Below, piece by piece: positions 1 to 62,336 of a DNA stretch of 62,336 nucleotides (position 1 is its first letter; each line of letters opens with the position of its first letter). The position numbers were made by a program, and so were the translations under genes. Source of the stretch: Candidatus Altimarinota bacterium (GTDB taxonomy: Bacteria > Patescibacteriota > Minisyncoccia > Phycocordibacterales > UBA5272); contig JAIPIK010000004.1 of NCBI GenBank assembly GCA_021734745.1, positions 1 through 62,336 on the forward strand, given 5' to 3'. The notes beneath the pieces were generated by a model that searched no databases, was not told the origin of the DNA, and saw only the letters and a list, made by a program, of their open reading frames with translations.

Positions 1-189
1 GTGCTTAGTAAGTACATTGAAACAGGGGTAGAAGAACTTGGTGAAGATAAAATATCAATCTTGCTTACCAACAAGTATCAATCACTGGAGGATGCAAAAG
101 AAGTTCTTGGAGATGTTCAGGGTATACGCTCACTCTTCTTCAACTTCCAGAAATATCTTTATAGAAAAGAAACAACTCAGGAGAAATAA
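1..189 (+). CDS. hsdR: Type I restriction enzyme R subunit, C-terminal end (partial)
   Basis: Only the last 62 codons lie in the window; the reading frame is open from base 1, so the gene begins to the left. The tail (KYQSLEDAKEVLG, then IRSLFFNFQKYLY) resembles the C-terminus of HsdR proteins, where a KYGS-EDA-LG segment is followed by a helix ending in FQKYLY. HsdR is the ATP-driven translocase and nuclease subunit of type I restriction systems. The next gene starts 6 nt downstream and is nuclease-like, which fits a restriction locus. The family call rests on a short stretch and could be wrong. Confidence 0.55.
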   Translation: MLSKYIETGVEELGEDKISILLTNKYQSLEDAKEVLGDVQGIRSLFFNFQKYLYRKETTQEK

Positions 190-195
190 AATAAT

Positions 196-660
196 ATGAA
201 AAAAGAACGAGAAATAATAACCGAAGATTTCGTTCAAATTGCTCTTATAAAACACCTTGAGGTAAATGGTTGGAGTAAGTCATTGCAGAGTTCTGAGCTA
301 TGGGAACAAGGTGTAGATATTAAAGTGCGTAATAATAAGTATTCAAGATACTGGCTTATAGAAGCCAAAGGAGACCCATCAATAAAAGTAAAAAATCCAT
401 CTGGTAGCCAAAGTAGTAGTTTCAATTCTGCTTTGGGGCAGATAATTACAAGAATGCATCGTAATGGTAAAAGTGGCTACAAGTATGGTTATAAATACGG
501 CGTTGCTTTTCCAGCATCTTTTAGGAAGATGGTTTTGAGGAAAATCCCTTTTGATGTAATGGATAAACTTAATTTATATTTATTTTTTGTAGATAAAACA
601 GGGAATGTTGAGGAGTTGGACTGGAAGAAGGTAAAGGTTATTAAAATAAGTAGTAAATAG
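196..660 (+). CDS. PD-(D/E)XK-like nuclease-fold protein next to HsdR
   Basis: 154 aa, starting 6 nt after the HsdR stop, so probably co-transcribed. The core GVDIKVRN (about residues 39-46) followed by YWLIEAKGD (about 52-60) has the spacing of the PD-(D/E)XK nuclease fold: an acidic residue on one strand, then E-x-K on the next. A GQII-R-M helix follows, and the C-terminal half is a beta/alpha region rich in Lys. Proteins like this occur as accessory genes in restriction islands and can act as nucleases or DNA-binding partners. I infer nuclease fold from the motif; the substrate and true role are unknown. Confidence 0.55.
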   Translation: MKKEREIITEDFVQIALIKHLEVNGWSKSLQSSELWEQGVDIKVRNNKYSRYWLIEAKGDPSIKVKNPSGSQSSSFNSALGQIITRMHRNGKSGYKYGYKYGVAFPASFRKMVLRKIPFDVMDKLNLYLFFVDKTGNVEELDWKKVKVIKISSK

Positions 661-750
661 GTAGCCATATACAAAATTGTTATTTATAATGAATATATGT
701 AGTAGGGATAGTCGGTCTCACTAAAAAGCTACACATTTGAGAAAATACAT

Positions 751-996
751 ATGTCAAAACTAATAAAGTTTACGTTGGACAAGAATAAGCAAAAGAATGT
801 CTGGGAGCTTACGAATGATAAGACTGATAAAGTGATAAAGACTTTTGATACCAAAGCAGAAGCAACAGCTGGTGGAGCACTTAAGAAAGCTGTTGGTGAT
901 GAAGGTGCTTCTGTCAAAATAAAGCTTGAGAATAATAAGATTCAAGAAGAAAGAACTTTTCCTCGTAAAGATGACCCAAGAGAATCAAAAGGTTAA
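751..996 (+). CDS. DUF2188 family small protein
   Basis: 81 aa. The layout fits DUF2188: an N-terminal strand, a W-x-L-x-N segment, a central helix with TKAEATAGGALKKAVG (about residues 37-52), then VKIKLENNKIQEERTF and a DP-rich end (KDDPRESKG). Members are small soluble proteins of unknown function, often in accessory regions. It stands alone between the restriction genes and the DUF3800 pair; no Shine-Dalgarno sequence is evident before the start. Confidence 0.7.
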   Translation: MSKLIKFTLDKNKQKNVWELTNDKTDKVIKTFDTKAEATAGGALKKAVGDEGASVKIKLENNKIQEERTFPRKDDPRESKG

Positions 997-1108
997 ACTG
1001 GACAAAAGATGACTGAGTAATACGCGATTGAGAGATAGGAGAAACACAGAATAGTTATATAGACATAATTGCCACATCACAACATCGGATGAAAAGCACA
1101 CCTTGTCT

Positions 1109-1147
1109 AAAATAAACACCATTTTTAGTAATGGTGTTTATTTTTTT
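1109..1147 (+). terminator. Rho-independent terminator before the DUF3800 gene
   Basis: A 14-bp inverted repeat (AAAATAAACACCAT and its complement at 1131-1144) with an 8-nt loop is followed by a run of T. It lies inside the long open frame that precedes the DUF3800 gene, which is a reason to reject the upstream start at 1103 and use the ATG at 1196. Confidence 0.75.
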
Positions 1148-1195
1148 GCAAATCTTTTAACATCAGACAATTTTTGTGTTAATATGTCTATATTT

Positions 1196-1897
1196 ATGGC
1201 ATCATATAACATTTATTGCGATGAAAGTTGCCACTTACTTAATGACGAAAGTAAGGTTTTTACTCTTGGTGGTGTTTGGGTTGAGAAATCAGAGACAGAT
1301 ACTATTTTGAAAGAGTTGAGAGCGTTAAAAGTAAAACATAATTTATCTACCACTTTTGAAGCAAAATGGACTAAAGTTTCAGAATCAAAAGTAGATTACT
1401 ACTGTGATTTAGTTAAATACTTTTTTGATAATGATAAATTACATTTTCGTGCTGTAGTTGTTCCAGATAAGTCAGTATTAGACCACACAGCATTTAATCA
1501 AGACCACGACACTTGGTATTACAAAATGTTCTATCTTCTTTTGAGTGTTATTTTACAACCGGAGTCAGATTATAATCTCTATTTAGATATTAAAGATACT
1601 AAAAGCAACTTAAAAGTTATAGAGTTGAAAAGAATTCTAAACATTGCTAATGCTGATAATTTTCCAATCAGTAAGGCTCAGCAAATTAGGTCTCACGAGG
1701 TTGAGTTAATGCAGGTAACAGATATATTACTTGGTGCTTTGTCTTATGCTCATCGTGGATTGCAGACAAATGAAGGAAAGAAAAAGGTCGTGGAGTTTGT
1801 AGAAGCTAGTTTTGGAAAGGGGAACATATTGGGCTCATCACCTCTTGGGGAAAGTAAGTTTAATGTATTAGTATGGAAACCGAGAACACAGAAGTAA
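1196..1897 (+). CDS. DUF3800 domain protein
   Basis: 233 aa from the ATG at 1196. The N-terminal NIYCDESCH followed by a TLGGVWV strand is the hallmark of DUF3800, a predicted RNase H-fold family with an acidic DES motif. Further typical parts are YLDIKDTKS in the middle and HEVELMQVTDILLGAL near residue 180, where conserved acidic residues complete the presumed metal site. The family is common in mobile and defence islands; its activity is not established to my knowledge. The stop overlaps the next gene by 25 nt, pointing to a translationally coupled pair. A terminator upstream (1109-1147) argues against the longer frame. Confidence 0.8.
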   Translation: MASYNIYCDESCHLLNDESKVFTLGGVWVEKSETDTILKELRALKVKHNLSTTFEAKWTKVSESKVDYYCDLVKYFFDNDKLHFRAVVVPDKSVLDHTAFNQDHDTWYYKMFYLLLSVILQPESDYNLYLDIKDTKSNLKVIELKRILNIANADNFPISKAQQIRSHEVELMQVTDILLGALSYAHRGLQTNEGKKKVVEFVEASFGKGNILGSSPLGESKFNVLVWKPRTQK

Positions 1898-2364
1898 AAC
1901 TACCTCCAGATATTTTTCCATCTACAGGCGATTGGGATACATATTTAGAAGAGATACATAGAATCTTTTTAGAAACTCTAGCGAATAAGGAGATTACTTT
2001 CTGTAACCTGCCAGTGAGACTTAAGAAGAATCCAGAATATAAAGATAAATCTTTTTCTTTCTGGCATCTTATATCAGAAGGAGAAAAAGAAGAAGAAAGG
2101 ACTCCAGACTTCAGAAGGTGTGAAAGACTGGGATGGATACATTGGGTTATTGAAAATGCAAAATCAAATAAAAGTATATCTTGTTGGGAAAATGACAGAG
2201 GGAGAAATACTCACGTGGTTATATGGTTTGAAGATGAAAGTTATGTGGTTATTTTAGCAAAGAGAAAAGACTATTTTTTACTTAAAACAGCATACCCAGC
2301 AGAACCTCACAGAGCAGAGGTGTTTCGTAGAGAAAAGACTGAAAAAAGGAACTATATTTTCTAG
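1873..2364 (+). CDS. Unrecognised protein paired with DUF3800, possibly a PBECR/RelE-like nuclease
   Basis: 163 aa, overlapping the end of the DUF3800 gene by 25 nt in another frame. Visible elements are FWHLISEGE (about residues 63-71), RRCERLGWIHWVIEN (about 81-95), an RGRNTHVV turn, and a C-terminal block YFLLKTAYPAEPHRAE that resembles the TAY-containing end of PBECR-type (RelE-like) phage nucleases. The His/Arg-rich pattern fits an RNase-like fold. The tight pairing suggests the two products act together. Family placement is my inference from pattern only. Confidence 0.45.
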   Translation: METENTEVKLPPDIFPSTGDWDTYLEEIHRIFLETLANKEITFCNLPVRLKKNPEYKDKSFSFWHLISEGEKEEERTPDFRRCERLGWIHWVIENAKSNKSISCWENDRGRNTHVVIWFEDESYVVILAKRKDYFLLKTAYPAEPHRAEVFRREKTEKRNYIF

Positions 2365-2381
2365 TTTTTTTACTAAAAGCA

Positions 2382-2405
2382 GAAACCGCCCTTTCGGACG
2401 GTTTC
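2382..2405. terminator. GC-rich hairpin after the DUF3800 pair
   Basis: GAAACCG and CGGTTTC pair around a CCC-TTTC-GG inner stem. It sits 18 nt after the stop at 2364. No strong T run follows on the plus strand, so termination is plausible but not certain. Confidence 0.5.
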
Positions 2406-2537
2406 GTATGCTCCTTCTACGCGTGGTAGATGAGACTGGCTACAGTATACATTTTTTAGACCATAAAATCAACCCACAAGCTTGACGTGTGGATAACTTT
2501 AATTTATTGTAACGTTCCTAAAATTTAACATTAGTTT

Positions 2538-2711
2538 GTGATATTGTTAAAAATTCTAAACAAAGAAAATAATAAGTTGTCTGATGAGACAATAAAAAGT
2601 TTAGAAGAATTGGGTGTAGTCCTGTACGGAATACGTAAAAGACTCTTAGCTGAAGGAATTATAAAAATTGGCTCAGATGGTAAAGTAATCTTTCCTGAAA
2701 AGAAAAAATAG
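2538..2711 (+). CDS. Small hypothetical protein (57 aa, GTG start)
   Basis: A plus-strand frame opens at GTG 2538 and ends at TAG 2709-2711. It encodes a helical N-terminus (KLSDETIKSLEELG), then LYGIRKRLLAEGIIKI and a GSDGKVIFPEKKK tail, which reads like a short winged-helix or recombinase-accessory segment. It converges on the serine recombinase gene. The minus-strand frame over the same bases gives low-complexity hydrophobic sequence and looks like a shadow. It may be a gene remnant; no family is recognised. Confidence 0.4.
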   Translation: MILLKILNKENNKLSDETIKSLEELGVVLYGIRKRLLAEGIIKIGSDGKVIFPEKKK

Positions 2712-2790
2712 TTACAATGCAGATGAAGGTACTTCTGAGTTAAAGGTCGGAATGTAGATTGTTGCATCATTTCTTCTCTCAAAAATAGTT

Positions 2791-4293
2791 CTAACATCCT
2801 CTACTACGGCACACCAATTGGGATTTTTCAGCGCCACTTTGCTGATTTATCTTGTAAATTATGGATAATTTGTTAGTCCCAAATTTTTCTCCATCAAAAG
2901 TTAATTTTTCCGGGAAAATTTGGTTTTGGAACTTTATAGTGAGGTTATAGTTTTTATTCTTTAATCTTTCCCATGTTTTTGCTGTTTCCCTAATAAAATT
3001 AAAACAGTAATTAAGAGCTTCCTCCATATTAAATTCCTCTATATGATTATCTTGAAGTAGCTGACGTTTGCCATTCATTTTCCTTCTCGTTATTTCTTTT
3101 TGTTCTAAGAATTCATCATCAGAATATTTTCCTTCTCTGTGTAAATCGAATATTTTTTGTCTTTCCTGTTCTAGTCTTTCAATTTCTATTCTTACTTTTG
3201 CATTGTTCTCATCCATTCTTTTGTAATTTGTCTGCCAAATATCCATAACAATAGCTTTGAATATTTTTTCGAACTTTACACTAGGTGTTATTTCATTAAG
3301 ACATTTAACAAATAGAGCATCAAGTGTTTCCTTGGGTATGAATTTTGCCTGTAGGCATCCTTGCTTCTGGTGGTGATAGTAGGGGTATATTTTTTTAGAA
3401 AAACTACCAGTAAGGGCAATTTGGCAATGAGCACATAAAATTTTTCTTCTTAATGGAAAGTATTGGTTTTGAGTTGTATGATTTATTTTTGTATAAGCCC
3501 TCTTATAACCTTTTTGACATTGAATAAATAAATCTTCACTAACTATTGCTTCAAAATCACCTTTAACATCTAATCCCCAGACTCTTATCTTTCCACAATA
3601 TAGTGAGTTTTTCAAAATCTTTTCCATCAATTGAGCATGAGGGATTTTTCCTTGTTTTGTTTTGAAACCTCTCTCAAAAACATATTTAGCTATAGATTCA
3701 TAAGTATGTATTCCTTTAGCATACTCCTCAAATATCATTAAGATGTATGGGGATGTAGAACTTTCAGGGGTTAAATTTGAACCTTGCCGAATTCTGTAGT
3801 ACCCAATAGGAGCTTGCCACACCCAAACTCCTTTTTTAACCTTTTCCATCATACCTCCTTTAGATCTTTCTGTTCTTATATTATTATCAAATTCAGCAAA
3901 GACAGAGATGACCCCCTCCATCACTTTTCCAATAGGTGTTTCATCTATTGGTTCTGTTACGGAACGAAGGACTACGCCATAGCGCTTTAATGTCGTTTGT
4001 GTTACAACATGATCATTTTGGTTACGTGAGAATCTATCCAACTTGTAAACAATAAAATGTGTAATATTATTTTTTTTATTTCCACAAAAATTTACTGCTT
4101 TTATAAACTCTGTTCTGTTCGCTGTTTTTGCTGACTCACCTTTCTCTATAAAAGCTTCAATAATTTCTATACCTTCTCTTTGAGCATATTCCCTGCAATA
4201 CCTTTCTTGAGACTCAAGACTCGTATTATCAACTTGTTCAGTAGAGGAAACTCTACAGTAGATTATTCCTTTTTTAGTCTTAGTTTTTTCCAT
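2791..4293 (-). CDS. Large serine recombinase (resolvase/invertase family)
   Basis: 500 aa. Domains in order: resolvase-type catalytic domain with YCRVSS (nucleophile Ser16), then YKLDRFSRN near residue 83; recombinase domain around 150-260 (APIGYYR, NSLYCG); zinc beta-ribbon with CAHC near residue 290 and a paired downstream Cys; a coiled-coil segment about 365-410; and a C-terminal tail. Such enzymes integrate and excise mobile elements through a 5'-phosphoserine link. Two small genes lie directly upstream on the same strand (4296-4490 and 4516-4752), so the three form a likely operon and mark the neighbouring region as a mobile island. I could not identify attachment sites. Confidence 0.92.
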   Translation of the reverse strand: MEKTKTKKGIIYCRVSSTEQVDNTSLESQERYCREYAQREGIEIIEAFIEKGESAKTANRTEFIKAVNFCGNKKNNITHFIVYKLDRFSRNQNDHVVTQTTLKRYGVVLRSVTEPIDETPIGKVMEGVISVFAEFDNNIRTERSKGGMMEKVKKGVWVWQAPIGYYRIRQGSNLTPESSTSPYILMIFEEYAKGIHTYESIAKYVFERGFKTKQGKIPHAQLMEKILKNSLYCGKIRVWGLDVKGDFEAIVSEDLFIQCQKGYKRAYTKINHTTQNQYFPLRRKILCAHCQIALTGSFSKKIYPYYHHQKQGCLQAKFIPKETLDALFVKCLNEITPSVKFEKIFKAIVMDIWQTNYKRMDENNAKVRIEIERLEQERQKIFDLHREGKYSDDEFLEQKEITRRKMNGKRQLLQDNHIEEFNMEEALNYCFNFIRETAKTWERLKNKNYNLTIKFQNQIFPEKLTFDGEKFGTNKLSIIYKINQQSGAEKSQLVCRSRGC

Positions 4294-4295
4294 GT

Positions 4296-4490
4296 TTACA
4301 TTGTATTACCTTCTTGCTTAGAAGTTAACGACCCAACGGGATTTTTGGGACTTAATTTCTCTTCACTCCAGTCTTCAAAAATTAGTTGACCTAGGTCGTA
4401 GAAAGATTGACGTAGTTCTGTAAGCTCATCATCGGTGAGATTTGTCGTACTAGGTGTATCAATCTTTCTAAGTGCTTCTAAGCTCAACAT
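4296..4490 (-). CDS. Small helical protein upstream of the recombinase
   Basis: 64 aa from the ATG at 4490 (a longer frame to 4544 would overlap the upstream gene). Its stop is 2 nt from the recombinase start, so translation is probably coupled. The sequence is helical (SLEALRKI; LTDDELTELRQSFYDLGQLIF) with a polar tail. I recognise no family; its position suggests an accessory or regulatory factor for the recombinase. Confidence 0.55.
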   Translation of the reverse strand: MLSLEALRKIDTPSTTNLTDDELTELRQSFYDLGQLIFEDWSEEKLSPKNPVGSLTSKQEGNTM

Positions 4491-4515
4491 AATAGATTTA
4501 GTGTGTTGTATCTTG

Positions 4516-4752
4516 TTATTTTGCCTCAATTCGGTCGTCCACAAGAGGATTAGAGAGTAATGCTAGGTGTTTTACTAGTAGGGGTCGATCATTTTTGTCA
4601 TAATCGCCCAAAGGCATTATTTTTGTAAAGAATCTACTGATGGTTTGAGTAGTAAATCCTTTACCTTTAACAGCCATCGCTAGACACGAATAACTTCCAA
4701 GAATTGGTTCACATTTCTGAATTTTTTCGAAATTTGCTTTTATTGATTTCAT
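4516..4752 (-). CDS. Small conserved CPR recombinase-associated protein
   Basis: 78 aa from the ATG at 4752; the upstream extension to 4860 would read through a stable hairpin and is unlikely. The sequence has FEKIQKCEPILGSY, AVKGKGFTTQTISRFFTKI and a DYDKNDRP-LVKHL end. From memory, short proteins with this pattern (a helix, a G-K/F-S-x-x-I-x-x-W/F-F motif and a DYxKxDK motif) often precede serine recombinases in CPR genomes. It may be a small DNA-binding protein. It heads the three-gene minus-strand operon. Confidence 0.6.
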   Translation of the reverse strand: MKSIKANFEKIQKCEPILGSYSCLAMAVKGKGFTTQTISRFFTKIMPLGDYDKNDRPLLVKHLALLSNPLVDDRIEAK

Positions 4753-4757
4753 ATAGA

Positions 4758-4826
4758 ATAAATAAAACCCACTTATAAATCGGTAACAAGTGGTGTTCAG
4801 GCGACTTGTGGCCGATTTATGAATGG
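4758..4826 (-). terminator. Long leader hairpin with U-rich tail ahead of the recombinase operon
   Basis: On the minus strand CCCATTCATAAATCGG pairs imperfectly with CCGATTTATAAGTGGG, with an inner ACAAGT/ACTTGT helix, and is followed by a TTTTATTTATT tract just before the ATG at 4752. The shape is that of an intrinsic terminator placed in a leader, so it could attenuate the operon or end a short upstream transcript. Confidence 0.5.
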
Positions 4827-4967
4827 GCTTTAGTCTGAACACCTTATCGCAGATACTCATCGTATCTTTATCTATTCTCGCAAAAGAGCTCTCTTTAGAA
4901 AGGAATTAAATTTATACTATGGTATTATTAAGGTGTTTCTAATCGAATATTGAAAAAGTAGCCTAAA

Positions 4968-5117
4968 CCTCTGAAAAGAGGCATGGTGAATAAGTCCGTT
5001 CAAGATAAAAAACCCATCATGTGGGATTTGTCTTGAACGGCCATACTTGGAAACGAGTATGGAGGACGTAAGTCCTCACTCACGTGGTGGGCTTTTTGTA
5101 TTTAAGAACCCATCACG
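4968..5117 (+). ncRNA. Candidate structured RNA with GNRA tetraloops and alternative pairing
   Basis: Successive helices are visible: CCTCT/AGAGG with a GAAA loop (4968-4981); a 10-bp helix CCGTTCAAGA/TCTTGAACGG (4996-5005 with 5031-5040); a 9-bp helix with one wobble closed by GAAA (5041-5062); and AGGAC/GTCCT with a GTAA loop (5063-5076). In addition 5081-5091 can pair over 11 bp (two wobbles) with 5013-5023, inside the loop of the second helix, or 5083-5091 can pair with 5109-5117. A T run follows 5091. No open frame explains the segment. Three GNRA loops in 110 nt argue for a folded RNA; class and function are unknown. Confidence 0.55.
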
Positions 5118-5165
5118 AAATGAAACCTTTACCATTATTGGAAGTTACTTTTAACAATAAATTAT

Positions 5166-5432
5166 ATGTGGTTAATAATCTCAACATTGCTATTTACTGT
5201 TGGTTTAATGTATTTCGACAACAAAGCAAACCCTAATTCATTTAGAGATTGTATGTTTCTTATTGTTGGTAGTGTAATATTGTTCCTTTACCCTCCAATT
5301 ATGGTGGCCGTCTATAAAGTTTCAGACCCTGGTGGTATTCTAAGTACTCTTATTAGAGGATTTTCAACTATAGCGAGTGTGTTCATTCTTGTTGGTTCTG
5401 TGAAGAAGTTGTTTTACCTAAAGAAGAATTAA
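5166..5432 (+). CDS. Small membrane protein, three predicted TM segments
   Basis: 88 aa with hydrophobic segments at about residues 2-17, 31-48 and 60-80 and a basic C-terminus (KKLFYLKKN). No family is recognised. It follows the structured segment at 4968-5117 by about 50 nt, so that segment could be its leader. There is no Shine-Dalgarno sequence. Confidence 0.5.
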   Translation: MWLIISTLLFTVGLMYFDNKANPNSFRDCMFLIVGSVILFLYPPIMVAVYKVSDPGGILSTLIRGFSTIASVFILVGSVKKLFYLKKN

Positions 5433-5527
5433 ATAAAATCGAATATTTAATTATTGTTGTAGTGATAACTTCTAGTCCAATAGATATTAAGAATCTGTAT
5501 GTTTATTATTTAGTCTAAAATTCAAAT

Positions 5528-5782
5528 ATGTTATATGTACTATTGGTTATAATAATTATTTTGCTTGTTAAAATAGCATTTAAGAATAGAGATAAAGGGG
5601 CAGAATTTAATAAACTTTTTGCCCCAATAAAAGGAGTTAAGCCTTTTAGAATGGATGACAAGAGAAACCTTACACATCCAAAAGAAATAGTTAAATATAA
5701 AGACCTTTCTTATTTAAAAAGAGAAGAAGTAGTGAGAGAAGAGAATTTTATGAATTCAATTAAATTACCAGAAGAGAAATAG
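5528..5782 (+). CDS. Small single-TM protein
   Basis: 84 aa: an N-terminal TM segment (about residues 2-16), then a charged cytoplasmic-type tail with KRNLTHPKEIVKYKDLSYL. No family is recognised. It is the first of two small membrane-protein genes spaced 19 nt apart, likely one transcript. Confidence 0.5.
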   Translation: MLYVLLVIIIILLVKIAFKNRDKGAEFNKLFAPIKGVKPFRMDDKRNLTHPKEIVKYKDLSYLKREEVVREENFMNSIKLPEEK

Positions 5783-5801
5783 AATTTTATAAATAAAAAA
5801 T

Positions 5802-5987
5802 ATGACACTTTTTAAAAAAACTTTAGGAACTCTTTCAATTGTGCTTGGGTATTTAGTTATTTTTTTGGGTATATTAGCTTCATCTTCAACTCAATTAGAA
5901 TCTGCACACTCTGTTAATTTAATAATAGGGGGTGGTATATTTATTGCTAGCGGTATAAGTATGTTTTTTCTTAATAAAAATGATTAG
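5802..5987 (+). CDS. Small two-TM protein
   Basis: 61 aa with two hydrophobic segments (about residues 8-26 and 38-56) joined by a short polar turn, the second one Gly-rich (IIGGGIFIASG). No family is recognised. It lies 19 nt after the previous small membrane-protein gene. Confidence 0.5.
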   Translation: MTLFKKTLGTLSIVLGYLVIFLGILASSSTQLESAHSVNLIIGGGIFIASGISMFFLNKND

Positions 5988-6081
5988 GCCAGTCTTAATA
6001 CCATAAGGAGTTCTCCTGTTATTTATCTGCTAAAACAGTAAAATTCGACGGGGTTCTAACTTAAAGGTAGACTTAAAATAA

Positions 6082-6897
6082 ATGATAAAAAAACATATAT
6101 CTAATAAAAAAGTAATTGCAATCATTATAGTATTCTTTTTACTAGTTTTAGTGATAGTAAGTTATTTTTACAAAATGGAGCCACTAATTATTTATAAGGA
6201 AAAAATAATCACAAGTACTGATTTTGAAAAATCTTCCGAGCTTAATTTGCCTCTAAAATACTTTGCTGAGTCTAATGTAGTGTATGGGTCTGGTGACGGT
6301 GAATATTTAAATAGTTGGAGTAATGCAACTTTTGAAGATGGGTATCAATCTTTCCCGACAACAAAAATAACTATACCGACCGATGGGTACTCTGTAGATA
6401 TAAAGCCACTTCCACCCATTAAATCACTGAATCAACTTAAAAAAGAGTCTGAATTTAGTGATGCTTATCCTTACATGGAATTCTATTTAAAAGATGTAAA
6501 AAAATATGGAAATATTGCAAATCGTTTTATAAATGAATCTTTAGGGGTAAGAGAAGTAAGAAAGTTTGATGTCGATATGGATGGTAAAGAGGAAACGATT
6601 ATAACTTTATGTACTTATGGTGCTAACGGTTGTCCTCATAAATTTATCATTATAAAAGATAACAGTATTATTTTCTCTGTGGAAGTTGAAGGTAGACACT
6701 TAAATCTTATTAGTTCCGAAACAGGGAGTGGTTTTTATGTCCATTGGATTCCAAAAGAAAAAGAAGGAACAAAATGGGAAAATTCCTATTGTTGTCCTCC
6801 TGGCTATATGAAAACAAGATTCGTATTCGAAAAAGGAAAGTTTATACCAGTGTATGAACAAGAAGTTCTGTATTTTACAGTTAATAATAAAAAATAA
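6082..6897 (+). CDS. Membrane-anchored extracytoplasmic protein with a Ca-binding-like DxDxDG loop
   Basis: 271 aa. A basic N-terminus and one TM anchor (about residues 10-29) precede an exported domain. Near residue 165 FDVDMDGKEETI looks like an FG-GAP or EF-like DxDxDG calcium loop, and cysteines cluster in CTYGANGC and YCCPPG, suggesting disulfides outside the cell. No named family is recognised. It is the last gene before the cassette-like region. Confidence 0.55.
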   Translation: MIKKHISNKKVIAIIIVFFLLVLVIVSYFYKMEPLIIYKEKIITSTDFEKSSELNLPLKYFAESNVVYGSGDGEYLNSWSNATFEDGYQSFPTTKITIPTDGYSVDIKPLPPIKSLNQLKKESEFSDAYPYMEFYLKDVKKYGNIANRFINESLGVREVRKFDVDMDGKEETIITLCTYGANGCPHKFIIIKDNSIIFSVEVEGRHLNLISSETGSGFYVHWIPKEKEGTKWENSYCCPPGYMKTRFVFEKGKFIPVYEQEVLYFTVNNKK

Positions 6898-7241
6898 AAA
6901 TTCATATTAACAAAATATCTTGGTCTATTAAAGATGAGGGTGAAACTTTTATAAAGTAAAGCACTCCTTTTATTCATTGTTTACATAGTTCTAATCTTTA
7001 GAGGTAGTCTTCAATTTGTTTAAAAACGTTGATATTTTTAGGTATTTAGTAGATTTCTAATTCTTTTCCAAGCTTTTGCCACTGACTAAGCTCTATAACT
7101 AGTTCGTCCCAATTCGTTCTCACTTGGGACACCAATCAATAAAAACTAAAAATCTCCTTTCAAACGAGGGGATTTTTAGTTCTTACATTTAGGTACCCTA
7201 TCGGGAATAATTGGGTAGGTTGTAACTGGTATACTTGAGAC
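6898..7241 (+). repeat. Intergenic region with terminator-like hairpin and cassette promoter P1
   Basis: No gene is seen in this 344-nt gap. It holds a hairpin of AACTAAAAATC (7144-7154) with its complement at 7171-7181, and then promoter module P1 (7171-7235), which matches the module at 9494-9558 at 57 of 65 positions. P1 ends in the extended -10 TGGTATACT (7227-7235), 6 nt before the GNAT start codon. Confidence 0.6.
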
Positions 7242-7724
7242 ATGATTATTAGAGAATTAAATAAGAGTGACATATCAGCCGTTAAGAATATTTACGAGTT
7301 ATATTGGACTGGGGACTTTAAAGATAATCTAATAAAAAGATTAAACGGAAATATTGAAAATTCTCCTGATGTAATCCAGCAATCTTTTAAATATTTTGTT
7401 GCAGAAAATCATGGGGAAGTTGTTGGTGTTGTTGGTTACCGAAATGTTCCCCAACATATGATTGAATTTACCAGCTCAGACCATCCCGCAGAACTTTACA
7501 TTATTGCTGTAAAAAATAAAGGAGAGGGTTTAGGTAAAACACTAATTGAAAAAGTTAAAGATGGATTAAAAGAGTTTAAGTATACAGAGGTAGTTCTCTA
7601 TAGTGGAGAGACACATAAAGAGTCGTGGGGATTTTACGACCATCTTGGTTTTGAGAGAGTCAAAGAGTCTGTTGCCCCTAATGGTGAGAAGGGTCAGATA
7701 TGGAGAATGATTTTAGAAAAATAA
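7242..7724 (+). CDS. GNAT family N-acetyltransferase
   Basis: 160 aa. An N-terminal IIRELNKSDI strand and helix start the fold; the acetyl-CoA site is visible in the AELYIIAV strand followed by KGEGLGKTLIEKV (about residues 82-105), matching motif A (Q/R-x-x-G-x-G/A). A C-terminal FYDHLGFERV segment is the usual last GNAT block. The substrate cannot be told. The -10 (TATACT 7230-7235) lies 6 nt before ATG, so the mRNA is probably leaderless. Shared intergenic modules flank it on both sides. Confidence 0.85.
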   Translation: MIIRELNKSDISAVKNIYELYWTGDFKDNLIKRLNGNIENSPDVIQQSFKYFVAENHGEVVGVVGYRNVPQHMIEFTSSDHPAELYIIAVKNKGEGLGKTLIEKVKDGLKEFKYTEVVLYSGETHKESWGFYDHLGFERVKESVAPNGEKGQIWRMILEK

Positions 7725-7769
7725 TATAGTGTAAACAAGAGTAGGGTAAGTTATCTCTTACTCATCTGA

Positions 7770-7868
7770 GTTCCAATCCCGTCTACGACAGTACACACGT
7801 GAAAATAGACGGCTTTAGCCGTCTATTTTCGTGTGTGTCTATCAGTAACAATGTCTAAACATTGTTAC
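7770..7868. repeat. Intergenic cassette repeat plus two strong hairpins
   Basis: The repeat module GTTCYAATCCCGTCTACGAC followed by AGTACAC (near 7770-7797; also at 10515-10541) leads into a long hairpin: GAAAATAGACGGCT (7801-7814) with its complement at 7817-7830, extended by ACACACG/CGTGTGT. A second perfect hairpin GTAACAATGT/ACATTGTTAC follows at 7845-7868. These likely terminate the GNAT transcript or act as structural units of the repeat. Confidence 0.6.
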
Positions 7869-7920
7869 GTGGATTTGATTGTAGAAGAGGGGACTTTAGT
7901 TCATATCTATTTTCGTCTTC

Positions 7921-8004
7921 GCCCAAGACATAACCTTGCTAGGTTAGACGTGATTTACTAATCGCCTTTCGGGAATTACAAGAGTAGGTTGGAAATGATA
8001 TACT
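7921..8004 (+). promoter_or_regulatory. Covarying hairpins and cassette promoter P2
   Basis: CCCAAGAC (7922-7929), one spacer base, then TAACCT-TGCT-AGGTTA (7931-7946): one member of the CCARGAC hairpin family. A smaller GATT-TACT-AATC hairpin follows at 7952-7963. Next comes the shorter promoter module CTTTCGGGAATTAC...TAGGTTGGAAATGATATACT with -10 TATACT at 7999-8004, 8 nt before the ATG at 8013. Confidence 0.6.
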
Positions 8005-8012
8005 TATTTAAT

Positions 8013-8366
8013 ATGGAAGATTTCAATAAACACGCACCATGTTTAGACAAAAGTTGTAGTTTCTGTTGTAACCCTGTAAAAATCAACCAAAGAGCTATTA
8101 GATATGGTTTTGAATCACCGATAGATAAAGACGGAAACAAAATTTGGGAAGAAACAGGTGAAGTTTTTGCTCCAGAAGATAGAATTGATACGGATAGAGT
8201 AGTTACTTTTGATTGTATTAATTATGATAAAGATACTGGCAAATGTTTGGGTTATGAAAATAGACCAGAAATATGCAGGAACACAACATGTATAAAAGAC
8301 GAAGAAGGAAACATTGATGAACAGCAAAGAAAAGCGACGGAAGTTAATTTTATAAAACTAAAATGA
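8013..8366 (+). CDS. YkgJ-like Cys-cluster (zinc/iron-chelating) protein
   Basis: 117 aa from the ATG at 8013, chosen because the -10 (7999-8004) lies just before it and overlaps the upstream alternative start at 7989. Cysteines are arranged as CxxxxCSFCC near the N-terminus, one in FDC, one in KC and a terminal CRNTTC. This is the CxxxCxxCC...C pattern of the YkgJ/Fe-S or zinc oxidoreductase-like family; the role is poorly known. The last 4 nt overlap the ddl start (ATGA), so the two genes are translationally coupled. Confidence 0.75.
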   Translation: MEDFNKHAPCLDKSCSFCCNPVKINQRAIRYGFESPIDKDGNKIWEETGEVFAPEDRIDTDRVVTFDCINYDKDTGKCLGYENRPEICRNTTCIKDEEGNIDEQQRKATEVNFIKLK

Positions 8367-9301
8367 CTAAAGTTGCTGTCATATTTGGTGGTCCAGGAAA
8401 AGAGCACAAAGTGTCGCTCTCCTCTGCAAAAAATATTTTAGAAAATATTGACAGAAAGTTTTTTGATATTTTAGAAGTCCTTGTCACCGAAGATAAAAAA
8501 TACCAGATAGATAATAAAATATTTGATGAAATTAATGGGCTTTTGGAAATTAAAAAGAAAGGGGTAGAAGTTGTCTTTCCTATAATACATGGAACATACG
8601 GTGAAGATGGTGAATTGCAGGAAAAATTAGAACAAGCAGGAATCAGGTTTGTTGGTTCTTCTTCAAAAGTGTCAGCTCTCACGATTGATAAAAATAAAAC
8701 AAATTCTATTTTAGAAGAGTCTGGAATAAAAATTCCAAGAAGTAAGATTATATCAAAAGAAGATAGCCATATCGATTTTAATTTTCCTATTATTGTAAAA
8801 CCTATAGACGAAGGATCTTCTGTTGATTTGTTTAAGTTTGAAAATGAGGTGGATTTTAGTAGTTCTGCAAATTTTATTTTTAGAAATCACACAGAAATGC
8901 TTGTACAAGAATTTGTTAATGGTAGAGAGTTTACTTGTGGTGTGATTGAAAAAGAAGGTGAAGCTATTCCGCTTATTGTTACAGAAGTAATTCTAACAAA
9001 AGGGAAACTTTTTGATTATGAAGCAAAATATACAAATGGTGGGTGTAAAGAAATTACTCCAGCAGATGTTGATAATGTAACAATTAAAAGACTTCAAGAT
9101 GTTGCGTTAACTTGCCATAAAGTTCTTGGGTGTAAATCTATCTCACGAATAGATATGATCTTAAAAGACAATGACATATATGTACTTGAAATAAATACTG
9201 TCCCAGGAATGACAAAGACATCTTTTATACCACAGCAAGCAAAAGTTTTCGGGTACACCATGAAAGATTTGATCACTTTATTAATAAAATCAGTTACCTA
9301 A
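8363..9301 (+). CDS. ddl: D-alanine--D-alanine ligase
   Basis: 312 aa, a normal length for Ddl. The N-terminal VAVIFGGPGKEHKVSLSSA matches the substrate-binding GG-S-E-VS segment; HGTYGEDGELQ (about residues 76-86), GSS...SALTIDK (about 96-107), FPIIVKPIDEGSSVD (ATP-grasp loop) and VLEINTVPGMT (Mg-binding end) are all present. It makes the D-Ala-D-Ala dipeptide for peptidoglycan precursors. Coupled to the YkgJ-like gene by a 4-nt overlap. Being within a cassette-like array, it might be an acquired extra copy rather than the only ddl. Confidence 0.9.
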   Translation: MTKVAVIFGGPGKEHKVSLSSAKNILENIDRKFFDILEVLVTEDKKYQIDNKIFDEINGLLEIKKKGVEVVFPIIHGTYGEDGELQEKLEQAGIRFVGSSSKVSALTIDKNKTNSILEESGIKIPRSKIISKEDSHIDFNFPIIVKPIDEGSSVDLFKFENEVDFSSSANFIFRNHTEMLVQEFVNGREFTCGVIEKEGEAIPLIVTEVILTKGKLFDYEAKYTNGGCKEITPADVDNVTIKRLQDVALTCHKVLGCKSISRIDMILKDNDIYVLEINTVPGMTKTSFIPQQAKVFGYTMKDLITLLIKSVT

Positions 9302-9323
9302 AGATTTTGAAGAAGGTAAATTG

Positions 9324-9558
9324 TTCTAATCCCTTACCGCGAGGGTGTGGCTAAAAACATAGTCGCAAAGCTCCTTGTTTCTTGGCCCAAGACATGATTT
9401 TACTAAATCAGAAACCTACGACAGTACACCAATAAAATCTATTTCCATCCAAGACGTGAACTTGCTAGTTCAAAATCTCCTTATGAAAGAGAGGATTTTT
9501 AGTTCTTACATTTAGATACCCTATCGGGAATTACAGTCTAGGTTGGAACTGATATACT
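9324..9558 (+). repeat. Composite intergenic module: cassette repeat, two covarying hairpins, promoter P3
   Basis: Starts with GTTCTAATCCC (shared with 7770, 10515 and 11962), then a TAAAAACATA segment also found at 11990. CCCAAGAC precedes TGATTT-TACT-AAATCA (9395-9410), itself enclosed by GTTTC/GAAAC (9377-9381 with 9411-9415). CTACGACAGTACACC follows, then CCAAGAC and TGAACT-TGCT-AGTTCA (9457-9472). Promoter P3 spans 9494-9558 and ends in TGATATACT, 9 nt before the epimerase ATG. Confidence 0.6.
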
Positions 9559-9567
9559 ACTGGTAAT

Positions 9568-10512
9568 ATGTATACTCAAACTACAAAATTATTTGGCAAT
9601 TATAAAGTTGTTAAAATAACAAATTCTGTAACAGGAGAATATTTCTCTATTATCCCTGAAGTTGGAGGGAGAGTGCATGAGATATGTTTAAAGCATGAAA
9701 ATGTTTTAATAAATATTTTGGATAACGAGCAAGATGTTGAAGCAATTAAGAATGAAAGATGGTACAAAGGTGCAATACTTGTCCCATTTCCAAATAGAGT
9801 GCGGGCTGGCTCGTATGATTTTAATGGAGAACATTATCAGTTGCCAATTAATTTTCCAGGAGAAGGTCATGCAATTCATGGTCTTGTGTATGATAAGTCC
9901 TTTGAAATAATAACAACAGATATTGCAGAGAAAGGTTTGTTAACTGTACGTTATAGATACAATGGTAGTATAGAAGGTTATCCATTTCCTTGTACGGTGA
10001 AGTATGTGTTTTCTATTGAAGACAATAATTTTTCTTGTTCTATTTCTGTGGTGAATGATGGTGAGAAAACTCTGCCTTTCGGTGTTGGTTGGCATCCATA
10101 TTTTATTCTTGGGAGTGATGTTGACAATCTTTATCTTAAGTTGCCCAATGTTGCGAGTATAGAAGTGGATGAGAAAATGATCCCTACGGGAAAGAAAGAT
10201 AACATGAATGATTTCGAGAATCTAGATCAAACACATGACACACAATTTGATACAGGGTTTGAAATATTAAATATAAATGAGGTTGCTGCCACGAAGATAT
10301 ACAATCCAGCAAATAATCTTACTCTTGAATCTTGGCAGAAAACAGGTATCAATGGTTTTAACTACATTCAAGTATTTACACCTCCTGGAAGAAAGTCCAT
10401 TGCTGTAGAGCCAATGACATGCCCAGCAGATGCTTTTAATTCGAAAGAGTCTCTTATTGAACTACCACCACAAGAGGATTGGTCAGGAAGTTTCGGCGTA
10501 AGAATTTACTAA
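9568..10512 (+). CDS. Aldose 1-epimerase family protein
   Basis: 314 aa. Typical GalM-like blocks occur in order: PEVGGRVHEI near residue 30, GAILVPFPNRVRAGSY (about 70-85), GHAIHGLVYDKSFEI with the catalytic-type His, VGWHPYFILG (second conserved His-Pro) and a late Asp/Glu in TGFEI and EPMTCPADAFN. The family interconverts alpha and beta anomers of aldoses; the particular sugar is not evident. It sits alone in the cassette-like array with its own P3 promoter. Confidence 0.85.
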   Translation: MYTQTTKLFGNYKVVKITNSVTGEYFSIIPEVGGRVHEICLKHENVLINILDNEQDVEAIKNERWYKGAILVPFPNRVRAGSYDFNGEHYQLPINFPGEGHAIHGLVYDKSFEIITTDIAEKGLLTVRYRYNGSIEGYPFPCTVKYVFSIEDNNFSCSISVVNDGEKTLPFGVGWHPYFILGSDVDNLYLKLPNVASIEVDEKMIPTGKKDNMNDFENLDQTHDTQFDTGFEILNINEVAATKIYNPANNLTLESWQKTGINGFNYIQVFTPPGRKSIAVEPMTCPADAFNSKESLIELPPQEDWSGSFGVRIY

Positions 10513-10514
10513 TA

Positions 10515-10545
10515 TAGTTCTAATCCCGTCTACGACAGTACACCA
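10515..10545 (+). repeat. Intergenic cassette repeat copy
   Basis: A copy of the module GTTCTAATCCCGTCTACGAC plus AGTACACCAAT, directly after the epimerase stop. It matches the copy at 7770 and, in two separated parts, the one at 9324-9433. Confidence 0.6.
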
Positions 10546-10653
10546 ATCGCTACGAATAGCGTCGAGCTCAGTGTTTCAACCTGTACTAGTAAGTGTTTTA
10601 TTTATTAAGATAATGTGTTAAATTAATTGTATTACAAATTATCTAATAAAATT

Positions 10654-10796
10654 ATGAAAAAAATGTATTAATAGCAGGTATAATAATAGTTATTATAGGG
10701 GTGACATATTTATTCATGTCTAAAGAAACATTAGATACAAATACTACAAATGTAATTCAGACTACAGTTAATTCTGGTGAAAACCCACAAACTGGC
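10654..10796 (+). pseudogene. 5' part of a signal-anchored protein gene, frameshifted and cut by an IS200-type element
   Basis: From ATG 10654, a run of 7 A (10657-10663) leads to an early TAA; with one more A the frame continues as a hydrophobic anchor (VLIAGIIIVIIGVTYLF) and then TLDTNTTNVIQTTVNSGENP up to the IS boundary near 10800. The rest of the gene continues beyond the IS (11395-11655). The run could also be a slippage site or a sequencing error, but the insertion by itself breaks the gene. Confidence 0.6.
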
Positions 10797-10802
10797 GGAG
10801 TG

Positions 10803-11395
10803 AAGCACCACGGGCTCACGCCACGTGGCATCCTCGCCCCATTAATCCTTTGGATTAATGGTTTCAAACAGCATAGCTGTTTGCCCAATGTCTTCTTCTC
10901 CTTGATTTTCAATATATCGTTTAATAGTTAGCTCATCTACGCCGACCGTAGATACAAAGTATCCATCTGACCACATACCATCAGTTCCATAGTAGAGCTT
11001 TTTGATAAAGGGGAATTTGGATTTAATGTTTCTAGAGGTATTTGTTTTTAATAGTCTCACTACACTACCCACTTGCATTTGTGGTGGTATAGATATTAGT
11101 AAGTGAACATGATTTATATCATGATTAATTTCTTTAATTCGTAATCGTGGGTAGTGTTCGGTGACTTCATAAAATTTTTGTTTGATGTATATCCAAATTC
11201 CCTCATTAACTATTACGTTTCTTCTATATTTAGTAACAAGTACGAGATGATAGTCGCATAGGTATACAGAGTGGTCGGCTCGTATGTATTCTCGCTTCAT
11301 GTGGACATTCTAACATACGGAGAAAAAGACATTGTGCGCGCTCCATCCCCAAGCTGACGCCATGGGGTATTGCGGCGTTCGCCCGCAGAGGCGAA
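10803..11395 (-). mobile_element. IS200/IS605-type insertion sequence
   Basis: Both ends carry hairpins sharing a loop like RGCTnACGCCA: CCACG/CGTGG near 10808-10828 and CCCCA/TGGGG near 11347-11367, followed by TTCGCC/GGCGAA (11378-11395). A HUH/Y1 transposase gene lies between them. IS200 members are single-strand peel-and-paste elements with subterminal hairpins. The outer limits are uncertain by about 25 nt on the right. A shortened relative is at 62205-62336. Confidence 0.75.
10842..11300 (-). CDS. tnpA: IS200-like Y1 (HUH) transposase
   Basis: 152 aa, full length for TnpA of IS200/REP type. The LCDYHLVLVTKYRRNVI start, HVHLLISIPP (the HUH metal site), and the C-terminal helix VDELTIKRYIENQGEE with the candidate catalytic Tyr are all visible. 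It nicks and joins single-stranded DNA at the hairpin ends. The last codons overlap the left-end palindrome, so part of the C-terminus is encoded by the same bases that are kept in the deleted copy at 62205. No partner TnpB is present. Confidence 0.9.
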   Translation of the reverse strand: MKREYIRADHSVYLCDYHLVLVTKYRRNVIVNEGIWIYIKQKFYEVTEHYPRLRIKEINHDINHVHLLISIPPQMQVGSVVRLLKTNTSRNIKSKFPFIKKLYYGTDGMWSDGYFVSTVGVDELTIKRYIENQGEEDIGQTAMLFETINPKD

Positions 11396-11655
11396 TAAAA
11401 GATCTACCTGTGGAGTCAGCAGCGTCAGAGGCTAGAAAAGATCTAGCAGCTAAATTATCTATTGGAGAAAAAAGCATAGTCATAATGAACATTATTGAAA
11501 ATACATGGAACGATGGTTGTCTCGGTCTAGGTGGCTCAGATGAAATGTGTTCACAAGCACTAGTCCCAGGGTTTAAAGTTGAGCTAACAGCAAATGGAAA
11601 GACTTTCTTTTATCGTACAGACAAAACCGGGATGACTTTACGAGCAGAAGAATAG
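11395..11655 (+). pseudogene. 3' part of the IS-split signal-anchored protein gene
   Basis: The open frame carries KDLPVESAASEARKDLAAKL, then SIVIMNIIENTWNDGCLGL, DEMCSQALVPGFKVEL and FYRTDKTGMTLRAEE. Two Cys suggest an exported domain with a disulfide. It is the continuation of the anchor segment at 10654-10796, interrupted by the IS; the ATG-like start at 11332 lies in IS sequence and is not native. The domain family is one I have seen in CPR exported proteins but cannot name. Confidence 0.6.
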
Positions 11656-11662
11656 TGATTTA

Positions 11663-11953
11663 ATGGACAAGAAATACAAAATAAAATCCAAAGTCTGGCT
11701 TTACTCGGGGCAGACTGCGTGGCATTTTGTAGGTATTCCAAAAAAGGAATCTGAGGAAATAAAGAAAAAATGTAAAATAAAAATAGGGTTTGGTTCAGTG
11801 CCAGTTATGGTTACCTTAGGCAAAACTAAATGGAAGACTTCCATTTTTCCAGATAAAAGGTCTGGGACGTACTTATTACCTATTAAAGCTGAGGTTCGAA
11901 AAAAAGAAAACATTATGTCAGAGGATACTGTTTCATTAACGATTCAAATTTAA
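11663..11953 (+). CDS. DUF1905 family protein
   Basis: 96 aa, matching DUF1905 along its length: VWLYSGQTAWHFVGIPK near the N-terminus, GFGSVPVMVTLGKTKWKTS in the middle, and PIKAEVRKKENI followed by a short strand at the end. A small beta-barrel family of unknown function. It follows the split gene by 7 nt, so it may have shared its transcript. Confidence 0.85.
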   Translation: MDKKYKIKSKVWLYSGQTAWHFVGIPKKESEEIKKKCKIKIGFGSVPVMVTLGKTKWKTSIFPDKRSGTYLLPIKAEVRKKENIMSEDTVSLTIQI

Positions 11954-11961
11954 AGTAAATT

Positions 11962-12000
11962 GAGTTCTAATCCCGTACCACAAGGGTATTACTAAAAACA
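11962..12000 (+). repeat. Intergenic cassette repeat copy
   Basis: GTTCTAATCCCGTACCACAA, a GGGT turn and TAAAAACATA, matching the variant at 9324-9360. It follows the DUF1905 stop. Confidence 0.5.
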
Positions 12001-12074
12001 TAATTAATATAAAATATATTTTGTCATATTCAATAAAATGAATATTTTGAGAATGATATAATAATTACATACTC

Positions 12075-12584
12075 ATGAAAGCTTTAAAAGAAATTATTGT
12101 TAAAGATAAGATGCAAAAGAATTATAAATATACTCTTAGTTGCAAAGAAGGGAAAGAATTTGATGTAAATTTTAAACCAGATTTTACACCCAAGGAGATG
12201 TTAAAGCTTGGTGTTTTTGGTGGTAAATACATAACAGATTGTGCGAATGAATTTCCTAAAAATTGGTTTAGCAAAGCAAAACTAAACAGTGAGAAATATG
12301 AAAAGAATTTAAATTATTTTGGTGTAAGAGCAAGTCAGTCACTTACTGTCTGGAGAGAAAAAGGATGGATACACAAAGATGACCCAAGAGGATGGTTCCA
12401 GTGGTATTGTAGATATTATATAGGGAGAAGACATGTTGACGATATGAGACAAATAAAAAGATGGGTCAACATGAGGCGTCATATTATATGGCTACAAGGT
12501 GCATGTAGAAGAGGTGATGAATCATGTAGACCACGACAGAGACAAGCTCTTCTTCATTGGGCATACGACAGTAGAAAATTATAA
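12075..12584 (+). CDS. Conserved hypothetical protein (WIHKDDPRGWFQWYCRYY family)
   Basis: 169 aa. The C-terminal half is very conserved in look: GWIHKDDPRGWFQWYCRYY, GRRHVDDMRQIKRW, and a Cys-containing CRPRQRQALLHWAYDSRKL end. I recognise this as a widespread uncharacterised family also seen in fungi and plants; no function is known to me. An extended -10 (TGATATAAT, 12054-12062) stands 12 nt before ATG. Confidence 0.75.
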   Translation: MKALKEIIVKDKMQKNYKYTLSCKEGKEFDVNFKPDFTPKEMLKLGVFGGKYITDCANEFPKNWFSKAKLNSEKYEKNLNYFGVRASQSLTVWREKGWIHKDDPRGWFQWYCRYYIGRRHVDDMRQIKRWVNMRRHIIWLQGACRRGDESCRPRQRQALLHWAYDSRKL

Positions 12585-12623
12585 ATATGAAAAGTGTATA
12601 TAAAAAATGATACACTGCTGTAT

Positions 12624-13031
12624 ATGAACACTTATAGTTGGTACTCACAACTTATTAAGCCAACATGGGCACCACCAAGTTGGCTCTTTGGTCCGGTATG
12701 GACAGTTTTGTATGCAATTATTACGGTCTCTTTTGGAACAGTTTTTTATAAAGTCTTCACCAAAGAAATCCCATGGGTAGTTGCATTGCCATTTGTTCTT
12801 AATCTTATTTTCAACTTCGCTTTTACCCCAATTCAATTCGGATTAAAAAATAATCTTCTCGCTTCAATCGATATTTTACTTGTGGTAGGAACTCTTATAT
12901 GAGCTCTTTATGCTATTTGGCACACCTCACCGAGTTTAAGATGGATAGTTTATGTAAATATTCCTTATCTTTTATGGGGGACATTTGCAACATGTCTTCA
13001 GCTTACTATTACGTATCTTAATTTTAGGTAA
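12624..13031 (+). pseudogene. tspO: TspO/MBR-like membrane protein with an in-frame TGA
   Basis: From ATG 12624 (7 nt after TGATACACT) the frame reads WYSQLIKPTWAPPSWLFGPVW and LNLIFNFAFTPIQFGL, both TspO hallmarks. At codon 93 (12900-12902) a TGA interrupts, but the same frame stays open for 42 more codons (ALYAIWHTSPSLRW; PYLLWGTFATCLQLTITYLN) to TAA 13029-13031, completing the fifth helix. A Trp codon (TGG) is the likely ancestor. TspO binds porphyrins and related ligands. Either a recent nonsense mutation, readthrough, or a sequencing error. Confidence 0.75.
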
Positions 13032-13066
13032 TAATATAGTAGTCTGTAACTGGTATAATATATACA

Positions 13067-14434
13067 ATGAAAATTTTAGGAAATAATTCTTTCTTCACTA
13101 ATGCATTTAAAAATTTTAATAAAGAGAAGCAGATTTATAGTGGCATAGGTAATAATATTCCAAACTCATCACTTCCGAAAGAAGTTGAAACATTAATAAT
13201 TGGAGGTGGTTTGTTGGGTTTGTCTACAGCTATTCGTTTAGCAAAAGACAACAGAGATGTAGTTGTTGTAGATATGAATAAAATCGGAGAAGGTGCTTCC
13301 GGCCGAAGTGGCGGTCAATTATGGCCAGGGTATGAGATGTCATTTTCCGAAATGGAAGAAAAATTCGGCAGTAATCTTACTGTTAAGACATGGAACTTAA
13401 CAGATGAAACGTTACTCGAGATACATGAGAGAATTAATACCAGAGAAGATAAGTGTGATTTTGTACCAGGTTTACTACTAGCAAGCAAGACAAAAAATCA
13501 AACAAAGTTTATAAAAGAAGAGGCACGTATTATGAAAGAAAAAGGAATGGATTTTGTAACATTTATCCCTAAAGAAGAGATGAATAATTATGTAAATACG
13601 AATGTATATTCGAATGGTATTTTATTTAAAGGAAATATAGAAGGAAGACAGTATGGACACATTAACCCATTAAAATATGTGCAAACAACAGCATTAGTTG
13701 CAAGTGGTTTAGGTGTTAAGTTGGTAGAAAATACAAAAGTAGAAGGTGTATACAAGATGAAGAACTCAAAGTATAGAATTGTTACATCGAAAGGGGAAAT
13801 TATAGTAAAGAATGTTATTTTTGCAACAGGTGCAGATTTTATTAGACCAAAAGGTGTCGATTATAATATTATTCCACGTACACATATTCCAGTACAGACA
13901 ATTATTATAGCAACAGAACCTATTGCTGAGTCGATAGTAGATAAGATAATTCCAAGCAGGGTCTGTTTTTGTGACGCTGGAAGTGTGGCAATGAATTACG
14001 TTGCATTAATTCCAGATAAAGATAAAGAAAAGTATTACAGATTAACTTTCGGTGGAGCAGACACTTTAATGCAACTTGAAACTGCTTTAGAGATACCAAG
14101 GCTTGAGAAAGAGATGAGGGAAATGTTTCCACAATTGGATGAACACAAAGTTAAGATAGACAAGACATGGGGAGGTGACTGTGATATGAGTAGGACAACA
14201 ACACCAATAATAGCTAACCCTCAAGATGGTATTTATTATGCAGCAGGGTTCTCTGGCCAAGGTATGGTTAATACAGCGCTGTACGGTACTGCTATTGCAG
14301 AAAGAATTATAGGGGAAAATTGTGAGAAGTTTGAGATATTGGAGAAAATAAATTCCCACAAATATTCTAATAATTCACTTATTGCATGGTTACAAGCGTC
14401 AGAAATGGTTTTTCTTAAAGGGGTGAATGAGTAA
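13067..14434 (+). CDS. FAD-dependent oxidoreductase (DAO family)
   Basis: 455 aa. The FAD-binding GGGLLGLSTAIRLA motif (about residues 46-60) ends in VVVVDMNKIGEGASGRSGG, which is the D-amino-acid oxidase/gamma-glutamylputrescine oxidase signature. A late DGIYYAAGFSGQGMVNTALYG block is the second FAD contact. It probably oxidises an amino acid or amine; the substrate is unknown. It has its own extended -10 promoter TGGTATAAT (13051-13059), 7 nt before ATG, resembling the promoters of the cassette array. Confidence 0.85.
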   Translation: MKILGNNSFFTNAFKNFNKEKQIYSGIGNNIPNSSLPKEVETLIIGGGLLGLSTAIRLAKDNRDVVVVDMNKIGEGASGRSGGQLWPGYEMSFSEMEEKFGSNLTVKTWNLTDETLLEIHERINTREDKCDFVPGLLLASKTKNQTKFIKEEARIMKEKGMDFVTFIPKEEMNNYVNTNVYSNGILFKGNIEGRQYGHINPLKYVQTTALVASGLGVKLVENTKVEGVYKMKNSKYRIVTSKGEIIVKNVIFATGADFIRPKGVDYNIIPRTHIPVQTIIIATEPIAESIVDKIIPSRVCFCDAGSVAMNYVALIPDKDKEKYYRLTFGGADTLMQLETALEIPRLEKEMREMFPQLDEHKVKIDKTWGGDCDMSRTTTPIIANPQDGIYYAAGFSGQGMVNTALYGTAIAERIIGENCEKFEILEKINSHKYSNNSLIAWLQASEMVFLKGVNE

Positions 14435-14503
14435 AGGTTTTTATTTTATTACTTAAAATAACAGACCTGTACCAGTGTTATATTTAGTGTATACTCTAAT
14501 TAT

Positions 14504-14833
14504 ATGGAAAATCCAAATAATCAAGAACAAGCGCCGGTGTCAATTATTGAACAACAGAAAAAAGAAGCAGGGTCTTTTGTTACAAGTAGAATAAACTCTC
14601 TAATTCAAGAAAATAATTTAAGTAATTTGGAGGCCGCAAGAGTTGTTTATAAAGAGGTAAAAGGCAATGATTATAGGAAAGAACAAGCATCAGCGAAACT
14701 CTTGGAATATTTGAATATGGCAAATGAGATTGATATGAGAGAAAAGGAAATTGTCAGTACCTATCCATCAATGAATACAATTATTAATATAAAGCCAGCA
14801 TCAAATGATGATAAATTTTTAATAGCTGCATAA
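14504..14833 (+). CDS. Hypothetical helical protein
   Basis: 109 aa with a helical middle (SFVTSRINSLIQENNLSNLE, then ARVVYKEVKGNDYRKEQASAK). No family is recognised. A TATACT -10 (14490-14495) lies 8 nt upstream, and the GH15-like gene begins 10 nt after its stop, so they are likely one operon. Confidence 0.5.
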   Translation: MENPNNQEQAPVSIIEQQKKEAGSFVTSRINSLIQENNLSNLEAARVVYKEVKGNDYRKEQASAKLLEYLNMANEIDMREKEIVSTYPSMNTIINIKPASNDDKFLIAA

Positions 14834-14843
14834 AATAAAAAAT

Positions 14844-15923
14844 ATGTCTGATAGCTCTTTTGATAATTTTGATTTTGACTCTGCAATTCGTTGGCACTTA
14901 GACCAAGTTAGGAAACTTCGTACACCAACAGGATTATTCACCGCATCAGCGAGCGATGTAACTACTGGATATAATAAAGCTTGGCTTCGTGATATTTATT
15001 TCATGACACTTGGATTCAAGTACACAGGCGAAATGGATGTAGTAAAAGATTCAGCAAAAGCATTACTTCAAATTCTTTCAAAACATAAAGAAAAAATTAC
15101 TTGGGCGGCGAGTAACAAGCCACCGTATGCTACTTATCAATATATACATGCTAGATATAACCCAGAAACATTTGATGAATATTGGGAAGAATGGGGGAAT
15201 AAGCAAAACGACGCAGTTGGAGAAGTTTTGTACTTAATCGCTGATTGTGAAACTTCTGGACACAGTGTAGTTGAAACAGATGAAGAAAAAGAACTTGTTC
15301 AAATGCTGATTAATTATTTGAATAATATTGAATACTGGAATGATGAAGATTCTGGTATTTGGGAAGAAAATCAAGAGGTGAGAGCGTCATCAATTGGGTC
15401 TGTGGTAAGAGCGCTTATTTGTGCATCAAAATTACCATACGTTTCTATTCCGGATGGAATGATAGAAAAAGGTAATCAAGCATTGAGAAATCTTTTACCA
15501 AGAGAAACATCAACTCGTTTTTGTGACCTTGCATTACTCACACTTATTTTCCCATTCGAAGTTACAACTGAGGAAGAGACTAATATTATTCTTTCAAATG
15601 TTGAATATTTTTTGACACGCGACAAAGGTGTAATTCGTTATAGAAATGACAGATATTATAATAAAAACATCGATGAATATAGTGAAGAGGCTGAATGGTC
15701 AATGGGACTTGCTTGGCTTGCAATAATTTATGCAAGAAAAGGAAATGTAGAAAAGGCAAAATATTATCTTGATAGATCTGAAAAGACAGTAAACAAAGAT
15801 GGATTAATCCCAGAGCTTTGGTATTCCCACACAGATAAATCAAATGATAATATTCCTCTTGGTTGGGCAGAAAGTATGCATGTTGTTGCGCTTGTTTCAG
15901 TTAGAGATTTGTTGAATAAATAG
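14844..15923 (+). CDS. Glycoside hydrolase family 15-like protein
   Basis: 359 aa, (alpha/alpha)6-barrel type. GYNKAWLRDIYFMTLGF (about residues 41-57) matches the substrate-binding WLRD segment of GH15/phosphorylase-kinase-like proteins; later WGNKQNDAVGEVLYLIADC (about 113-131) corresponds to the Q-D-A/G block, and EEAEWSMGLAWLAIIYA plus GWAESMHVVALVS give the last helices. GH15 enzymes release glucose from alpha-glucans or trehalose. No signal peptide is visible, so a cytoplasmic role is likely. It is shorter than full glucoamylases, lacking their N-terminal beta domain. Confidence 0.75.
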   Translation: MSDSSFDNFDFDSAIRWHLDQVRKLRTPTGLFTASASDVTTGYNKAWLRDIYFMTLGFKYTGEMDVVKDSAKALLQILSKHKEKITWAASNKPPYATYQYIHARYNPETFDEYWEEWGNKQNDAVGEVLYLIADCETSGHSVVETDEEKELVQMLINYLNNIEYWNDEDSGIWEENQEVRASSIGSVVRALICASKLPYVSIPDGMIEKGNQALRNLLPRETSTRFCDLALLTLIFPFEVTTEEETNIILSNVEYFLTRDKGVIRYRNDRYYNKNIDEYSEEAEWSMGLAWLAIIYARKGNVEKAKYYLDRSEKTVNKDGLIPELWYSHTDKSNDNIPLGWAESMHVVALVSVRDLLNK

Positions 15924-15968
15924 TTCTACTAGGTTAGTAAGAATAGGTGTAGAAATATTATTGCTTTT

Positions 15969-15990
15969 CATATTAGCATATGCTAATATG
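15969..15990. promoter_or_regulatory. Perfect palindromic operator of the ArsR-type regulator
   Basis: A 22-bp perfect dyad (CATATTAGCAT with ATGCTAATATG) ends 5 nt before the ATG of the ArsR-like gene. Position and symmetry fit an autoregulatory operator; bound repressor would block transcription or translation start. Confidence 0.75.
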
Positions 15991-15995
15991 AAATT

Positions 15996-16256
15996 ATGGG
16001 AAATAAAACAACAGAAGATATTTATAAAGTATTCTCAAATAATAATAGGGTAAAGTTAATACTTTGTTTATCAAAAGCAAAGAGTGTCACGGAACTACTT
16101 TCACTTTGTGAACTGTCCCAGTCTGCGCTTTCTCAACATTTAAAAATCTTAAAAGATAATGGCGTAGCAGTTTGCAAACGTGAAGGAAAACAGCAGATAT
16201 ATAGCGTTAGGAATAAAAAGGTATTACGGGTAGCAAAACTTTTATTAGAATTATAA
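15996..16256 (+). CDS. ArsR family transcriptional regulator
   Basis: 86 aa winged helix: FSNNNRVKLILCLSKAKSVT, then the recognition helix region ELSQSALSQHLKILKDNGV and a wing (CKREGKQQIYSV). One Cys (CELSQ) precedes the recognition helix, at the usual place of a thiol sensor in sulfur-responsive ArsR proteins. It heads a four-gene operon with two rhodaneses and a glutaredoxin, so it probably senses reactive sulfur or oxidants and represses its own operon through the adjacent palindrome. Confidence 0.85.
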   Translation: MGNKTTEDIYKVFSNNNRVKLILCLSKAKSVTELLSLCELSQSALSQHLKILKDNGVAVCKREGKQQIYSVRNKKVLRVAKLLLEL

Positions 16257-16272
16257 AATCAAAATTTCACAT

Positions 16273-16581
16273 ATGTTAAATGTATTATTTGGTAAAAAAG
16301 ACGAAGTGAATTATAAGGAACTTGTAGAGCAGGGTGCAATAATTATTGATGTACGCAGTAAGGATGAATTCGATATTGTTTGCGTAGAAGGCGCAATTAA
16401 TATTCCATTGGATGTTCTACCTCTTCATCATCACAAAATAGGAAGTAAAGATACTTGTGTTATTGCGTACTGTGCATCAGGTAATAGAAGTGGCGTAGCA
16501 AAAAATGCTCTAAATGCCCTCGGTTATACAAATGTCCATAATGGTGGAGGGTGGCATTCATTGAAAAATAAGTTAGCTTAA
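16273..16581 (+). CDS. Rhodanese-domain protein (cytoplasmic)
   Basis: 102 aa single rhodanese domain. IIIDVRSKDEFDIVCVEGA is the N-terminal block, and the active loop reads YCASGNRSG with catalytic Cys near residue 74. Rhodaneses move sulfane sulfur through a Cys persulfide. It lacks a signal peptide, unlike the other rhodanese of the operon. It begins 16 nt after the regulator. Confidence 0.85.
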   Translation: MLNVLFGKKDEVNYKELVEQGAIIIDVRSKDEFDIVCVEGAINIPLDVLPLHHHKIGSKDTCVIAYCASGNRSGVAKNALNALGYTNVHNGGGWHSLKNKLA

Positions 16582-16591
16582 TTATATAAAC

Positions 16592-16831
16592 ATGATCACA
16601 AAAAAGATTACCGTATATTCAACACCGACATGTCATTATTGCACAATGGCAAAAAACTATTTTACCAAGATGGGTGTTTCATATGAAGATAAAAATGTTG
16701 GAATAGATAGAGTAGCTGCGCAGGAAATGATTATAAAAAGTGGTCAGATGGGTGTACCCGTTATCGATATTGGAGGCAAGATTATTGTTGGATTTCAACC
16801 AGGGGTTTTCGAGAAGTTGATTAATGAATAA
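16592..16831 (+). CDS. Glutaredoxin-like protein
   Basis: 79 aa thioredoxin-fold protein with CHYC at residues 14-17, the cis-Pro segment GVPVIDIGG and a GFQPGVFEKLI end, like NrdH/GlrX-type small redoxins. It reduces disulfides or persulfides and could reset the neighbouring rhodaneses. It begins 10 nt after the first rhodanese gene. Confidence 0.88.
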   Translation: MITKKITVYSTPTCHYCTMAKNYFTKMGVSYEDKNVGIDRVAAQEMIIKSGQMGVPVIDIGGKIIVGFQPGVFEKLINE

Positions 16832-16843
16832 ATATAATATTTT

Positions 16844-17233
16844 ATGAAAAATAAAACATACATAATTATTGCTTCCGCTCTCATACTTATTGTTGCAGTG
16901 CTATTGATGATAACCCCAGCAAGTAGTGCAACAAAGCTCGTTGGAAAAGATTTTATAGAAAAATATAATAGTACTCAAAACTCCGTACTTCTTGATGTAA
17001 GAACCCCAGAGGAGTTTAATGCTGGACATATACAATCTGCTATTAATATTGATTTTCAAAATCAATCGTTCCTATCGGATATTAAAAATCTAGATAACTC
17101 TAAGACATACTTTGTTTATTGTCGTTCTGGGAATAGATCAGGACAAGCTATTTCTATAATGAAAGAAAATGGAATAAAAAACATATTTGAATTAAAAGGC
17201 GGGATTGTATCTAATGGTGAAATATTAAAATAA
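16844..17233 (+). CDS. Exported rhodanese-domain protein
   Basis: 129 aa. A signal/anchor segment (about residues 5-27) precedes a rhodanese domain with LLDVRTPEEFNAGHI and the active loop YCRSGNRSG. It is the extracytoplasmic counterpart of the first rhodanese in this operon, so sulfur chemistry is handled on both sides of the membrane. It starts 12 nt after the glutaredoxin gene. Confidence 0.85.
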   Translation: MKNKTYIIIASALILIVAVLLMITPASSATKLVGKDFIEKYNSTQNSVLLDVRTPEEFNAGHIQSAINIDFQNQSFLSDIKNLDNSKTYFVYCRSGNRSGQAISIMKENGIKNIFELKGGIVSNGEILK

Positions 17234-17340
17234 TGAATTAAGAGTATTATTTTAGATGAAAGAAAAATAGAGTTTCTGTTGTATTAAATATATAGAGGTT
17301 AAATTGCTAATAATTAAAGATAATCTCTATATAAATTATC

Positions 17341-17718
17341 ATGAAAACAAAAAATCAAAAAATAGGAGCAGTATTGGTTACGTTAGGGGTGGTAGGAGCA
17401 TCTTTGGGGTCAGTTTATGCATATAAAGGCAATCCTGAAGTCAGAGGTCCGAATTATTCACCCGAGCGTCATGAAGCTATGACAAAAGCATTCGCAACAA
17501 ATGACTATAATGCTTGGAAGAGTCTTATGGGTGAAAAAGGCAATGTTACAAAAGTAGTTAATAAAGATAATTTTGCAAAGTTTGCTGAAGCCCACAGTTT
17601 AATGGAACAAGGTAAAACTGTTGAAGCTCAAAAACTTCGTCAAGAATTAGGTTTAGGAATGAATAATGGTTCCGGAAAAGCTGTGGGTAAAGGAATGGGT
17701 AAGGGTGTGCACCGTTAA
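17341..17718 (+). CDS. Small exported protein
   Basis: 125 aa: a signal peptide (about residues 1-28, ending SVYAYKG), a helical body (HEAMTKAFATNDYNAWKSLM; FAKFAEAHSLMEQGKTVEA), and a Gly/Lys-rich tail (GKAVGKGMGKGVHR). I cannot name a family. Being just before the sigma factor and exporter genes it may be part of the same envelope response. Confidence 0.6.
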   Translation: MKTKNQKIGAVLVTLGVVGASLGSVYAYKGNPEVRGPNYSPERHEAMTKAFATNDYNAWKSLMGEKGNVTKVVNKDNFAKFAEAHSLMEQGKTVEAQKLRQELGLGMNNGSGKAVGKGMGKGVHR

Positions 17719-17735
17719 TATAGAGAAGATATACA

Positions 17736-17764
17736 TAAACTCCAACTACTGTTTGGGGTTTATG
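17736..17764. terminator. Hairpin between small exported protein and sigma factor genes
   Basis: CATAAACTCC (17736 onward) pairs with GGGGTTTATG with one wobble. No T run follows, so it is weak as a terminator. It also argues for the internal sigma-factor start at 17791. Confidence 0.45.
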
Positions 17765-17790
17765 TGGGTATATACTATAAACATAACATT

Positions 17791-18333
17791 ATGAGTGACA
17801 ATAAAAATCTTTCAGATGAAGAAATTGTAGAACAAGTCAGATCAAAAGATAGAGAGATGTATTCTATTATTATTGAAAGATATCAACATAAATTAACTAG
17901 ATACGTCACACATTTAGTTTATGATAAAGATATAGCTCTTGATATAGTGCAGAGTACGTTTATTAAAGCATTCATAAATCTGAACTCATTCGATACAAAA
18001 AAGAAATTTTCAAGTTGGATATATAGAATAGCTCATAATGAAGCAATGAATAGTATTAAAAAATATAAAAAAGAAATAAAAATGCCCGAAGGTTTTGATT
18101 TTCCAAGCGATGAAGATATTACAAAAGATTTTGAAAAAAAAGAAAATATTATAAAAGTGGAAAAATGTTTAGAGAAAATACCAGTACTCTATTCTGAGCC
18201 ACTGAGCTTGTTTTATCTTGATGAAAAAACATACGAAGAAATTAGTGATATATTAAGAATACCAATGGGTACTGTCGCTACCCGTATAAGCAGAGCAAAG
18301 ATTGCTTTGAAACATATATGTCAAAAGAATTAA
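17791..18333 (+). CDS. ECF-type sigma-70 family RNA polymerase sigma factor
   Basis: 180 aa from ATG 17791. Region 2 is clear (YQHKLTRYVTHLVYDKDIAL, DIVQSTFIKAF, FSSWIYRIAHNEAMNSIKK), a short linker follows, then region 4 (LDEKTYEEISDILRIPMGTV, ATRISRAKIALK). It lacks regions 1 and 3, as ECF factors do. The next gene, a membrane protein, overlaps it by 16 nt and is in the usual place of an anti-sigma factor. The following exporter genes are its probable targets. Confidence 0.88.
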   Translation: MSDNKNLSDEEIVEQVRSKDREMYSIIIERYQHKLTRYVTHLVYDKDIALDIVQSTFIKAFINLNSFDTKKKFSSWIYRIAHNEAMNSIKKYKKEIKMPEGFDFPSDEDITKDFEKKENIIKVEKCLEKIPVLYSEPLSLFYLDEKTYEEISDILRIPMGTVATRISRAKIALKHICQKN

Positions 18334-18821
18334 AAAATATTACAGATAGTGTTATGGGAGAAATCCATCAAGGTAAGATAAAAATGAGACCTAGAATATA
18401 TTTTATTATTGGCTCAGCTCTCACATTTATCGGGGTTGTGTTATCTATTTTGTCTATAATTTTTTTGATTAGTCTTATGCGCTTTACTTTTTTGGCTAGA
18501 GGGCCAATGGGAGAATATAAAACAGAAGAATTACTATCTCATTTTTCATGGTTTGGTCCGATATTTGCTATCTTAGGATTAGTGATTGGAATATGGTTAC
18601 TTCAACGATATGATTTTTCATATAAAATAAATTTTAAAGTTATGGTCATTGGGGTAGTGCTAGCTGTTATCATAGCGGGAATTATTCTTGATATGACTGG
18701 GGTGAATGATGTTATTTCTCGTCGTGGGCCAATGCAAGGAATGATGAGGAAGTATATACAAGATGATAATAATCAACTTAATCAAGGGCGAGGGGTTTTT
18801 AAGAACAATATCAATCAATAA
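18318..18821 (+). CDS. Membrane protein, possible anti-sigma factor
   Basis: 167 aa with a cytoplasmic N-terminus of about 28 residues and hydrophobic segments at about 29-53, 76-95 and 109-128. It overlaps the sigma gene by 16 nt in another frame, so production is coupled. Location suggests control of the sigma factor, but I see no ZAS-type Cys/His motif or RsgI-like domain, so this is inference. Confidence 0.55.
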   Translation: MSKELKNITDSVMGEIHQGKIKMRPRIYFIIGSALTFIGVVLSILSIIFLISLMRFTFLARGPMGEYKTEELLSHFSWFGPIFAILGLVIGIWLLQRYDFSYKINFKVMVIGVVLAVIIAGIILDMTGVNDVISRRGPMQGMMRKYIQDDNNQLNQGRGVFKNNINQ

Positions 18822-18830
18822 TTTAATTAT

Positions 18831-20372
18831 ATGAATAAAAATACTTTATTAATTACAGTAGGAATAGTATTAGTCGGTGCTGGTATTGTTGGTGGATTAT
18901 TATTAAAGAATTCAAGTAATAACCCCTATGAACTTACCACTGTTAAAAGAGGTGAAATGACTCAAGAAGTTTCAGCTAGTGGTAAGGTTGAAGCTCCAAC
19001 AAAAATTGATTTGCATTTTAAAAACAGCGGAAAACTAGTTGAAATGAATGCGAAAGTTGGTAAAAAGGTTTTATCAGGTCAACTTATGTCTAAACAAGAC
19101 ACAGCACAACTAGATGCTCAAGTTTTGGAAATGCAAGCGGGTATAGATTTACAAAAAGCAAAGTTACAACAATTAATTAGTGGAGCATCTCAGGAAGATA
19201 TTAATATTTACGAAACATCAGTATTAAATGCCGAGCAATCATTAGAAGATGCAAGGAAAAATGTTATTGATAAAATTAAAAATTCATATACAAAATCAGA
19301 TGATGCTATTCGTGGAAAATCCGACCAGTTGTTTACAAACCCAAGAAATTATAATTCACAGTTAATTTTTGTAACTTCAGACAGTAAACTTGAAAGTAGT
19401 ATAGAATCACAGAGATTTTTGTTAGAATCAACATTAGAATCATGGTCAAATTCATTAAAAATAATTTCTACAGAAAATGATTTAATTTATGCTGTTGAAT
19501 TAGCTAATAATAATATTAACCAAGTAAAATCATTCTTAGATGATATATCTTCAGTTGTTAACTCACTTACTGTGTATTCAAATGTTTCTCAGACAACTAT
19601 TGATAAATGGAAAGCAGATATATTTATAGCAAGGACAAATATCGACACCGTTTCGTCTAATCTTTTTACTGCAGAAGAGTCTTTAAAAACAAAAGAAGGT
19701 GCTTTGAAGAGTTCACAAAGTCAACTAGCACTAAAAAAGATTGGAGTTAGGTCATCTGACGTAGCTGTGTTTCAAGCACAAATTAGTCAAGCAGAAGCTT
19801 CTTTACAAAAAACTCAAGCACAGAGAAGAGAGTTGATGATATTTGCTCCATCGTCTGGAGTTGTAACTTATACAAATGGTGAGGTTGGTGAAACTGTTGG
19901 TCCAGATAGAACGATTATGTCTATAGCAACAACTGGAGCATTACAAATTAAACTAAACGTAGTAGAGGATAAAATTGTAAATGTAAGAGTTGGCCAAAAA
20001 TCAAGAATTACTTTTGATGCAATTGAAAACGAAGAGTTTGTTGGGACAGTGGTCTCCATTGACCCAGCAGAGACAATCATAGGGGGCACCGTGTATTATC
20101 TAACAACAATATTATTTGATAATTTAGACGAACGTATAAGGTCTGGCATGACAGCAAATGTTTGGATAAAAACATCAGATTCTAATAATTCTTTATATGT
20201 TCCAGTGAGTGCAGTACAAAATAAAGATAGTAAAAAAATTGTTCAAATTTATAATGGGAAAGAAGTTGTAGAAAAGGAAGTAATTACAGGTATAAAAAAC
20301 GATATAGGTATGATTGAAATTATTTCTGGAATATCTGAAGGAGAACAAGTAATTCTTGGTAATAAAAAATAA
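18831..20372 (+). CDS. HlyD/MacA-type efflux periplasmic adaptor
   Basis: 513 aa. N-terminal anchor (about residues 5-25), a biotinyl-lipoyl half motif (SGKVEAPTKIDLHFKNSGKL), a long helical hairpin about residues 90-330 rich in Gln/Ala, the second lipoyl half (IFAPSSGVVTYTNGEVGE) and a beta-barrel (VNVRVGQKSRITFDA). The helical region is longer than in E. coli MacA. It links an ABC transporter to the cell exterior. It begins 9 nt after the membrane-protein gene and 2 nt before the permease, so it belongs to the sigma operon. Confidence 0.85.
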   Translation: MNKNTLLITVGIVLVGAGIVGGLLLKNSSNNPYELTTVKRGEMTQEVSASGKVEAPTKIDLHFKNSGKLVEMNAKVGKKVLSGQLMSKQDTAQLDAQVLEMQAGIDLQKAKLQQLISGASQEDINIYETSVLNAEQSLEDARKNVIDKIKNSYTKSDDAIRGKSDQLFTNPRNYNSQLIFVTSDSKLESSIESQRFLLESTLESWSNSLKIISTENDLIYAVELANNNINQVKSFLDDISSVVNSLTVYSNVSQTTIDKWKADIFIARTNIDTVSSNLFTAEESLKTKEGALKSSQSQLALKKIGVRSSDVAVFQAQISQAEASLQKTQAQRRELMIFAPSSGVVTYTNGEVGETVGPDRTIMSIATTGALQIKLNVVEDKIVNVRVGQKSRITFDAIENEEFVGTVVSIDPAETIIGGTVYYLTTILFDNLDERIRSGMTANVWIKTSDSNNSLYVPVSAVQNKDSKKIVQIYNGKEVVEKEVITGIKNDIGMIEIISGISEGEQVILGNKK

Positions 20373-20374
20373 AT

Positions 20375-21604
20375 ATGAGTGTAACTGATATAAAAACAGC
20401 TTTTTTTATTGCATATAAAACAATAACAAAAGGTCATAAATCTACAGTTGCTTTGATTATTTTTATTTTATCTCTTTCTTTCTTTAATTTAATGTTCGTT
20501 TCAGGTTTCCTTTCAGGTTTCTCTGATGGAATTATGAAGTCTATGATTAATACCACCACATCACATATAATTGTGATGCCTCAAGAAGAACCTACACGCA
20601 AGGAGTTTATACTTGATCAAAGCAGTGTACGTGCGCAGATTCAAACAATTCCTGGAGTGATATCTACAGCAAGCCATTATCAATTGGGTGGTTCAATTGC
20701 ATATGATAAAGAAAATAATGGAAAATTTAAGTACGTCTCTGCTCCCATAATAGGCGTAATTAATTCTGAAGAAAGGAAAGTTCTAACTGTTTATGAAAAC
20801 ATGGTTTCTGGGGAATTCCCAGATAATTTGGATGATGACGGAATAGTTTTAGGAGCTAATCTTTCTGGGGGGTTTGGAACAAAACAAACAACTGACTTAG
20901 GTGGTGCAGTGGTGGGTGATAAAGTAAAAGTAAATTATTCAAACGGTTTATCTAGAACATATACAATTAGAGGAATATTTAAAATTACCATGGGGGGAAT
21001 AGGGGGCACAGCTTTTATATCTTCAAAGGAGGCAGAGTCAGTTCTTTCAACTTATAATAATGCGTCTGAGATTATGGTAAAGGTTGACCTTACTAAAAAC
21101 ACAATAGATGAATATATAAACAGAGTTGAAACGATACTCCCTAGTTTAAAAATAGAAAAATATACATCTAGGTTATCAACTGTAGGAATATTAGTTAATG
21201 CTTTCAATGTGATAGCTATAATTGTAAGTATTATTAGTATTATTGTAGCCGCTATAACGATATTTGTTATGATTTATGTGAACGCCGTAAGCAAACGTCG
21301 ACAGATTGGTATTCTAAAAGCAATAGGTATAAAAGAAAGTATAATTGAGTTATCATATATAATACAGTCACTATTTTATGCTACATGGGGGGTTATTTTT
21401 GGACTAATAATAATATTCTGGATAGTTAGTCCGTTTCTTGTGGTGAGACCAATACCAATGCCATTTGGAAACGCAAGTTTAGTGTATACATCTTTAGGTA
21501 TTTTTATTAACATTACAAGTCTTATCATTGCAGGAGTCTTAGCGGGACTTATTCCAGCTAAGATAGTAGCAAGAGAAGATATCCTTAAATCAATTTGGGG
21601 TTAA
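20375..21604 (+). CDS. MacB/FtsX-type ABC transporter permease
   Basis: 409 aa: one N-terminal TM (about residues 23-45), a large extracytoplasmic MacB-PCD-like domain to about 265, and three C-terminal TM segments containing the FtsX signature (VNAVSKRRQIGILKAIGIKE). It couples ATP hydrolysis to export or to mechanical pulling on substrates together with the adaptor before it and the ATPase after it. Confidence 0.87.
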   Translation: MSVTDIKTAFFIAYKTITKGHKSTVALIIFILSLSFFNLMFVSGFLSGFSDGIMKSMINTTTSHIIVMPQEEPTRKEFILDQSSVRAQIQTIPGVISTASHYQLGGSIAYDKENNGKFKYVSAPIIGVINSEERKVLTVYENMVSGEFPDNLDDDGIVLGANLSGGFGTKQTTDLGGAVVGDKVKVNYSNGLSRTYTIRGIFKITMGGIGGTAFISSKEAESVLSTYNNASEIMVKVDLTKNTIDEYINRVETILPSLKIEKYTSRLSTVGILVNAFNVIAIIVSIISIIVAAITIFVMIYVNAVSKRRQIGILKAIGIKESIIELSYIIQSLFYATWGVIFGLIIIFWIVSPFLVVRPIPMPFGNASLVYTSLGIFINITSLIIAGVLAGLIPAKIVAREDILKSIWG

Positions 21605-21615
21605 ATAAAAATAAT

Positions 21616-22275
21616 ATGATTAAAGTAAAAAATCTTATAAAAACATATCAAGGAGAAGTACCAACTCAAGCATTAAAAGGTGTAACTCTTGAAATTAAAG
21701 AAGGAGAATTTGTTGCGCTTATGGGTAGAAGTGGTTCTGGTAAATCTACACTCTTACATCAACTTGGTCTTCTTGATACACCAACATCTGGAAGTGTTTT
21801 TGTTAATGATGTTGATGTTTTAAAATTATCTGACGAAGAGAGAACAAGATTCCGACTTCAACATTTAGGATATGTTTTTCAAGAGTATGCCCTCATTGTA
21901 GAATTCACAGCACTTGAAAATGTTTATTTTCCAGCTATGGCATTCGGTGATAATTTGGCAAAAAAACGTGCAGCACATCTTTTAGATTTGGTAGGACTTG
22001 GAGACAGAATGAATCATTATCCGAGTGAAATGTCTGGTGGTGAGCAACAAAGAGTGGCTATTGCACGCTCTTTAATAAATAATCCAAAAGTTCTGTATGC
22101 TGATGAACCAACAGCCAATCTTGATACCGTCTCATCAGAAGTTGTTTTCAAACTTTTCCAAAAACTTAACAAGGAACTAAAACAAACCATTCTTGTGGTG
22201 ACACATGAGCCAGAGGATAAAAAATATGTTGATAGAGTTATTTGGCTTAAAGATGGATTGATTAAGGAGGAGTAA
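21616..22275 (+). CDS. ABC transporter ATP-binding protein (MacB/LolD type)
   Basis: 219 aa from ATG 21616, 11 nt after the permease stop. Walker A MGRSGSGKSTLLHQLGLL, signature MSGGEQQRVAIARSL, Walker B VLYADEPTANLD and switch VVTHEPE are intact. The VFQEYALI Q-loop is typical of the LolD/MacB class. It completes a three-part exporter behind an ECF sigma factor. Confidence 0.92.
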   Translation: MIKVKNLIKTYQGEVPTQALKGVTLEIKEGEFVALMGRSGSGKSTLLHQLGLLDTPTSGSVFVNDVDVLKLSDEERTRFRLQHLGYVFQEYALIVEFTALENVYFPAMAFGDNLAKKRAAHLLDLVGLGDRMNHYPSEMSGGEQQRVAIARSLINNPKVLYADEPTANLDTVSSEVVFKLFQKLNKELKQTILVVTHEPEDKKYVDRVIWLKDGLIKEE

Positions 22276-22399
22276 TAAGTTTATAATTAAATTCTTAAAT
22301 TTCATAACATATTTTCTTTAACTTAATATAAAAGAAGTACACAGTTAGATGTTTTTTATCACGCAAAATTAAATAAAATAATGATACACTTATATACAT

Positions 22400-24739
22400 A
22401 TGAATAATGACAAAAATTTTGATGCCTATATTCGTGCTGCGAATTATCTTTCTGCGGCGCAAATATTTTTAAAAGATAATTTTTTATTAGAGAGACCTTT
22501 ATCGTTTGATGATATTAAACCAAGACTATTAGGTCACTGGGGAACATGTCCTGGTATTAATCTTCTGTATGCACACTTAAACGCATTAGTGCAAAAGCAT
22601 GATATTGATATGCTTTTCGTTCTTGGTCCAGGCCACGGATTCGCTGGATTACAATCTAACCTTTTTCTAGAAGGTACTTTGTCAAAATATTACCCAGATA
22701 TTCCACAAAATTATGAAGGCATGCAAAAGATGACAAAGGCATTCAGTTGGCCATACGGATTCCCAAGCCACACTAATCCTGGAACACCAGGTGCAATTTT
22801 GGAAGGTGGAGAATTAGGGTATTCTTTGTCAGTCGCATATGGAGCTGTTCTTGATAATCCAAATCTTATTGCAGTAGCAATGGTAGGGGATGGTGAATCG
22901 GAAACTGGCCCAATGGCTGCTGCATGGCATTTGAATAAATTTGTTGACCCGGCAACAAATGGTACCGTACTCCCAGTTCTTCATAGAAATGGTTATAAAA
23001 TATCTGGGCCAACAATTTATGGCCGTATGTCTAATGAGGAACTAAATTCTCTGTTTACTGGATACGGGTATCATCCATATTTTGTTGATGGTGGAGAGGG
23101 TGTGCATGAAAGATTGTCAGACACTCTTGAAAAATGTTATCAAGAAATACAGGAAGTTAAGAGAACATCCCCAGTGTCACCTAAAATGCCGATGATTATT
23201 CTTACAACTCTTAAAGGCGAAGGAGGTATCAAAGAATTGCATGGTAAAAAAATTGAAGGTAACTTCGCATCACATCAAGTTGTTGCAACTTTCGCAAAGA
23301 CAGACCCAGAAGAATTAAGATTGGTTGAAGAATGGTTAAAGTCATACAGATTTAATGAACTATTCAGTAAAGAAACAGGATTTATTGATGATATAAAGAA
23401 CCTCGTACCGCGTGAGGAAAGAAGAATTGGAAATAATAGACAATGTTTTGGAGGGGATGCTGTGTGTCATGATTTGTTCTTACCGGAAGTTGATGAAGAT
23501 GCAAATCTTGATGATAATTTAGAGAGAGGGTCCGGTCTTGTTAGTAATATGAAAGTAGCTGGTGCATATTTAAAGCGTGTAATGGACATGAATGAACCAT
23601 CAAAGAATTTTAGAATGTTTTCTCCTGATGAAACATATTCAAACAAATTAGATGCAGTATTCAAATCAACTGCACGAGCATTTGTGTGGCCACATATGGA
23701 CCACGACGAAGACTTGGCAAAAAATGGCCGCGTGATAGAAATGTTATCAGAGCATTCATTACAAGGAATGATGCAAGGATATGTGTTAACTGGTAGACAT
23801 GCTGTTTTCCCATCATATGAAGCATTCGTACAAATTATCGGAAGTATGGTTGATCAGTATATTAAATTTATTCGTGTTGCACGTGATATACCATGGCGTG
23901 GACATGTGTCTTCACTTAACTATATCCTAACATCCCCAGGCTGGGCTCAGGAACATAATGGATTTTCTCATCAAAACCCAGGTTTTATCGACACACTTCT
24001 TCAAAAACATGGGCCATTTGTTCATGTTTATTTCCCAGCAGATAGGAATACAACATTAGTTGTGTTGAAAAAATGTTTAGAGTCAAAAGAAGAAGTTAAT
24101 GCTCTCGTTTCTGGAAAAGCAGATTTTCCTGAATGGTTAACATTACGTGAAGCAAAAGAATCTGTAGATCGTGGGGTTATGGTTTGGGATTTTGCATCTG
24201 ATTCTAATCCTGATATCGTATTTTGTTCTGTGGGTGATTATTTAACAAAAGAATGTCTGGCCGCAATAACCATGTTGAAAGAGGATGCTCCAGAAGTAAG
24301 AATTCGTTTTGTGAATGTTATTGAATTAACTGCAGCTGGTATTGGTTCTGGAAATAAAGATATTCCATTCTCATCCTTTGATGATTATTTCACTTACGAT
24401 AAGCCAGTTATTGTTAACTTCCATGGATATCCAGAAACAATTAAGCAAAAGCTTTTTGATCAAAAGAGTGCTCAGAATAGATTCTTTGTTCATGGTTATA
24501 CTGAACATGGCTCAACAACAACACCATTTGATATGCAGGTGCGTAATCAAACAAGTCGTATTCATGTAGTAATGGAAGCTGTAACATTACTAGAAAAAGA
24601 CGGTGTTATTTCTCCGAACAAAGCAACAGAGATTAATAATAAATATAAGAAGTTGTTGGAGGAGCACCTTGTTTATATTATGGAACACGGAGAGGATCCA
24701 GAATATATTGCGAATTGGCAATGGAAAAAAACATTCTAA
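22400..24739 (+). CDS. xfp: Xylulose-5-phosphate/fructose-6-phosphate phosphoketolase
   Basis: 779 aa, full length. GHWGTCPGINLLYAHLNALV and FVLGPGHGFAGLQSNLFLEG near the N-terminus, thiamine diphosphate/Mg loop GDGESETGPMAAAWHLNKF (about residues 162-180), and C-terminal DMQVRNQTSRIHVVMEA are typical. It cleaves xylulose 5-phosphate (or fructose 6-phosphate) with phosphate to acetyl phosphate plus glyceraldehyde 3-phosphate (or erythrose 4-phosphate). The acetate kinase gene overlaps its 3' end, so acetyl phosphate goes straight to ATP. TGATACACT lies 9 nt before ATG. Confidence 0.96.
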   Translation: MNNDKNFDAYIRAANYLSAAQIFLKDNFLLERPLSFDDIKPRLLGHWGTCPGINLLYAHLNALVQKHDIDMLFVLGPGHGFAGLQSNLFLEGTLSKYYPDIPQNYEGMQKMTKAFSWPYGFPSHTNPGTPGAILEGGELGYSLSVAYGAVLDNPNLIAVAMVGDGESETGPMAAAWHLNKFVDPATNGTVLPVLHRNGYKISGPTIYGRMSNEELNSLFTGYGYHPYFVDGGEGVHERLSDTLEKCYQEIQEVKRTSPVSPKMPMIILTTLKGEGGIKELHGKKIEGNFASHQVVATFAKTDPEELRLVEEWLKSYRFNELFSKETGFIDDIKNLVPREERRIGNNRQCFGGDAVCHDLFLPEVDEDANLDDNLERGSGLVSNMKVAGAYLKRVMDMNEPSKNFRMFSPDETYSNKLDAVFKSTARAFVWPHMDHDEDLAKNGRVIEMLSEHSLQGMMQGYVLTGRHAVFPSYEAFVQIIGSMVDQYIKFIRVARDIPWRGHVSSLNYILTSPGWAQEHNGFSHQNPGFIDTLLQKHGPFVHVYFPADRNTTLVVLKKCLESKEEVNALVSGKADFPEWLTLREAKESVDRGVMVWDFASDSNPDIVFCSVGDYLTKECLAAITMLKEDAPEVRIRFVNVIELTAAGIGSGNKDIPFSSFDDYFTYDKPVIVNFHGYPETIKQKLFDQKSAQNRFFVHGYTEHGSTTTPFDMQVRNQTSRIHVVMEAVTLLEKDGVISPNKATEINNKYKKLLEEHLVYIMEHGEDPEYIANWQWKKTF

Positions 24740-25890
24740 TCATTAATATAGGAAGTTCATCTAAAAAGTATTCTTTTTATAGAGGGGAAGAACTTTTATG
24801 TAGTGCCCACTTTGAACACGATAAAGAAAAATTTGAAGTTACTTATAAAGATGAAGAAGTTAGAGAAATATCAAAAAATATTTTTAATGATAGTCTTTCT
24901 TCATTTTATAATGCATTAAAAAAAGGGCATCATTTGGAAGATGAAAAATTATTATCTATTATTGGAATGCGAATTGTAGCACCAGGTGATTATTTTACTG
25001 AAGATAGAATTATAGATAAAATTTTTCTGAAGAATTTGTCACTGGCCGCAAAGCAAGATATTACACATATCGAACCAATACAAAATGAAATTCAAAGAAT
25101 CTCTGAAATATTTGGGAGTATTAAAATACTAGCGGTATCAGATAGTGCATTCCATAAAACTATTCCAGATATAGTAAAAAACTACGCATTACCAAAAGCT
25201 TTAATTGAAGAAGCGGATATTTGTCGTTTTGGGTATCATGGTGTTTCTTTATCTAGTATTGTAAATAAATTAACATTACGAGAATGGGGTTTGGAGAAGA
25301 AAGCAATTATTTGTCATTTAGGAAGTGGAGCAAGTGTAACAGCAGTGTTAGAGGGGAAAAGTATCGACACATCCATGGGGTATTCTCCATTAGACGGACT
25401 TGTGATGAGTTCGCGTGTTGGGAATATTGATGTAGGAGCTGTTCTTCAACTTGTTGATAAAAAAATGGTAAAAAATCTTCAGGAAATTTTGTATACAAAA
25501 AGTGGACTACTTGCAATAAGTGATCTTTCAAACGATATGAGGGTTTTAATAGACGCTGAAAGTGAAGGTCACGCAGGGGCTCACAACGCTATAGAAACTT
25601 TTGCTTATACTATACGCAAATATATAGGTGCATACGCATCAGCCTTAGGCGGGGTAGATGTTATTGTATTTTCAGGAACAATAGGGGAGAGGTCATATAT
25701 TATTAGAGATAGAATTTGTAGTGGGTTAGGTTGGTTAAATGTTTATATTGATGGTGATAAAAATATTAATGCAAAGAGTGGTGACTATATCAATAGAGAC
25801 GGAACATTAGGTGTATGTGTTGTGCACAGTGATGAAGATTATGAAATTATGAAAAAATCTTATAAGTTTATTAGTAATTCACAAATATGA
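24721..25890 (+). CDS. ackA: Acetate kinase
   Basis: 389 aa from ATG 24721, overlapping the end of xfp by 19 nt. Motifs: NIGSSSKKYSFY (phosphate-binding), FGYHGVSL, CHLGSGASVTAV, DTSMGYSPLDGLVMSSRVGN and FSGTIGERS. It turns acetyl phosphate and ADP into acetate and ATP, the last step after phosphoketolase. The next gene overlaps by 4 nt, extending the operon. Confidence 0.95.
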   Translation: MEKNILIINIGSSSKKYSFYRGEELLCSAHFEHDKEKFEVTYKDEEVREISKNIFNDSLSSFYNALKKGHHLEDEKLLSIIGMRIVAPGDYFTEDRIIDKIFLKNLSLAAKQDITHIEPIQNEIQRISEIFGSIKILAVSDSAFHKTIPDIVKNYALPKALIEEADICRFGYHGVSLSSIVNKLTLREWGLEKKAIICHLGSGASVTAVLEGKSIDTSMGYSPLDGLVMSSRVGNIDVGAVLQLVDKKMVKNLQEILYTKSGLLAISDLSNDMRVLIDAESEGHAGAHNAIETFAYTIRKYIGAYASALGGVDVIVFSGTIGERSYIIRDRICSGLGWLNVYIDGDKNINAKSGDYINRDGTLGVCVVHSDEDYEIMKKSYKFISNSQI

Positions 25891-26495
25891 CATTAATTAA
25901 AAAATATTTACCACATGTTTTATTATTTTGTTATCTAATATTATTTATTATTCTTGGAGTTGACCCATATGCTCGAGATGTGTGGTATGTAGAAAATGGT
26001 CCAATTTTAGGGATTGTAGTACTACTAGTTATTGGTTGGTTTAAAGGTCTAAAATTTTCTAACACTTCATACATTTTAATGAGTTTTCTAATATATATGC
26101 ATACAATAGGAGGACATTACACATTTGAAAGAGTTCCTTTTGAATGGTTTAATAATTTTTTTGAATTTGAACGTAATATGTATGATAGAGTTGCACACTT
26201 TACAGTTGGGTTCTACGCATTTCCTTTCGCAGAGTATCTTCTTACAAGAAAATTAGTAAATAAAAAGTGGCTTGCATATGCAACACCATTATTCTTTATA
26301 ATAGCTCTTGCGGCTGTATATGAAATGTTCGAGTGGTGGTATGCAGCAACATATGGAGGGGAAGCAGGAGTTGCTTTCTTAGGTTCTCAGGGAGATATAT
26401 GGGATGCACAAAAGGACATGTTGATGGATACGCTAGGCGCAGTTTCCTCACTTTTACTTTTTGGTATATATCAAGTTTTTGGTAAGAATAAATAA
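25887..26495 (+). CDS. DUF2238 (YjdF-like) integral membrane protein
   Basis: 202 aa with about six TM segments. FLIYMHTIGGHYTFERVPF, then FFEFERNMYDRVAHFTVGFY and AVYEMFEWW match the DUF2238 family of inner-membrane proteins, with conserved His, Asp and Glu in the membrane. Function is unknown. It is coupled to ackA by an ATGA overlap, an unexpected partner for a fermentative enzyme. Confidence 0.85.
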   Translation: MTLIKKYLPHVLLFCYLILFIILGVDPYARDVWYVENGPILGIVVLLVIGWFKGLKFSNTSYILMSFLIYMHTIGGHYTFERVPFEWFNNFFEFERNMYDRVAHFTVGFYAFPFAEYLLTRKLVNKKWLAYATPLFFIIALAAVYEMFEWWYAATYGGEAGVAFLGSQGDIWDAQKDMLMDTLGAVSSLLLFGIYQVFGKNK

Positions 26496-26535
26496 TTAAT
26501 AAGTTTTAATTAATGTAAATGGTATACTTTTATAA

Positions 26536-27180
26536 ATGAAAGAAGAAGACCAAGTAAAACCTGTTTCCAAAATGAGATACTATGCTTCTTTACTTGAAGC
26601 CATAATTGTCTTTATTTTTAGTGTTTATGTGACACACCATGCTAGTTTGTACGCAGAAGTAAAAGCAAGTAACCACGTAGATGATATTATTCTTAGTAAT
26701 ACAAGAGTTTATAATTTCGAATTTTTGTTTGTTTATGTTGCTATCGCACTAGGACTTTTTACAATAGCCCTCTGTTTACGTTTTAGAAAGACGGCACCAT
26801 TTTTAATTAAAACCGTTTCATTATTTATAATCATACGCTCAATGTTTGTTTCTATGACTCACTTAGGACCTTTTCCTTTGAAGTTAGAACTTGAGTCTAA
26901 GTTACTAAATTTCATCACATCAGGAAATGATTTATTCTTTTCGGGGCATACAGGACTTCCATTTCTTATAGCTCTTATATTTTGGAGGCACCTATATATC
27001 AGGGTCCTTTTCTTGACAGCATCTGTTACGCTAGGCATTTCAGCACTACTGGCACATCTTCACTATACTATTGATGTGTTTGCAGCATTTTTCATTACAT
27101 ATAGTATTTATCATATTGCTGTGAAATTATTTAAGAAAGATTTTGATTTCTTTACAGTTGAAGATATAAAACACAAGTAG
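26536..27180 (+). CDS. PAP2_C/sphingomyelin-synthase-like phosphatase
   Basis: 214 aa with about six TM segments. SGNDLFFSGHTGLPFLIALI carries the first catalytic His and HLHYTIDVFAAFFITYSIY the second His-Asp, as in the PAP2 C-terminal family. Such enzymes transfer or remove lipid phosphate head groups. It has an extended -10 TGGTATACT (26520-26528), 7 nt before ATG. Confidence 0.8.
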   Translation: MKEEDQVKPVSKMRYYASLLEAIIVFIFSVYVTHHASLYAEVKASNHVDDIILSNTRVYNFEFLFVYVAIALGLFTIALCLRFRKTAPFLIKTVSLFIIIRSMFVSMTHLGPFPLKLELESKLLNFITSGNDLFFSGHTGLPFLIALIFWRHLYIRVLFLTASVTLGISALLAHLHYTIDVFAAFFITYSIYHIAVKLFKKDFDFFTVEDIKHK

Positions 27181-27185
27181 AAGTA

Positions 27186-27304
27186 GTCTGTAAAGTCGAA
27201 AGTTCATAAAGTTGAAAGCAATACATGAGCGGAACCGAAGATTCCGCTCACTACACACACTTTTAACTTTCGAATCAGTAGGTTCGCGGCCTGGCTGTAA
27301 ATAA
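27186..27304. repeat. Nested intergenic hairpin with a CCARGAC-type loop
   Basis: CGAAAGTT (near 27198) pairs with AACTTTCG (near 27265); inside lies the perfect GAGCGGAA/TTCCGCTC hairpin. Next is GAATC-AGTA-GGTTC (27272-27285) with GCCTGGC a few bases on, a reverse-orientation member of the CCARGAC hairpin family. It lies between a convergently read region and the RhuM-like gene. Confidence 0.55.
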
Positions 27305-27360
27305 GTTCCATGTTTCAATTACTTTATAAACTTTTAACTTATGATGTTATACTTTGAATA

Positions 27361-27780
27361 ATGAAAAAAGAGGACCTATCAATTCCAAGTGTTCATATGG
27401 ACCATCACCCAAAACTCGTTAAGGAAGGAGTTTTTATTTTGGATGAAGAAGTGTGGAGTACGCAGAGACGTATAGCGAGAATATATGGAAGAAGCATTCC
27501 GACAGTTAATGACCATATTAAAAAAATTCACAGAGAAAAAGAATTAATGAAGGCCGCGAGCGAGCGAGTGCTTATGGTTACACAACAAGAAGGTAAGAAA
27601 AAAGTTTCACGAAAGACTTTTATATATAGTACAGATATGGTTATCGCAATTGGTTTTCGTGTGAAAGGGGAATGGGGGAAAGAGTTTCGTGTATGGGCTC
27701 GAGAAGTAGTGCGTGGAAGTTATGACCCAAGAGATCAGATACAACATCTACTTGGAAAAACTTTAGTTGGAAGAAAATAA
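27361..27780 (+). CDS. RhuM-like virulence-family protein (short)
   Basis: 139 aa. VWSTQRRIARIYGRSIPTV followed by NDHIKKIHREKEL, RKTFIYSTDMVIAIGFRVKG and EFRVWAREVV matches the core of the RhuM family, a winged-helix-like Fic/phage-antirepressor-associated protein. It is shorter than full RhuM (about 300 aa), ending soon after the core. -10 TGTTATACT lies 7 nt before ATG. Confidence 0.75.
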   Translation: MKKEDLSIPSVHMDHHPKLVKEGVFILDEEVWSTQRRIARIYGRSIPTVNDHIKKIHREKELMKAASERVLMVTQQEGKKKVSRKTFIYSTDMVIAIGFRVKGEWGKEFRVWAREVVRGSYDPRDQIQHLLGKTLVGRK

Positions 27781-27862
27781 GAAGGGATGTTATTGCGTTG
27801 GTTGTTGTTCGTTAGAAGATGCAAGTAATTTGCGAAGCAAACTACTTGATTTATAATTTCCC

Positions 27863-29440
27863 CTAACGTCCAACTACCATCGTGAGATGATTATTCAAAT
27901 AACTTGGGGTAACCCCCATTTTTTTACCTGGATTAAGAATTAAAGAGGGGTCCCAGGCATTTTTTATTTCTTCAAACACAACCATAGTAGCTTCATTATA
28001 AATAAATGGAATATAAGGTGTTCTAGATAACCCGTCACCATTTTTTGAGCTGATACCACCTTTATTTTTCTTAACTAAAGTGAATATGGTTTGGGTGTAT
28101 TCATTAAGTTCATGTTCATGTGTGCGTGACCTAGGATCAAAAAGTGTGATTGCAGAAAGGTGTCCACTACCAGAATTTCCAGTAATAACATAAAGCTTAC
28201 CAGTAGAATATAAATAGTCTTCTAACTCCTCCAACATTTTTTCATACTTATGAATTGGCACAATTATTCCATCACAAACTGTGACAGGTATATGTGAACC
28301 TTGAGTATATGATTCAAGAAGAGAGAATAAGAATTCAGGATCAGTAACTTTACCTATAAAAGAACGATCGTCATAATATATAAAATTATTCTCTGGGGCA
28401 GATAAAGCTCTCACATAACTGTTCATAGTAGATGATAATTCTTCTTTTGTGTTACCAAAAAATGAAACACATAATGTGTATTTTGCATCTGGAAATGAAG
28501 GTATACTGTTCAGCTTATACCTGTCAGTGAGTTCCATAAAAGTTGAGTCATAAAGAAATATATGAGAAGCTGTGTGGTGTTTTGCTATATCAACATATAA
28601 TGATATTTGTTTTTTATCAGAAATTGGAATACACACCGTTCGCGTATGTGGTTTATGAGGAACAATCCTAAGAGTAACTGAAGTAATAATACCAAGAGTT
28701 CCTTCAGATCCTACCAGTTGATCAAGAAGTTGTCTTGGGCCAATTGACGTATTCCATAAGCAGTATCCGGTAGCATCATCACTAGTTTCTGGCTTTACTG
28801 CACGAAGTATAGGTCCATGTTGCGTTAGTATTGGAAATATAGATTGATAAATACCAAGTAATCGACCACTTGGTGTAATGCCATCTGCAATACGATGCTC
28901 TTCACCAGAATCAACTGTTACAGTGAGAGCTTCAACCCACTCTCTAATTGTTCCATTATGAAATGACGTAGGATTAACACTTTTTTTAGAAATTAATGCT
29001 CCAACAGTTCCGTCGTTATCTTGTTCAGTAAGAACTGGAATATCCATGCGCCAACCGTGAAGTTTTTCTCGCAACTCTTTAACTGAAACACCAGCATCAA
29101 CGGTTATTGTGTGTTCCTGCATGTTTATTTGACGAATGTGTGTAAAATATCTTGTCGTATCAATAATAATGCCCTCACTAAGAGAGCCACCGGTACGAGA
29201 TGTGCCATTGCCTCTTACTGTTACAGGCATATTGTATTCACGCGCAAAAGATAAGATGTGTTTTATGTCTGTTGAATTTTTTGGATATACAATAGCCTGT
29301 GGTTTTATTGTATAAGGAGAACCGTCAGTACTATATTTTTGTATTTTTTCTAAAGAACAGTCCATTTCTCCAGCAAGAGACTTTGCAAGATCGGAAAAAA
29401 GGGGAGGTATACTAGAAAAGGGATTAGATACCTTGATCAT
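27863..29440 (-). CDS. FAD-binding oxidase, GlcD/D-lactate dehydrogenase type
   Basis: 525 aa. The PCMH-type FAD domain shows AIVYPKNSTDIKHILSFA, PVTVRGNGTSRTGGSLSEG (pyrophosphate loop) and later LVGSEGTLGIITSVTLRI; a C-terminal oxidase domain ends with NPGKKMG. It likely oxidises a 2-hydroxy acid such as D-lactate or glycolate and passes electrons on. No Fe-S part is fused. The small membrane gene upstream overlaps its start. Confidence 0.88.
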   Translation of the reverse strand: MIKVSNPFSSIPPLFSDLAKSLAGEMDCSLEKIQKYSTDGSPYTIKPQAIVYPKNSTDIKHILSFAREYNMPVTVRGNGTSRTGGSLSEGIIIDTTRYFTHIRQINMQEHTITVDAGVSVKELREKLHGWRMDIPVLTEQDNDGTVGALISKKSVNPTSFHNGTIREWVEALTVTVDSGEEHRIADGITPSGRLLGIYQSIFPILTQHGPILRAVKPETSDDATGYCLWNTSIGPRQLLDQLVGSEGTLGIITSVTLRIVPHKPHTRTVCIPISDKKQISLYVDIAKHHTASHIFLYDSTFMELTDRYKLNSIPSFPDAKYTLCVSFFGNTKEELSSTMNSYVRALSAPENNFIYYDDRSFIGKVTDPEFLFSLLESYTQGSHIPVTVCDGIIVPIHKYEKMLEELEDYLYSTGKLYVITGNSGSGHLSAITLFDPRSRTHEHELNEYTQTIFTLVKKNKGGISSKNGDGLSRTPYIPFIYNEATMVVFEEIKNAWDPSLILNPGKKMGVTPSYLNNHLTMVVGR

Positions 29441-29645
29441 AGATACTTTTACCGTTTTGGTATATTAAGAAAATAATTATTGCTGCTGTTAGTAAAATAC
29501 ATAATATTAAAAATAGATGTCTAATAGTTGGGTAGATATTTATGCTACCACTATCCTCGTCAGAAGTATCAACAGTATTCATTTGAACCACCGCAATTTC
29601 TTGAGTATTTGTTGACTGTTGTTGAGTGTCTAAAGTATTCTCCAT
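29424..29645 (-). CDS. Small single-TM protein upstream of the FAD oxidase
   Basis: 73 aa: a polar Gln/Thr-rich N-terminus, one TM segment (about residues 43-63) and a short tail. It overlaps the oxidase start by 17 nt, so the two are coupled; a membrane tether for the oxidase is possible. No family is recognised. Confidence 0.55.
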   Translation of the reverse strand: MENTLDTQQQSTNTQEIAVVQMNTVDTSDEDSGSINIYPTIRHLFLILCILLTAAIIIFLIYQNGKSIYDQGI

Positions 29646-29770
29646 ATTAGTCCAGTATACTCTTTTTATGTATTTATTTTGATGATATTGTCCACAGCAC
29701 TATCAAGTAATTACACGATATACTATACTAGATACATTAATAATTATTAACAAAATACATATTTACAATT

Positions 29771-31801
29771 ATGAAGTTCCTCACCTCCTTTTTCTCAAAA
29801 CTCTATCAATACTCTACAGCTTTTATTGTTATTGGAGCTCCACTATTTTTCGTTCCACGAACAGGTTTTTCTCCTGATGTAACCTACTACATCACTATGA
29901 CATTGTTGGTTGGTATCGCGCTAGTATCATATGTTATTTCTGCGCTACTAACTAAATCATGGCACACAATATCACGAATGGAATTCATTTCGTATTTTGC
30001 TTTCTCAATTGCAGTTCTTCTGTCTGTGATTTTTGCAAAGAATCCACGCTTTACATTGTTTGGAGAAATTTTTGACCAGTTCTCTGCCGTATCACTTCTT
30101 TCACTTCCTGTAATTATGTATTTAGTGAGAACACTTCCTGAAACAATGCGCCACAAGTTGAAGTTTATTCTTGTTGCTTTGTTAAGTATATCTGCATTAA
30201 CTTTCGTAACAGCTTTAATGTACAAAGGAGGTCTTACTGATTTTACTAAGCAAATATTCTCTGGATTTTCTAGTCCGATGTCATTTGCTGCTTACATAGG
30301 AATATTCGCAGTTGCTTGTCTTTTCTACGTTTTTAAGGGTTCAATTCCAAAAAAGCATAAAATTGCTATCGCCATAACATCTGTACTTTTTTTCGCTTGG
30401 GCAGTAGCTCTTTCTTCACAGGATAGTGTTCGTCCTAATTTAACAAGTACATTAGTCGTTGGTAAAAATGTAATGATCAACGAAGGGGTCTTCGGTATTG
30501 GAGCAGGAAATTTCGTAAGAGCTTGGCAATTGTATCGCCCACAAACAGTAATACAGTCACCATACTTCGGGTATGATTTTAACCAAGGTTCAGGAACTAT
30601 GAGTACATTGTTTGTTACTATTGGTATTTTTGGACTACTCGCTTTCTTAATGCTTGTATTGTCATCTTTGTACAGTACTTTTATTAGTTATCGTCAGAAC
30701 CCAACAGGTAAAGAGCATTTTGTTACTGGTTTACTAGTCTCTGTTCTTGTGTATTTTGTTCTAGTGTCGTTCCTTGTTCCGTTGTCATATGCAATGCTTG
30801 TTGTATGGATGGTTGTAGCTGGTTTAGGTTTTGCAAAAGCACGCCTGAGTGAGCATCACCCAAGTAAAAAAATTGCTTTCCTTATGGTACCACTAGCAGT
30901 TATTTTGCTCGTTAATGTGGTTGTGACCATTAATAAAGTTAGAGCTTTTTCTTTGTATAACAAAGCTCAGACTGTTGCACAAACTGAAGATGTTGGCCCA
31001 TATATAGCAAAAGCAATATCAATTTATCCATATGATGGATTTCATAGAGTTCAAGTTGAATACTATATTCAAGCAAATAGAAATTTGGTAGCAACAACCG
31101 CTGAAGACCAAGAGGCACTTAAGAATCAGTACTTAGAGAATGCACAAAAAGCAGTAGATTCAGGTCTTGCAGCAGTAAAATCTAACCCAGATAATTACCA
31201 AAACTATGTTTCACTTGGACGTGCGTATGAATTAGCTGTTCCTTTTGATAAAGAAGGTGGTTTCGACAGAGCAAAGAAATCATACCAAGAAGCAGTTAAA
31301 CTATACCCAGAAAATCCTTACCTTTATGTTATGCTTGCTCGTCTTGAGGCATCAGCTGGAACAAAAGAGGGTGTTCGTTCTTCACTTACAGAAGCAATAA
31401 ATAAGAAGAATAATTTTGCAGACGCACTGTATCTTATGAGTCAACTTGAGGCATCTGATAGTAAAATTGATGAAGCTCTTACTTATGCAATTGAAGCCGT
31501 GAAGAGCGCACCTAATGATCCATTGGTATATATTCAAGCAGGTTTATTATTCTACGGTAAACAAGATTATGAAAATGCTGTGTTTGCATTAAAGACAGCA
31601 CTTGAGAAAGATCAGAATAATGCTAACGTTGCATACTTCTTAGCACTCGCCCTTCGTGATGGTGGACGTCCAGATTTAGCAAAGCAAATCGGTGATGAAC
31701 TTTTACGTCGTAATCCAGGTAATGCTGACCTAGAAGCCTTTCTCCAGTCTGTTCAACCAAAAGCAGAAGTAGTACCAGCTGCAAAGAATGTTAAAAAATA
31801 A
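29771..31801 (+). CDS. O-antigen-polymerase-like membrane protein with TPR domain
   Basis: 676 aa. About ten TM segments fill residues 10-395, with the GVFGIGAGNFVRAWQLYRP loop typical of WzyC/O-antigen ligase proteins. From about 450 to 660 TPR repeats follow (NYQNYVSLGRAYELA; YPENPYLYVMLARLEA; PLVYIQAGLLFYGKQDYENA). This build is common in CPR and is linked to surface glycan assembly or glycosylation, by homology only. The next gene overlaps by 1 nt. Confidence 0.75.
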   Translation: MKFLTSFFSKLYQYSTAFIVIGAPLFFVPRTGFSPDVTYYITMTLLVGIALVSYVISALLTKSWHTISRMEFISYFAFSIAVLLSVIFAKNPRFTLFGEIFDQFSAVSLLSLPVIMYLVRTLPETMRHKLKFILVALLSISALTFVTALMYKGGLTDFTKQIFSGFSSPMSFAAYIGIFAVACLFYVFKGSIPKKHKIAIAITSVLFFAWAVALSSQDSVRPNLTSTLVVGKNVMINEGVFGIGAGNFVRAWQLYRPQTVIQSPYFGYDFNQGSGTMSTLFVTIGIFGLLAFLMLVLSSLYSTFISYRQNPTGKEHFVTGLLVSVLVYFVLVSFLVPLSYAMLVVWMVVAGLGFAKARLSEHHPSKKIAFLMVPLAVILLVNVVVTINKVRAFSLYNKAQTVAQTEDVGPYIAKAISIYPYDGFHRVQVEYYIQANRNLVATTAEDQEALKNQYLENAQKAVDSGLAAVKSNPDNYQNYVSLGRAYELAVPFDKEGGFDRAKKSYQEAVKLYPENPYLYVMLARLEASAGTKEGVRSSLTEAINKKNNFADALYLMSQLEASDSKIDEALTYAIEAVKSAPNDPLVYIQAGLLFYGKQDYENAVFALKTALEKDQNNANVAYFLALALRDGGRPDLAKQIGDELLRRNPGNADLEAFLQSVQPKAEVVPAAKNVKK

Positions 31802-33087
31802 TGACTATTGCTGAAATAGAAAGCACTTTACACACACTCCTTACACGTCATCCAAATCTCGATGAGGGGATGCTTGTAACACTGCTTACTGCTTCAGGTT
31901 GGGAAGATAAAACAATAAAGGAAACCGTTTTATTGTTCAAAAGTGAGAATCAAAAAAAACAAAATAATGATACACAAACTTCTATTCTAAAAGTAGAACC
32001 AGTATTAGTGTTACCAAAAAATGAAAGTCAGATTAGTGCTAGTGAAAATGTAGTCAAAATATCAACAACACCATTAGAAGAACATGTAAAACCTAAGACC
32101 GTACCAGTTGTTCCAACACCACCAACCCCTATCTTAAACATTAATACGAATACTTCTACTGACAATAAAACCACAAATGATTCTGGGATAGTGTATATTG
32201 ATAGCGAAGGAAAAGAAGAAGATATACTCCCAAATTTTGTTGATAATGGAGCTGTTTTGCCAAAAGCTGATGAACCACAAGTAACCCCTATCCCACCTAA
32301 AGTAGAAATCAATTCAATGGTTCAAGATTTGAAAAAAGCAGAAGATGTTGTGCCAGAAAAAAAAGAAATAATAAAAACACCTGAGCCAGCTAAAACAGAA
32401 TTAATACAAAGTATAAAACTAGATAGCGCTTCTTATACTGAACCTGATAAAAAGGAGGCGTTCGAAATACAAAGACACACAGAAACAAAGCCATCTTTCT
32501 TGGGCATGATATTTGAAAAGCTTTTCTCAAAACCACACATTGATTCTACTCAAGAAAAAAAAGAAATTGATCAGATTAAAACACTACCTGAAGTAGAGAG
32601 TTCAGATATAAAAAAGCAGGAAATAGTACCACCTGATTTAATTAAAGATGAAAAACCTACTGACTTGGTCCAAGACATGAAACTTACTAGTTCAGACCCG
32701 CAGTCACTTATTGTCCCAAAAGAAGCAGTAAGAAAAGATACGACACCTACTGAACCACCAGAAAATTTACCACTCAAACCTTTCGAGAGCACTCCTCATG
32801 TTTGGTCATTTTCTAAGTATAAGGATGTTTTTCATGGTAGTTCTATACCTTTCCTTTCTTCAAAAGAACAAAGTTTAGTTGATGAGTATAATGGCGTAGA
32901 TACAGAACAAGTAAAAGAAAAAATACCACAACAAAATTTTTCACCTCAAAAACATAACGGATCAAAAATAAAAATAAAAAGAACGGGTTTTGACGGAGAA
33001 GATGAAGGATTAATATTTTTTACAGGATTAATGCTTTTTATTATTCTTTTATTGTTGTCGTATATGTATTCTAATGGGCGTATTTAG
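31801..33087 (+). CDS. Disordered single-TM protein with N-terminal helical domain
   Basis: 428 aa, start overlapping the previous stop (TAATG). A short folded N-terminus (HPNLDEGMLVTLLTASGW) is followed by about 330 residues rich in Pro, Lys, Glu and Thr, and a C-terminal TM segment (about 408-424). I know no family name for it. Coupling suggests it works with the polymerase-like protein. Confidence 0.6.
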   Translation: MTIAEIESTLHTLLTRHPNLDEGMLVTLLTASGWEDKTIKETVLLFKSENQKKQNNDTQTSILKVEPVLVLPKNESQISASENVVKISTTPLEEHVKPKTVPVVPTPPTPILNINTNTSTDNKTTNDSGIVYIDSEGKEEDILPNFVDNGAVLPKADEPQVTPIPPKVEINSMVQDLKKAEDVVPEKKEIIKTPEPAKTELIQSIKLDSASYTEPDKKEAFEIQRHTETKPSFLGMIFEKLFSKPHIDSTQEKKEIDQIKTLPEVESSDIKKQEIVPPDLIKDEKPTDLVQDMKLTSSDPQSLIVPKEAVRKDTTPTEPPENLPLKPFESTPHVWSFSKYKDVFHGSSIPFLSSKEQSLVDEYNGVDTEQVKEKIPQQNFSPQKHNGSKIKIKRTGFDGEDEGLIFFTGLMLFIILLLLSYMYSNGRI

Positions 33088-33151
33088 ATTGAATCGATTA
33101 GGTTTTTATAAAATGGTATAATAATTATATTAATAAACATAATTAATTTAT

Positions 33152-33937
33152 ATGCAAACAGACTACAAAAAATATATATGGATGACAGGATCTCTTGCTT
33201 TGGTGACTATTTCATTTGCTGCAATTGCAATGGGAATGAGTGATTTTACAGCAATGAAATATCCAAACGGGCAGGTTGCCTCAATTACAGTGACAGGTGA
33301 AGGGGAGGTTACAGCTATTCCAGACATAGCCACAGTTACTTTAACAGTAAGAGAGTCTGCAAAGACAGTGCCAGAGGCTCAGAAATTAGTAGAAGCAAAA
33401 ATAAAAGAAGTTATAAAAGAATTATCTGATTTGGGTGTAGATAAGAAAGATACTAAGACACTTTCATATACAATTAATCCAAAATACGAACAACAAAGTA
33501 CTGGATATTGTAATGGTTATATTTGTCCACCAACAAAAACAATAATCGTTGGTTACGAAGTAGCTCAATCAATGCAAATTAAAGTTAGAAAAATAGATAA
33601 AGCTGGGGAAGTAATTGGAGTTATTGGTAAAGCAAATGTTACAGAAGTTAATGGTCCAGAATATACAGTGGACGACATGGATAAAGCACAGGCAGATGCT
33701 AAGGCTATCGCTATTGCAAAAGCACAAGCAAAAGCCAAAGCAACAGCAAAGTCTCTCCACCAAGGACTTGGTTCTGTAATGAGCTTTAGTGATGACAACA
33801 ATGGATATTATCCGACAATGTATCGAGCAGAAGCAATGTCGATGAAAAATGTAGGAGGGGTATCTGATTCAGTCACACTTCCACAAGGAGAGAGTGTTAT
33901 TAAGTCACGTGTAACAATTACCTATTTTTTGAAATAA
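33152..33937 (+). CDS. SIMPL (DUF541) domain protein, exported
   Basis: 261 aa. One N-terminal anchor (about residues 9-29), then SITVTGEGEVTAIPDIATV, a helix ending in LSDLGVDKKDTKTLSYTINP, and AKATAKSLHQGLGSVMSFSD, all standard SIMPL blocks. Members form oligomeric envelope proteins of unclear role. TGGTATAAT lies about 30 nt upstream, giving a short leader. Confidence 0.85.
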   Translation: MQTDYKKYIWMTGSLALVTISFAAIAMGMSDFTAMKYPNGQVASITVTGEGEVTAIPDIATVTLTVRESAKTVPEAQKLVEAKIKEVIKELSDLGVDKKDTKTLSYTINPKYEQQSTGYCNGYICPPTKTIIVGYEVAQSMQIKVRKIDKAGEVIGVIGKANVTEVNGPEYTVDDMDKAQADAKAIAIAKAQAKAKATAKSLHQGLGSVMSFSDDNNGYYPTMYRAEAMSMKNVGGVSDSVTLPQGESVIKSRVTITYFLK

Positions 33938-33956
33938 GTTTAATTTGTTTGTGAAT

Positions 33957-33986
33957 AAAAAGCACGACCTTTGGTCGCGCTTTTTG
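33957..33986. terminator. Bidirectional terminator between SIMPL and zinc-ribbon genes
   Basis: AAAAAGCACGACC and GGTCGCGCTTTTT pair around TTT with T runs on both strands, serving the convergent genes on either side. Confidence 0.85.
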
Positions 33987-33990
33987 TTTA

Positions 33991-34242
33991 TTAATGCCAC
34001 GCACCACAAGAACATGGGCCGGATCTCGTGTCACACCTTACTCCAGCATTTGTTCCATAATCGTGATGGCCAGGTTCTTGTATTGTTGCACCACGACAAA
34101 TGGGACATTTATCATCCTTCAGAAATTTGTTTTGCGTTATATTTTTACACCCGGCACAACGTTTAGCTAGACCGTTTAGAACAAGGGCCACATCATCCAT
34201 TACTTGCCCTTGCCCACCATAGACAAAGAAATCATTAGACAT
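33991..34242 (-). CDS. Small Cys-rich (zinc-ribbon-like) protein
   Basis: 83 aa. CAGC and CPIC pairs about 17 residues apart form a zinc-ribbon-like knuckle, and the C-terminus adds RCDTRSGPCSCGAWH. No family is recognised. It has a strong Shine-Dalgarno sequence (AAAGGAG, 34251-34257 complement), unlike most genes in this window. Confidence 0.6.
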   Translation of the reverse strand: MSNDFFVYGGQGQVMDDVALVLNGLAKRCAGCKNITQNKFLKDDKCPICRGATIQEPGHHDYGTNAGVRCDTRSGPCSCGAWH

Positions 34243-34378
34243 TGCATTTACTCCTTTGAAGTGTGAAAGATATGAATCTAATATGATACTACTATAAATT
34301 AGGCAATAAAGTAAACATATTTTATTAATAAATTATATGCTATTCTTAAAGAAGAAATGTTCAAAAAGGAGAAATTTG

Positions 34379-34603
34379 ATGGACACAAAAATAAAGTCCG
34401 CAATTGCTGACACAAAAGACCTTGCACACAAGATTGGTGATAGAAAATTACCACCACACCTAAGAGTATCAATTGCCAACGGAAGAGTTAATCGACATCA
34501 AGCAAGTTCAGATTTTGACGTCGATGATTTTTTAGAGAGGCAAAGAGTACTTGAAGAGTTACAAAAAAATGGAGTTCTTGAGAAACTAATCAAAACTGGA
34601 TAA
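34379..34603 (+). CDS. Small hypothetical protein with strong SD
   Basis: 74 aa from ATG 34379, picked because AAAGGAG (34365-34371) sits 7 nt upstream; the earlier in-frame ATG at 34337 has none. Helical, with DLAHKIGDRKLPPHLRVSIA and a DFDVDDFLERQRVLEELQ segment. No family is recognised. It is divergent from the zinc-ribbon gene and ends at its own terminator. Confidence 0.6.
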   Translation: MDTKIKSAIADTKDLAHKIGDRKLPPHLRVSIANGRVNRHQASSDFDVDDFLERQRVLEELQKNGVLEKLIKTG

Positions 34604-34618
34604 GTTTTTATTTTAAAT

Positions 34619-34644
34619 AAAATGGCACTCACGGGTGCCATTTT
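34619..34644 (+). terminator. Rho-independent terminator
   Basis: AAAATGGCAC and GTGCCATTTT with a 6-nt loop, ending the small gene before the secE promoter. Confidence 0.8.
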
Positions 34645-34691
34645 GATATTTCCATTGTAAATTAACTATAATTTGATAAGTATGACACTGA

Positions 34692-34753
34692 TTGACAAGA
34701 TACAAACACTCTAGTATAATAGATAGATACAGATGCCCACGGGGGTGTTTTTT
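34692..34753 (+). promoter_or_regulatory. Consensus promoter and attenuator-like hairpin of secE-nusG
   Basis: TTGACA (34692-34697) and TATAAT (34715-34720) are exactly 17 nt apart, a perfect sigma-70 consensus. The transcript would start near 34727 and meet ATGCCC-ACGG-GGGTGT (34733-34748) followed by six T, shaped like a small intrinsic terminator with two G-T pairs. This leaves an 80-nt leader before secE and the option of attenuation. Confidence 0.7.
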
Positions 34754-34805
34754 AGAATAAGAGTAGGAAGCAAAACACAATTCTATACAATTTATATCAC
34801 ACATC

Positions 34806-34991
34806 ATGGACAATATTATTAAATATCTCAAAGAAACACTAGCAGAATTAAAGGAAGTAGTTTTCCCAACAACTTCACAGACAATTAACTATACAATTAT
34901 TGTAGTTATTATCTCTGTAATAGTAGCGGCAGCATTAGGTGGAATAGATTTCGGTCTCCGAACTGGTCTTTCTAATTTTCTTAATCGTTAA
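34806..34991 (+). CDS. secE: Preprotein translocase subunit SecE
   Basis: 61 aa, one TM. The conserved amphipathic helix KYLKETLAELKEVVFPT precedes the TM segment (about residues 27-47), as in short bacterial SecE. It clamps SecY in the protein export channel. It is followed by nusG, the standard order. Confidence 0.9.
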   Translation: MDNIIKYLKETLAELKEVVFPTTSQTINYTIIVVIISVIVAAALGGIDFGLRTGLSNFLNR

Positions 34992-35045
34992 GTGTCGCAT
35001 TTGCATTATCTAAAATCTAATCTCTAAAAACTAATATCTAAAAAT

Positions 35046-35591
35046 ATGGCTAAACAAGAATTTACAGGAGAGCGTCATTGGTATGCTATTCACACATACA
35101 GTGGTTATGAGAACGCAGTGTTGCGTAATTTAAAGCAACGTATCGAGTCTCTTCAAATGGAGGACAAGATATTCGAAGTCGTTGTTCCGATTGAAAAGAA
35201 GATTAAAGTAAAAGGAACAAAGCGTGTCGAGGTGGAAGAAAAAATTTACCCAGGTTATATTCTTGTTGATATGATTGTAGATGATAATAGTTGGTATGTT
35301 GTTCGTAATACTCCTCGCGTTACTGGTTTCGTTGGAGCTGGAACTACTCCTGTTCCATTAATGCAATCAGAAATAGACTTTTTGTTTAGTCGTATGAAGA
35401 ACAGTGAAGTAGAACATGATATTTCTGTCCTTGCTGGAGAGCTTGTTTCTATTACAGACGGACCATTTAAAGATTTTGAAGGAAAAGTTTCTGAGGTTGA
35501 TAAGGCGAGAGGGAAGTTAAAGGTGTTGGTTAATATGTTTGGACGCGAGACTCCGGTTGAGCTAGACTTTCTCCAAATCAAAAAAATATAA
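35046..35591 (+). CDS. nusG: Transcription termination/antitermination protein NusG
   Basis: 181 aa. NGN domain (WYAIHTYSGYENAVLRNL; YPGYILVDM; VRNTPRVTGFVG) and a KOW domain (VSITDGPFKDFEGKVSEVD). It links RNA polymerase with the ribosome or Rho. The leader before ATG is a run of CTAA/ATCTAA-like units with no SD, similar to the leaders of ssb and rpsR. Confidence 0.95.
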   Translation: MAKQEFTGERHWYAIHTYSGYENAVLRNLKQRIESLQMEDKIFEVVVPIEKKIKVKGTKRVEVEEKIYPGYILVDMIVDDNSWYVVRNTPRVTGFVGAGTTPVPLMQSEIDFLFSRMKNSEVEHDISVLAGELVSITDGPFKDFEGKVSEVDKARGKLKVLVNMFGRETPVELDFLQIKKI

Positions 35592-35592
35592 A

Positions 35593-35718
35593 TTTAAACG
35601 TCCAAAATCACCCTATCTTCTTTGTTGTAACTTCATTTTTGTCAGTCGTCGTAGGTCTACTACGCCTTCTTTCAAAAATTCGTTACGCCTCGAATCTAGG
35701 TTAATTTTAAACGTTTAA
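35593..35718. repeat. Nested three-tier hairpin E1 after nusG
   Basis: Outer arms: TTTAAACGTCCAAAATCACC with the complement of GGTTAATTTTAAACGTTTAA (imperfect). Middle arms: ATTTTTG/CAAAAAT. Apex: CGTAG-GTCTA-CTACG. Same architecture as E2, E3 and E4 with different, matching stem sequences. Confidence 0.6.
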
Positions 35719-35738
35719 AACAGCTTCCAAAAAAGTCC

Positions 35739-35767
35739 TTGAAATAAGCATAAAAGCGTGTTAGAAT
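35739..35767 (+). promoter_or_regulatory. rplK promoter
   Basis: TTGAAA (35739-35744) and TAGAAT (35762-35767) with a 17-nt spacer, ending 18 nt before the rplK ATG. Confidence 0.65.
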
Positions 35768-35785
35768 GACTAAACTTTAAATTAT

Positions 35786-36196
35786 ATGGCTAAGAAAATT
35801 ACAAAATACGTAAAAGTTCAAATCGAAGCGGGTAAAGCTACTCCTGCTCCTCCACTTGGTCCTGCGCTTGGTCAGGCTGGTGTTCAGATTGGTGATTTCG
35901 TTAATAAATTCAACGCAGCTACAGCTGGTCAGCAAGGTAGAATGTCAGTGAAGATTTATGTTTACGAAGATCGTACTTATGATTTCGTAATCAAAACTCC
36001 TACTGCAACATCTCTAGTTATGAAGGGTGCTGATGTAGCAAAAGGAAACTCAAAGGGTAATGCTGGAACAATTTCAAAGGATAAAATCCGTGAAATTGCA
36101 ACACTTAAACTTAAGGATCTTACAGCTCACACCGTGGAACAGGGGATGAAGATTATCGAAGGTACTGCTCGTTCTGCCGGCATCAAAGTAGTTTAA
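35786..36196 (+). CDS. rplK: 50S ribosomal protein L11
   Basis: 136 aa. VKVQIEAGKATPAPPLGPAL near the N-terminus, GQAGVQIGDFVNKFN and the C-terminal GTARSAGIKV are standard L11. It binds the GTPase-associated region of 23S rRNA. The usual partner rplA (L1) does not follow here; instead hairpin E2, a terminator and a dCTP deaminase come next. L1 may be elsewhere or absent. Confidence 0.96.
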   Translation: MAKKITKYVKVQIEAGKATPAPPLGPALGQAGVQIGDFVNKFNAATAGQQGRMSVKIYVYEDRTYDFVIKTPTATSLVMKGADVAKGNSKGNAGTISKDKIREIATLKLKDLTAHTVEQGMKIIEGTARSAGIKVV

Positions 36197-36350
36197 AAAT
36201 CACAAAATCATTTCATCTGCTTTTTGCCAAGCATGAATCTGGTGATTCAGCTACGGAATTTTGTTCGGTCAATGTAGGTCTACTACATTTCTCTCACAAA
36301 ATTCCTATGCTTCGCGCATCTAAAACAATTTTCTGATTTTTTAAAAACAC
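36192..36350. repeat. Nested hairpin E2 after rplK
   Basis: Outer arms: TTTAAAAATCACAAAATCAT with the complement of TTTTCTGATTTTTTAAAAA (imperfect). Middle arms: GGAATTTTG/CAAAATTCC. Apex: AATGTAG-GTCTA-CTACATT (36271-36289). Between the outer and middle arms lies GCCAAGC plus TGAATC-TGGT-GATTCA (36234-36249). Confidence 0.6.
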
Positions 36351-36360
36351 AACAAAAACA

Positions 36361-36386
36361 AAAAACCGCATAGTTGCGGTTTTTTG
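36361..36386 (+). terminator. Terminator after rplK
   Basis: AAAAACCGCA and TGCGGTTTTT with a TAGT loop and extra T. Confidence 0.85.
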
Positions 36387-36449
36387 TTATGTAATGTAGG
36401 ATTCTAGCTAGACCCGAAAGGGAGTACCTTCTTTAAAAAGGAAATTGTT

Positions 36450-37574
36450 ATGACATCAAAAATTGGAGTATTCAGTCAAAGTGATTTGACCGCTCTAACA
36501 AATCCAAAAAATTGTCGCATCAGAACTCTTTCTGGATTTAAAGAAAAGCATATTGGCCCAGCATCAATCGACCTTACAGTTAATGGAACTGACATGTATA
36601 AAGTCGAGAAGCTTTTTCGTCCTCGTAGTCAGGAAAATGAATGTGTGTACGACACACTTGAAATGATGAAAGCAGTTAATGTTCAACTTGGTCAAGAAAT
36701 GTTTCCTGGTTATGAATATGTTGCAAAAGCTAGTGTGAGTGTTAATTTTTCTCCTGGTTTGTATGCGTATGCAAATGCGAAGTCAACCTCAGGACGAAAT
36801 TTTTTCCTTGTACGAACTATTGCTGACGGTTTTGGTTGGTTCGACACTATTGATAAAAGGAACGAAGGGTATACTGGTGACATTTGGATTGTAATGCAAC
36901 CACTTGTGTATCCAGTTATTCTTACCCAAGATGAATGCTTTAATCAGTTAAGGGTTTTCAACGGAGATACACGATTCAACGAGCAAGACTTAAAAGAAAC
37001 ACTGGAAAGTTGCGATCTTCTTTATAGAAGAGATAAGTCACCTTATCCTCAAGGTAAACTTCGTTTATTTAGTGGTGATGGATCCGTTTTTTGCACACTT
37101 TACGCTGAAGGTAAAAAGTTGGTTGGTTACAAAGCAGAAAAGACAAGACGTGCCATTGATTTTTCTTTGAAAAACTTAGATCCACGAGAATATTTTTCAC
37201 CTGTTTATGCGGAAGAGGCTGTGCGTGGTAATCCCGATAGTGGTTTTATCAGATTACAAGCAGGGGAACATTATCTTTTATCAACAAATGAAATGATTAA
37301 GATTCCAGAAAATCTTTGCGCAGAACTTCGCGCGCTTGATCCTCGCATGGGGTTGTTCTTCTCCCATTTTGCAGGATTTTTTGACCCTGGATTCTTTGGC
37401 ACAGCAACCCTCGAAGTTCTTGCACCGTATGACATGGTACTCAGGCATAAAGACCCGGTTGCTCGATTTGTATTTGAAAAAATGCGTAGCGATACAGTTT
37501 CATATGCTGAAAAAGGTAATTATGGTGGTCAAATTGAAACACAATTACCAAAACAGTTCAATCCTTGGAGTTGA
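36450..37574 (+). CDS. dcd: Long (duplicated) dCTP deaminase family protein
   Basis: 374 aa, about twice standard Dcd. Both halves have the dUTPase/Dcd fold: HIGPASIDLTVNGT plus AYANAKSTSGRNFFLVRTIAD in the first, and RLQAGEHYLLSTNEMIKIP plus DPGFFGTATLEVLAP in the second. This matches the long 2'-deoxycytidine triphosphate deaminase family best known from alphaproteobacteria. It would turn dCTP to dUTP for dut and thyA downstream. A purine-rich SD (AAAAAGGAAA) precedes the ATG, and it is flanked by terminators. Confidence 0.8.
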   Translation: MTSKIGVFSQSDLTALTNPKNCRIRTLSGFKEKHIGPASIDLTVNGTDMYKVEKLFRPRSQENECVYDTLEMMKAVNVQLGQEMFPGYEYVAKASVSVNFSPGLYAYANAKSTSGRNFFLVRTIADGFGWFDTIDKRNEGYTGDIWIVMQPLVYPVILTQDECFNQLRVFNGDTRFNEQDLKETLESCDLLYRRDKSPYPQGKLRLFSGDGSVFCTLYAEGKKLVGYKAEKTRRAIDFSLKNLDPREYFSPVYAEEAVRGNPDSGFIRLQAGEHYLLSTNEMIKIPENLCAELRALDPRMGLFFSHFAGFFDPGFFGTATLEVLAPYDMVLRHKDPVARFVFEKMRSDTVSYAEKGNYGGQIETQLPKQFNPWS

Positions 37575-37585
37575 TAAATACTCCT

Positions 37586-37611
37586 AAAAGCGGTCCTTCG
37601 GACCGCTTTTT
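37586..37611 (+). terminator. Terminator after dcd
   Basis: AAAAGCGGTCC with GGACCGCTTTTT around a TTC loop. It lies upstream of the dut start, supporting the internal ATG at 37631. Confidence 0.85.
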
Positions 37612-37630
37612 CTTTTGCTATAATAGAACA

Positions 37631-38050
37631 ATGAAATTATTTATAAAAAAACTACACAAGGATGCAAAGTTACCAACACGAGCACACCATGATGATGCAG
37701 GAATAGATATATATGCGCACGGTACACATATTGTAGAACCAAATCAGACATTAGCGATACCAACAGGTGTATCTATGGAATTAGAAAAAGGATATGTATC
37801 ACTTGTTTGGGATAAATCAGGAATTGCACTTAAAGGTATAAAAACAGTTGGAGGTGTAATTGATGCAGGTTATCGTGGTGAATATAAAATAATGATACAC
37901 AATCTTTCAGACATTTCTTATATATTTTCTAATGGAGATAAAGTTGCACAGATATTAATACAGAAAGTTGAGTTTCCAGAATTAGTTGAAGTTAATGAAC
38001 TTAAAGATTCTACTCGCGGGGTAGGGGGCTTTGGTAGTACTGGAAAATAA
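37631..38050 (+). CDS. dut: dUTP diphosphatase
   Basis: 139 aa from ATG 37631. Motifs: AGIDIYAHG (1), WDKSGIALKG (2), GGVIDAGYRGEYKIMIHN (3), GDKVAQILIQKV (4) and RGVGGFGSTG (5). It splits dUTP to dUMP, the substrate of ThyA across the terminator. Extended -10 TGCTATAAT (37616-37624) lies 6 nt before ATG: leaderless, in contrast to the SD-led dcd, thyA and tmk around it. Confidence 0.95.
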   Translation: MKLFIKKLHKDAKLPTRAHHDDAGIDIYAHGTHIVEPNQTLAIPTGVSMELEKGYVSLVWDKSGIALKGIKTVGGVIDAGYRGEYKIMIHNLSDISYIFSNGDKVAQILIQKVEFPELVEVNELKDSTRGVGGFGSTGK

Positions 38051-38068
38051 TCTTTTTCTAAAAAGAAA

Positions 38069-38093
38069 AAGACCGATGCGAAGCATCGGTCTT
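38069..38093 (-). terminator. Terminator of thyA
   Basis: AAGACCGATGC and GCATCGGTCTT with a GAA loop; on the minus strand a TTTTTCTTTTT tract follows. Confidence 0.8.
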
Positions 38094-38133
38094 GAACACC
38101 CACTTTAACTTAATTAGTTTGATTAATCATTAA

Positions 38134-38928
38134 TTAAACAGCAACATCTCCCTTGATATGGGGGTGTGGGTCATATCCAGTGAGAGTGAAATCTTCATAT
38201 TTGAAACCAAAGATGTTTTTTACAGCTGGATTGAGGATCATTAATGGAAGAGGTTTGGGTTCTCTTGTGAGTTGAAGCTCAGCTTGTTCTAAATGGTTAG
38301 AGTACAAGTGCACATCACCACCAGTCCAAACAAAATCTCCAACCTCTAAATCACAAACTTGCGCTACCATCATGGTGAGTAGTGCGTAGGATGCGATGTT
38401 AAAGGGTACTCCCAAGAAAGTGTCACAACTCCTTTGATATAACTGACAGGAAAGTTTCTTATCGGCTACATAAAATTGAAAGAGCGCGTGGCATGGTGGT
38501 AAATTCATTTTTGGAACATCACTTGGATTCCACGCCGAAACAATGTGACGTCTTCCATCAGGGTTTGTCTTTATTCCTTCAATTAGGTTGGTGATTTGAT
38601 CAACTTCACCACCATCTGGTTTCGGCCAATGGCGCCACTGATGGCCATAGACAGGACCAAGGTCGCCGTTTGCATCCGCCCAGTCATCCCAAATTGATAC
38701 CCCATTTTTTTGTAGTGGTTTGATATTGGTGTTACCAGTTAGAAACCACAGAAGTTCGTGAATAATTGACCGGAGATGAAGTTTTTTGGTTGTAAGCAGT
38801 GGGAACCCATCACTTAACGTAAAACGCATTTGATGACCAAATATTGATTTCGTACCAGTGCCAGTACGGTCAGATTTGTTATGACCATGGTCTAAAACGT
38901 GTCGCATCATTTCAAGATATTGTTGCAT
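38134..38928 (-). CDS. thyA: Thymidylate synthase ThyA
   Basis: 264 aa, the E. coli length. [17 protein letters not shown], the active-site [12 protein letters not shown] and the dUMP contacts [20 protein letters not shown] and [11 protein letters not shown] are intact. It makes dTMP and dihydrofolate from dUMP and methylene-THF, so a dihydrofolate reductase is needed (see 39888-40451). SD AAAGGAA precedes ATG on the minus strand. It is divergent from tmk. Confidence 0.97.
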
Positions 38929-39103
38929 ACAGTTTCCTTTCTAGGAATATTTTATGAAAAGAACAACTCTTAAACTCTACAGAAAAACGCCACAATATGC
39001 AACATTGTCAAAAGTTACTTTTGTTACTTTTTATAGTAGGATTAATTCATTGTAGTTCTTTGTGAATATTCACTAATAAATTCATAAGGTAAGGGAGATA
39101 AAA

Positions 39104-39784
39104 ATGAGTCAAGATGTTATCAGGCGTGGAAAGTATATTGTTGTTGATGGTATAGATGGAGGAGGTAAAACAACACTCTTTGGGTCGTTAAAAGAAGAAT
39201 TTCCATTTTTAGGAGATGTCGACAAAGGAACAAATAGTAACTCTGCAAAAAATGGATATGAATTCATTTATACCCGAGAACCAGGTGGAACACCCTTGGG
39301 GGAAAGTTTAAGACCGCTTATTTTATCAGAACCCATGGACCGATTTTCTGAAATGTGCTTGTTTATGGCTCAGAGAAAAGAAGTAAGAGTTATGCTTGAA
39401 CCTTATCTCAATAGAGGGACGCATGTAATTTCTGATCGTTCTGAATCCGCATCATTTGCGTATCAAATACGTGGTAGAAGACTGCAACATTTAGAAAATA
39501 TATTTTGGGAAATGAATAGGAATTTGGCACCATTTCCAACTATGTACATATTTCTCGATATACCTCCTAGTATTGCATTTGAAAGATTAAACAACAGAGG
39601 TGAAAATGTTACTCGTGATGTTTTTGAAAAAGAAAAAATCGAGTATTTTGAGAAAGTTAGAAAAGGTTTCCTTGAGTTTCCTTCAAAAGTAAAAACCTCT
39701 TGTATTTTTGTTTGCGCTACTAACTCGAAGGAGCGAGTTGCATCAGAAGTTATTGTTCACATCAAACAACATATATCACTGTGA
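39104..39784 (+). CDS. tmk: Thymidylate kinase
   Basis: 226 aa. P-loop VDGIDGGGKTTLFGSL, YTREPGGTPLGESLRPLIL (DR-type loop), ISDRSESASFAYQ and the lid region near residue 155 are present. There is a loop insertion of about 12 residues after the P-loop helix (DKGTNSNSAKNG). It makes dTDP from dTMP. SD AAGGGAG lies 6-7 nt before ATG. Confidence 0.94.
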   Translation: MSQDVIRRGKYIVVDGIDGGGKTTLFGSLKEEFPFLGDVDKGTNSNSAKNGYEFIYTREPGGTPLGESLRPLILSEPMDRFSEMCLFMAQRKEVRVMLEPYLNRGTHVISDRSESASFAYQIRGRRLQHLENIFWEMNRNLAPFPTMYIFLDIPPSIAFERLNNRGENVTRDVFEKEKIEYFEKVRKGFLEFPSKVKTSCIFVCATNSKERVASEVIVHIKQHISL

Positions 39785-39795
39785 TTTTTAATTTT

Positions 39796-39829
39796 AAAAC
39801 GAGACATGAATACATGACTCGTTTTTCTT
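39796..39829 (+). terminator. Terminator after tmk
   Basis: AAAACGAG and CTCGTTTT with an inner CATG/CATG hairpin, then TTTCTTTTTTT. Confidence 0.85.
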
Positions 39830-39847
39830 TTTTTGTATGTAAAAATA

Positions 39848-39872
39848 AAATGCAACCACATTGGTTGCATTT
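39848..39872 (-). terminator. Terminator of the DHFR-like gene
   Basis: AAATGCAACC and GGTTGCATTT; on the minus strand TTTATTTTT follows. Confidence 0.8.
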
Positions 39873-39887
39873 ACTTGATAGATAAAA

Positions 39888-40451
39888 TCAGTCCTGCGAC
39901 ACCGGACCTACTCTCCTGTAATGTGTATATTTTAAACTTATATGGAGAGCAGCATCGGTAATTATTTCAACGTATGTCTGTATATTTTCTATCATCCATG
40001 ACCGAGAGGGTGAAATTGCTTTGTGAAAGAAGTCAATTGGTGAAAGACATTCGTCCTGCATTCGGGCGTCGTAGTCTACTTCCATGATGTGCATATCTGT
40101 GCAGATTTGAGTAGCTTGTAGTAATAGTTTCTCATCTCCCAAAAAGAAGATATTCTTGCCAGGTTTAATTTTTGTTGCAAGTTCTATTGACTCGCTCATA
40201 CTCTGGCATATTGGATATTTACGACAGTCTTCACTCAAAAACACAGCTGAATGATTCACAACAATGTGAAGACTTGGATTAATATTATCCGGTAATAATG
40301 TGTGTGTGACTGGGTCAGCAATCACAACGTGACCCCTAGTTAGGGTTTGAACAGCATCAGCTTCTCTTTTTAGTTTTGGCCAAGGTGAACGATTTTTGAC
40401 ACGGTATATTCCAGTAGGTGTAACGCTCGCTATCACTGCAATCGTATTCAT
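39888..40451 (-). CDS. Divergent dihydrofolate reductase-like protein
   Basis: 187 aa. The order of features follows DHFR: IAVIASVTPTGIYRVKNRSP with W (loop 1 and the PW motif), a helix with the acidic position region KREADAVQTLTRGHVVIAD, SLHIVVNHS, SESIELATKIKPGKNIFFLG (the strand before the usual GG motif) and a tail rich in strands. GR-T and GG are replaced by ADPVT and LGDEK, so it is divergent. Next to thyA and tmk it makes sense as the enzyme regenerating tetrahydrofolate. SD AAAGGGG precedes ATG. Confidence 0.6.
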   Translation of the reverse strand: MNTIAVIASVTPTGIYRVKNRSPWPKLKREADAVQTLTRGHVVIADPVTHTLLPDNINPSLHIVVNHSAVFLSEDCRKYPICQSMSESIELATKIKPGKNIFFLGDEKLLLQATQICTDMHIMEVDYDARMQDECLSPIDFFHKAISPSRSWMIENIQTYVEIITDAALHISLKYTHYRRVGPVSQD

Positions 40452-40573
40452 AATAAGACCCCTTTCTGTTTAAACAAAGTACAACCTTGTACACTCTATA
40501 TAATTATTGTGATTTTTGCAAACAATAACTAATTTTCTTTCACTATTTTTATATTATAGGGTAGTATATAAGG

Positions 40574-42322
40574 ATGAATTCGTATGAAATTATAAAAAGT
40601 AAATTAGAAGAAATTACAGGTAAAGATGTTAATTTTTCTTTGAGTCAGCCAGAAGATTTATTGCATGGTGATTATGCAACAAATGCAGCATTTATTATTT
40701 CCAAAATTGAGAAGACAACACCATTATTATCAGCAGAAAATTTAATTCCTAAATTACAGGAGTCATTAAAAGATATAGTTGAAAAAATTGAAGTAGCAGG
40801 GCCAGGATTTATTAATTTCTTTTTGAAAGATGAAATAATTAGAGAAGAAAATAAAAAAAGTGAAACAAAAATCATGACAAAATATACAGGAAAAAATATT
40901 CTTGTTGAACATTCTTCACCTAATTTATTTAAGCCATTTCATATTGGTCATTTGATGAATAATATTGTTGGTGAGTTCGTAACTCGCGCAACAAAAGAAG
41001 GGGGAGCTAATGTAACAACTTTATCTTTTCCTTCAGATATTTCGTTAGGTATTGCAAAAGCGGTTTACATTTTACAAAAAGACGGAGGATTATCAAAACA
41101 GACGTTCAATGAATTACATTCCGGTGAGTTTACACATCAAACAGAAGTAATTAATTATCTTGGTGAATGTTATGTTAGAGGTGTTGGACTATCAGAAAAT
41201 AATCCTGAGCTAGAAGCTGAAATTAAAGATATTGCCAAGACACTTTACACTGAAATAGAAAGTGGGCAATTAAATAATTCAGCAGGGTATCAATTATGGA
41301 ATAATGTAAGACATGTCAATACTGTTTATTTTGAATATGTTCTTGAAAGTATTGGTTCAAAATTAGGAAAAACTATTTTTGAAAGTGAGGTTGCAAAAGT
41401 TGGTAAAGATATTGTTTTGAAAAATACACCTGCTATTTTTACAGAAGGAGAAAGAGGGGCCATTATTTATATTCCAGATGAAGATAGAAAAGACTTAAAT
41501 ACTTCAGTATTTATTAACAGTGAAGGACATCCGACATACGAAGCGAAAGATATTGGTTTAATAGAAAAGAAGTTCACAGAATACGGAATCGTAGACGAAT
41601 CATTATTTATTACAGATAATGAACAAGTTCACCATTTCAAAATTGTTCTAGATGCAGGGAGTAAATTAGGTGGGGAATGGCCAGATAGAATCGCAAAGAG
41701 TAAACATATCCCTCATGGGCGTATGTTATTTAAAGGCGCAAAGATGTCATCACGACTTGGTGATGTACCACTCGCGCTTGATGTTATTGGAGTTGTTGAA
41801 GAAGAAGTAAGAGAAAGAGCTGGAGAAAAAATTGCACATTTAACAGAAGAAGAAAAAAAGAAATTAGAAAGAGATATAGCACTTTCAGCACTTCGTATTG
41901 CAGTATTACGCTCCAAACCAGGACTGAATATTAATTTTGATCCAGAAACATCACTCTCTTTTGAAGGAGATTCAGGGCCATATCTAATGTATACACACGC
42001 TCGATGTAGTTCGCTTTTAGAAAAAGGAATAGATATATTACCAATATGGAGTAATGATATAGAAGTAACAAACCTTGAAAAAGAACTACTTCATTTTGAA
42101 AGAGAATTAATTTGTGTATGTGAGGAACTAGCTCCACAAAAATTAGTTACGTATCTTTTTTCTATAGCACAATTGTTCAACGCATACTACGCATCAACTC
42201 AGATTATAGTAGAAGGGGATGATATTGGTAATGCTCACAGATTAATGATAGTTAAACGTACCAAGAAAGTTCTAAAGAAAGGTTTGTATGTGTTAGGAAT
42301 CGAAGCTCCAGAAAAGATGTAA
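40574..42322 (+). CDS. argS: Arginyl-tRNA synthetase
   Basis: 582 aa class I synthetase. N-terminal Add1-like domain ending in GPGFINFFLKD, HIGH-type motif KPFHIGHLMNN, KMSKS-type GAKMSSRLGDV near residue 391 and a DALR anticodon-binding domain from about residue 465 (ARCSSLLEKG; AYYASTQIIVEG). It charges tRNA-Arg. Confidence 0.95.
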   Translation: MNSYEIIKSKLEEITGKDVNFSLSQPEDLLHGDYATNAAFIISKIEKTTPLLSAENLIPKLQESLKDIVEKIEVAGPGFINFFLKDEIIREENKKSETKIMTKYTGKNILVEHSSPNLFKPFHIGHLMNNIVGEFVTRATKEGGANVTTLSFPSDISLGIAKAVYILQKDGGLSKQTFNELHSGEFTHQTEVINYLGECYVRGVGLSENNPELEAEIKDIAKTLYTEIESGQLNNSAGYQLWNNVRHVNTVYFEYVLESIGSKLGKTIFESEVAKVGKDIVLKNTPAIFTEGERGAIIYIPDEDRKDLNTSVFINSEGHPTYEAKDIGLIEKKFTEYGIVDESLFITDNEQVHHFKIVLDAGSKLGGEWPDRIAKSKHIPHGRMLFKGAKMSSRLGDVPLALDVIGVVEEEVRERAGEKIAHLTEEEKKKLERDIALSALRIAVLRSKPGLNINFDPETSLSFEGDSGPYLMYTHARCSSLLEKGIDILPIWSNDIEVTNLEKELLHFERELICVCEELAPQKLVTYLFSIAQLFNAYYASTQIIVEGDDIGNAHRLMIVKRTKKVLKKGLYVLGIEAPEKM

Positions 42323-42384
42323 TCAAAAGATATTAATTCTCATTTTAATTTTATTTTGTAAATATTGATGGTTAAAATAATATA

Positions 42385-42542
42385 TGATAGGATAATTGTA
42401 GTGTAGGGCTTTCAATACATTATTGATTTCTCTAAGGGTTTCCATTACCATGGTTATTCCTAAGGTGCTAGGGATGGTTGTTATCGCAATTATTCAGAGT
42501 ACTGTGCACTACCCCAGCCGACCCAACGGGTCGGCTTTTTTC
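42385..42542 (+). ncRNA. Possible small RNA between argS and ileS, ending in a strong terminator
   Basis: No gene fits here. A transcript from about 42390 would end at a strong terminator (AGCCGACCC-AAC-GGGTCGGCT, 42516-42536, then six T). GTAGTG (42398-42403) can pair with CACTAC (42507-42512), closing the RNA just before the terminator, with small hairpins inside (CAAT/ATTG; CCTA/TAGG). The terminator may simply end argS; the RNA is a suggestion. Confidence 0.35.
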
Positions 42543-42571
42543 TTGCTATATTTTTATTTTCTTGTAATATA

Positions 42572-42772
42572 AAGAGATAAGCAATGAAGGAACTAATCAC
42601 TCCTTGGCTTTGGGAAGAAAATTTGAATCGAAGTATCCTTAAACCTTCGGTCAGGCAAGTAGAACCCAATCTAAAGAAGGGGATAGAAATATCCTGAATC
42701 AAGGTGGTACCACGATAAACAATCGTCCTTGGAAGAGAATTGTAAAATTCTTTTCTTCGGGCGATTTTATTT
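42572..42772 (+). promoter_or_regulatory. T-box riboswitch of ileS
   Basis: The conserved T-box element AAGGTGGTACCACG spans 42701-42714. It is followed by competing structures: AATCGTCC (42721-42728) pairs with GGGCGATT and an inner GAAGAGAATT/AATTCTTTTC helix to form a terminator ending in TTTTATTTTT. Upstream are a GA-rich AAAGAGATAA start, stem I-like helices (AAGGA/TCCTT), and a candidate ATC specifier at 42596-42598, right for isoleucine. Uncharged tRNA-Ile would hold the antiterminator and allow ileS transcription. The specifier assignment is tentative; the T-box itself is clear. Confidence 0.88.
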
Positions 42773-42793
42773 TTATATAAACAATCATCAATT

Positions 42794-45700
42794 ATGAACG
42801 ACAAACCAACACCAAAAACAATATCTGAAAAAGAACAGGAGATACTTGCTTTCTGGAAAGAAAATGAGATTTTTGAAAAGTCTATTGAAACTCCAGCAAA
42901 TGGAAAGTCGATAGGAGATTTTTCATTTTATGATGGGCCGCCATTTGCAACAGGGCTTCCACATTATGGTCACATTCTTGCAGGTACAATTAAAGATGCA
43001 ATTCCTAGATATCAAACCATGCAAGGAAAGTCTGTTCGTCGTAAATGGGGTTGGGATTGTCATGGTCTTCCAATTGAAAATTTGATCGAGAAAAAGTTAG
43101 GACTTAAAAGTAAAAAAGATATTGAGGATTTTGGTATTGATAAATTTAATCATGATGCGCATGAAAGTGTGCTTACTTATGATAGGGAGTGGAAGGAAAT
43201 CATTCCACGATTAGGAAGATGGGTTGATATGGATAGACCATATAAGACAATGGACGCAACTTATACAGAAAGTATTTGGTGGGCATGGAAGTCACTTTTT
43301 GAAAAAGGTTTAGCATATGAAGGAAATAAAATGATGCATGTATGTCCTCGTTGTGAGACGACACTTGCTCAGAGTGAGGTGGGTATGAATTACGAGGATA
43401 TTACAGATATATCCCTAACTGCAGAGTTCGAGTTAGTTGATGAACCAGGGACCTTTGTCCTCGCTTGGACTACAACACCATGGACTTTACCAGGCAACAC
43501 TGCACTTGCAGTTCATAAAGGTATTGTTTATGTAAAAGTAAAAAGTACTTTTGAAGAAAAAATAAATCATTACATTGTTGCGAAAACAAAAGTAGAGGAA
43601 TACTTTAAAGACAGTGAATCAACAGAAATAGTGGAAGAATTCACAGGAGATAAACTCGTTGGTAAATCGTACAAACCAGTATTTGATTATTTTATAAATA
43701 CAGATATTGAACACAAAGAAAATATTTTCAAAATTTGGCATGCAGATTTTATAACTGAAGAGTCTGGAACTGGTGTTGCTCATGAGGCACCTGCTTTTGG
43801 GGCCGATGATATGGAACTTGCAAAGTTGCACAATATTCCAATTATCAAGCATATTAAAATGGATGGAACTTTTATTCCTGCGGTAACAGATTTTGCTGGA
43901 ATGAAGGTGAAGGTCGCAGGTGATACTCAATCTGCTGATATTGAAGTTATAAAAAATCTTGCACACAGAGGTTTTCTTTTCGAAAAGCATAAAATAATTC
44001 ACTCATATCCATTGTGCTGGAGATGTAAAACTCCTCTTCTTAACTACGCAACATCATCATGGTTCGTTGATGTTCCTAAAATAAAAGAAAAGTTATTATC
44101 AGAGAATCAAAAGATTGGGTGGGTTCCTTCACATACTCGTGATGGACGTTTCGGTAAGTGGTTAGAAGGTGCTCGGGAATGGGCGGTATCACGTACACGA
44201 TACTGGGGGGCTCCACTTCCTGTTTGGAAGAATGAAGATGGTGAAGTTGTAATGATTGGTTCCCTCAAGGAACTTGCCGAAAATAATAAACAAAAGCCAA
44301 AAAATAATTACTATTTAATGAGACATGGCGAATCAATAAGTAATGAGAAAAGCGTATTGGAAACAAAAGGTGATCCGAATAATCATTTAACAGAAAAAGG
44401 AAAGAAGGAAGTGCTGGATGCTTTATCAGCTATTAAGTCGCTTGATATTGATATTATTATTGCATCACCATTTGTTCGTGCTCAAGAAACAGCAGATATA
44501 GTATCTTCGTTTTTGAATGTTCCAGTTATTACAGAGGAGAAAGTTCATGAATATGATATGGGTGATTTTAGTGGTAAATCTGCACAAGAATATTTGGACT
44601 ATTATGGGCACACATACTTACACTTTAACACTAGACCAAAAGGAGGGGAGACACATGAAGAGATGATGAATAGGTCCATGTCTGCGATTATGGATTTTGA
44701 AAATAAATATGAAGGAAAAAATATTCTAATTATTTCTCACGGTGGTCCATCACGTATGATGTTGATTGGAGGAGGTTTACATACCGAAGAAGAAGCTCTC
44801 GATGATGAGCGCGCTGTGATTACAACATTATATTTAGGAAATGCTGAAGTAAGAAAGTTAGACTTAAAACTTGTTCCCCGCGATGAAACAGGTGCAGTTA
44901 ATCTTCATCGTCCATACATAGACAAAATAGAACTTGAAATAAAAGGAAAAACATATAAGCGCATACCAGATGTTTTTGATTGTTGGTTTGAGTCTGGAGC
45001 AATGCCTTTTGCGTCAGTTCATTATCCGTTTGAAAACAAAGTAATTTTTGATAAAAATTATCCTGCAGATTTTATTGCTGAAGGGGAGGATCAGACAAGG
45101 GGGTGGTTTTATTCTCTTATCAATTTAGGCGTTGGATTATTTGATAAGGCCCCATTTAAGAGTGTAATTGTAAATGGTACAGTGCTTAATGATAAAGGCG
45201 AAAAGATGTCCAAGAGTGAAAATAATTATACAGACCCAATGATACTTGTAGAAAAGTATGGGGCAGATGCTATGCGTTACACTTTGTTATCAAGCCCTGC
45301 TGTAAAAGGAGAGAATTTGCAATTTAATGATGATAATGTTTCTGAGGTGTATAAAAAATTAATTAGTCGTCTTGAAAATGTTGTTTCGTTGTATGAGATG
45401 AATAAGCCTGAAAAAGTGGAAGCGAATAGTGCGTCTACAAATATTCTTGATAAATGGATGATAAGTAGAATACATGAACTAGTTAGAGATTCAACTAAAG
45501 GATATGAGTCATATATGTTAGATGATGCCACAAGGCCGATTACAGATATTATTGATGATCTTTCTGTTTGGTATACACGTAGGTCACGAGATAGATTAAA
45601 AGGAGACACCACTAAGGAAGACAAGAAAATGGCGTACGAGACACTGGCCTATGTTCTGGCAACTCTTTCAAAAGTTATGGCACCAGTAATGCCATTTATT

Positions 45701-46246
45701 GCAGAGAGAATATATCAGCAAGTTACAAACACAAAAGAAAGTGTTCATCTTACAAAGTGGCCAGTTGCAGGAATAATAGACGAGCAGATTATAAAAGATA
45801 TGAAAATTGTTAGAGAAGTCGTATCTCTAGGTTTGATGAAGCGTACAGAACATAAAATAAATGTAAAACAACCTTTATTATCATTAACAATAAATAAAAA
45901 AATTGATGAAGCATACTTTGACCTTATCAAGGACGAAATAAATGTTAAAGATGTGGTTGTTAATGAATCTCAAGCAGATGATGTAGTTCTCGATACTACT
46001 ATAACCAAAGAATTAGAAAGAGAAGGAGATATTCGTAAACTAATTCGTGCTGTGCAAGATATGAGAAAAGAAAAAGGACTCTCTTCACAAGATGTTATTT
46101 CAGTTTCTATCTCATCACTTTCAAATCTTGGTGATATATCACTCCTTACATCAACTTGTAAAATAAAAGAAATTAAGGAGGATAAAAACACAGAAGGTAT
46201 ATCAGTAGAACTTTCCTTTGGCTCTGTTGTTGTATTTATTGCTTAA
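42794..46246 (+). CDS. ileS: Isoleucyl-tRNA synthetase with inserted histidine-phosphatase-like domain
   Basis: 1150 aa. Class I motifs: GLPHYGHILAGTIKD and GEKMSKSENNYTDP, editing domain with WTTTPWTLPGN and an anticodon-binding C-terminus. Between EVVMIGSLKELAE (about residue 490) and NLHRPYIDKIEL (about 700) sits an extra stretch of about 190 residues with YLMRHGES (His511), IIIASPFVRAQETADI and LIISHGGPSRMM (His649), the hallmarks of histidine phosphatase/phosphoglycerate-mutase domains. The frame is continuous. Transcription is controlled by the T-box just upstream. The role of the insert is unknown; both catalytic His appear kept. Confidence 0.93.
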   Translation: MNDKPTPKTISEKEQEILAFWKENEIFEKSIETPANGKSIGDFSFYDGPPFATGLPHYGHILAGTIKDAIPRYQTMQGKSVRRKWGWDCHGLPIENLIEKKLGLKSKKDIEDFGIDKFNHDAHESVLTYDREWKEIIPRLGRWVDMDRPYKTMDATYTESIWWAWKSLFEKGLAYEGNKMMHVCPRCETTLAQSEVGMNYEDITDISLTAEFELVDEPGTFVLAWTTTPWTLPGNTALAVHKGIVYVKVKSTFEEKINHYIVAKTKVEEYFKDSESTEIVEEFTGDKLVGKSYKPVFDYFINTDIEHKENIFKIWHADFITEESGTGVAHEAPAFGADDMELAKLHNIPIIKHIKMDGTFIPAVTDFAGMKVKVAGDTQSADIEVIKNLAHRGFLFEKHKIIHSYPLCWRCKTPLLNYATSSWFVDVPKIKEKLLSENQKIGWVPSHTRDGRFGKWLEGAREWAVSRTRYWGAPLPVWKNEDGEVVMIGSLKELAENNKQKPKNNYYLMRHGESISNEKSVLETKGDPNNHLTEKGKKEVLDALSAIKSLDIDIIIASPFVRAQETADIVSSFLNVPVITEEKVHEYDMGDFSGKSAQEYLDYYGHTYLHFNTRPKGGETHEEMMNRSMSAIMDFENKYEGKNILIISHGGPSRMMLIGGGLHTEEEALDDERAVITTLYLGNAEVRKLDLKLVPRDETGAVNLHRPYIDKIELEIKGKTYKRIPDVFDCWFESGAMPFASVHYPFENKVIFDKNYPADFIAEGEDQTRGWFYSLINLGVGLFDKAPFKSVIVNGTVLNDKGEKMSKSENNYTDPMILVEKYGADAMRYTLLSSPAVKGENLQFNDDNVSEVYKKLISRLENVVSLYEMNKPEKVEANSASTNILDKWMISRIHELVRDSTKGYESYMLDDATRPITDIIDDLSVWYTRRSRDRLKGDTTKEDKKMAYETLAYVLATLSKVMAPVMPFIAERIYQQVTNTKESVHLTKWPVAGIIDEQIIKDMKIVREVVSLGLMKRTEHKINVKQPLLSLTINKKIDEAYFDLIKDEINVKDVVVNESQADDVVLDTTITKELEREGDIRKLIRAVQDMRKEKGLSSQDVISVSISSLSNLGDISLLTSTCKIKEIKEDKNTEGISVELSFGSVVVFIA

Positions 46247-46256
46247 ATTTGAAAAT

Positions 46257-46294
46257 AGTCATAATTTTTATACTTAAGTATAGAAATTATGACT
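46257..46294. promoter_or_regulatory. 38-bp palindrome upstream of the ATPase gene
   Basis: AGTCATAATTT and AAATTATGACT flank TATACTTAAGTATA, a near-perfect dyad ending 7 nt before the -35. It could be an operator, or the terminator of ileS. Confidence 0.55.
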
Positions 46295-46300
46295 AAAATC

Positions 46301-46329
46301 TTGACTTGTGTATAGAAATTTGGTATAAT
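46301..46329 (+). promoter_or_regulatory. Promoter of the DUF4143 ATPase gene
   Basis: TTGACT (46301-46306), 17 nt, then TATAAT (46324-46329) with an extended TGG. The ATG at 46339 is 9 nt on, so the mRNA is nearly leaderless. Confidence 0.8.
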
Positions 46330-46338
46330 TACTCTACT

Positions 46339-47463
46339 ATGTACAAAAGAACATTAGAAAACAGCATAAAAAGCAAGCTTTTTAAAGGAAAAGTTGTGAT
46401 TATTTATGGTCCGAGACAAGTTGGTAAGACGACTTTATCCAAAAAGATAATGAATGAGTCTGGTGTTAAAACATTATATATTCAGGCAGACATAGAGTCA
46501 CAAAGAGATCTTATTTCGAAACCAGAACCAAAACAACTGAAGTCAGTTTTTGGTGATGCAAAATTGGTGGTGATTGACGAAGCTCAAAATATTACAAATA
46601 TTGGGACTGTACTTAAAACATTTGTTGACACTTATCCCAATATACAAATCATTGCAACAGGGTCTTCATCTTTTGAATTGTCTAATAAAATTAAAGAGCC
46701 ATTAACCGGTAGAGTCTATGAATTTTTCTTGTACCCACTTTCTGTCGAAGAAATATCAAATGACTCATTGGTAGAATTTAAAGGAAGAGAAGATTTTTTG
46801 ATGAGGTATGGATTTTATCCAGGAATTATAAACAGTGGAATAGATGAAGCAAGAATAAATTTAGAAACAATAAAAGAAAGTTATTTATATAAAGATGTTT
46901 TTATTTTAGAAGATATCAAAAAACCAGAAGTGTTAAGAAAGCTTGTAACTTTACTTGCTTTCTCTATTGGTTCATCCGTTTCTGTAAATAGCTTAGCTGT
47001 TGAGATTGGAACAACAGCAAAAACAATAGAAAGATATTTAGACTTGCTTGAAAAGATGTTTGTTATAAAAAGATTGTATGGATTTTCGCGTAATTTGTCC
47101 AATGAAATCAAAAAAGGTTTTAAAGCTTATTTTGTTGATATTGGAATTAGAAATAGTATTATAAAAAATCATAATGATATAGAACATAGGGACGATATTG
47201 GTGGATTATTTGAAAACTTATTTGTTATTGAAAGAATAAAGTATCATAATAATCATGAGATTTTTGCTAATAGATATTTTTGGAGAAATTATAATAGTCT
47301 TGAAGTTGATTATTTGGAAGAAAGAGATGGAAAGTTATTTGCTTTTGAGTGTAAATACAAAGAAAGACCATCTAAAGGACTAAAAGTATTTGAAGAAGAA
47401 TATAAAAATTCTGAAATAGTAATTGTCCATAAAGATAATTTATTTGGAAGTATTAAAAAATAA
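46339..47463 (+). CDS. AAA-type ATPase with DUF4143 domain
   Basis: 374 aa from ATG 46339, set by the promoter. Walker A YGPRQVGKTTLSKKI, Walker B KLVVIDEAQN, sensor IIATGSSSFEL, then the DUF4143 part (YLYKDVFILEDIKKPEVLRK; winged-helix SVNSLAVEIGTTAKTIERYL; and a C-terminal nuclease-like fold VDYLEERDGKLFAFECKYK with E-x-K). These ATPases are frequent in accessory regions and poorly understood. Its stop is 27 nt from the DGR target gene; the shared neighbourhood may be chance. Confidence 0.87.
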   Translation: MYKRTLENSIKSKLFKGKVVIIYGPRQVGKTTLSKKIMNESGVKTLYIQADIESQRDLISKPEPKQLKSVFGDAKLVVIDEAQNITNIGTVLKTFVDTYPNIQIIATGSSSFELSNKIKEPLTGRVYEFFLYPLSVEEISNDSLVEFKGREDFLMRYGFYPGIINSGIDEARINLETIKESYLYKDVFILEDIKKPEVLRKLVTLLAFSIGSSVSVNSLAVEIGTTAKTIERYLDLLEKMFVIKRLYGFSRNLSNEIKKGFKAYFVDIGIRNSIIKNHNDIEHRDDIGGLFENLFVIERIKYHNNHEIFANRYFWRNYNSLEVDYLEERDGKLFAFECKYKERPSKGLKVFEEEYKNSEIVIVHKDNLFGSIKK

Positions 47464-47490
47464 ACAGTAACCAGTGATATACTTCTAAGT

Positions 47491-49374
47491 ATGGACCCTA
47501 ATCACTTCCTCCACAAAAAACTCCCAGGCCTTCAGAAGTCTGAAGAAGTACAAGACGCGGTAGATAAACATAATCGTCTAACTGGTGAAAAGGTACCCAA
47601 CTCGGCAGAAGCGCGACTCGAAACATACATAAGTCGTTTAGAGAAGATATTCTTAAACGAAGATGAAGATACAAGGAATAGAAATATAGAAATGCTTCGA
47701 GAAAAGATTCATGAAGTCTTTGTAATTAAACGTGAAGACGTACCCGAAAGCTACTTTGACCTTCAAAAACGCGTAGCCAAAGAAAGAGGGGAACAAGTAG
47801 AAGAAATACCTGAGAACGTCAGGGAACAAATGATTACCGTCATAATTGAAGACCAAATCAAATCACTTGATTCTTGGATAGATTATCTTTCCTCAAATGA
47901 TGCTATGTACCCAACATGGTTTAAATATTTTGTATTTCGTAATATCACTAAGTTATCACAATTCGATAAAGAACTAGGAAAGTTTAAAGACAGAACAAAG
48001 AATACTACCGCACCATTCCCCGATATATATCGTGAGGCACTAGCCCAAGTATCTGACCTCTATGAATCCGCTTCACGAGATAAGTCACTCTTTCAAGACA
48101 AAGACTTCCAGACATTCCTTTCAAAGAAATTCCCAACTCAATACGCAGATAAGATACAGAAGACATTAGAACATTCACAAGAAGATAGAGAGCAAATAAA
48201 AGGAGAATGGATAAAGTATAGTCAAGGTGACAATGATGGTGCCCACGCGCTATATAAGTCACTAGAAAGTAAAGGTACTGGTTGGTGTACGGCAGGTTCT
48301 TCTACTTCCCAAACCCAAATTAAGTCAGGGGACTTCTATGTGTTCTATACTTATGATAAAGAAGGAAAACCCAATCAACCAAGACTTGCAATTAGAATGA
48401 ACGGAACTTCTACTATTGGTGAAGTCCGTGGAGTACTACCTCATCAAGAAGTAGAACCATTATTACAAGATACTTTAGATGAAAAGCTCTCGACCTTTGG
48501 TAATGAATCAGATAAGTATAAAAAGAAGTCGCAAGATATGAAATATCTAACAAAGATAGAAAAAGCTACACAAGACAATAAACAATTAACTAGAGACGAC
48601 CTTCATTTCCTATACGAACTAGATAGCAAAATTGAAAGCTTCGGTTACGAAGAAGACCCGCGTATCGAGGAAATTAAAAGTAAGAGAAATCGTAAAGAAG
48701 ATATCCAAACACTCTGTAATTGTCCACCTGAACACATCGCTACTGATTTCATAAATATTAACGAAAGCACACAGGTATATTGTGAAGATACAGGAAACAA
48801 AATTACTTTCTTTGACTTCCGAGAAGAAATAAATCAGAAGAAACTTCCTCAGATTATAGAACTTGCAAAGAGTATAAAAGAATCAGGAAGTCCTGCACGA
48901 CCAGATATGTCATTTGAGGGTGGAATAGTAAATATAGATATCGATAAAGAAAAGTTAAAAGACACAAAAACAGCATTACAATCATATAAAGAAGCAGATA
49001 ATAATTCACCCCACTACATTTGGAATGAATGGATAAATGCACCATACACTAAACCAAAGTTACCATTAGAAGCCATCATTCTTTCCTATAATAAAGATAC
49101 AAACACAAGAGATTCATCAGATAAAATAGTTGCCGATATGAGTAAATTAAATTTACGCCCTGCGACCTTAGAAGAAATGATTGCTCTTGGGATTGTTAAG
49201 CCAGAATTTAATAAACGAAGTGGTACATATCTTGTAGGGCTAACGAAGTATTCTCTGGATGGTGTTTCCCGTGTTCCGGTCTTGAACTGGCTTGGCGGCA
49301 GGCGTTTCTTGGATGGGAACAGGTGGTCGTTTGAGTGGGATGGTAGCATTCGGTTCGTTTGTGTCCGCAAGTAG
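47491..49374 (+). CDS. DGR target protein with C-terminal variable region
   Basis: 627 aa. About 480 residues of mostly helical, charged sequence contain a distinctive TGWCTAGSSTSQTQIKSG block near residue 265 with DFYVFYTYDKEG and LAIRMNG after it (a fold I cannot name with confidence; PcfJ-like is one idea). The last 130 or so residues look like a C-type-lectin/FGE-like module: PATLEEMIALG, GTYLVGL and RFVCVRK at the end. Codons of the last 39 residues form the variable repeat. An extended -10 TGATATACT ends 7 nt before ATG. No signal peptide is seen, so the target is probably cytoplasmic. Confidence 0.85.
   Translation: MDPNHFLHKKLPGLQKSEEVQDAVDKHNRLTGEKVPNSAEARLETYISRLEKIFLNEDEDTRNRNIEMLREKIHEVFVIKREDVPESYFDLQKRVAKERGEQVEEIPENVREQMITVIIEDQIKSLDSWIDYLSSNDAMYPTWFKYFVFRNITKLSQFDKELGKFKDRTKNTTAPFPDIYREALAQVSDLYESASRDKSLFQDKDFQTFLSKKFPTQYADKIQKTLEHSQEDREQIKGEWIKYSQGDNDGAHALYKSLESKGTGWCTAGSSTSQTQIKSGDFYVFYTYDKEGKPNQPRLAIRMNGTSTIGEVRGVLPHQEVEPLLQDTLDEKLSTFGNESDKYKKKSQDMKYLTKIEKATQDNKQLTRDDLHFLYELDSKIESFGYEEDPRIEEIKSKRNRKEDIQTLCNCPPEHIATDFININESTQVYCEDTGNKITFFDFREEINQKKLPQIIELAKSIKESGSPARPDMSFEGGIVNIDIDKEKLKDTKTALQSYKEADNNSPHYIWNEWINAPYTKPKLPLEAIILSYNKDTNTRDSSDKIVADMSKLNLRPATLEEMIALGIVKPEFNKRSGTYLVGLTKYSLDGVSRVPVLNWLGGRRFLDGNRWSFEWDGSIRFVCVRK
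49254..49370 (+). repeat. DGR variable repeat (VR)
   Basis: 117 bp aligned without gaps to 49738-49854. There are 17 mismatches, each at an A of the template, with A changed to G, T or C in 13 codons (for example AAC to GTC, AAT to CTT, AAC to TTC, AAT to TTT). The last 21 bp (49350-49370) are identical, the place of the IMH. Three more template A/VR non-A differences may lie just upstream (49251-49253). Confidence 0.95.
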
Positions 49375-49734
49375 CACTTAGATAGTAGTCACTTTGCTTT
49401 TGCTTTAGAATTTTTGGCTTTACCTTTTTTAATTTATCACTTTACTCTATACTTAAGTACGAGAGTAGATAATGGGTGTATGAATATTTTTATACAACAT
49501 CGAAATCAGTAGGGTGTAGATGAGAATTTTTGTATTTTGTCATTCCGTGCTCGACTGCGTCCAAGATGTGAATCTGCTGATTCAGGAATCTAGATTTGAT
49601 AATATAAAAAGAGTGTCTACATTTTGTTTCAAAAAAAGAAATCTACTTGGCGTAGTTATGTTAGACATTGTGATGTCGACTTAAATTCAACATATAGTTG
49701 CGACTGTGTGTGGTGGTTTGCATGTGTAACTACG
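49375..49734. other. Spacer between DGR target and template repeat
   Basis: No gene seen. It holds one CCAAGAT plus TGAATC-TGCT-GATTCA hairpin (49561-49584) and otherwise AT-rich sequence, including TATACTTAAGTA near 49450 that resembles the palindrome at 46257. Part of it may be the leader of the template-repeat RNA. Confidence 0.5.
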
Positions 49735-49854
49735 AAATCTGGATGGTGATTCCCATGTTCCGAACTTGAACTGGAATGGCGACAAGCGTAACTTGGATAG
49801 GAACAGGTGGACGAATGAGTGGAATGGTAACAATCGGTTCGTTTGTGTCCGCAA
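49735..49854 (+). repeat. DGR template repeat (TR)
   Basis: The donor copy, in the same orientation as the VR and 484 bp downstream. In the target frame it carries many AAY codons (seven Asn at variable sites), the usual TR design that lets A-mutagenesis give many residues but no stops. It is not translated here. The conserved 3' end contains GTTCGTTTGTGTCCGCAA. Confidence 0.95.
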
Positions 49855-49888
49855 TTTAATTTCTTTTTAAAAAATACATAGGCAAGAC

Positions 49889-50291
49889 CTATGTATTTTT
49901 CTTTCCCTTTTGCAATTCTAATTGTTTCTCAACTTGATTGTGCCAACCACCAAGCATTTTACCTATTTCATGTAATTTTTCAGAAAGAGTTATATATTGT
50001 TTGGTTTCAAATGCTTTGATATTGTGTGCTACATGAAGCATTATTTTTACGGTATCTAGTATTTGAATTGCTTTTTGAATATATGGTAATTTATTTTCTT
50101 TTTTCACAAAGAGTGCTGATGAAGTATATTGAATTACTTCACATAGTAACGTATCTATTTTTGCACCGAGTGAGTATCTATGAACTTTGGGAAAGTGTAT
50201 TATATATGAATGCCAAAGAGTGTAAGCAACTTCAAGTTTGAGGGTAAGAGGAGGGGTTGCGACTTCGCTTCGGGGGGGGGGTGAGATTCAC
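49889..50291 (-). CDS. avd: Avd-like DGR accessory protein (start phase-disrupted)
   Basis: The open frame carries HFPKVHRYSLGAKID, ENKLPYIQKAIQILD and ALHEIG-type end (SEKLHEIGKMLGGW), a four-helix Avd/CPR-DGR accessory protein. Avd binds reverse transcriptase and template RNA. In frame the first ATG/GTG/TTG-type codon is an internal GTG at 50107, too late to include helix 1. The only good upstream start, GTG at 50289-50291, lies across a run of 10 C (minus strand); with 9 or 12 C it would be in frame. It is divergent from the reverse transcriptase gene. Confidence 0.8.
50272..50281 (+). repeat. Homopolymer G10 tract between avd and RT
   Basis: Ten G on the plus strand, within the putative N-terminal coding part of avd. 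Length change by one would join the GTG start to the Avd frame. A rare GC-rich patch in this AT-rich window. Confidence 0.8.
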
Positions 50292-50293
50292 AG

Positions 50294-51185
50294 ATGTATT
50301 CATTTAAAAAATTGTACCATAGTATATGAAGATATAGTTACATTTGAAAATTTACTGGAAGCATGGAATGATTTTGTAAGTGGTAAAAGAAAAAGAATTG
50401 ATGTGAATGAATTCGCACAACATTTATCTGATAACTTATTTGATATTTTGGATGAATTAAAAAATGAGAGTTATGTACATGGAGTATATGAGGAATATGT
50501 TATTTGTGACACAAAGAAAAGAGTTATTCATAAAGCAAGTGTGAGAGATAGAGTGGTGCATCGACTGATTTATAATACTTTGTATGGTTATTTTGATAAG
50601 CGGTACATATATGATTCATATAGTTGTCGTATAGGAAAAGGGACACATAAAGCACAAGCGAGATTTAGACATTTTGTGAATATAGTGAGCAAGAATTATA
50701 CAAAGCCATGTTACGTTCTTAAATTTGATATTAAGAAATGTTTTGCAAGTATTGATACAAAAATACTTAAGAAAATAATTGATTGGCATATAGAAGATGG
50801 GCGATTAAAAAATCTTGTGTACAAAGTTATTGGTAGTTTTGAAGACGGACTACCACTCGGTAACTTAACATCACAATTATTTATAAATATTTATCTTAAT
50901 GAATTAGATTGGTACGTAAAACAAACACTCAAATGTAGCCATTATTTGAGATATGCAGATGACATAGTTATTATTTCTCACAACAAAGAAGAATTAGAAA
51001 CAATATATAATGATTTACAGTTTTTTCTTAAACAAGAATTACATTTAACAACCCATAAAAAAGTAATCTCCAGCATCTATTCCGGTATTGATATTTTGGG
51101 TTCAGTATTTTTTGCAAAGTATGAAAGATTGAGGAGAAGTACGAAAAGAAGGAAGAAATTTAGAGAATTATATAATAGTCAATAA
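50294..51185 (+). CDS. DGR-type reverse transcriptase
   Basis: About 290 aa of open catalytic frame (open from 50238). RT blocks: VHRLIYNTLYGYFDKRYIYD, YSCRIGKGTHKAQ, CYVLKFDIKKCFASID, GLPLGNLTSQLFINIYLNEL (the DGR-type LPxGNxTSQ motif) and YLRYADDIVIIS with the catalytic YADD. ATG 50294 starts MYSFKKLYHSI, typical of CPR DGR RTs, but runs into TGA at 50327; inserting one AT in the ATAT run there joins it to YEDIVTFENLLEAW. So the 5' end has a likely 2-nt deletion or slippage site. It copies the template-repeat RNA with A-specific errors. Confidence 0.93.
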
Positions 51186-51224
51186 AAACTAATTTTGCAT
51201 TCTTAAACTAATAACTATAAACTA

Positions 51225-51250
51225 CAAATCAGCAGGTTTGTGTCCTGGAC
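51225..51250 (+). repeat. CCARGAC-family hairpin upstream of recO
   Basis: CAAATC-AGCA-GGTTTG (51225-51240, one wobble), a spacer base and GTCCTGG: reverse-orientation member of the family. Confidence 0.5.
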
Positions 51251-51269
51251 TTAACTACCAACTACCCCT

Positions 51270-51824
51270 ATGGCTATCGAAAAATACGTAACAAATTGTT
51301 TTGTACTTGAATCGTATGACCAGAGTGAGCACGATCGCGTGTATAAATTATTTACACGTGAATTCGGTCTAATCACAGCACATGCTAAAAGTATAAGGAA
51401 GTTAGAAAGTAAACTACGAGCACATATACTTCCACGAAGTGTTTCACTTGTGACTTTGGTACAGGGAAGAGAAGTGTGGAGGTTGGTTGGAGCAGAAGAG
51501 CAATTTATGTATGAACATGGTATACATGAGGCAACTGCGTTACTCAAGCGTTTTATACGTGGAGAAGGGGAACATAAAGTTCTATACGACAGACTTATAC
51601 AGTTTTTAAAAACAACAAAAAACTATGATGTAAAAATGGTTCGAGTACTCCTGTACTATATTTTTCTTGTTGAATTAGGTTATGCAGATGCTAAGGTAAT
51701 CGGTGCAAAAAATTTCAAAGAGTATTCTACTTGGAGTGTTGACGATTTATATACACATCTTCTTTTATCATATGAGAATGTGCGTAGTCATGTTCAGGAA
51801 GTTATGAAGGAAATGCAACTCTAA
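51270..51824 (+). CDS. recO: DNA repair protein RecO
   Basis: 184 aa, shorter than typical RecO (about 240). The N-terminal OB-fold is clear: VLESYDQSEHDRVYKLFTRE with FGLITAHAKSIRKLESKLRA, then VTLVQGREVWRLVGAE. The helical C-terminal part is short and lacks a zinc site. It loads RecA with RecR at SSB-coated gaps. Confidence 0.88.
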   Translation: MAIEKYVTNCFVLESYDQSEHDRVYKLFTREFGLITAHAKSIRKLESKLRAHILPRSVSLVTLVQGREVWRLVGAEEQFMYEHGIHEATALLKRFIRGEGEHKVLYDRLIQFLKTTKNYDVKMVRVLLYYIFLVELGYADAKVIGAKNFKEYSTWSVDDLYTHLLLSYENVRSHVQEVMKEMQL

Positions 51825-51827
51825 TCC

Positions 51828-51918
51828 ATAAAGTTAAAAGTCAGGTACGAAATACATGACGACTACGAAGTAGTCTTCATGTATTCACATTATGGACTTT
51901 ATGACTTTAAACTTTCAA
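51828..51918. repeat. Nested hairpin after recO
   Basis: AAAGTTAAAAGTCA pairs with TGACTTTAAACTTT (13 of 14), inside it GAAATACATGA with TTCATGTATTC, and at the tip GACTAC-GAA-GTAGTC. Same nested plan as E1-E4. Confidence 0.55.
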
Positions 51919-51941
51919 CTTATCCTTGGTATACTAATATG

Positions 51942-53822
51942 ATGGAATTACCTCATCAAACAGAGCGTAGCGATAGTGCAATAGATTCGCTAGAACATGA
52001 ACTATATAATCCAAAAAATAAAATGGATGACGTCTCTCTTCATAAAACAAGAGACAGAAAACTTACAGAACTTCCAACCTCTTGGGGAGATAATGCTCCT
52101 ATCATTACACACGGGAAAGAAGACGATGGACTATCTTTTGGAGTAAAACTCCTCCTCTTTTCAATGCTTCTTTTAGTTTTAGCTTTAAGTTTTACAGCGT
52201 GGAGAATTATTTCATTACGAAATGTAGTTTCTGGAGCTAATATAGACATGACCCTTGAAGTTAATCCGTATGTAGAAAGTGGTGAAGCTATACCACTGGC
52301 ATTTACACTATTTAATAGAAATAAATCACCATTGGAGGAAGCAACAATAACGCTCGTATATAAACAGGGCACAGGTTCACAGGATGAGCAAGAAAAAATT
52401 CATGAAAAAAGAGATTTGGGAGTAATTAATTCTAATGATTTTAAGCAACAAAATTTTAATATTATTTTATACGGAAGTGAGGCAGAAAAGCGTGATATAA
52501 CATTAAAACTAGAGTATAAAGTATCAGGTTCGAAGGCTTTATTTAGTAAAGTTATAACAGCTTCCACTGTTCTAAAAACCCCACCAGTATCAGTTAGTAT
52601 AGAAGGCCCTAGATTGTTATCTATTGGTCAAAATGGAACATATGTTATTACTGTAAAAAATAACTCAGCCACAACCACCCTCCCAAGTATTCTTCAGATA
52701 ACATTACCAAACACTTTTACTACCATAGACCAAAGCCCAAAATCTATTTCAAAAGCAAATGTTTGGAATATAAAATCACTTGCACCTGGTGACTCTGCAA
52801 CCACGACTATTACAGGCTCATTAACCGGGACACAAGGGGAGACAACTTCAATGAAAGCATTAATAGGTGGCCAAGGTGATAGTCGTACTAGTGTAGGTAT
52901 TGTTTATTCGTCTCAAACAATTGATATTAAGCTTAGAACATCACCACTTAATTTTGTTGTGTCACTGGAAACTGACAGTGGAACTACTGAAAAGCTTCGT
53001 TACGGAGATAATGCAGTACTTACTATAACTTATGCAAACACGAGCGATACCCATCTAAAAGATGTATCAATAAAACTACAATTATTGGGTGATGCTCCTC
53101 TACTAAAAAAAGTTGACCCAACAAGTGGGTATTATGATTCTGAAAAAAGGACAGTAACATGGAATAGTGCAAATTTATCAGAGTTAGCCAGCTTAGCACC
53201 CAATACGAGCGGAACACTTCGAGTTGTTGTACCAATAGTTGTTACTGGTGTTAATTCACCGTCATTAAAAATGGTATTAACAGGTCTAGGTAGTGTACAA
53301 GAAACGAATGATGTTGTTTCGACTGTTTCTAAAACATGGGTTGTACAAGGAAGTGCGACAATAAACGCAGAAACAAAATACAAAGACTCATCAATAATAA
53401 ATACTGGACCTATCCCACCTAATCCGAATACGGAGACTACCTATACTGCACATTTAATAGTTTCAGCTCAAAATGCATTAGTAAACACAAGGGTATCATT
53501 TATATTGCCAACTTATGTTACTTGGAGAAATGTAACATCAGATTCAGAAAAGGTTAGATATGACAGTCGCTCGCGTACAGTATCTTGGTTAATAGGTAAT
53601 CTTGAGGCAGAGAAAACAGTGTCACTAGATGTAAGTTTAGCTGTTAAGCCTTCACAAAGTCATGTTGGACAAATGCCACCAATTACTTCAGGAATTGTAC
53701 TTGATGCGGATGAGGAAATATCTAAAGCTCATATTCGTACCACCATTTCACCACTGTCTATATTTATTTCTGGAGAAAACTGGGATATTAACCCATCTCG
53801 TGTTGTAGATAATGGTAACTAA
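51942..53822 (+). CDS. Single-TM protein with extracytoplasmic DUF11-like beta domains
   Basis: 626 aa from the second of two adjacent ATGs (TGGTATACT at 51927-51935 fixes a leaderless start). An acidic cytoplasmic N-terminus, one TM (about residues 70-92), then repeated beta-sandwich segments with YGDNAVLTITYANTSDTHLK, TYVITVKNNSATTTLPSILQ and ETTYTAHLIVSAQNALVNT, the pattern of DUF11/CARDB adhesion-type domains. It probably lies on the cell surface. Function unknown. Confidence 0.7.
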   Translation: MELPHQTERSDSAIDSLEHELYNPKNKMDDVSLHKTRDRKLTELPTSWGDNAPIITHGKEDDGLSFGVKLLLFSMLLLVLALSFTAWRIISLRNVVSGANIDMTLEVNPYVESGEAIPLAFTLFNRNKSPLEEATITLVYKQGTGSQDEQEKIHEKRDLGVINSNDFKQQNFNIILYGSEAEKRDITLKLEYKVSGSKALFSKVITASTVLKTPPVSVSIEGPRLLSIGQNGTYVITVKNNSATTTLPSILQITLPNTFTTIDQSPKSISKANVWNIKSLAPGDSATTTITGSLTGTQGETTSMKALIGGQGDSRTSVGIVYSSQTIDIKLRTSPLNFVVSLETDSGTTEKLRYGDNAVLTITYANTSDTHLKDVSIKLQLLGDAPLLKKVDPTSGYYDSEKRTVTWNSANLSELASLAPNTSGTLRVVVPIVVTGVNSPSLKMVLTGLGSVQETNDVVSTVSKTWVVQGSATINAETKYKDSSIINTGPIPPNPNTETTYTAHLIVSAQNALVNTRVSFILPTYVTWRNVTSDSEKVRYDSRSRTVSWLIGNLEAEKTVSLDVSLAVKPSQSHVGQMPPITSGIVLDADEEISKAHIRTTISPLSIFISGENWDINPSRVVDNGN

Positions 53823-53893
53823 AATATTAAATTAGTACGAAAATATTATAGTTTAGTTTTAGACTTTATACTTAGGTGTGGTAGTATACATGT

Positions 53894-54940
53894 ATGAAGG
53901 AAAACATAAATATAACCATTTCTACTGGATCAATTATTAAAACTTTAGCTTGGGTTTCTGTTTTTGCTGGGCTTATCTATGTTAGTGACTTAGTCATTGC
54001 ACTTTTAGTTGCGGTTGTTCTTGCTTCAACTGTCGAGATGCCAGTTAAAGTGATGGCTAAATGGGGGGTGCCGAGAGTTTTTTCAGTAATTATTATATTT
54101 CTTGTATTAGTTATTTCTGTGTGTGCTGTTGCATTCCTGTTTATCCCACCACTCGCTGATGATTTTGCTAGGTTTATTAAAGTTATTCCACAACTTTTAA
54201 ATTCCGTGAATATTTTTGGTAATGATATGGGATTCAAGGATTTGTCAGCAATGATCTCTAACCTATCACAAGATATTTCAAGGGGACAAATTCTTACTAT
54301 TTTAAAGAACTCTATATTTGGTGCTAGTGGATTTTTTGCTACAACCTCTGTTGTTATACAAGGGGCATTTAATTTCATTTTGACATTTGTTCTTGCTTTC
54401 TATTTGTCACTTGAGGAGCGTGGAGTTCAGAAATTTTTACGTATTCTTGTTCCAAGAAAACATGAGGAATATGTTGAAGACTTATGGATGAGAGCTCAGA
54501 AAAAAATCGGCCTATGGATGCAGGGTCAGTTACTATTATCACTTCTAGTATCACTACTTGTTTATGTGCCATCATTATTACTAGGTCTTCCTTATGCGTC
54601 ACTACTTGCAGTTCTGGCTTTTGTTGGAGAATTAATCCCAATGGTTGGTCTTACTCTAGCAATGGTGCCAGCTTTATTCTTAGCGTGGACTCATGGTGGG
54701 CTACATCTACTTTGGGTGACTGGTCTTATTTACTTTATTATTTCTCAAGTGGAAAGTCATATTCTTTATCCAAAAATAATGAGTAAAATGGTTGGCGTGC
54801 CATCAGTAGTAGTTATTATTGCAATAGTTGTCGGTGCTAAAATAGCTGGACTCTGGGGAGTTCTTCTTGCGGTACCACTTGCATCTATTCTTATGGAGCT
54901 TGCATCTGATTTGGAAAAACAAAAGTCTCATGATAACTAA
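53894..54940 (+). CDS. AI-2E family transporter (PerM/YdiK type)
   Basis: 348 aa with about eight TM segments. The FGASGFFATTSVVIQGAFNF region, EERGVQKFLRILVPRKHEEY, WMQGQLLLSLLVSLLVYVP and FVGELIPMVGLTLAMVPALF match AI-2E/PerM proteins; substrates vary or are unknown. A TATACA or TATACT -10 stands just upstream of the ATG. It overlaps metG by 11 nt. Confidence 0.87.
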   Translation: MKENINITISTGSIIKTLAWVSVFAGLIYVSDLVIALLVAVVLASTVEMPVKVMAKWGVPRVFSVIIIFLVLVISVCAVAFLFIPPLADDFARFIKVIPQLLNSVNIFGNDMGFKDLSAMISNLSQDISRGQILTILKNSIFGASGFFATTSVVIQGAFNFILTFVLAFYLSLEERGVQKFLRILVPRKHEEYVEDLWMRAQKKIGLWMQGQLLLSLLVSLLVYVPSLLLGLPYASLLAVLAFVGELIPMVGLTLAMVPALFLAWTHGGLHLLWVTGLIYFIISQVESHILYPKIMSKMVGVPSVVVIIAIVVGAKIAGLWGVLLAVPLASILMELASDLEKQKSHDN

Positions 54941-56423
54941 GAAACCTTTTTACATCACAACGACATTACCATATGTGAATGCAGAACCACATATTGGTCA
55001 TGCACTAGAATTCGTTCGTGCAGATGTAATTGCACGTTATAAGGAATCGTTGGGTTATGATGTATTTTTCAATACTGGAACTGATGAACACGGCACAAAG
55101 ATTCTTGAGGGGGCAGAAAAAGAAGGTATTTCCGTACAAGAATATGTTGATAGAAATGCAGCAAGATTCAAAGAATTATATCCGAAGCTTGGCATAACAA
55201 AAGATATTCATTTTATTCGTACTACAGATGAGAAGCATATTAAAGCTGCTCAAGAAATATGGAAAAGATGTGACCAAAATGGATATATTGATAAAAAGGA
55301 ATATGAGGCCAAATATTGCGTTGGTTGTGAATTACATAAAACAGATAGTGAATTAATTGATGGAAAATGTCCAATCCATCCAAACCGTGAAATTGAAATT
55401 ATTAAAGAAGAAAATTATTTTTTTGCTTTTAAAAAAATAAAGCCAAAATTGAAAGAGCTTTATGAAAATAATCCGTCACTCGTTATTCCAGATTTTCGTT
55501 TTAACGAAATAAAAGCATTTTTAGATAGAGGTCTTGAGGATTTTTCTATTTCACGATTGAAGTCTAATATGTCATGGGGTATTCCTGTACCAGGAGATGA
55601 TGAGCATGTGATGTATGTATGGTTCGATGCATTAACTAATTACATTTCTACTCTTGATTGGCCAGAAGGGGAGAATTATAAAAAATATTGGGAACAAGTT
55701 GGGCAAGAAAAAAGAGAGGTTGTGCAGTATTGTGGAAAGGATAATTTACGACAACAGTCAGCTATCTGGCAAGCGATGTTACTAGCTGCAGAGCTACCAA
55801 CAACAACAAATATTATTATTAATGGATTCGTTACTGCGCCAGATGGTACAAAGATGAGTAAGTCTCTTGGGAATGTTGTTTCTCCAACTGAAGTCATTGA
55901 GGCTTTCAAAGATGTGACGGATTACCCAGAAGATGTTATTCGTTTTGTTTTGTTACACGATATTTCTTCATTCGAAGATGGAGGGATGTCACTTGAAAGT
56001 ATTAAGCAAAGTTATCAGGCACATCTTCAGAATGGAATTGGGAATTTGACGAATCGAATAATGAAATTAGCTGTAACATATGATGTTAGACTTTTAGAAG
56101 GTGAAACTTTTGTAGAAAGTATTAATACTCCAAATTATTTGCACGTGTCACCAGCTTTAGATATTTTTTATGTGAAAGAGGCAATTGATGGCCTGATGGC
56201 TTGTATAAAAACTATAGATAATAATATTCAACAGCAAGAACCTTTTAAAGTTATTAAAATAGATGAAATTAAAGGAAAAGTTCTTATACATAAAAATCTT
56301 CATGATTTATGGATTATTGCTCAGATGTTATCAGTTTTTATGCCTAGTACTTCCACAAAAATTATCGAATGTATTCGTGAAAATAAAATGCCAGAAAAAC
56401 CATTATTTAATCGTCTGCCTTAA
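54930..56423 (+). CDS. metG: Methionyl-tRNA synthetase
   Basis: 497 aa from ATG 54930, overlapping the previous gene by 11 nt. HIGH motif EPHIGHALEFVRADV, a zinc knuckle CVGC with C-x-IHP (single knuckle), KMSKS motif GTKMSKSLGNVVS and a shortened anticodon domain; no C-terminal tRNA-binding extension. It charges tRNA-Met. Confidence 0.95.
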   Translation: MITKKPFYITTTLPYVNAEPHIGHALEFVRADVIARYKESLGYDVFFNTGTDEHGTKILEGAEKEGISVQEYVDRNAARFKELYPKLGITKDIHFIRTTDEKHIKAAQEIWKRCDQNGYIDKKEYEAKYCVGCELHKTDSELIDGKCPIHPNREIEIIKEENYFFAFKKIKPKLKELYENNPSLVIPDFRFNEIKAFLDRGLEDFSISRLKSNMSWGIPVPGDDEHVMYVWFDALTNYISTLDWPEGENYKKYWEQVGQEKREVVQYCGKDNLRQQSAIWQAMLLAAELPTTTNIIINGFVTAPDGTKMSKSLGNVVSPTEVIEAFKDVTDYPEDVIRFVLLHDISSFEDGGMSLESIKQSYQAHLQNGIGNLTNRIMKLAVTYDVRLLEGETFVESINTPNYLHVSPALDIFYVKEAIDGLMACIKTIDNNIQQQEPFKVIKIDEIKGKVLIHKNLHDLWIIAQMLSVFMPSTSTKIIECIRENKMPEKPLFNRLP

Positions 56424-56497
56424 TTAAAATATGCAGTCTTTTGTACAAGAAATAGCTTCAAATATACAAGAAGTACTTAATTTTTTATAAAGAATAA

Positions 56498-56527
56498 TTT
56501 TGTACATTTTGTACAAAATGCTATACT
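56498..56527 (+). promoter_or_regulatory. Operator-promoter of the Phd/MazF pair
   Basis: TTTTGTACA (56498-56506), TTT, TGTACAAAA (56510-56518): a perfect dyad directly abutting TGCTATACT (56519-56527). A further TTTTGTACAAG half lies at 56439. It fits autorepression by the toxin-antitoxin complex. Confidence 0.8.
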
Positions 56528-56533
56528 AGAATT

Positions 56534-56779
56534 ATGAATATAATATCAACAACAAAAGCAAGAGAAAATTTGGGTAAATATGTAGAAGCTCTTTCAAATG
56601 GAGATGCTGAGGCTTTTGTTTTTGGTAGAAGAGGGGAAGAGGAGGCTGTACTTATAAAATTTCCTAAGCAGTATAAAAAAGATTTATCTGAAATAACCAA
56701 TATCAATACATATTCTTCATCATTTGATTTTTTGGATAATGAGCCAGATTTGTATACTACGTGTGATATTATTAAGTAG
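56534..56779 (+). CDS. Phd/YefM-type antitoxin
   Basis: 81 aa. ISTTKARENLGKYVEALSNG is the Phd/YefM N-terminal DNA-binding start, with FVFGRRGEEEAVLIKFPKQY and an acidic C-terminus that would bind the toxin. The mRNA is leaderless (6 nt from -10 to ATG). Stop and next start are 2 nt apart. Confidence 0.82.
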   Translation: MNIISTTKARENLGKYVEALSNGDAEAFVFGRRGEEEAVLIKFPKQYKKDLSEITNINTYSSSFDFLDNEPDLYTTCDIIK

Positions 56780-56781
56780 TC

Positions 56782-57108
56782 ATGAAAACTAATTTCGCTT
56801 TAGGGGATATTGTTCTGATACCTTTTCCTTTTAGTGATTTATCAAAAAATAAAATAAGACCAGCAGTTGTTCTTGCACAAGATAAGGATGATTTTGTTTG
56901 TATGTTTATTACCACAAGTAGACCAGAAGGTGGCTATTTTTTGGATGTTGTATGTGATAAAAATAATAATTTAAAAATGAATTCGTATATTAGGTATAGT
57001 AAAATTGCTAGTCTATCTAATAAAATAATAATTGGAAAACTTGGCAAGTTATCTAATAAAGATTTTACTTTACTTAAATCTTCCGTTAAGAAATTTTTAG
57101 GAATATAA
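56782..57108 (+). CDS. MazF/PemK-type toxin (endoribonuclease)
   Basis: 108 aa. GDIVLIPFPFSDLSKNKIRP with RPAVVL is the MazF/PemK signature (GDxxxxxxP...RPxxxx), with MNSYIRYSKIASL and a C-terminal helix. It cuts mRNA when freed. Pairing with a Phd-type rather than MazE-type antitoxin is one of the known mixed arrangements. Confidence 0.85.
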   Translation: MKTNFALGDIVLIPFPFSDLSKNKIRPAVVLAQDKDDFVCMFITTSRPEGGYFLDVVCDKNNNLKMNSYIRYSKIASLSNKIIIGKLGKLSNKDFTLLKSSVKKFLGI

Positions 57109-57112
57109 ATAT

Positions 57113-57481
57113 ATGTCTTTAGCTAATTTACCAGAGCCAAAACCAGAATCAATTATTTATGAAGATGATAAGTTGTATGTTTGTCTAGCACGTTTTCCAA
57201 TAACAAAGGGACATATAGTTGTGGTTTGGAAAGAAGATAGAGAAGACTTACACTTATTACCAAGACTTGATTATTTATATTTAATGGATAAAGTTGAAGA
57301 ATTTAGGAACAGGCAATTAGAAGTTTTGGGAGTTGAAAAAGTTTATCTGATATACATGGACGAAGCCAAACAAGTTCATTGGCACTTAGTCCCAAGGTAT
57401 AATGAAGAAGGTTTTAATGTTTTTTCACACACCCCGCATGAAGAAACTGATTATTCACTTGCTAATAATTTTATTATTTAA
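57113..57481 (+). CDS. HIT family protein
   Basis: 122 aa. The catalytic triad HWHLVPRY fits HxHxxP/HxH with an altered last His, and FPITKGHIVVVWKED is the usual strand. HIT proteins hydrolyse nucleotide conjugates. It begins 4 nt after the toxin gene, and tatD follows 3 nt later; an operon may extend across them. Confidence 0.8.
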   Translation: MSLANLPEPKPESIIYEDDKLYVCLARFPITKGHIVVVWKEDREDLHLLPRLDYLYLMDKVEEFRNRQLEVLGVEKVYLIYMDEAKQVHWHLVPRYNEEGFNVFSHTPHEETDYSLANNFII

Positions 57482-57484
57482 GAT

Positions 57485-58285
57485 ATGAACTACGCATTTT
57501 TTGATATTCATTCACATATGCACGATAAGTCTTTTGATGAAGACAGAGAAAGTGTGCTTGATGAAATGAAATCATATGGAGTAGGGACAATTACTGTTGG
57601 CACAGATATAAATGAAAGTAAAAATGCAATAGCACTTGCAGAAAAATATCCACATGTGTATGCGACAGTAGGTCTTCATCCGAACGATAACAAGGATGAA
57701 AAATTTGAGACAGATGAATATGAAAAACTTGCTCTGCATGAAAAAGTAGTAGCAGTAGGGGAATGTGGTCTAGATTATTTTAGAATTACAGAAAATATTG
57801 AAATGGAGAAGTCGCGACAGAAAGAAATTTTTATAAAACAAATTGAACTTGCAGTAAAAGTAAACAAACCCCTTATGTTACACGGTAGACCAAGTAAAGA
57901 TTGTATGGACGCATACGAGGACATGCTCACTATCTTAGAAGAATTAAAAAAGAAATATGGAAATAAATTACGGGGCAACGCTCATTTTTTTGCAGGTAAT
58001 ATAGATGTTGCACAGAGATTTATTAATATTGGATTTACAATGAGTTTTTCTGGAGTAATTACATTTACTAAAGATTATGATGATGTTGTTAGATTTATTC
58101 CACTTACACTTATGCACGCAGAAACTGACAGTCCTTACGCTACACCTATACCTTATCGTGGTAAAAGGAATAATCCAATGTATGTTCAAGAAGTTGTAGC
58201 ACGTATTGCAGTATTACGTGAACAGCCAATGGAGGAGGTTCGTATGCAATTATTGGAGAATACGAAAAGAGTTTTTGGTATTTGA
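57485..58285 (+). CDS. TatD family metal-dependent hydrolase
   Basis: 266 aa TIM-barrel. FFDIHSHMHDKSFDEDR (first metal HxH), VAVGECGLDYF, PLMLHGRP, NAHFFAG and HAETDSPYATP (last Asp) are present. It belongs to the TatD/YcfH DNase family. It ends in TGA. Confidence 0.92.
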   Translation: MNYAFFDIHSHMHDKSFDEDRESVLDEMKSYGVGTITVGTDINESKNAIALAEKYPHVYATVGLHPNDNKDEKFETDEYEKLALHEKVVAVGECGLDYFRITENIEMEKSRQKEIFIKQIELAVKVNKPLMLHGRPSKDCMDAYEDMLTILEELKKKYGNKLRGNAHFFAGNIDVAQRFINIGFTMSFSGVITFTKDYDDVVRFIPLTLMHAETDSPYATPIPYRGKRNNPMYVQEVVARIAVLREQPMEEVRMQLLENTKRVFGI

Positions 58286-58346
58286 CGTGGAGTTTCTTAC
58301 TTGGTAGTGTGAAAGTATTCGTTCTTTATTGTGGAGGTCTTACAAA

Positions 58347-58577
58347 ATGGAAACAGTTATTTTGGAAGTTGATGCTGTTGAGGAAAGTTTTCGAGTATTG
58401 ATGGAAAAAACAGGATTAAGTGTCGAAGAAGTACTTCAACAATCAAGTGATTTATTTTTACAAATGGCCGATGAGGTGCAAAAAGGAAGAACAGTTGTTT
58501 CTATGATGGGAGATGGAAAGACATATAAACATCTTCTTTTTCCACCCCTAATACATCTTAAAGGTGGTGGAAAATAA
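58347..58577 (+). CDS. Small hypothetical protein with strong SD
   Basis: 76 aa from ATG 58347, with GGAGGT (58333-58338) 8 nt upstream. Helical (ESFRVLMEKTGLSVEEVLQQ; DLFLQMADEVQKGRTVV) with a GDGKTYKHLLFPPL end. No family is recognised. It belongs to the minority SD class. Confidence 0.6.
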   Translation: METVILEVDAVEESFRVLMEKTGLSVEEVLQQSSDLFLQMADEVQKGRTVVSMMGDGKTYKHLLFPPLIHLKGGGK

Positions 58578-58701
58578 AAAACGAGTTTTGTATAGCAAAC
58601 CCCTTTTTTTTGTGTATAAAATTTGACGTAGTAGTAGTTACTTGATATGGTTGGTACATTGTTCTTTTGTAATTAATCATTTTAAATCTAAGGAGAAAAT
58701 C

Positions 58702-59199
58702 ATGACAGAAAAAATAATTCCAAAAGAACATGAAAGAAGATTTGTTCCAGATATGGACAAGTTACCCTTTTCTTCTTTTCTTTTTCCTGCAGTTTCGATT
58801 CATCAAGGATATTTAGAAGATGAACTAATGACAAGAGTTCGTGATGAATGTGATTTAAGTAGTGCGAAGCACACCTACTCCATGACTAGAAAAACAGGTG
58901 AAGGAGTATCAAGAGATGAAGATGAAAAAGAAATTACAATGAAAGAATTTTATTCCATGTGGGATAAAGCAAAAAACTGCTCACTAAGTAAAAATAGATT
59001 TTTTGTAATTCATGATGGTATAAAAGTTCAGGTAAATTATTATGATGGAAAGTTGCTAGGTTACTTTCAAATCGAAGTAGAATTTGATTCTCATGAAGAA
59101 GCCGTTGCTTTTATCCCACCTGTTTGGTTGGGAAGGGAAGTGACTGATGATTCTCAACATGGTAATTATTCACTCGCGAAGTTTGGTAAACCAGAATAA
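58702..59199 (+). CDS. CYTH-like domain protein
   Basis: 165 aa from ATG 58702, preceded by AAGGAG. KEHERRFVPDM resembles the E-x-E-x-K/R opening of CYTH (triphosphate tunnel) proteins, followed by QGYLEDELMTRVRDE, TYSMTRKTGEGVSRDEDEKE and GYFQIEVEFDSHEEA, all in CYTH order. Members act on triphosphates or polyphosphate. Some basic and acidic residues of the tunnel are visible, so it may be active. Confidence 0.7.
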   Translation: MTEKIIPKEHERRFVPDMDKLPFSSFLFPAVSIHQGYLEDELMTRVRDECDLSSAKHTYSMTRKTGEGVSRDEDEKEITMKEFYSMWDKAKNCSLSKNRFFVIHDGIKVQVNYYDGKLLGYFQIEVEFDSHEEAVAFIPPVWLGREVTDDSQHGNYSLAKFGKPE

Positions 59200-59312
59200 T
59201 TTTAAAAACCTATCAAAATGTTATTTATTCATATGTTTTTTAGTTATTGACTTATTACTCTGAAAAGCGCAGGATATAGGGAGTTGTTCAACCACAGATA
59301 GGAGGAGGTCCC

Positions 59313-59582
59313 ATGAAAGGCAACAAAAACCGTGGGGCATCCCACGTCGCAGGATATATACGCGGTCTGAGATTACAAAAAGACGGTAATTTAAGGTTCA
59401 GAATTCTTGACCAATGGTTTTTGGTAAAGAATAATGGCCCATTTGCCGCAGTAATCAGCGCAACGAAAGAAGGGAGAGCCGTAGTTGCTTTCCGTTTTAT
59501 CGAAAAAAAGAAACATCCAAATGTCTTACGGGTGATTGCAGACCCAACAGGTCAGCAAGTACTCGAAGTGTCACAACAATAA
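59313..59582 (+). CDS. Small hypothetical beta-rich protein with very strong SD
   Basis: 89 aa, GGAGGAGGT 6 nt before ATG. NRGASHVAGYIRGLRLQKDG then LRFRILDQWFLVKNNGPFAA and RFIEKKKHPNVLRVIADPTG. No family is recognised. GC content and SD differ from the neighbours, and a terminator follows. Confidence 0.6.
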   Translation: MKGNKNRGASHVAGYIRGLRLQKDGNLRFRILDQWFLVKNNGPFAAVISATKEGRAVVAFRFIEKKKHPNVLRVIADPTGQQVLEVSQQ

Positions 59583-59602
59583 ACAGTAAAGTTTAACAAA
59601 CA

Positions 59603-59634
59603 AAGGCTTCATTCCGTAAGGAATGAAGCCTTTT
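59603..59634 (+). terminator. Terminator before rpsF
   Basis: AAAGGCTTCATTCC, GTAA, then GGAATGAAGCCTTTT and further T. Confidence 0.9.
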
Positions 59635-59667
59635 CTTTTGGCATATTTCGTGGTAGAGTATAGGACT

Positions 59668-60198
59668 ATGACTGATATAAATGAAATCACAGTAGATAGC
59701 CGTGTGTACGAAGTTTCTTTCATCTTTGATAACAAACTAGATGAGGGGGCGGCGCTTGAAAAAAGTAACGCAATCAAGCAATCTATTGCTACCTTAGGTG
59801 GTAGCTTCATTTCAGAAGAAGCTCCGTATATGCGTGAGCTTGCCTATGAAATGATTCGCGTTGTTAATAATATTAACGTTCGTTTCAATGAAGGATATTT
59901 CGGATGGATAAAATTCGAAATGGAAGGGGAGAAAGTTAAAGAACTAGAAAAAGGCCTTAAGCTTGATGTGGAAGTTGTGCGTTATTTAGTAGTAAGAACA
60001 GTTCGCGAAAACACTGTTTACACAAAACGTGCACCAGTTATAAAAGTAGAATCATTAGTAAATAATGAAACTGATGATGTAGTTAATATTGACACAACAT
60101 CTGATGACGATATTATTGCAGATGTTGTACCAGAAGAAGTTGCAGAAATTGTTGCTGAAGTTGTTCCTGATGAAATTACTAGCGAAGTCACAAAATAA
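59668..60198 (+). CDS. rpsF: 30S ribosomal protein S6 with acidic C-terminal extension
   Basis: 176 aa from ATG 59668. YEVSFIFDNKLDEGAALEKS, SIATLGGSFISEEAPYMREL, and YFGWIKFEMEGEKVKELEKG form the S6 ferredoxin-like fold. The last 60 residues or so are acidic and repetitive (VVPEEVAEIVAEVVPDE). It pairs with S18, encoded after ssb, in the usual rpsF-ssb-rpsR order. Confidence 0.88.
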   Translation: MTDINEITVDSRVYEVSFIFDNKLDEGAALEKSNAIKQSIATLGGSFISEEAPYMRELAYEMIRVVNNINVRFNEGYFGWIKFEMEGEKVKELEKGLKLDVEVVRYLVVRTVRENTVYTKRAPVIKVESLVNNETDDVVNIDTTSDDDIIADVVPEEVAEIVAEVVPDEITSEVTK

Positions 60199-60276
60199 GG
60201 ATTACACTAAGGGGATTGAAACTGAATTTATTGAGTTTTACTAAAATCTAATCTCTATAATCTAACATCTATACCT

Positions 60277-60750
60277 ATGTATTTAAATAAATCTTTTTTG
60301 TTTGGAAATCTTACTCGCGATCCAGAGATGAAGTCACTCCCTAACGGGAATAAAGTTACTACATTCTCACTTGCAACCAACCGCGTCTACAAAGATGCAC
60401 AAGGAAACAAGCAAGAGCAAGTAGAATTCCATAACATTGTAGTATTCGGAAGACAAGCAGAAACAAGTGCTCAGTACCTTAAAAAAGGACAAGGTGTAAT
60501 GATAGAAGGACGTATACAGACTCGCTCATGGGATGACAAAGTCTCAGGTGAGAAAAAGTATCGTACAGAAATTATTGCAGACTCTGTACAATTCGGTCCA
60601 AAGAGTGGAGGGTCATCATCTACTCCGTCAGGGGAAGGATACACTCCATCTGACAAAGGGAATGCAACACCAGTTGCAACTGCGGTTCCAGATTTGGAAA
60701 CGATTGATTATGGAGATGCTAACGTCAACGTCGACGATATCCCATTTTAA
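60277..60750 (+). CDS. ssb: Single-stranded DNA-binding protein
   Basis: 157 aa: an OB fold (LFGNLTRDPEMKSLPNGNKV; EFHNIVVFGRQAETSAQYLK; YRTEIIADSVQFG), a Gly/Ser/Pro linker and the acidic tip NVDDIPF that recruits partners. The leader before ATG ends in ATCTATACCTATG without SD. Confidence 0.95.
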   Translation: MYLNKSFLFGNLTRDPEMKSLPNGNKVTTFSLATNRVYKDAQGNKQEQVEFHNIVVFGRQAETSAQYLKKGQGVMIEGRIQTRSWDDKVSGEKKYRTEIIADSVQFGPKSGGSSSTPSGEGYTPSDKGNATPVATAVPDLETIDYGDANVNVDDIPF

Positions 60751-60873
60751 AGCTTAAAATTGTTTCATCTACTTTGTCGCAGTATCACTTTTGTCAGTCG
60801 TCGTACTATCTCGTACGTCTTCTTCCAAAAGTTCTCTGCGTCGCGTATCTAAAATAATTTGTAAGCTTTAAAA
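60745..60873. repeat. Nested hairpin E3 after ssb
   Basis: Outer arms AAAGCTTAAAATTGTTTCAT and the complement of TAATTTGTAAGCTTT (imperfect); middle ACTTTTG/CAAAAGT; apex CGTAC/GTACG. It starts at the ssb stop. Confidence 0.6.
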
Positions 60874-60947
60874 TAAACTTGCTAAGAAAATTATTAAAAT
60901 AACTTTTAGATTAAGATAATAGAATTTTTAATCTAAAATCTATACCT

Positions 60948-61151
60948 ATGAAAAAACAAGATCACTTCAATCAGAACAATATAAAGTTCATCGACTACAA
61001 GGATACTGAAATCCTCGTAAAGTTCATTAACCCACATGCTCGTATTCTTAACCGTCGTAAGACTGGCTTAACTGCCAAGAATCAGCGTGCATTAGCGAAT
61101 GCAATCAAGCGTTCACGATTTATGGGGCTTCTTCCCTATGTTGCACATTAG
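60948..61151 (+). CDS. rpsR: 30S ribosomal protein S18
   Basis: 67 aa. [20 protein letters not shown] then [20 protein letters not shown] and [12 protein letters not shown] are standard S18. It lacks the N-terminal extension. The leader ends in ATCTATACCTATG, as for ssb. Confidence 0.95.
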
Positions 61152-61197
61152 TGCAACCGGGCGAACTTTGTAAACAAAGTTTTAGCCATACGTCGCG

Positions 61198-61385
61198 CAT
61201 TAAACTGACAAAATTACTTCATCTACTTTGTCGCTACGAGATTTTTCTTGCCAGGCTTCAAATTTGCTAATTTGCCGTCGCCGTACTCGAATTAACAAAT
61301 TCGGGTCTTGGACCGAAAAATAGATCTCTTCTTCCAAAAATCTCTATGCTCCTCGTAGCTAAAGCAATTTTCTCAGTTTAAACAT
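61198..61385. repeat. Nested hairpin E4 after rpsR with two CCARGAC-type hairpins
   Basis: Outer arms TAAACTGACAAAATTACTTC with the complement of CAATTTTCTCAGTTTA, continued by CTACGAG/CTCGTAG; middle AGATTTTT/AAAAATCT. Inside: GCCAGGC plus CAAATT-TGCT-AATTTG (61259-61274) and, reversed, CGAATT-AACA-AATTCG plus GTCTTGG (61288-61311). This fills the gap between rpsR and ndk; no gene is seen there. Confidence 0.6.
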
Positions 61386-61417
61386 TTCGTAAGAAATAGA
61401 ATATATTTCTACAAACA

Positions 61418-61446
61418 AAAACAACCTAATAAGCAGGTTGTTTTTT
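61418..61446 (+). terminator. Terminator before ndk
   Basis: AAAACAACCT and AGGTTGTTTT around AATAAGC with more T. Confidence 0.85.
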
Positions 61447-61554
61447 GTTAGAAAAAGTTACTAAATTATGCTAGAATAGTCTCTATTATTTAGTAAATTT
61501 AATTATTGTTGGTAAGTTTTTCCTAACGAATAACTTCCTAACTCCCTAACGAAT

Positions 61555-62169
61555 ATGTCCCAACCATCACATCCAAAAAAAGAAAGAACATTTGTTATCT
61601 TGAAACCAGATACAATTCAGCGTTCACTTGTCGGCGAAATCCTTAGACGATATGAAAATATGGGTTTAAAGATTGTTGGAATGAAAATGTTACAAGCAGA
61701 TGAAGATACTATTTGGAAGCATTATAATAAAGATGATGCATGGTTTCTTAAGAAAGGGAGTGGAACAGTAGAGAATCGTAAAAAAGCTGGAATGCCTGTA
61801 GAAAAAGAAGCTATTGAATATGGAAAGGATATTATTCGTGGGGCTGTTAAATATATACAAGCAAGTCCAGTAATAGCACTAGTTCTTGAAGGTAATCAAG
61901 CGGTTGCTATTGTAAAGAAGCTAGTTGGAGGAACTGAACCTACAACATCAGATGTTGGTACTATCCGTGGAGACTATGCATTAGACTCATATGCAATGTC
62001 AGATTTCGACCAATCTAGATGTGTAAGAAACCTTGTCCACTGTACTGATAAAGTAGAAGAAGCAGATTTTGAAATTAATCTTTGGTTCAAAAAAGAGGAA
62101 ATGTTTGATTACAAGCATATTCAAGATATCATGCTTTACGATATAAATTTCGACGGAATATCAGAATAG
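61555..62169 (+). CDS. ndk: Nucleoside diphosphate kinase, enlarged
   Basis: 204 aa against about 140 in most bacteria. RTFVILKPDTIQRSLVGEIL and CVRNLVHCTDKVEEADFEIN (active-site His in NLVHCTD) are kept. The added length is mostly about 40 residues in the middle (WFLKKGSGTVENRKKAGMPV through the GKDIIRG segment) and a longer C-terminus. It balances nucleoside triphosphates. Confidence 0.92.
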   Translation: MSQPSHPKKERTFVILKPDTIQRSLVGEILRRYENMGLKIVGMKMLQADEDTIWKHYNKDDAWFLKKGSGTVENRKKAGMPVEKEAIEYGKDIIRGAVKYIQASPVIALVLEGNQAVAIVKKLVGGTEPTTSDVGTIRGDYALDSYAMSDFDQSRCVRNLVHCTDKVEEADFEINLWFKKEEMFDYKHIQDIMLYDINFDGISE

Positions 62170-62204
62170 TCATAAAGTCCATAAAGCCTAAAGTCTGTAA
62201 AGTA

Positions 62205-62336
62205 AAGCACCACGGGCTCACGCCACGTGGCATTATCGCCCCTTAATCTTTCAGATTAAGGTTTCAAACAGCTTTGCTGTTTGCTCACACCTAAGGTGTG
62301 AGTGGCGCGTTCATCCCACAGGCTTACGCCATGGGG
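62205..62336. mobile_element. Deleted IS200-type element (MITE-like), cut by the window edge
   Basis: The left end AAGCACCACGGGCTCACGCC and CACGTGGCAT matches 10803-10832, then TTTCAAACAG-CTTTG-CTGTTTG matches the transposase 3' end. After about 20 nt the right-end hairpin CCCA/TGGG with AGGCTTACGCCA follows, as at 11347-11367. So both ends are present with almost no transposase between them. Confidence 0.7.

Follow-up and report, generated by a model that had tools for sequence, protein, structure and literature searches.

A conserved slippery repeat as a candidate on/off switch of diversity-generating retroelements in Patescibacteria

To our knowledge, how diversity-generating retroelements (DGRs) are regulated in their natural hosts is largely an open question. 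The locus described here raises it in a particular form: what is the role of a run of ten G placed exactly between the 5' ends of two divergent DGR genes, the accessory gene avd and the reverse transcriptase (RT) gene? The locus lies in the window, by which we mean the whole stretch of 62,336 nucleotides that was analysed. From the sequence of this locus and of its relatives we consider it likely that the DGR is gated by a contingency repeat, i.e. a phase-variable repeat that changes length by strand slippage.

The retroelement and its genes

The locus is a genuine DGR on a Nomurabacteria-like (Patescibacteria) chromosome. An earlier note, made without database searches, had described it as a complete DGR that has been active in this lineage, and the alignment agrees with that description in all respects that concern the repeats. 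The target gene (47491–49374, plus strand, 627 aa) ends in a variable repeat (VR, 49254–49370, plus strand), which aligns without gaps over 117 nt with a template repeat (TR, 49738–49854, plus strand) located 484 nt downstream; the two differ at 17 positions that touch 13 codons, and their final 21 nt are identical. All 17 mismatches fall at an A of the TR, in which only 31 of the 117 bases are A (hypergeometric p = 2e-12). Mismatches at non-A template positions were looked for, and there are none among the 17. The identification as a DGR and the past mutagenic retrohoming proposed in the earlier note both hold. In the genome, the TR matches itself and the VR, and no further VR was found. The C-terminal domain of the target protein may be weakly C-type-lectin-like, as the top Foldseek matches of its structure model (pLDDT 63) are C-type lectins, with E about 0.02. 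The target genes of the window and of a related locus, L003 (5352–7034), have the C-terminal part in common and differ in the N-terminal part, which suggests that domains may be exchanged in front of the variable domain. Directly 3' of the TR, before the 3' end of avd, lies a terminator-like hairpin (49870–49900, plus strand) with a 13-bp stem and a T-rich tail, recognized by pattern match only.

The RT is encoded on the plus strand, in an open reading frame listed as 50238–51185 of which the body occupies 50282–51185. It carries the two motifs reported previously, GLPLGNLTSQ and YADD, and matches RVT_1 at 1e-18 and the PHROG RT at 5.5e-85. A possible grouping with retron or group II enzymes was checked: the closest solved structure is the DGR RT of phage BPP-1 (8ub7, 4e-39), compared with 8.6e-10 or weaker for retron-type and group II RTs, and all NCBIfam group II, retron and Drt models score below their cut-offs. 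The avd gene (body with stop codon, 49889–50271) lies between the TR and the RT gene on the minus strand, divergent from the RT gene. Its product matches Pfam bAvd (1.3e-12, above the cut-off) and the PHROG family 'Avd protein of DGR' (3.6e-13), in keeping with the Avd-like gene of the earlier note; the match with NCBIfam DivGenRetAVD (1.2e-16, 60.9 bits) lies under the 80-bit cut-off of that model. The earlier note thus had the right set of genes, but overlooked that Avd is encoded on the minus strand and that a conserved slippery repeat precedes it.

The repeat between avd and the RT gene

The proposed phase-variable repeat is a run of ten G (50272–50281, between the two genes and assigned to neither strand; C10 on the avd strand). 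It is the sole run of at least nine G or C in the 960-kb assembly. Runs of nine G as a feature of DGRs only, true in the window genome, fail across the order. For example, runs of 10–13 G stand a few tens of bases ahead of genes whose products are apparently secreted (MKELTRSTL...AFYAINA; L242–L244, L247 in genome G147, and L235 in genome G110); these runs may resemble repeats placed as in promoter-type phase variation.

The closest RT, with 78% identity, is that of Candidatus Nomurabacteria UBA11704 (L003, on the same contig as L023). The DGR of UBA11704 occupies the same chromosomal site, between ileS and recO, and has G11 at the matching spot. The isoleucyl-tRNA synthetase of the window (42794–46246) has a His_Phos_1 domain (1.5e-32) inserted in its catalytic part, at residues 507–657, and the ileS of L003 shows a similar segment. 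In the genus and family, seven further loci have G9–G11 (L025–L028 and L033–L035), and four loci of another RT clade have no run, their avd and RT start codons nearly abutting (L029–L032). Immediately ahead of the G run, L033–L035 have a perfect 12-bp hairpin (GAGCAGTTTTGC...GCAAAACTGCTC). The RTs of the same three loci have an in-frame insertion, VIPAEAGIQ...LDSRLRGNDK, just before GLPLGN, and a palindrome between the TR and avd of L003 (7545–7613) looks like the same repeat element as this insertion.

The order-wide search gave RT matches in 156 of 397 genomes, and 119 RT loci, three of them from a viral collection, were examined. A G run stands just before the RT in 107 of them and a C run in one; the G runs are 6–14 long, mostly 9–11, lengths that can be wrong when they come from short-read assemblies. 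A divergent avd-like open reading frame abuts the run in 104 of the 107 G-run loci. Six of the 11 loci that have no G or C run carry a GA repeat at the junction (L158, L160, L162, L169, L182, L199); the junction repeat is GT in L187 and CTGA in L181, L206 is cut by a contig end, and in L207 and L216 the repeat is absent or interrupted. In the phylum-wide set GA repeats are found in L259, L263, L264, L270 and L271, and a CT repeat in L250. In a FastTree tree of modest support, loci with the rarer units are nested within the G-run loci. Across 139 related DGR loci the junction is almost always occupied by a simple repeat whose unit is not a triplet, and no triplet unit was seen there; the 543,860 bases of these loci contain no simple repeat of comparable size outside the junction. 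Two other ideas were abandoned: roles specific to G, such as a quadruplex or ribosome binding, in view of the junctions with GA, GT and CTGA units, and a constant phase between the run and the avd core, which had seemed to hold in the nine loci examined first but failed in the larger set. A search for strains near enough for length polymorphism found none, the nearest pair (L189 and L194, 98%) having an assembly gap at the run.

Reading frames and repeat length

In the window, the conserved core of avd starts about eight codons past the run on its own strand, and the assembled frame contains no ATG, GTG or TTG upstream of position 50107, deep inside the protein. With a run of nine G, the avd frame would continue to an ATG (50303–50301) as MNTSVNLTPPRSEVATPPLTLKLEVAY; this proposed start and the N-terminal codons (50282–50303, minus strand) are in frame with the body only when the run is 9 or 12. 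The proposed ATG is preceded, at a distance of 17 nt, by a promoter-like site (50321–50350, minus strand; TTTTCA, 18 nt, TATACT), a match to the consensus only. For the RT, on the opposite strand, the sole start of the frame as assembled, with a run of 10, is TTG 50238, and from the run to the RT core this frame has no ATG, GTG or TTG. The proposed RT start, ATG 50210 (50210–50271, plus strand), lies to the left of the run and is in frame with the RT again only at 9 or 12. Another ATG, at 50294, 12 nt past the run and one base off the RT frame, opens MYSFKKLYHSI and then a stop (50294–50330); it may be a remnant of an ancestral RT start. It is because the G10 run shifts both frames that avd has no in-frame start and that the RT is left with a TTG. 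The word 'complete' in the earlier note therefore needs a qualification: in the assembled sequence, avd has no standard start from which its conserved core could be read, and the RT has only a weak TTG. These frames suggest that avd is probably OFF at the assembled length of 10, with RT synthesis left to the weak TTG. The case for a start switch is less strong for the RT than for avd.

The frames were then compared in the 129 loci with a clear avd body, by asking whether any length class of the repeat (modulo 3) gives avd an open frame as far as an ATG at most 75 nt away. Some class does so in 128 of the 129, compared with 70.3 +/- 5.5 when the flanks are shuffled (maximum 88 in 300 shuffles), and a single class is open in 110 loci; as the loci are kin, these counts are not independent. 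The excess calls for caution, because a His codon conserved in the RT can read as ATG on the avd strand. A stricter test restricted to the nearest CAT gave 97 open loci of 102, for 64.6 +/- 4.4 expected; in the 41 loci whose nearest CAT precedes the first RT start, the excess was small (39 of 41, for 30.6 expected and a maximum of 40). The RT and avd length classes agree in 12 of 12 cases, an agreement that we do not count as independent proof, since the codons of the two frames are in register where they overlap. The actual repeat length is in the open class in 37 loci and outside it in 91, no different from one-third. In L207 and L216, the avd frame is uninterrupted from an ATG in the equivalent position; together with the two G6 loci they are all in frame (4/4), compared with 35 of 126 for longer repeats (p = 0.007, relatedness ignored). 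In L181, stops close all frames of the (CTGA)n repeat on the RT strand and none on the avd strand, and avd is therefore the gene that could read through the repeat.

Between the window and L023, dN/dS is 0.10 for the RT and 0.10 for avd, and at neither run length is avd in frame with its ATG; the RT and avd are thus under purifying selection even where out of frame, and are not decaying genes. A-only TR/VR pairs were found in 115 of the 129 loci, with a median of 16 changes, so these DGRs have worked. VR divergence is alike in ON and OFF loci (mean 16.2 vs 15.7). MutS was not found in the window genome and is absent from 59 of the 61 genomes searched; the absence of MutS should raise slippage at such runs.

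These observations can be accommodated by a model in which slipped-strand errors during replication would change the length of the repeat. In the right length class Avd would be translated and, in the subclade of the window, the RT would perhaps be made from its ATG as well; the RT–Avd complex would then make copies of the TR RNA that carry errors at A, and the VR would be rewritten. The remaining lengths would leave the DGR off. The capacity for hypermutation would itself be a heritable state, set at random and reversible. In BPP-1, Avd is an essential component of the DGR (PMC12875486), and avd OFF should therefore mean DGR OFF. At G loci where the RT start lies 13 nt past the run, the repeat could also affect RT transcription. 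With somewhat less assurance, we favour extending the model to a large Patescibacteria clade, in which DGRs would be contingency loci and a single hypermutable non-triplet repeat, where the 5' ends of the divergent avd and RT genes meet, would randomly switch targeted hypermutation, via the avd frame and, depending on the subclade, via the RT frame or the RT promoter.

Other roles of the repeat can be envisaged. It might be noncoding, a promoter spacer or another DNA or RNA element with the starts of avd and RT downstream of it, its length tuning transcription. In 40 G loci the distance from the run to the RT start is exactly 13 nt, and in 31 of these TANNNT adjoins the run on its RT side, as might be expected of a leaderless promoter of the RT gene; on the avd side a GTG or TTG is present downstream of the repeat in 73 of the 129 genes and an ATG in 15 (the avd of L023, for instance, has an in-frame GTG at its run length of 11). 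However, 41 of the 129 avd genes have no ATG, GTG or TTG within the first 15 codons past the repeat, that of the window having its first one at 50107, and a noncoding repeat accounts neither for the opening of avd to an ATG beyond the repeat far above shuffled flanks, nor for the uninterrupted avd of L207 and L216, nor for the frames of L181, open on the avd strand and closed on the RT strand. We judge a purely noncoding role unlikely; a role of the repeat in the RT promoter could nevertheless be compatible with switching by frame.

Alternatively, the repeat might be a site of programmed transcriptional slippage, on which RNA polymerase stutters to give constant low expression at every length, with no switch. 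G runs of 9–11 can be slippery for RNA polymerase, and stuttering would explain why out-of-frame lengths are frequent while selection on the genes continues; the perfect hairpin just before the run in L033–L035 also fits with it. Against it, the repeat at several loci is built of GA, GT, CT or CTGA units instead of G, and such units are not usual slippage sites for RNA polymerase. Since di- and tetranucleotide units replace G, slippage during replication is favoured over slippage of RNA polymerase, and we regard the latter as quite improbable. Finally, frame breaks caused by homopolymer errors or by pseudogenization, to which the error-prone nature of G runs, the N at or beside the junction in L153, L194 and L265 and the out-of-frame ATG at 50294, hinting at a lost RT start, could be related, are very improbable given that over 100 loci, drawn from many assemblies, have the repeat in this position, that dN/dS is 0.10 and that di- and tetranucleotide forms exist.

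Relation to known systems

The DGR of Bordetella phage BPP-1 (mtd, avd, TR, brt) resembles that of the window in its A-only TR/VR differences, its Avd protein, the C-terminal position of the VR and an RT homologous to bRT (8ub7). The order of the reconstituted BPP-1 operon is avd–TR–brt, and a spacer RNA separates TR from brt (PMC12875486), whereas the window has a divergent avd placed between TR and RT, a terminator-like hairpin just behind the TR and a slippery repeat between avd and the RT gene. Cell-encoded DGRs are known in Patescibacteria as DGR clade 2 (Roux et al., 2021; PMC8144416); the locus studied here, cell-encoded and from the same phylum, is presumably a member. The main text of that article does not mention homopolymers, phase variation, frameshifts or Avd, and the repeat is not part of its description. 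In the open-access literature searched, we found neither a description of a DGR under repeat control or phase variation nor one of phase variation in Patescibacteria, and a slippery repeat at the start of DGR genes appears to be new to description.

If the model is correct, replication slippage controls many DGRs of a very large bacterial radiation. A lineage would diversify a binding protein as long as its DGR is ON, and would freeze a good variant once the repeat slips to an OFF length. A hypermutation machine would thereby join the functions subject to phase variation, and repeat-based phase variation would be shown in Patescibacteria.

The closest parallel for the repeat itself is provided by the contingency loci of Neisseria, Campylobacter and Haemophilus, in which the variable length of a non-triplet repeat, located at the 5' end of the coding sequence, sets a gene ON or OFF by frame (PMC8437040); lav, with its GCAA(n) repeat, is an example (PMC9022572). 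The DGR loci resemble them in having a non-triplet repeat at the 5' end, at least one length class that is open (in 128 of 129 loci, with the reservation about the His codon), and lengths that are in or out of frame from one genome to another. Those examples switch surface structures or methyltransferases, whereas here the proposed switch would act on a part of a hypermutation machine.
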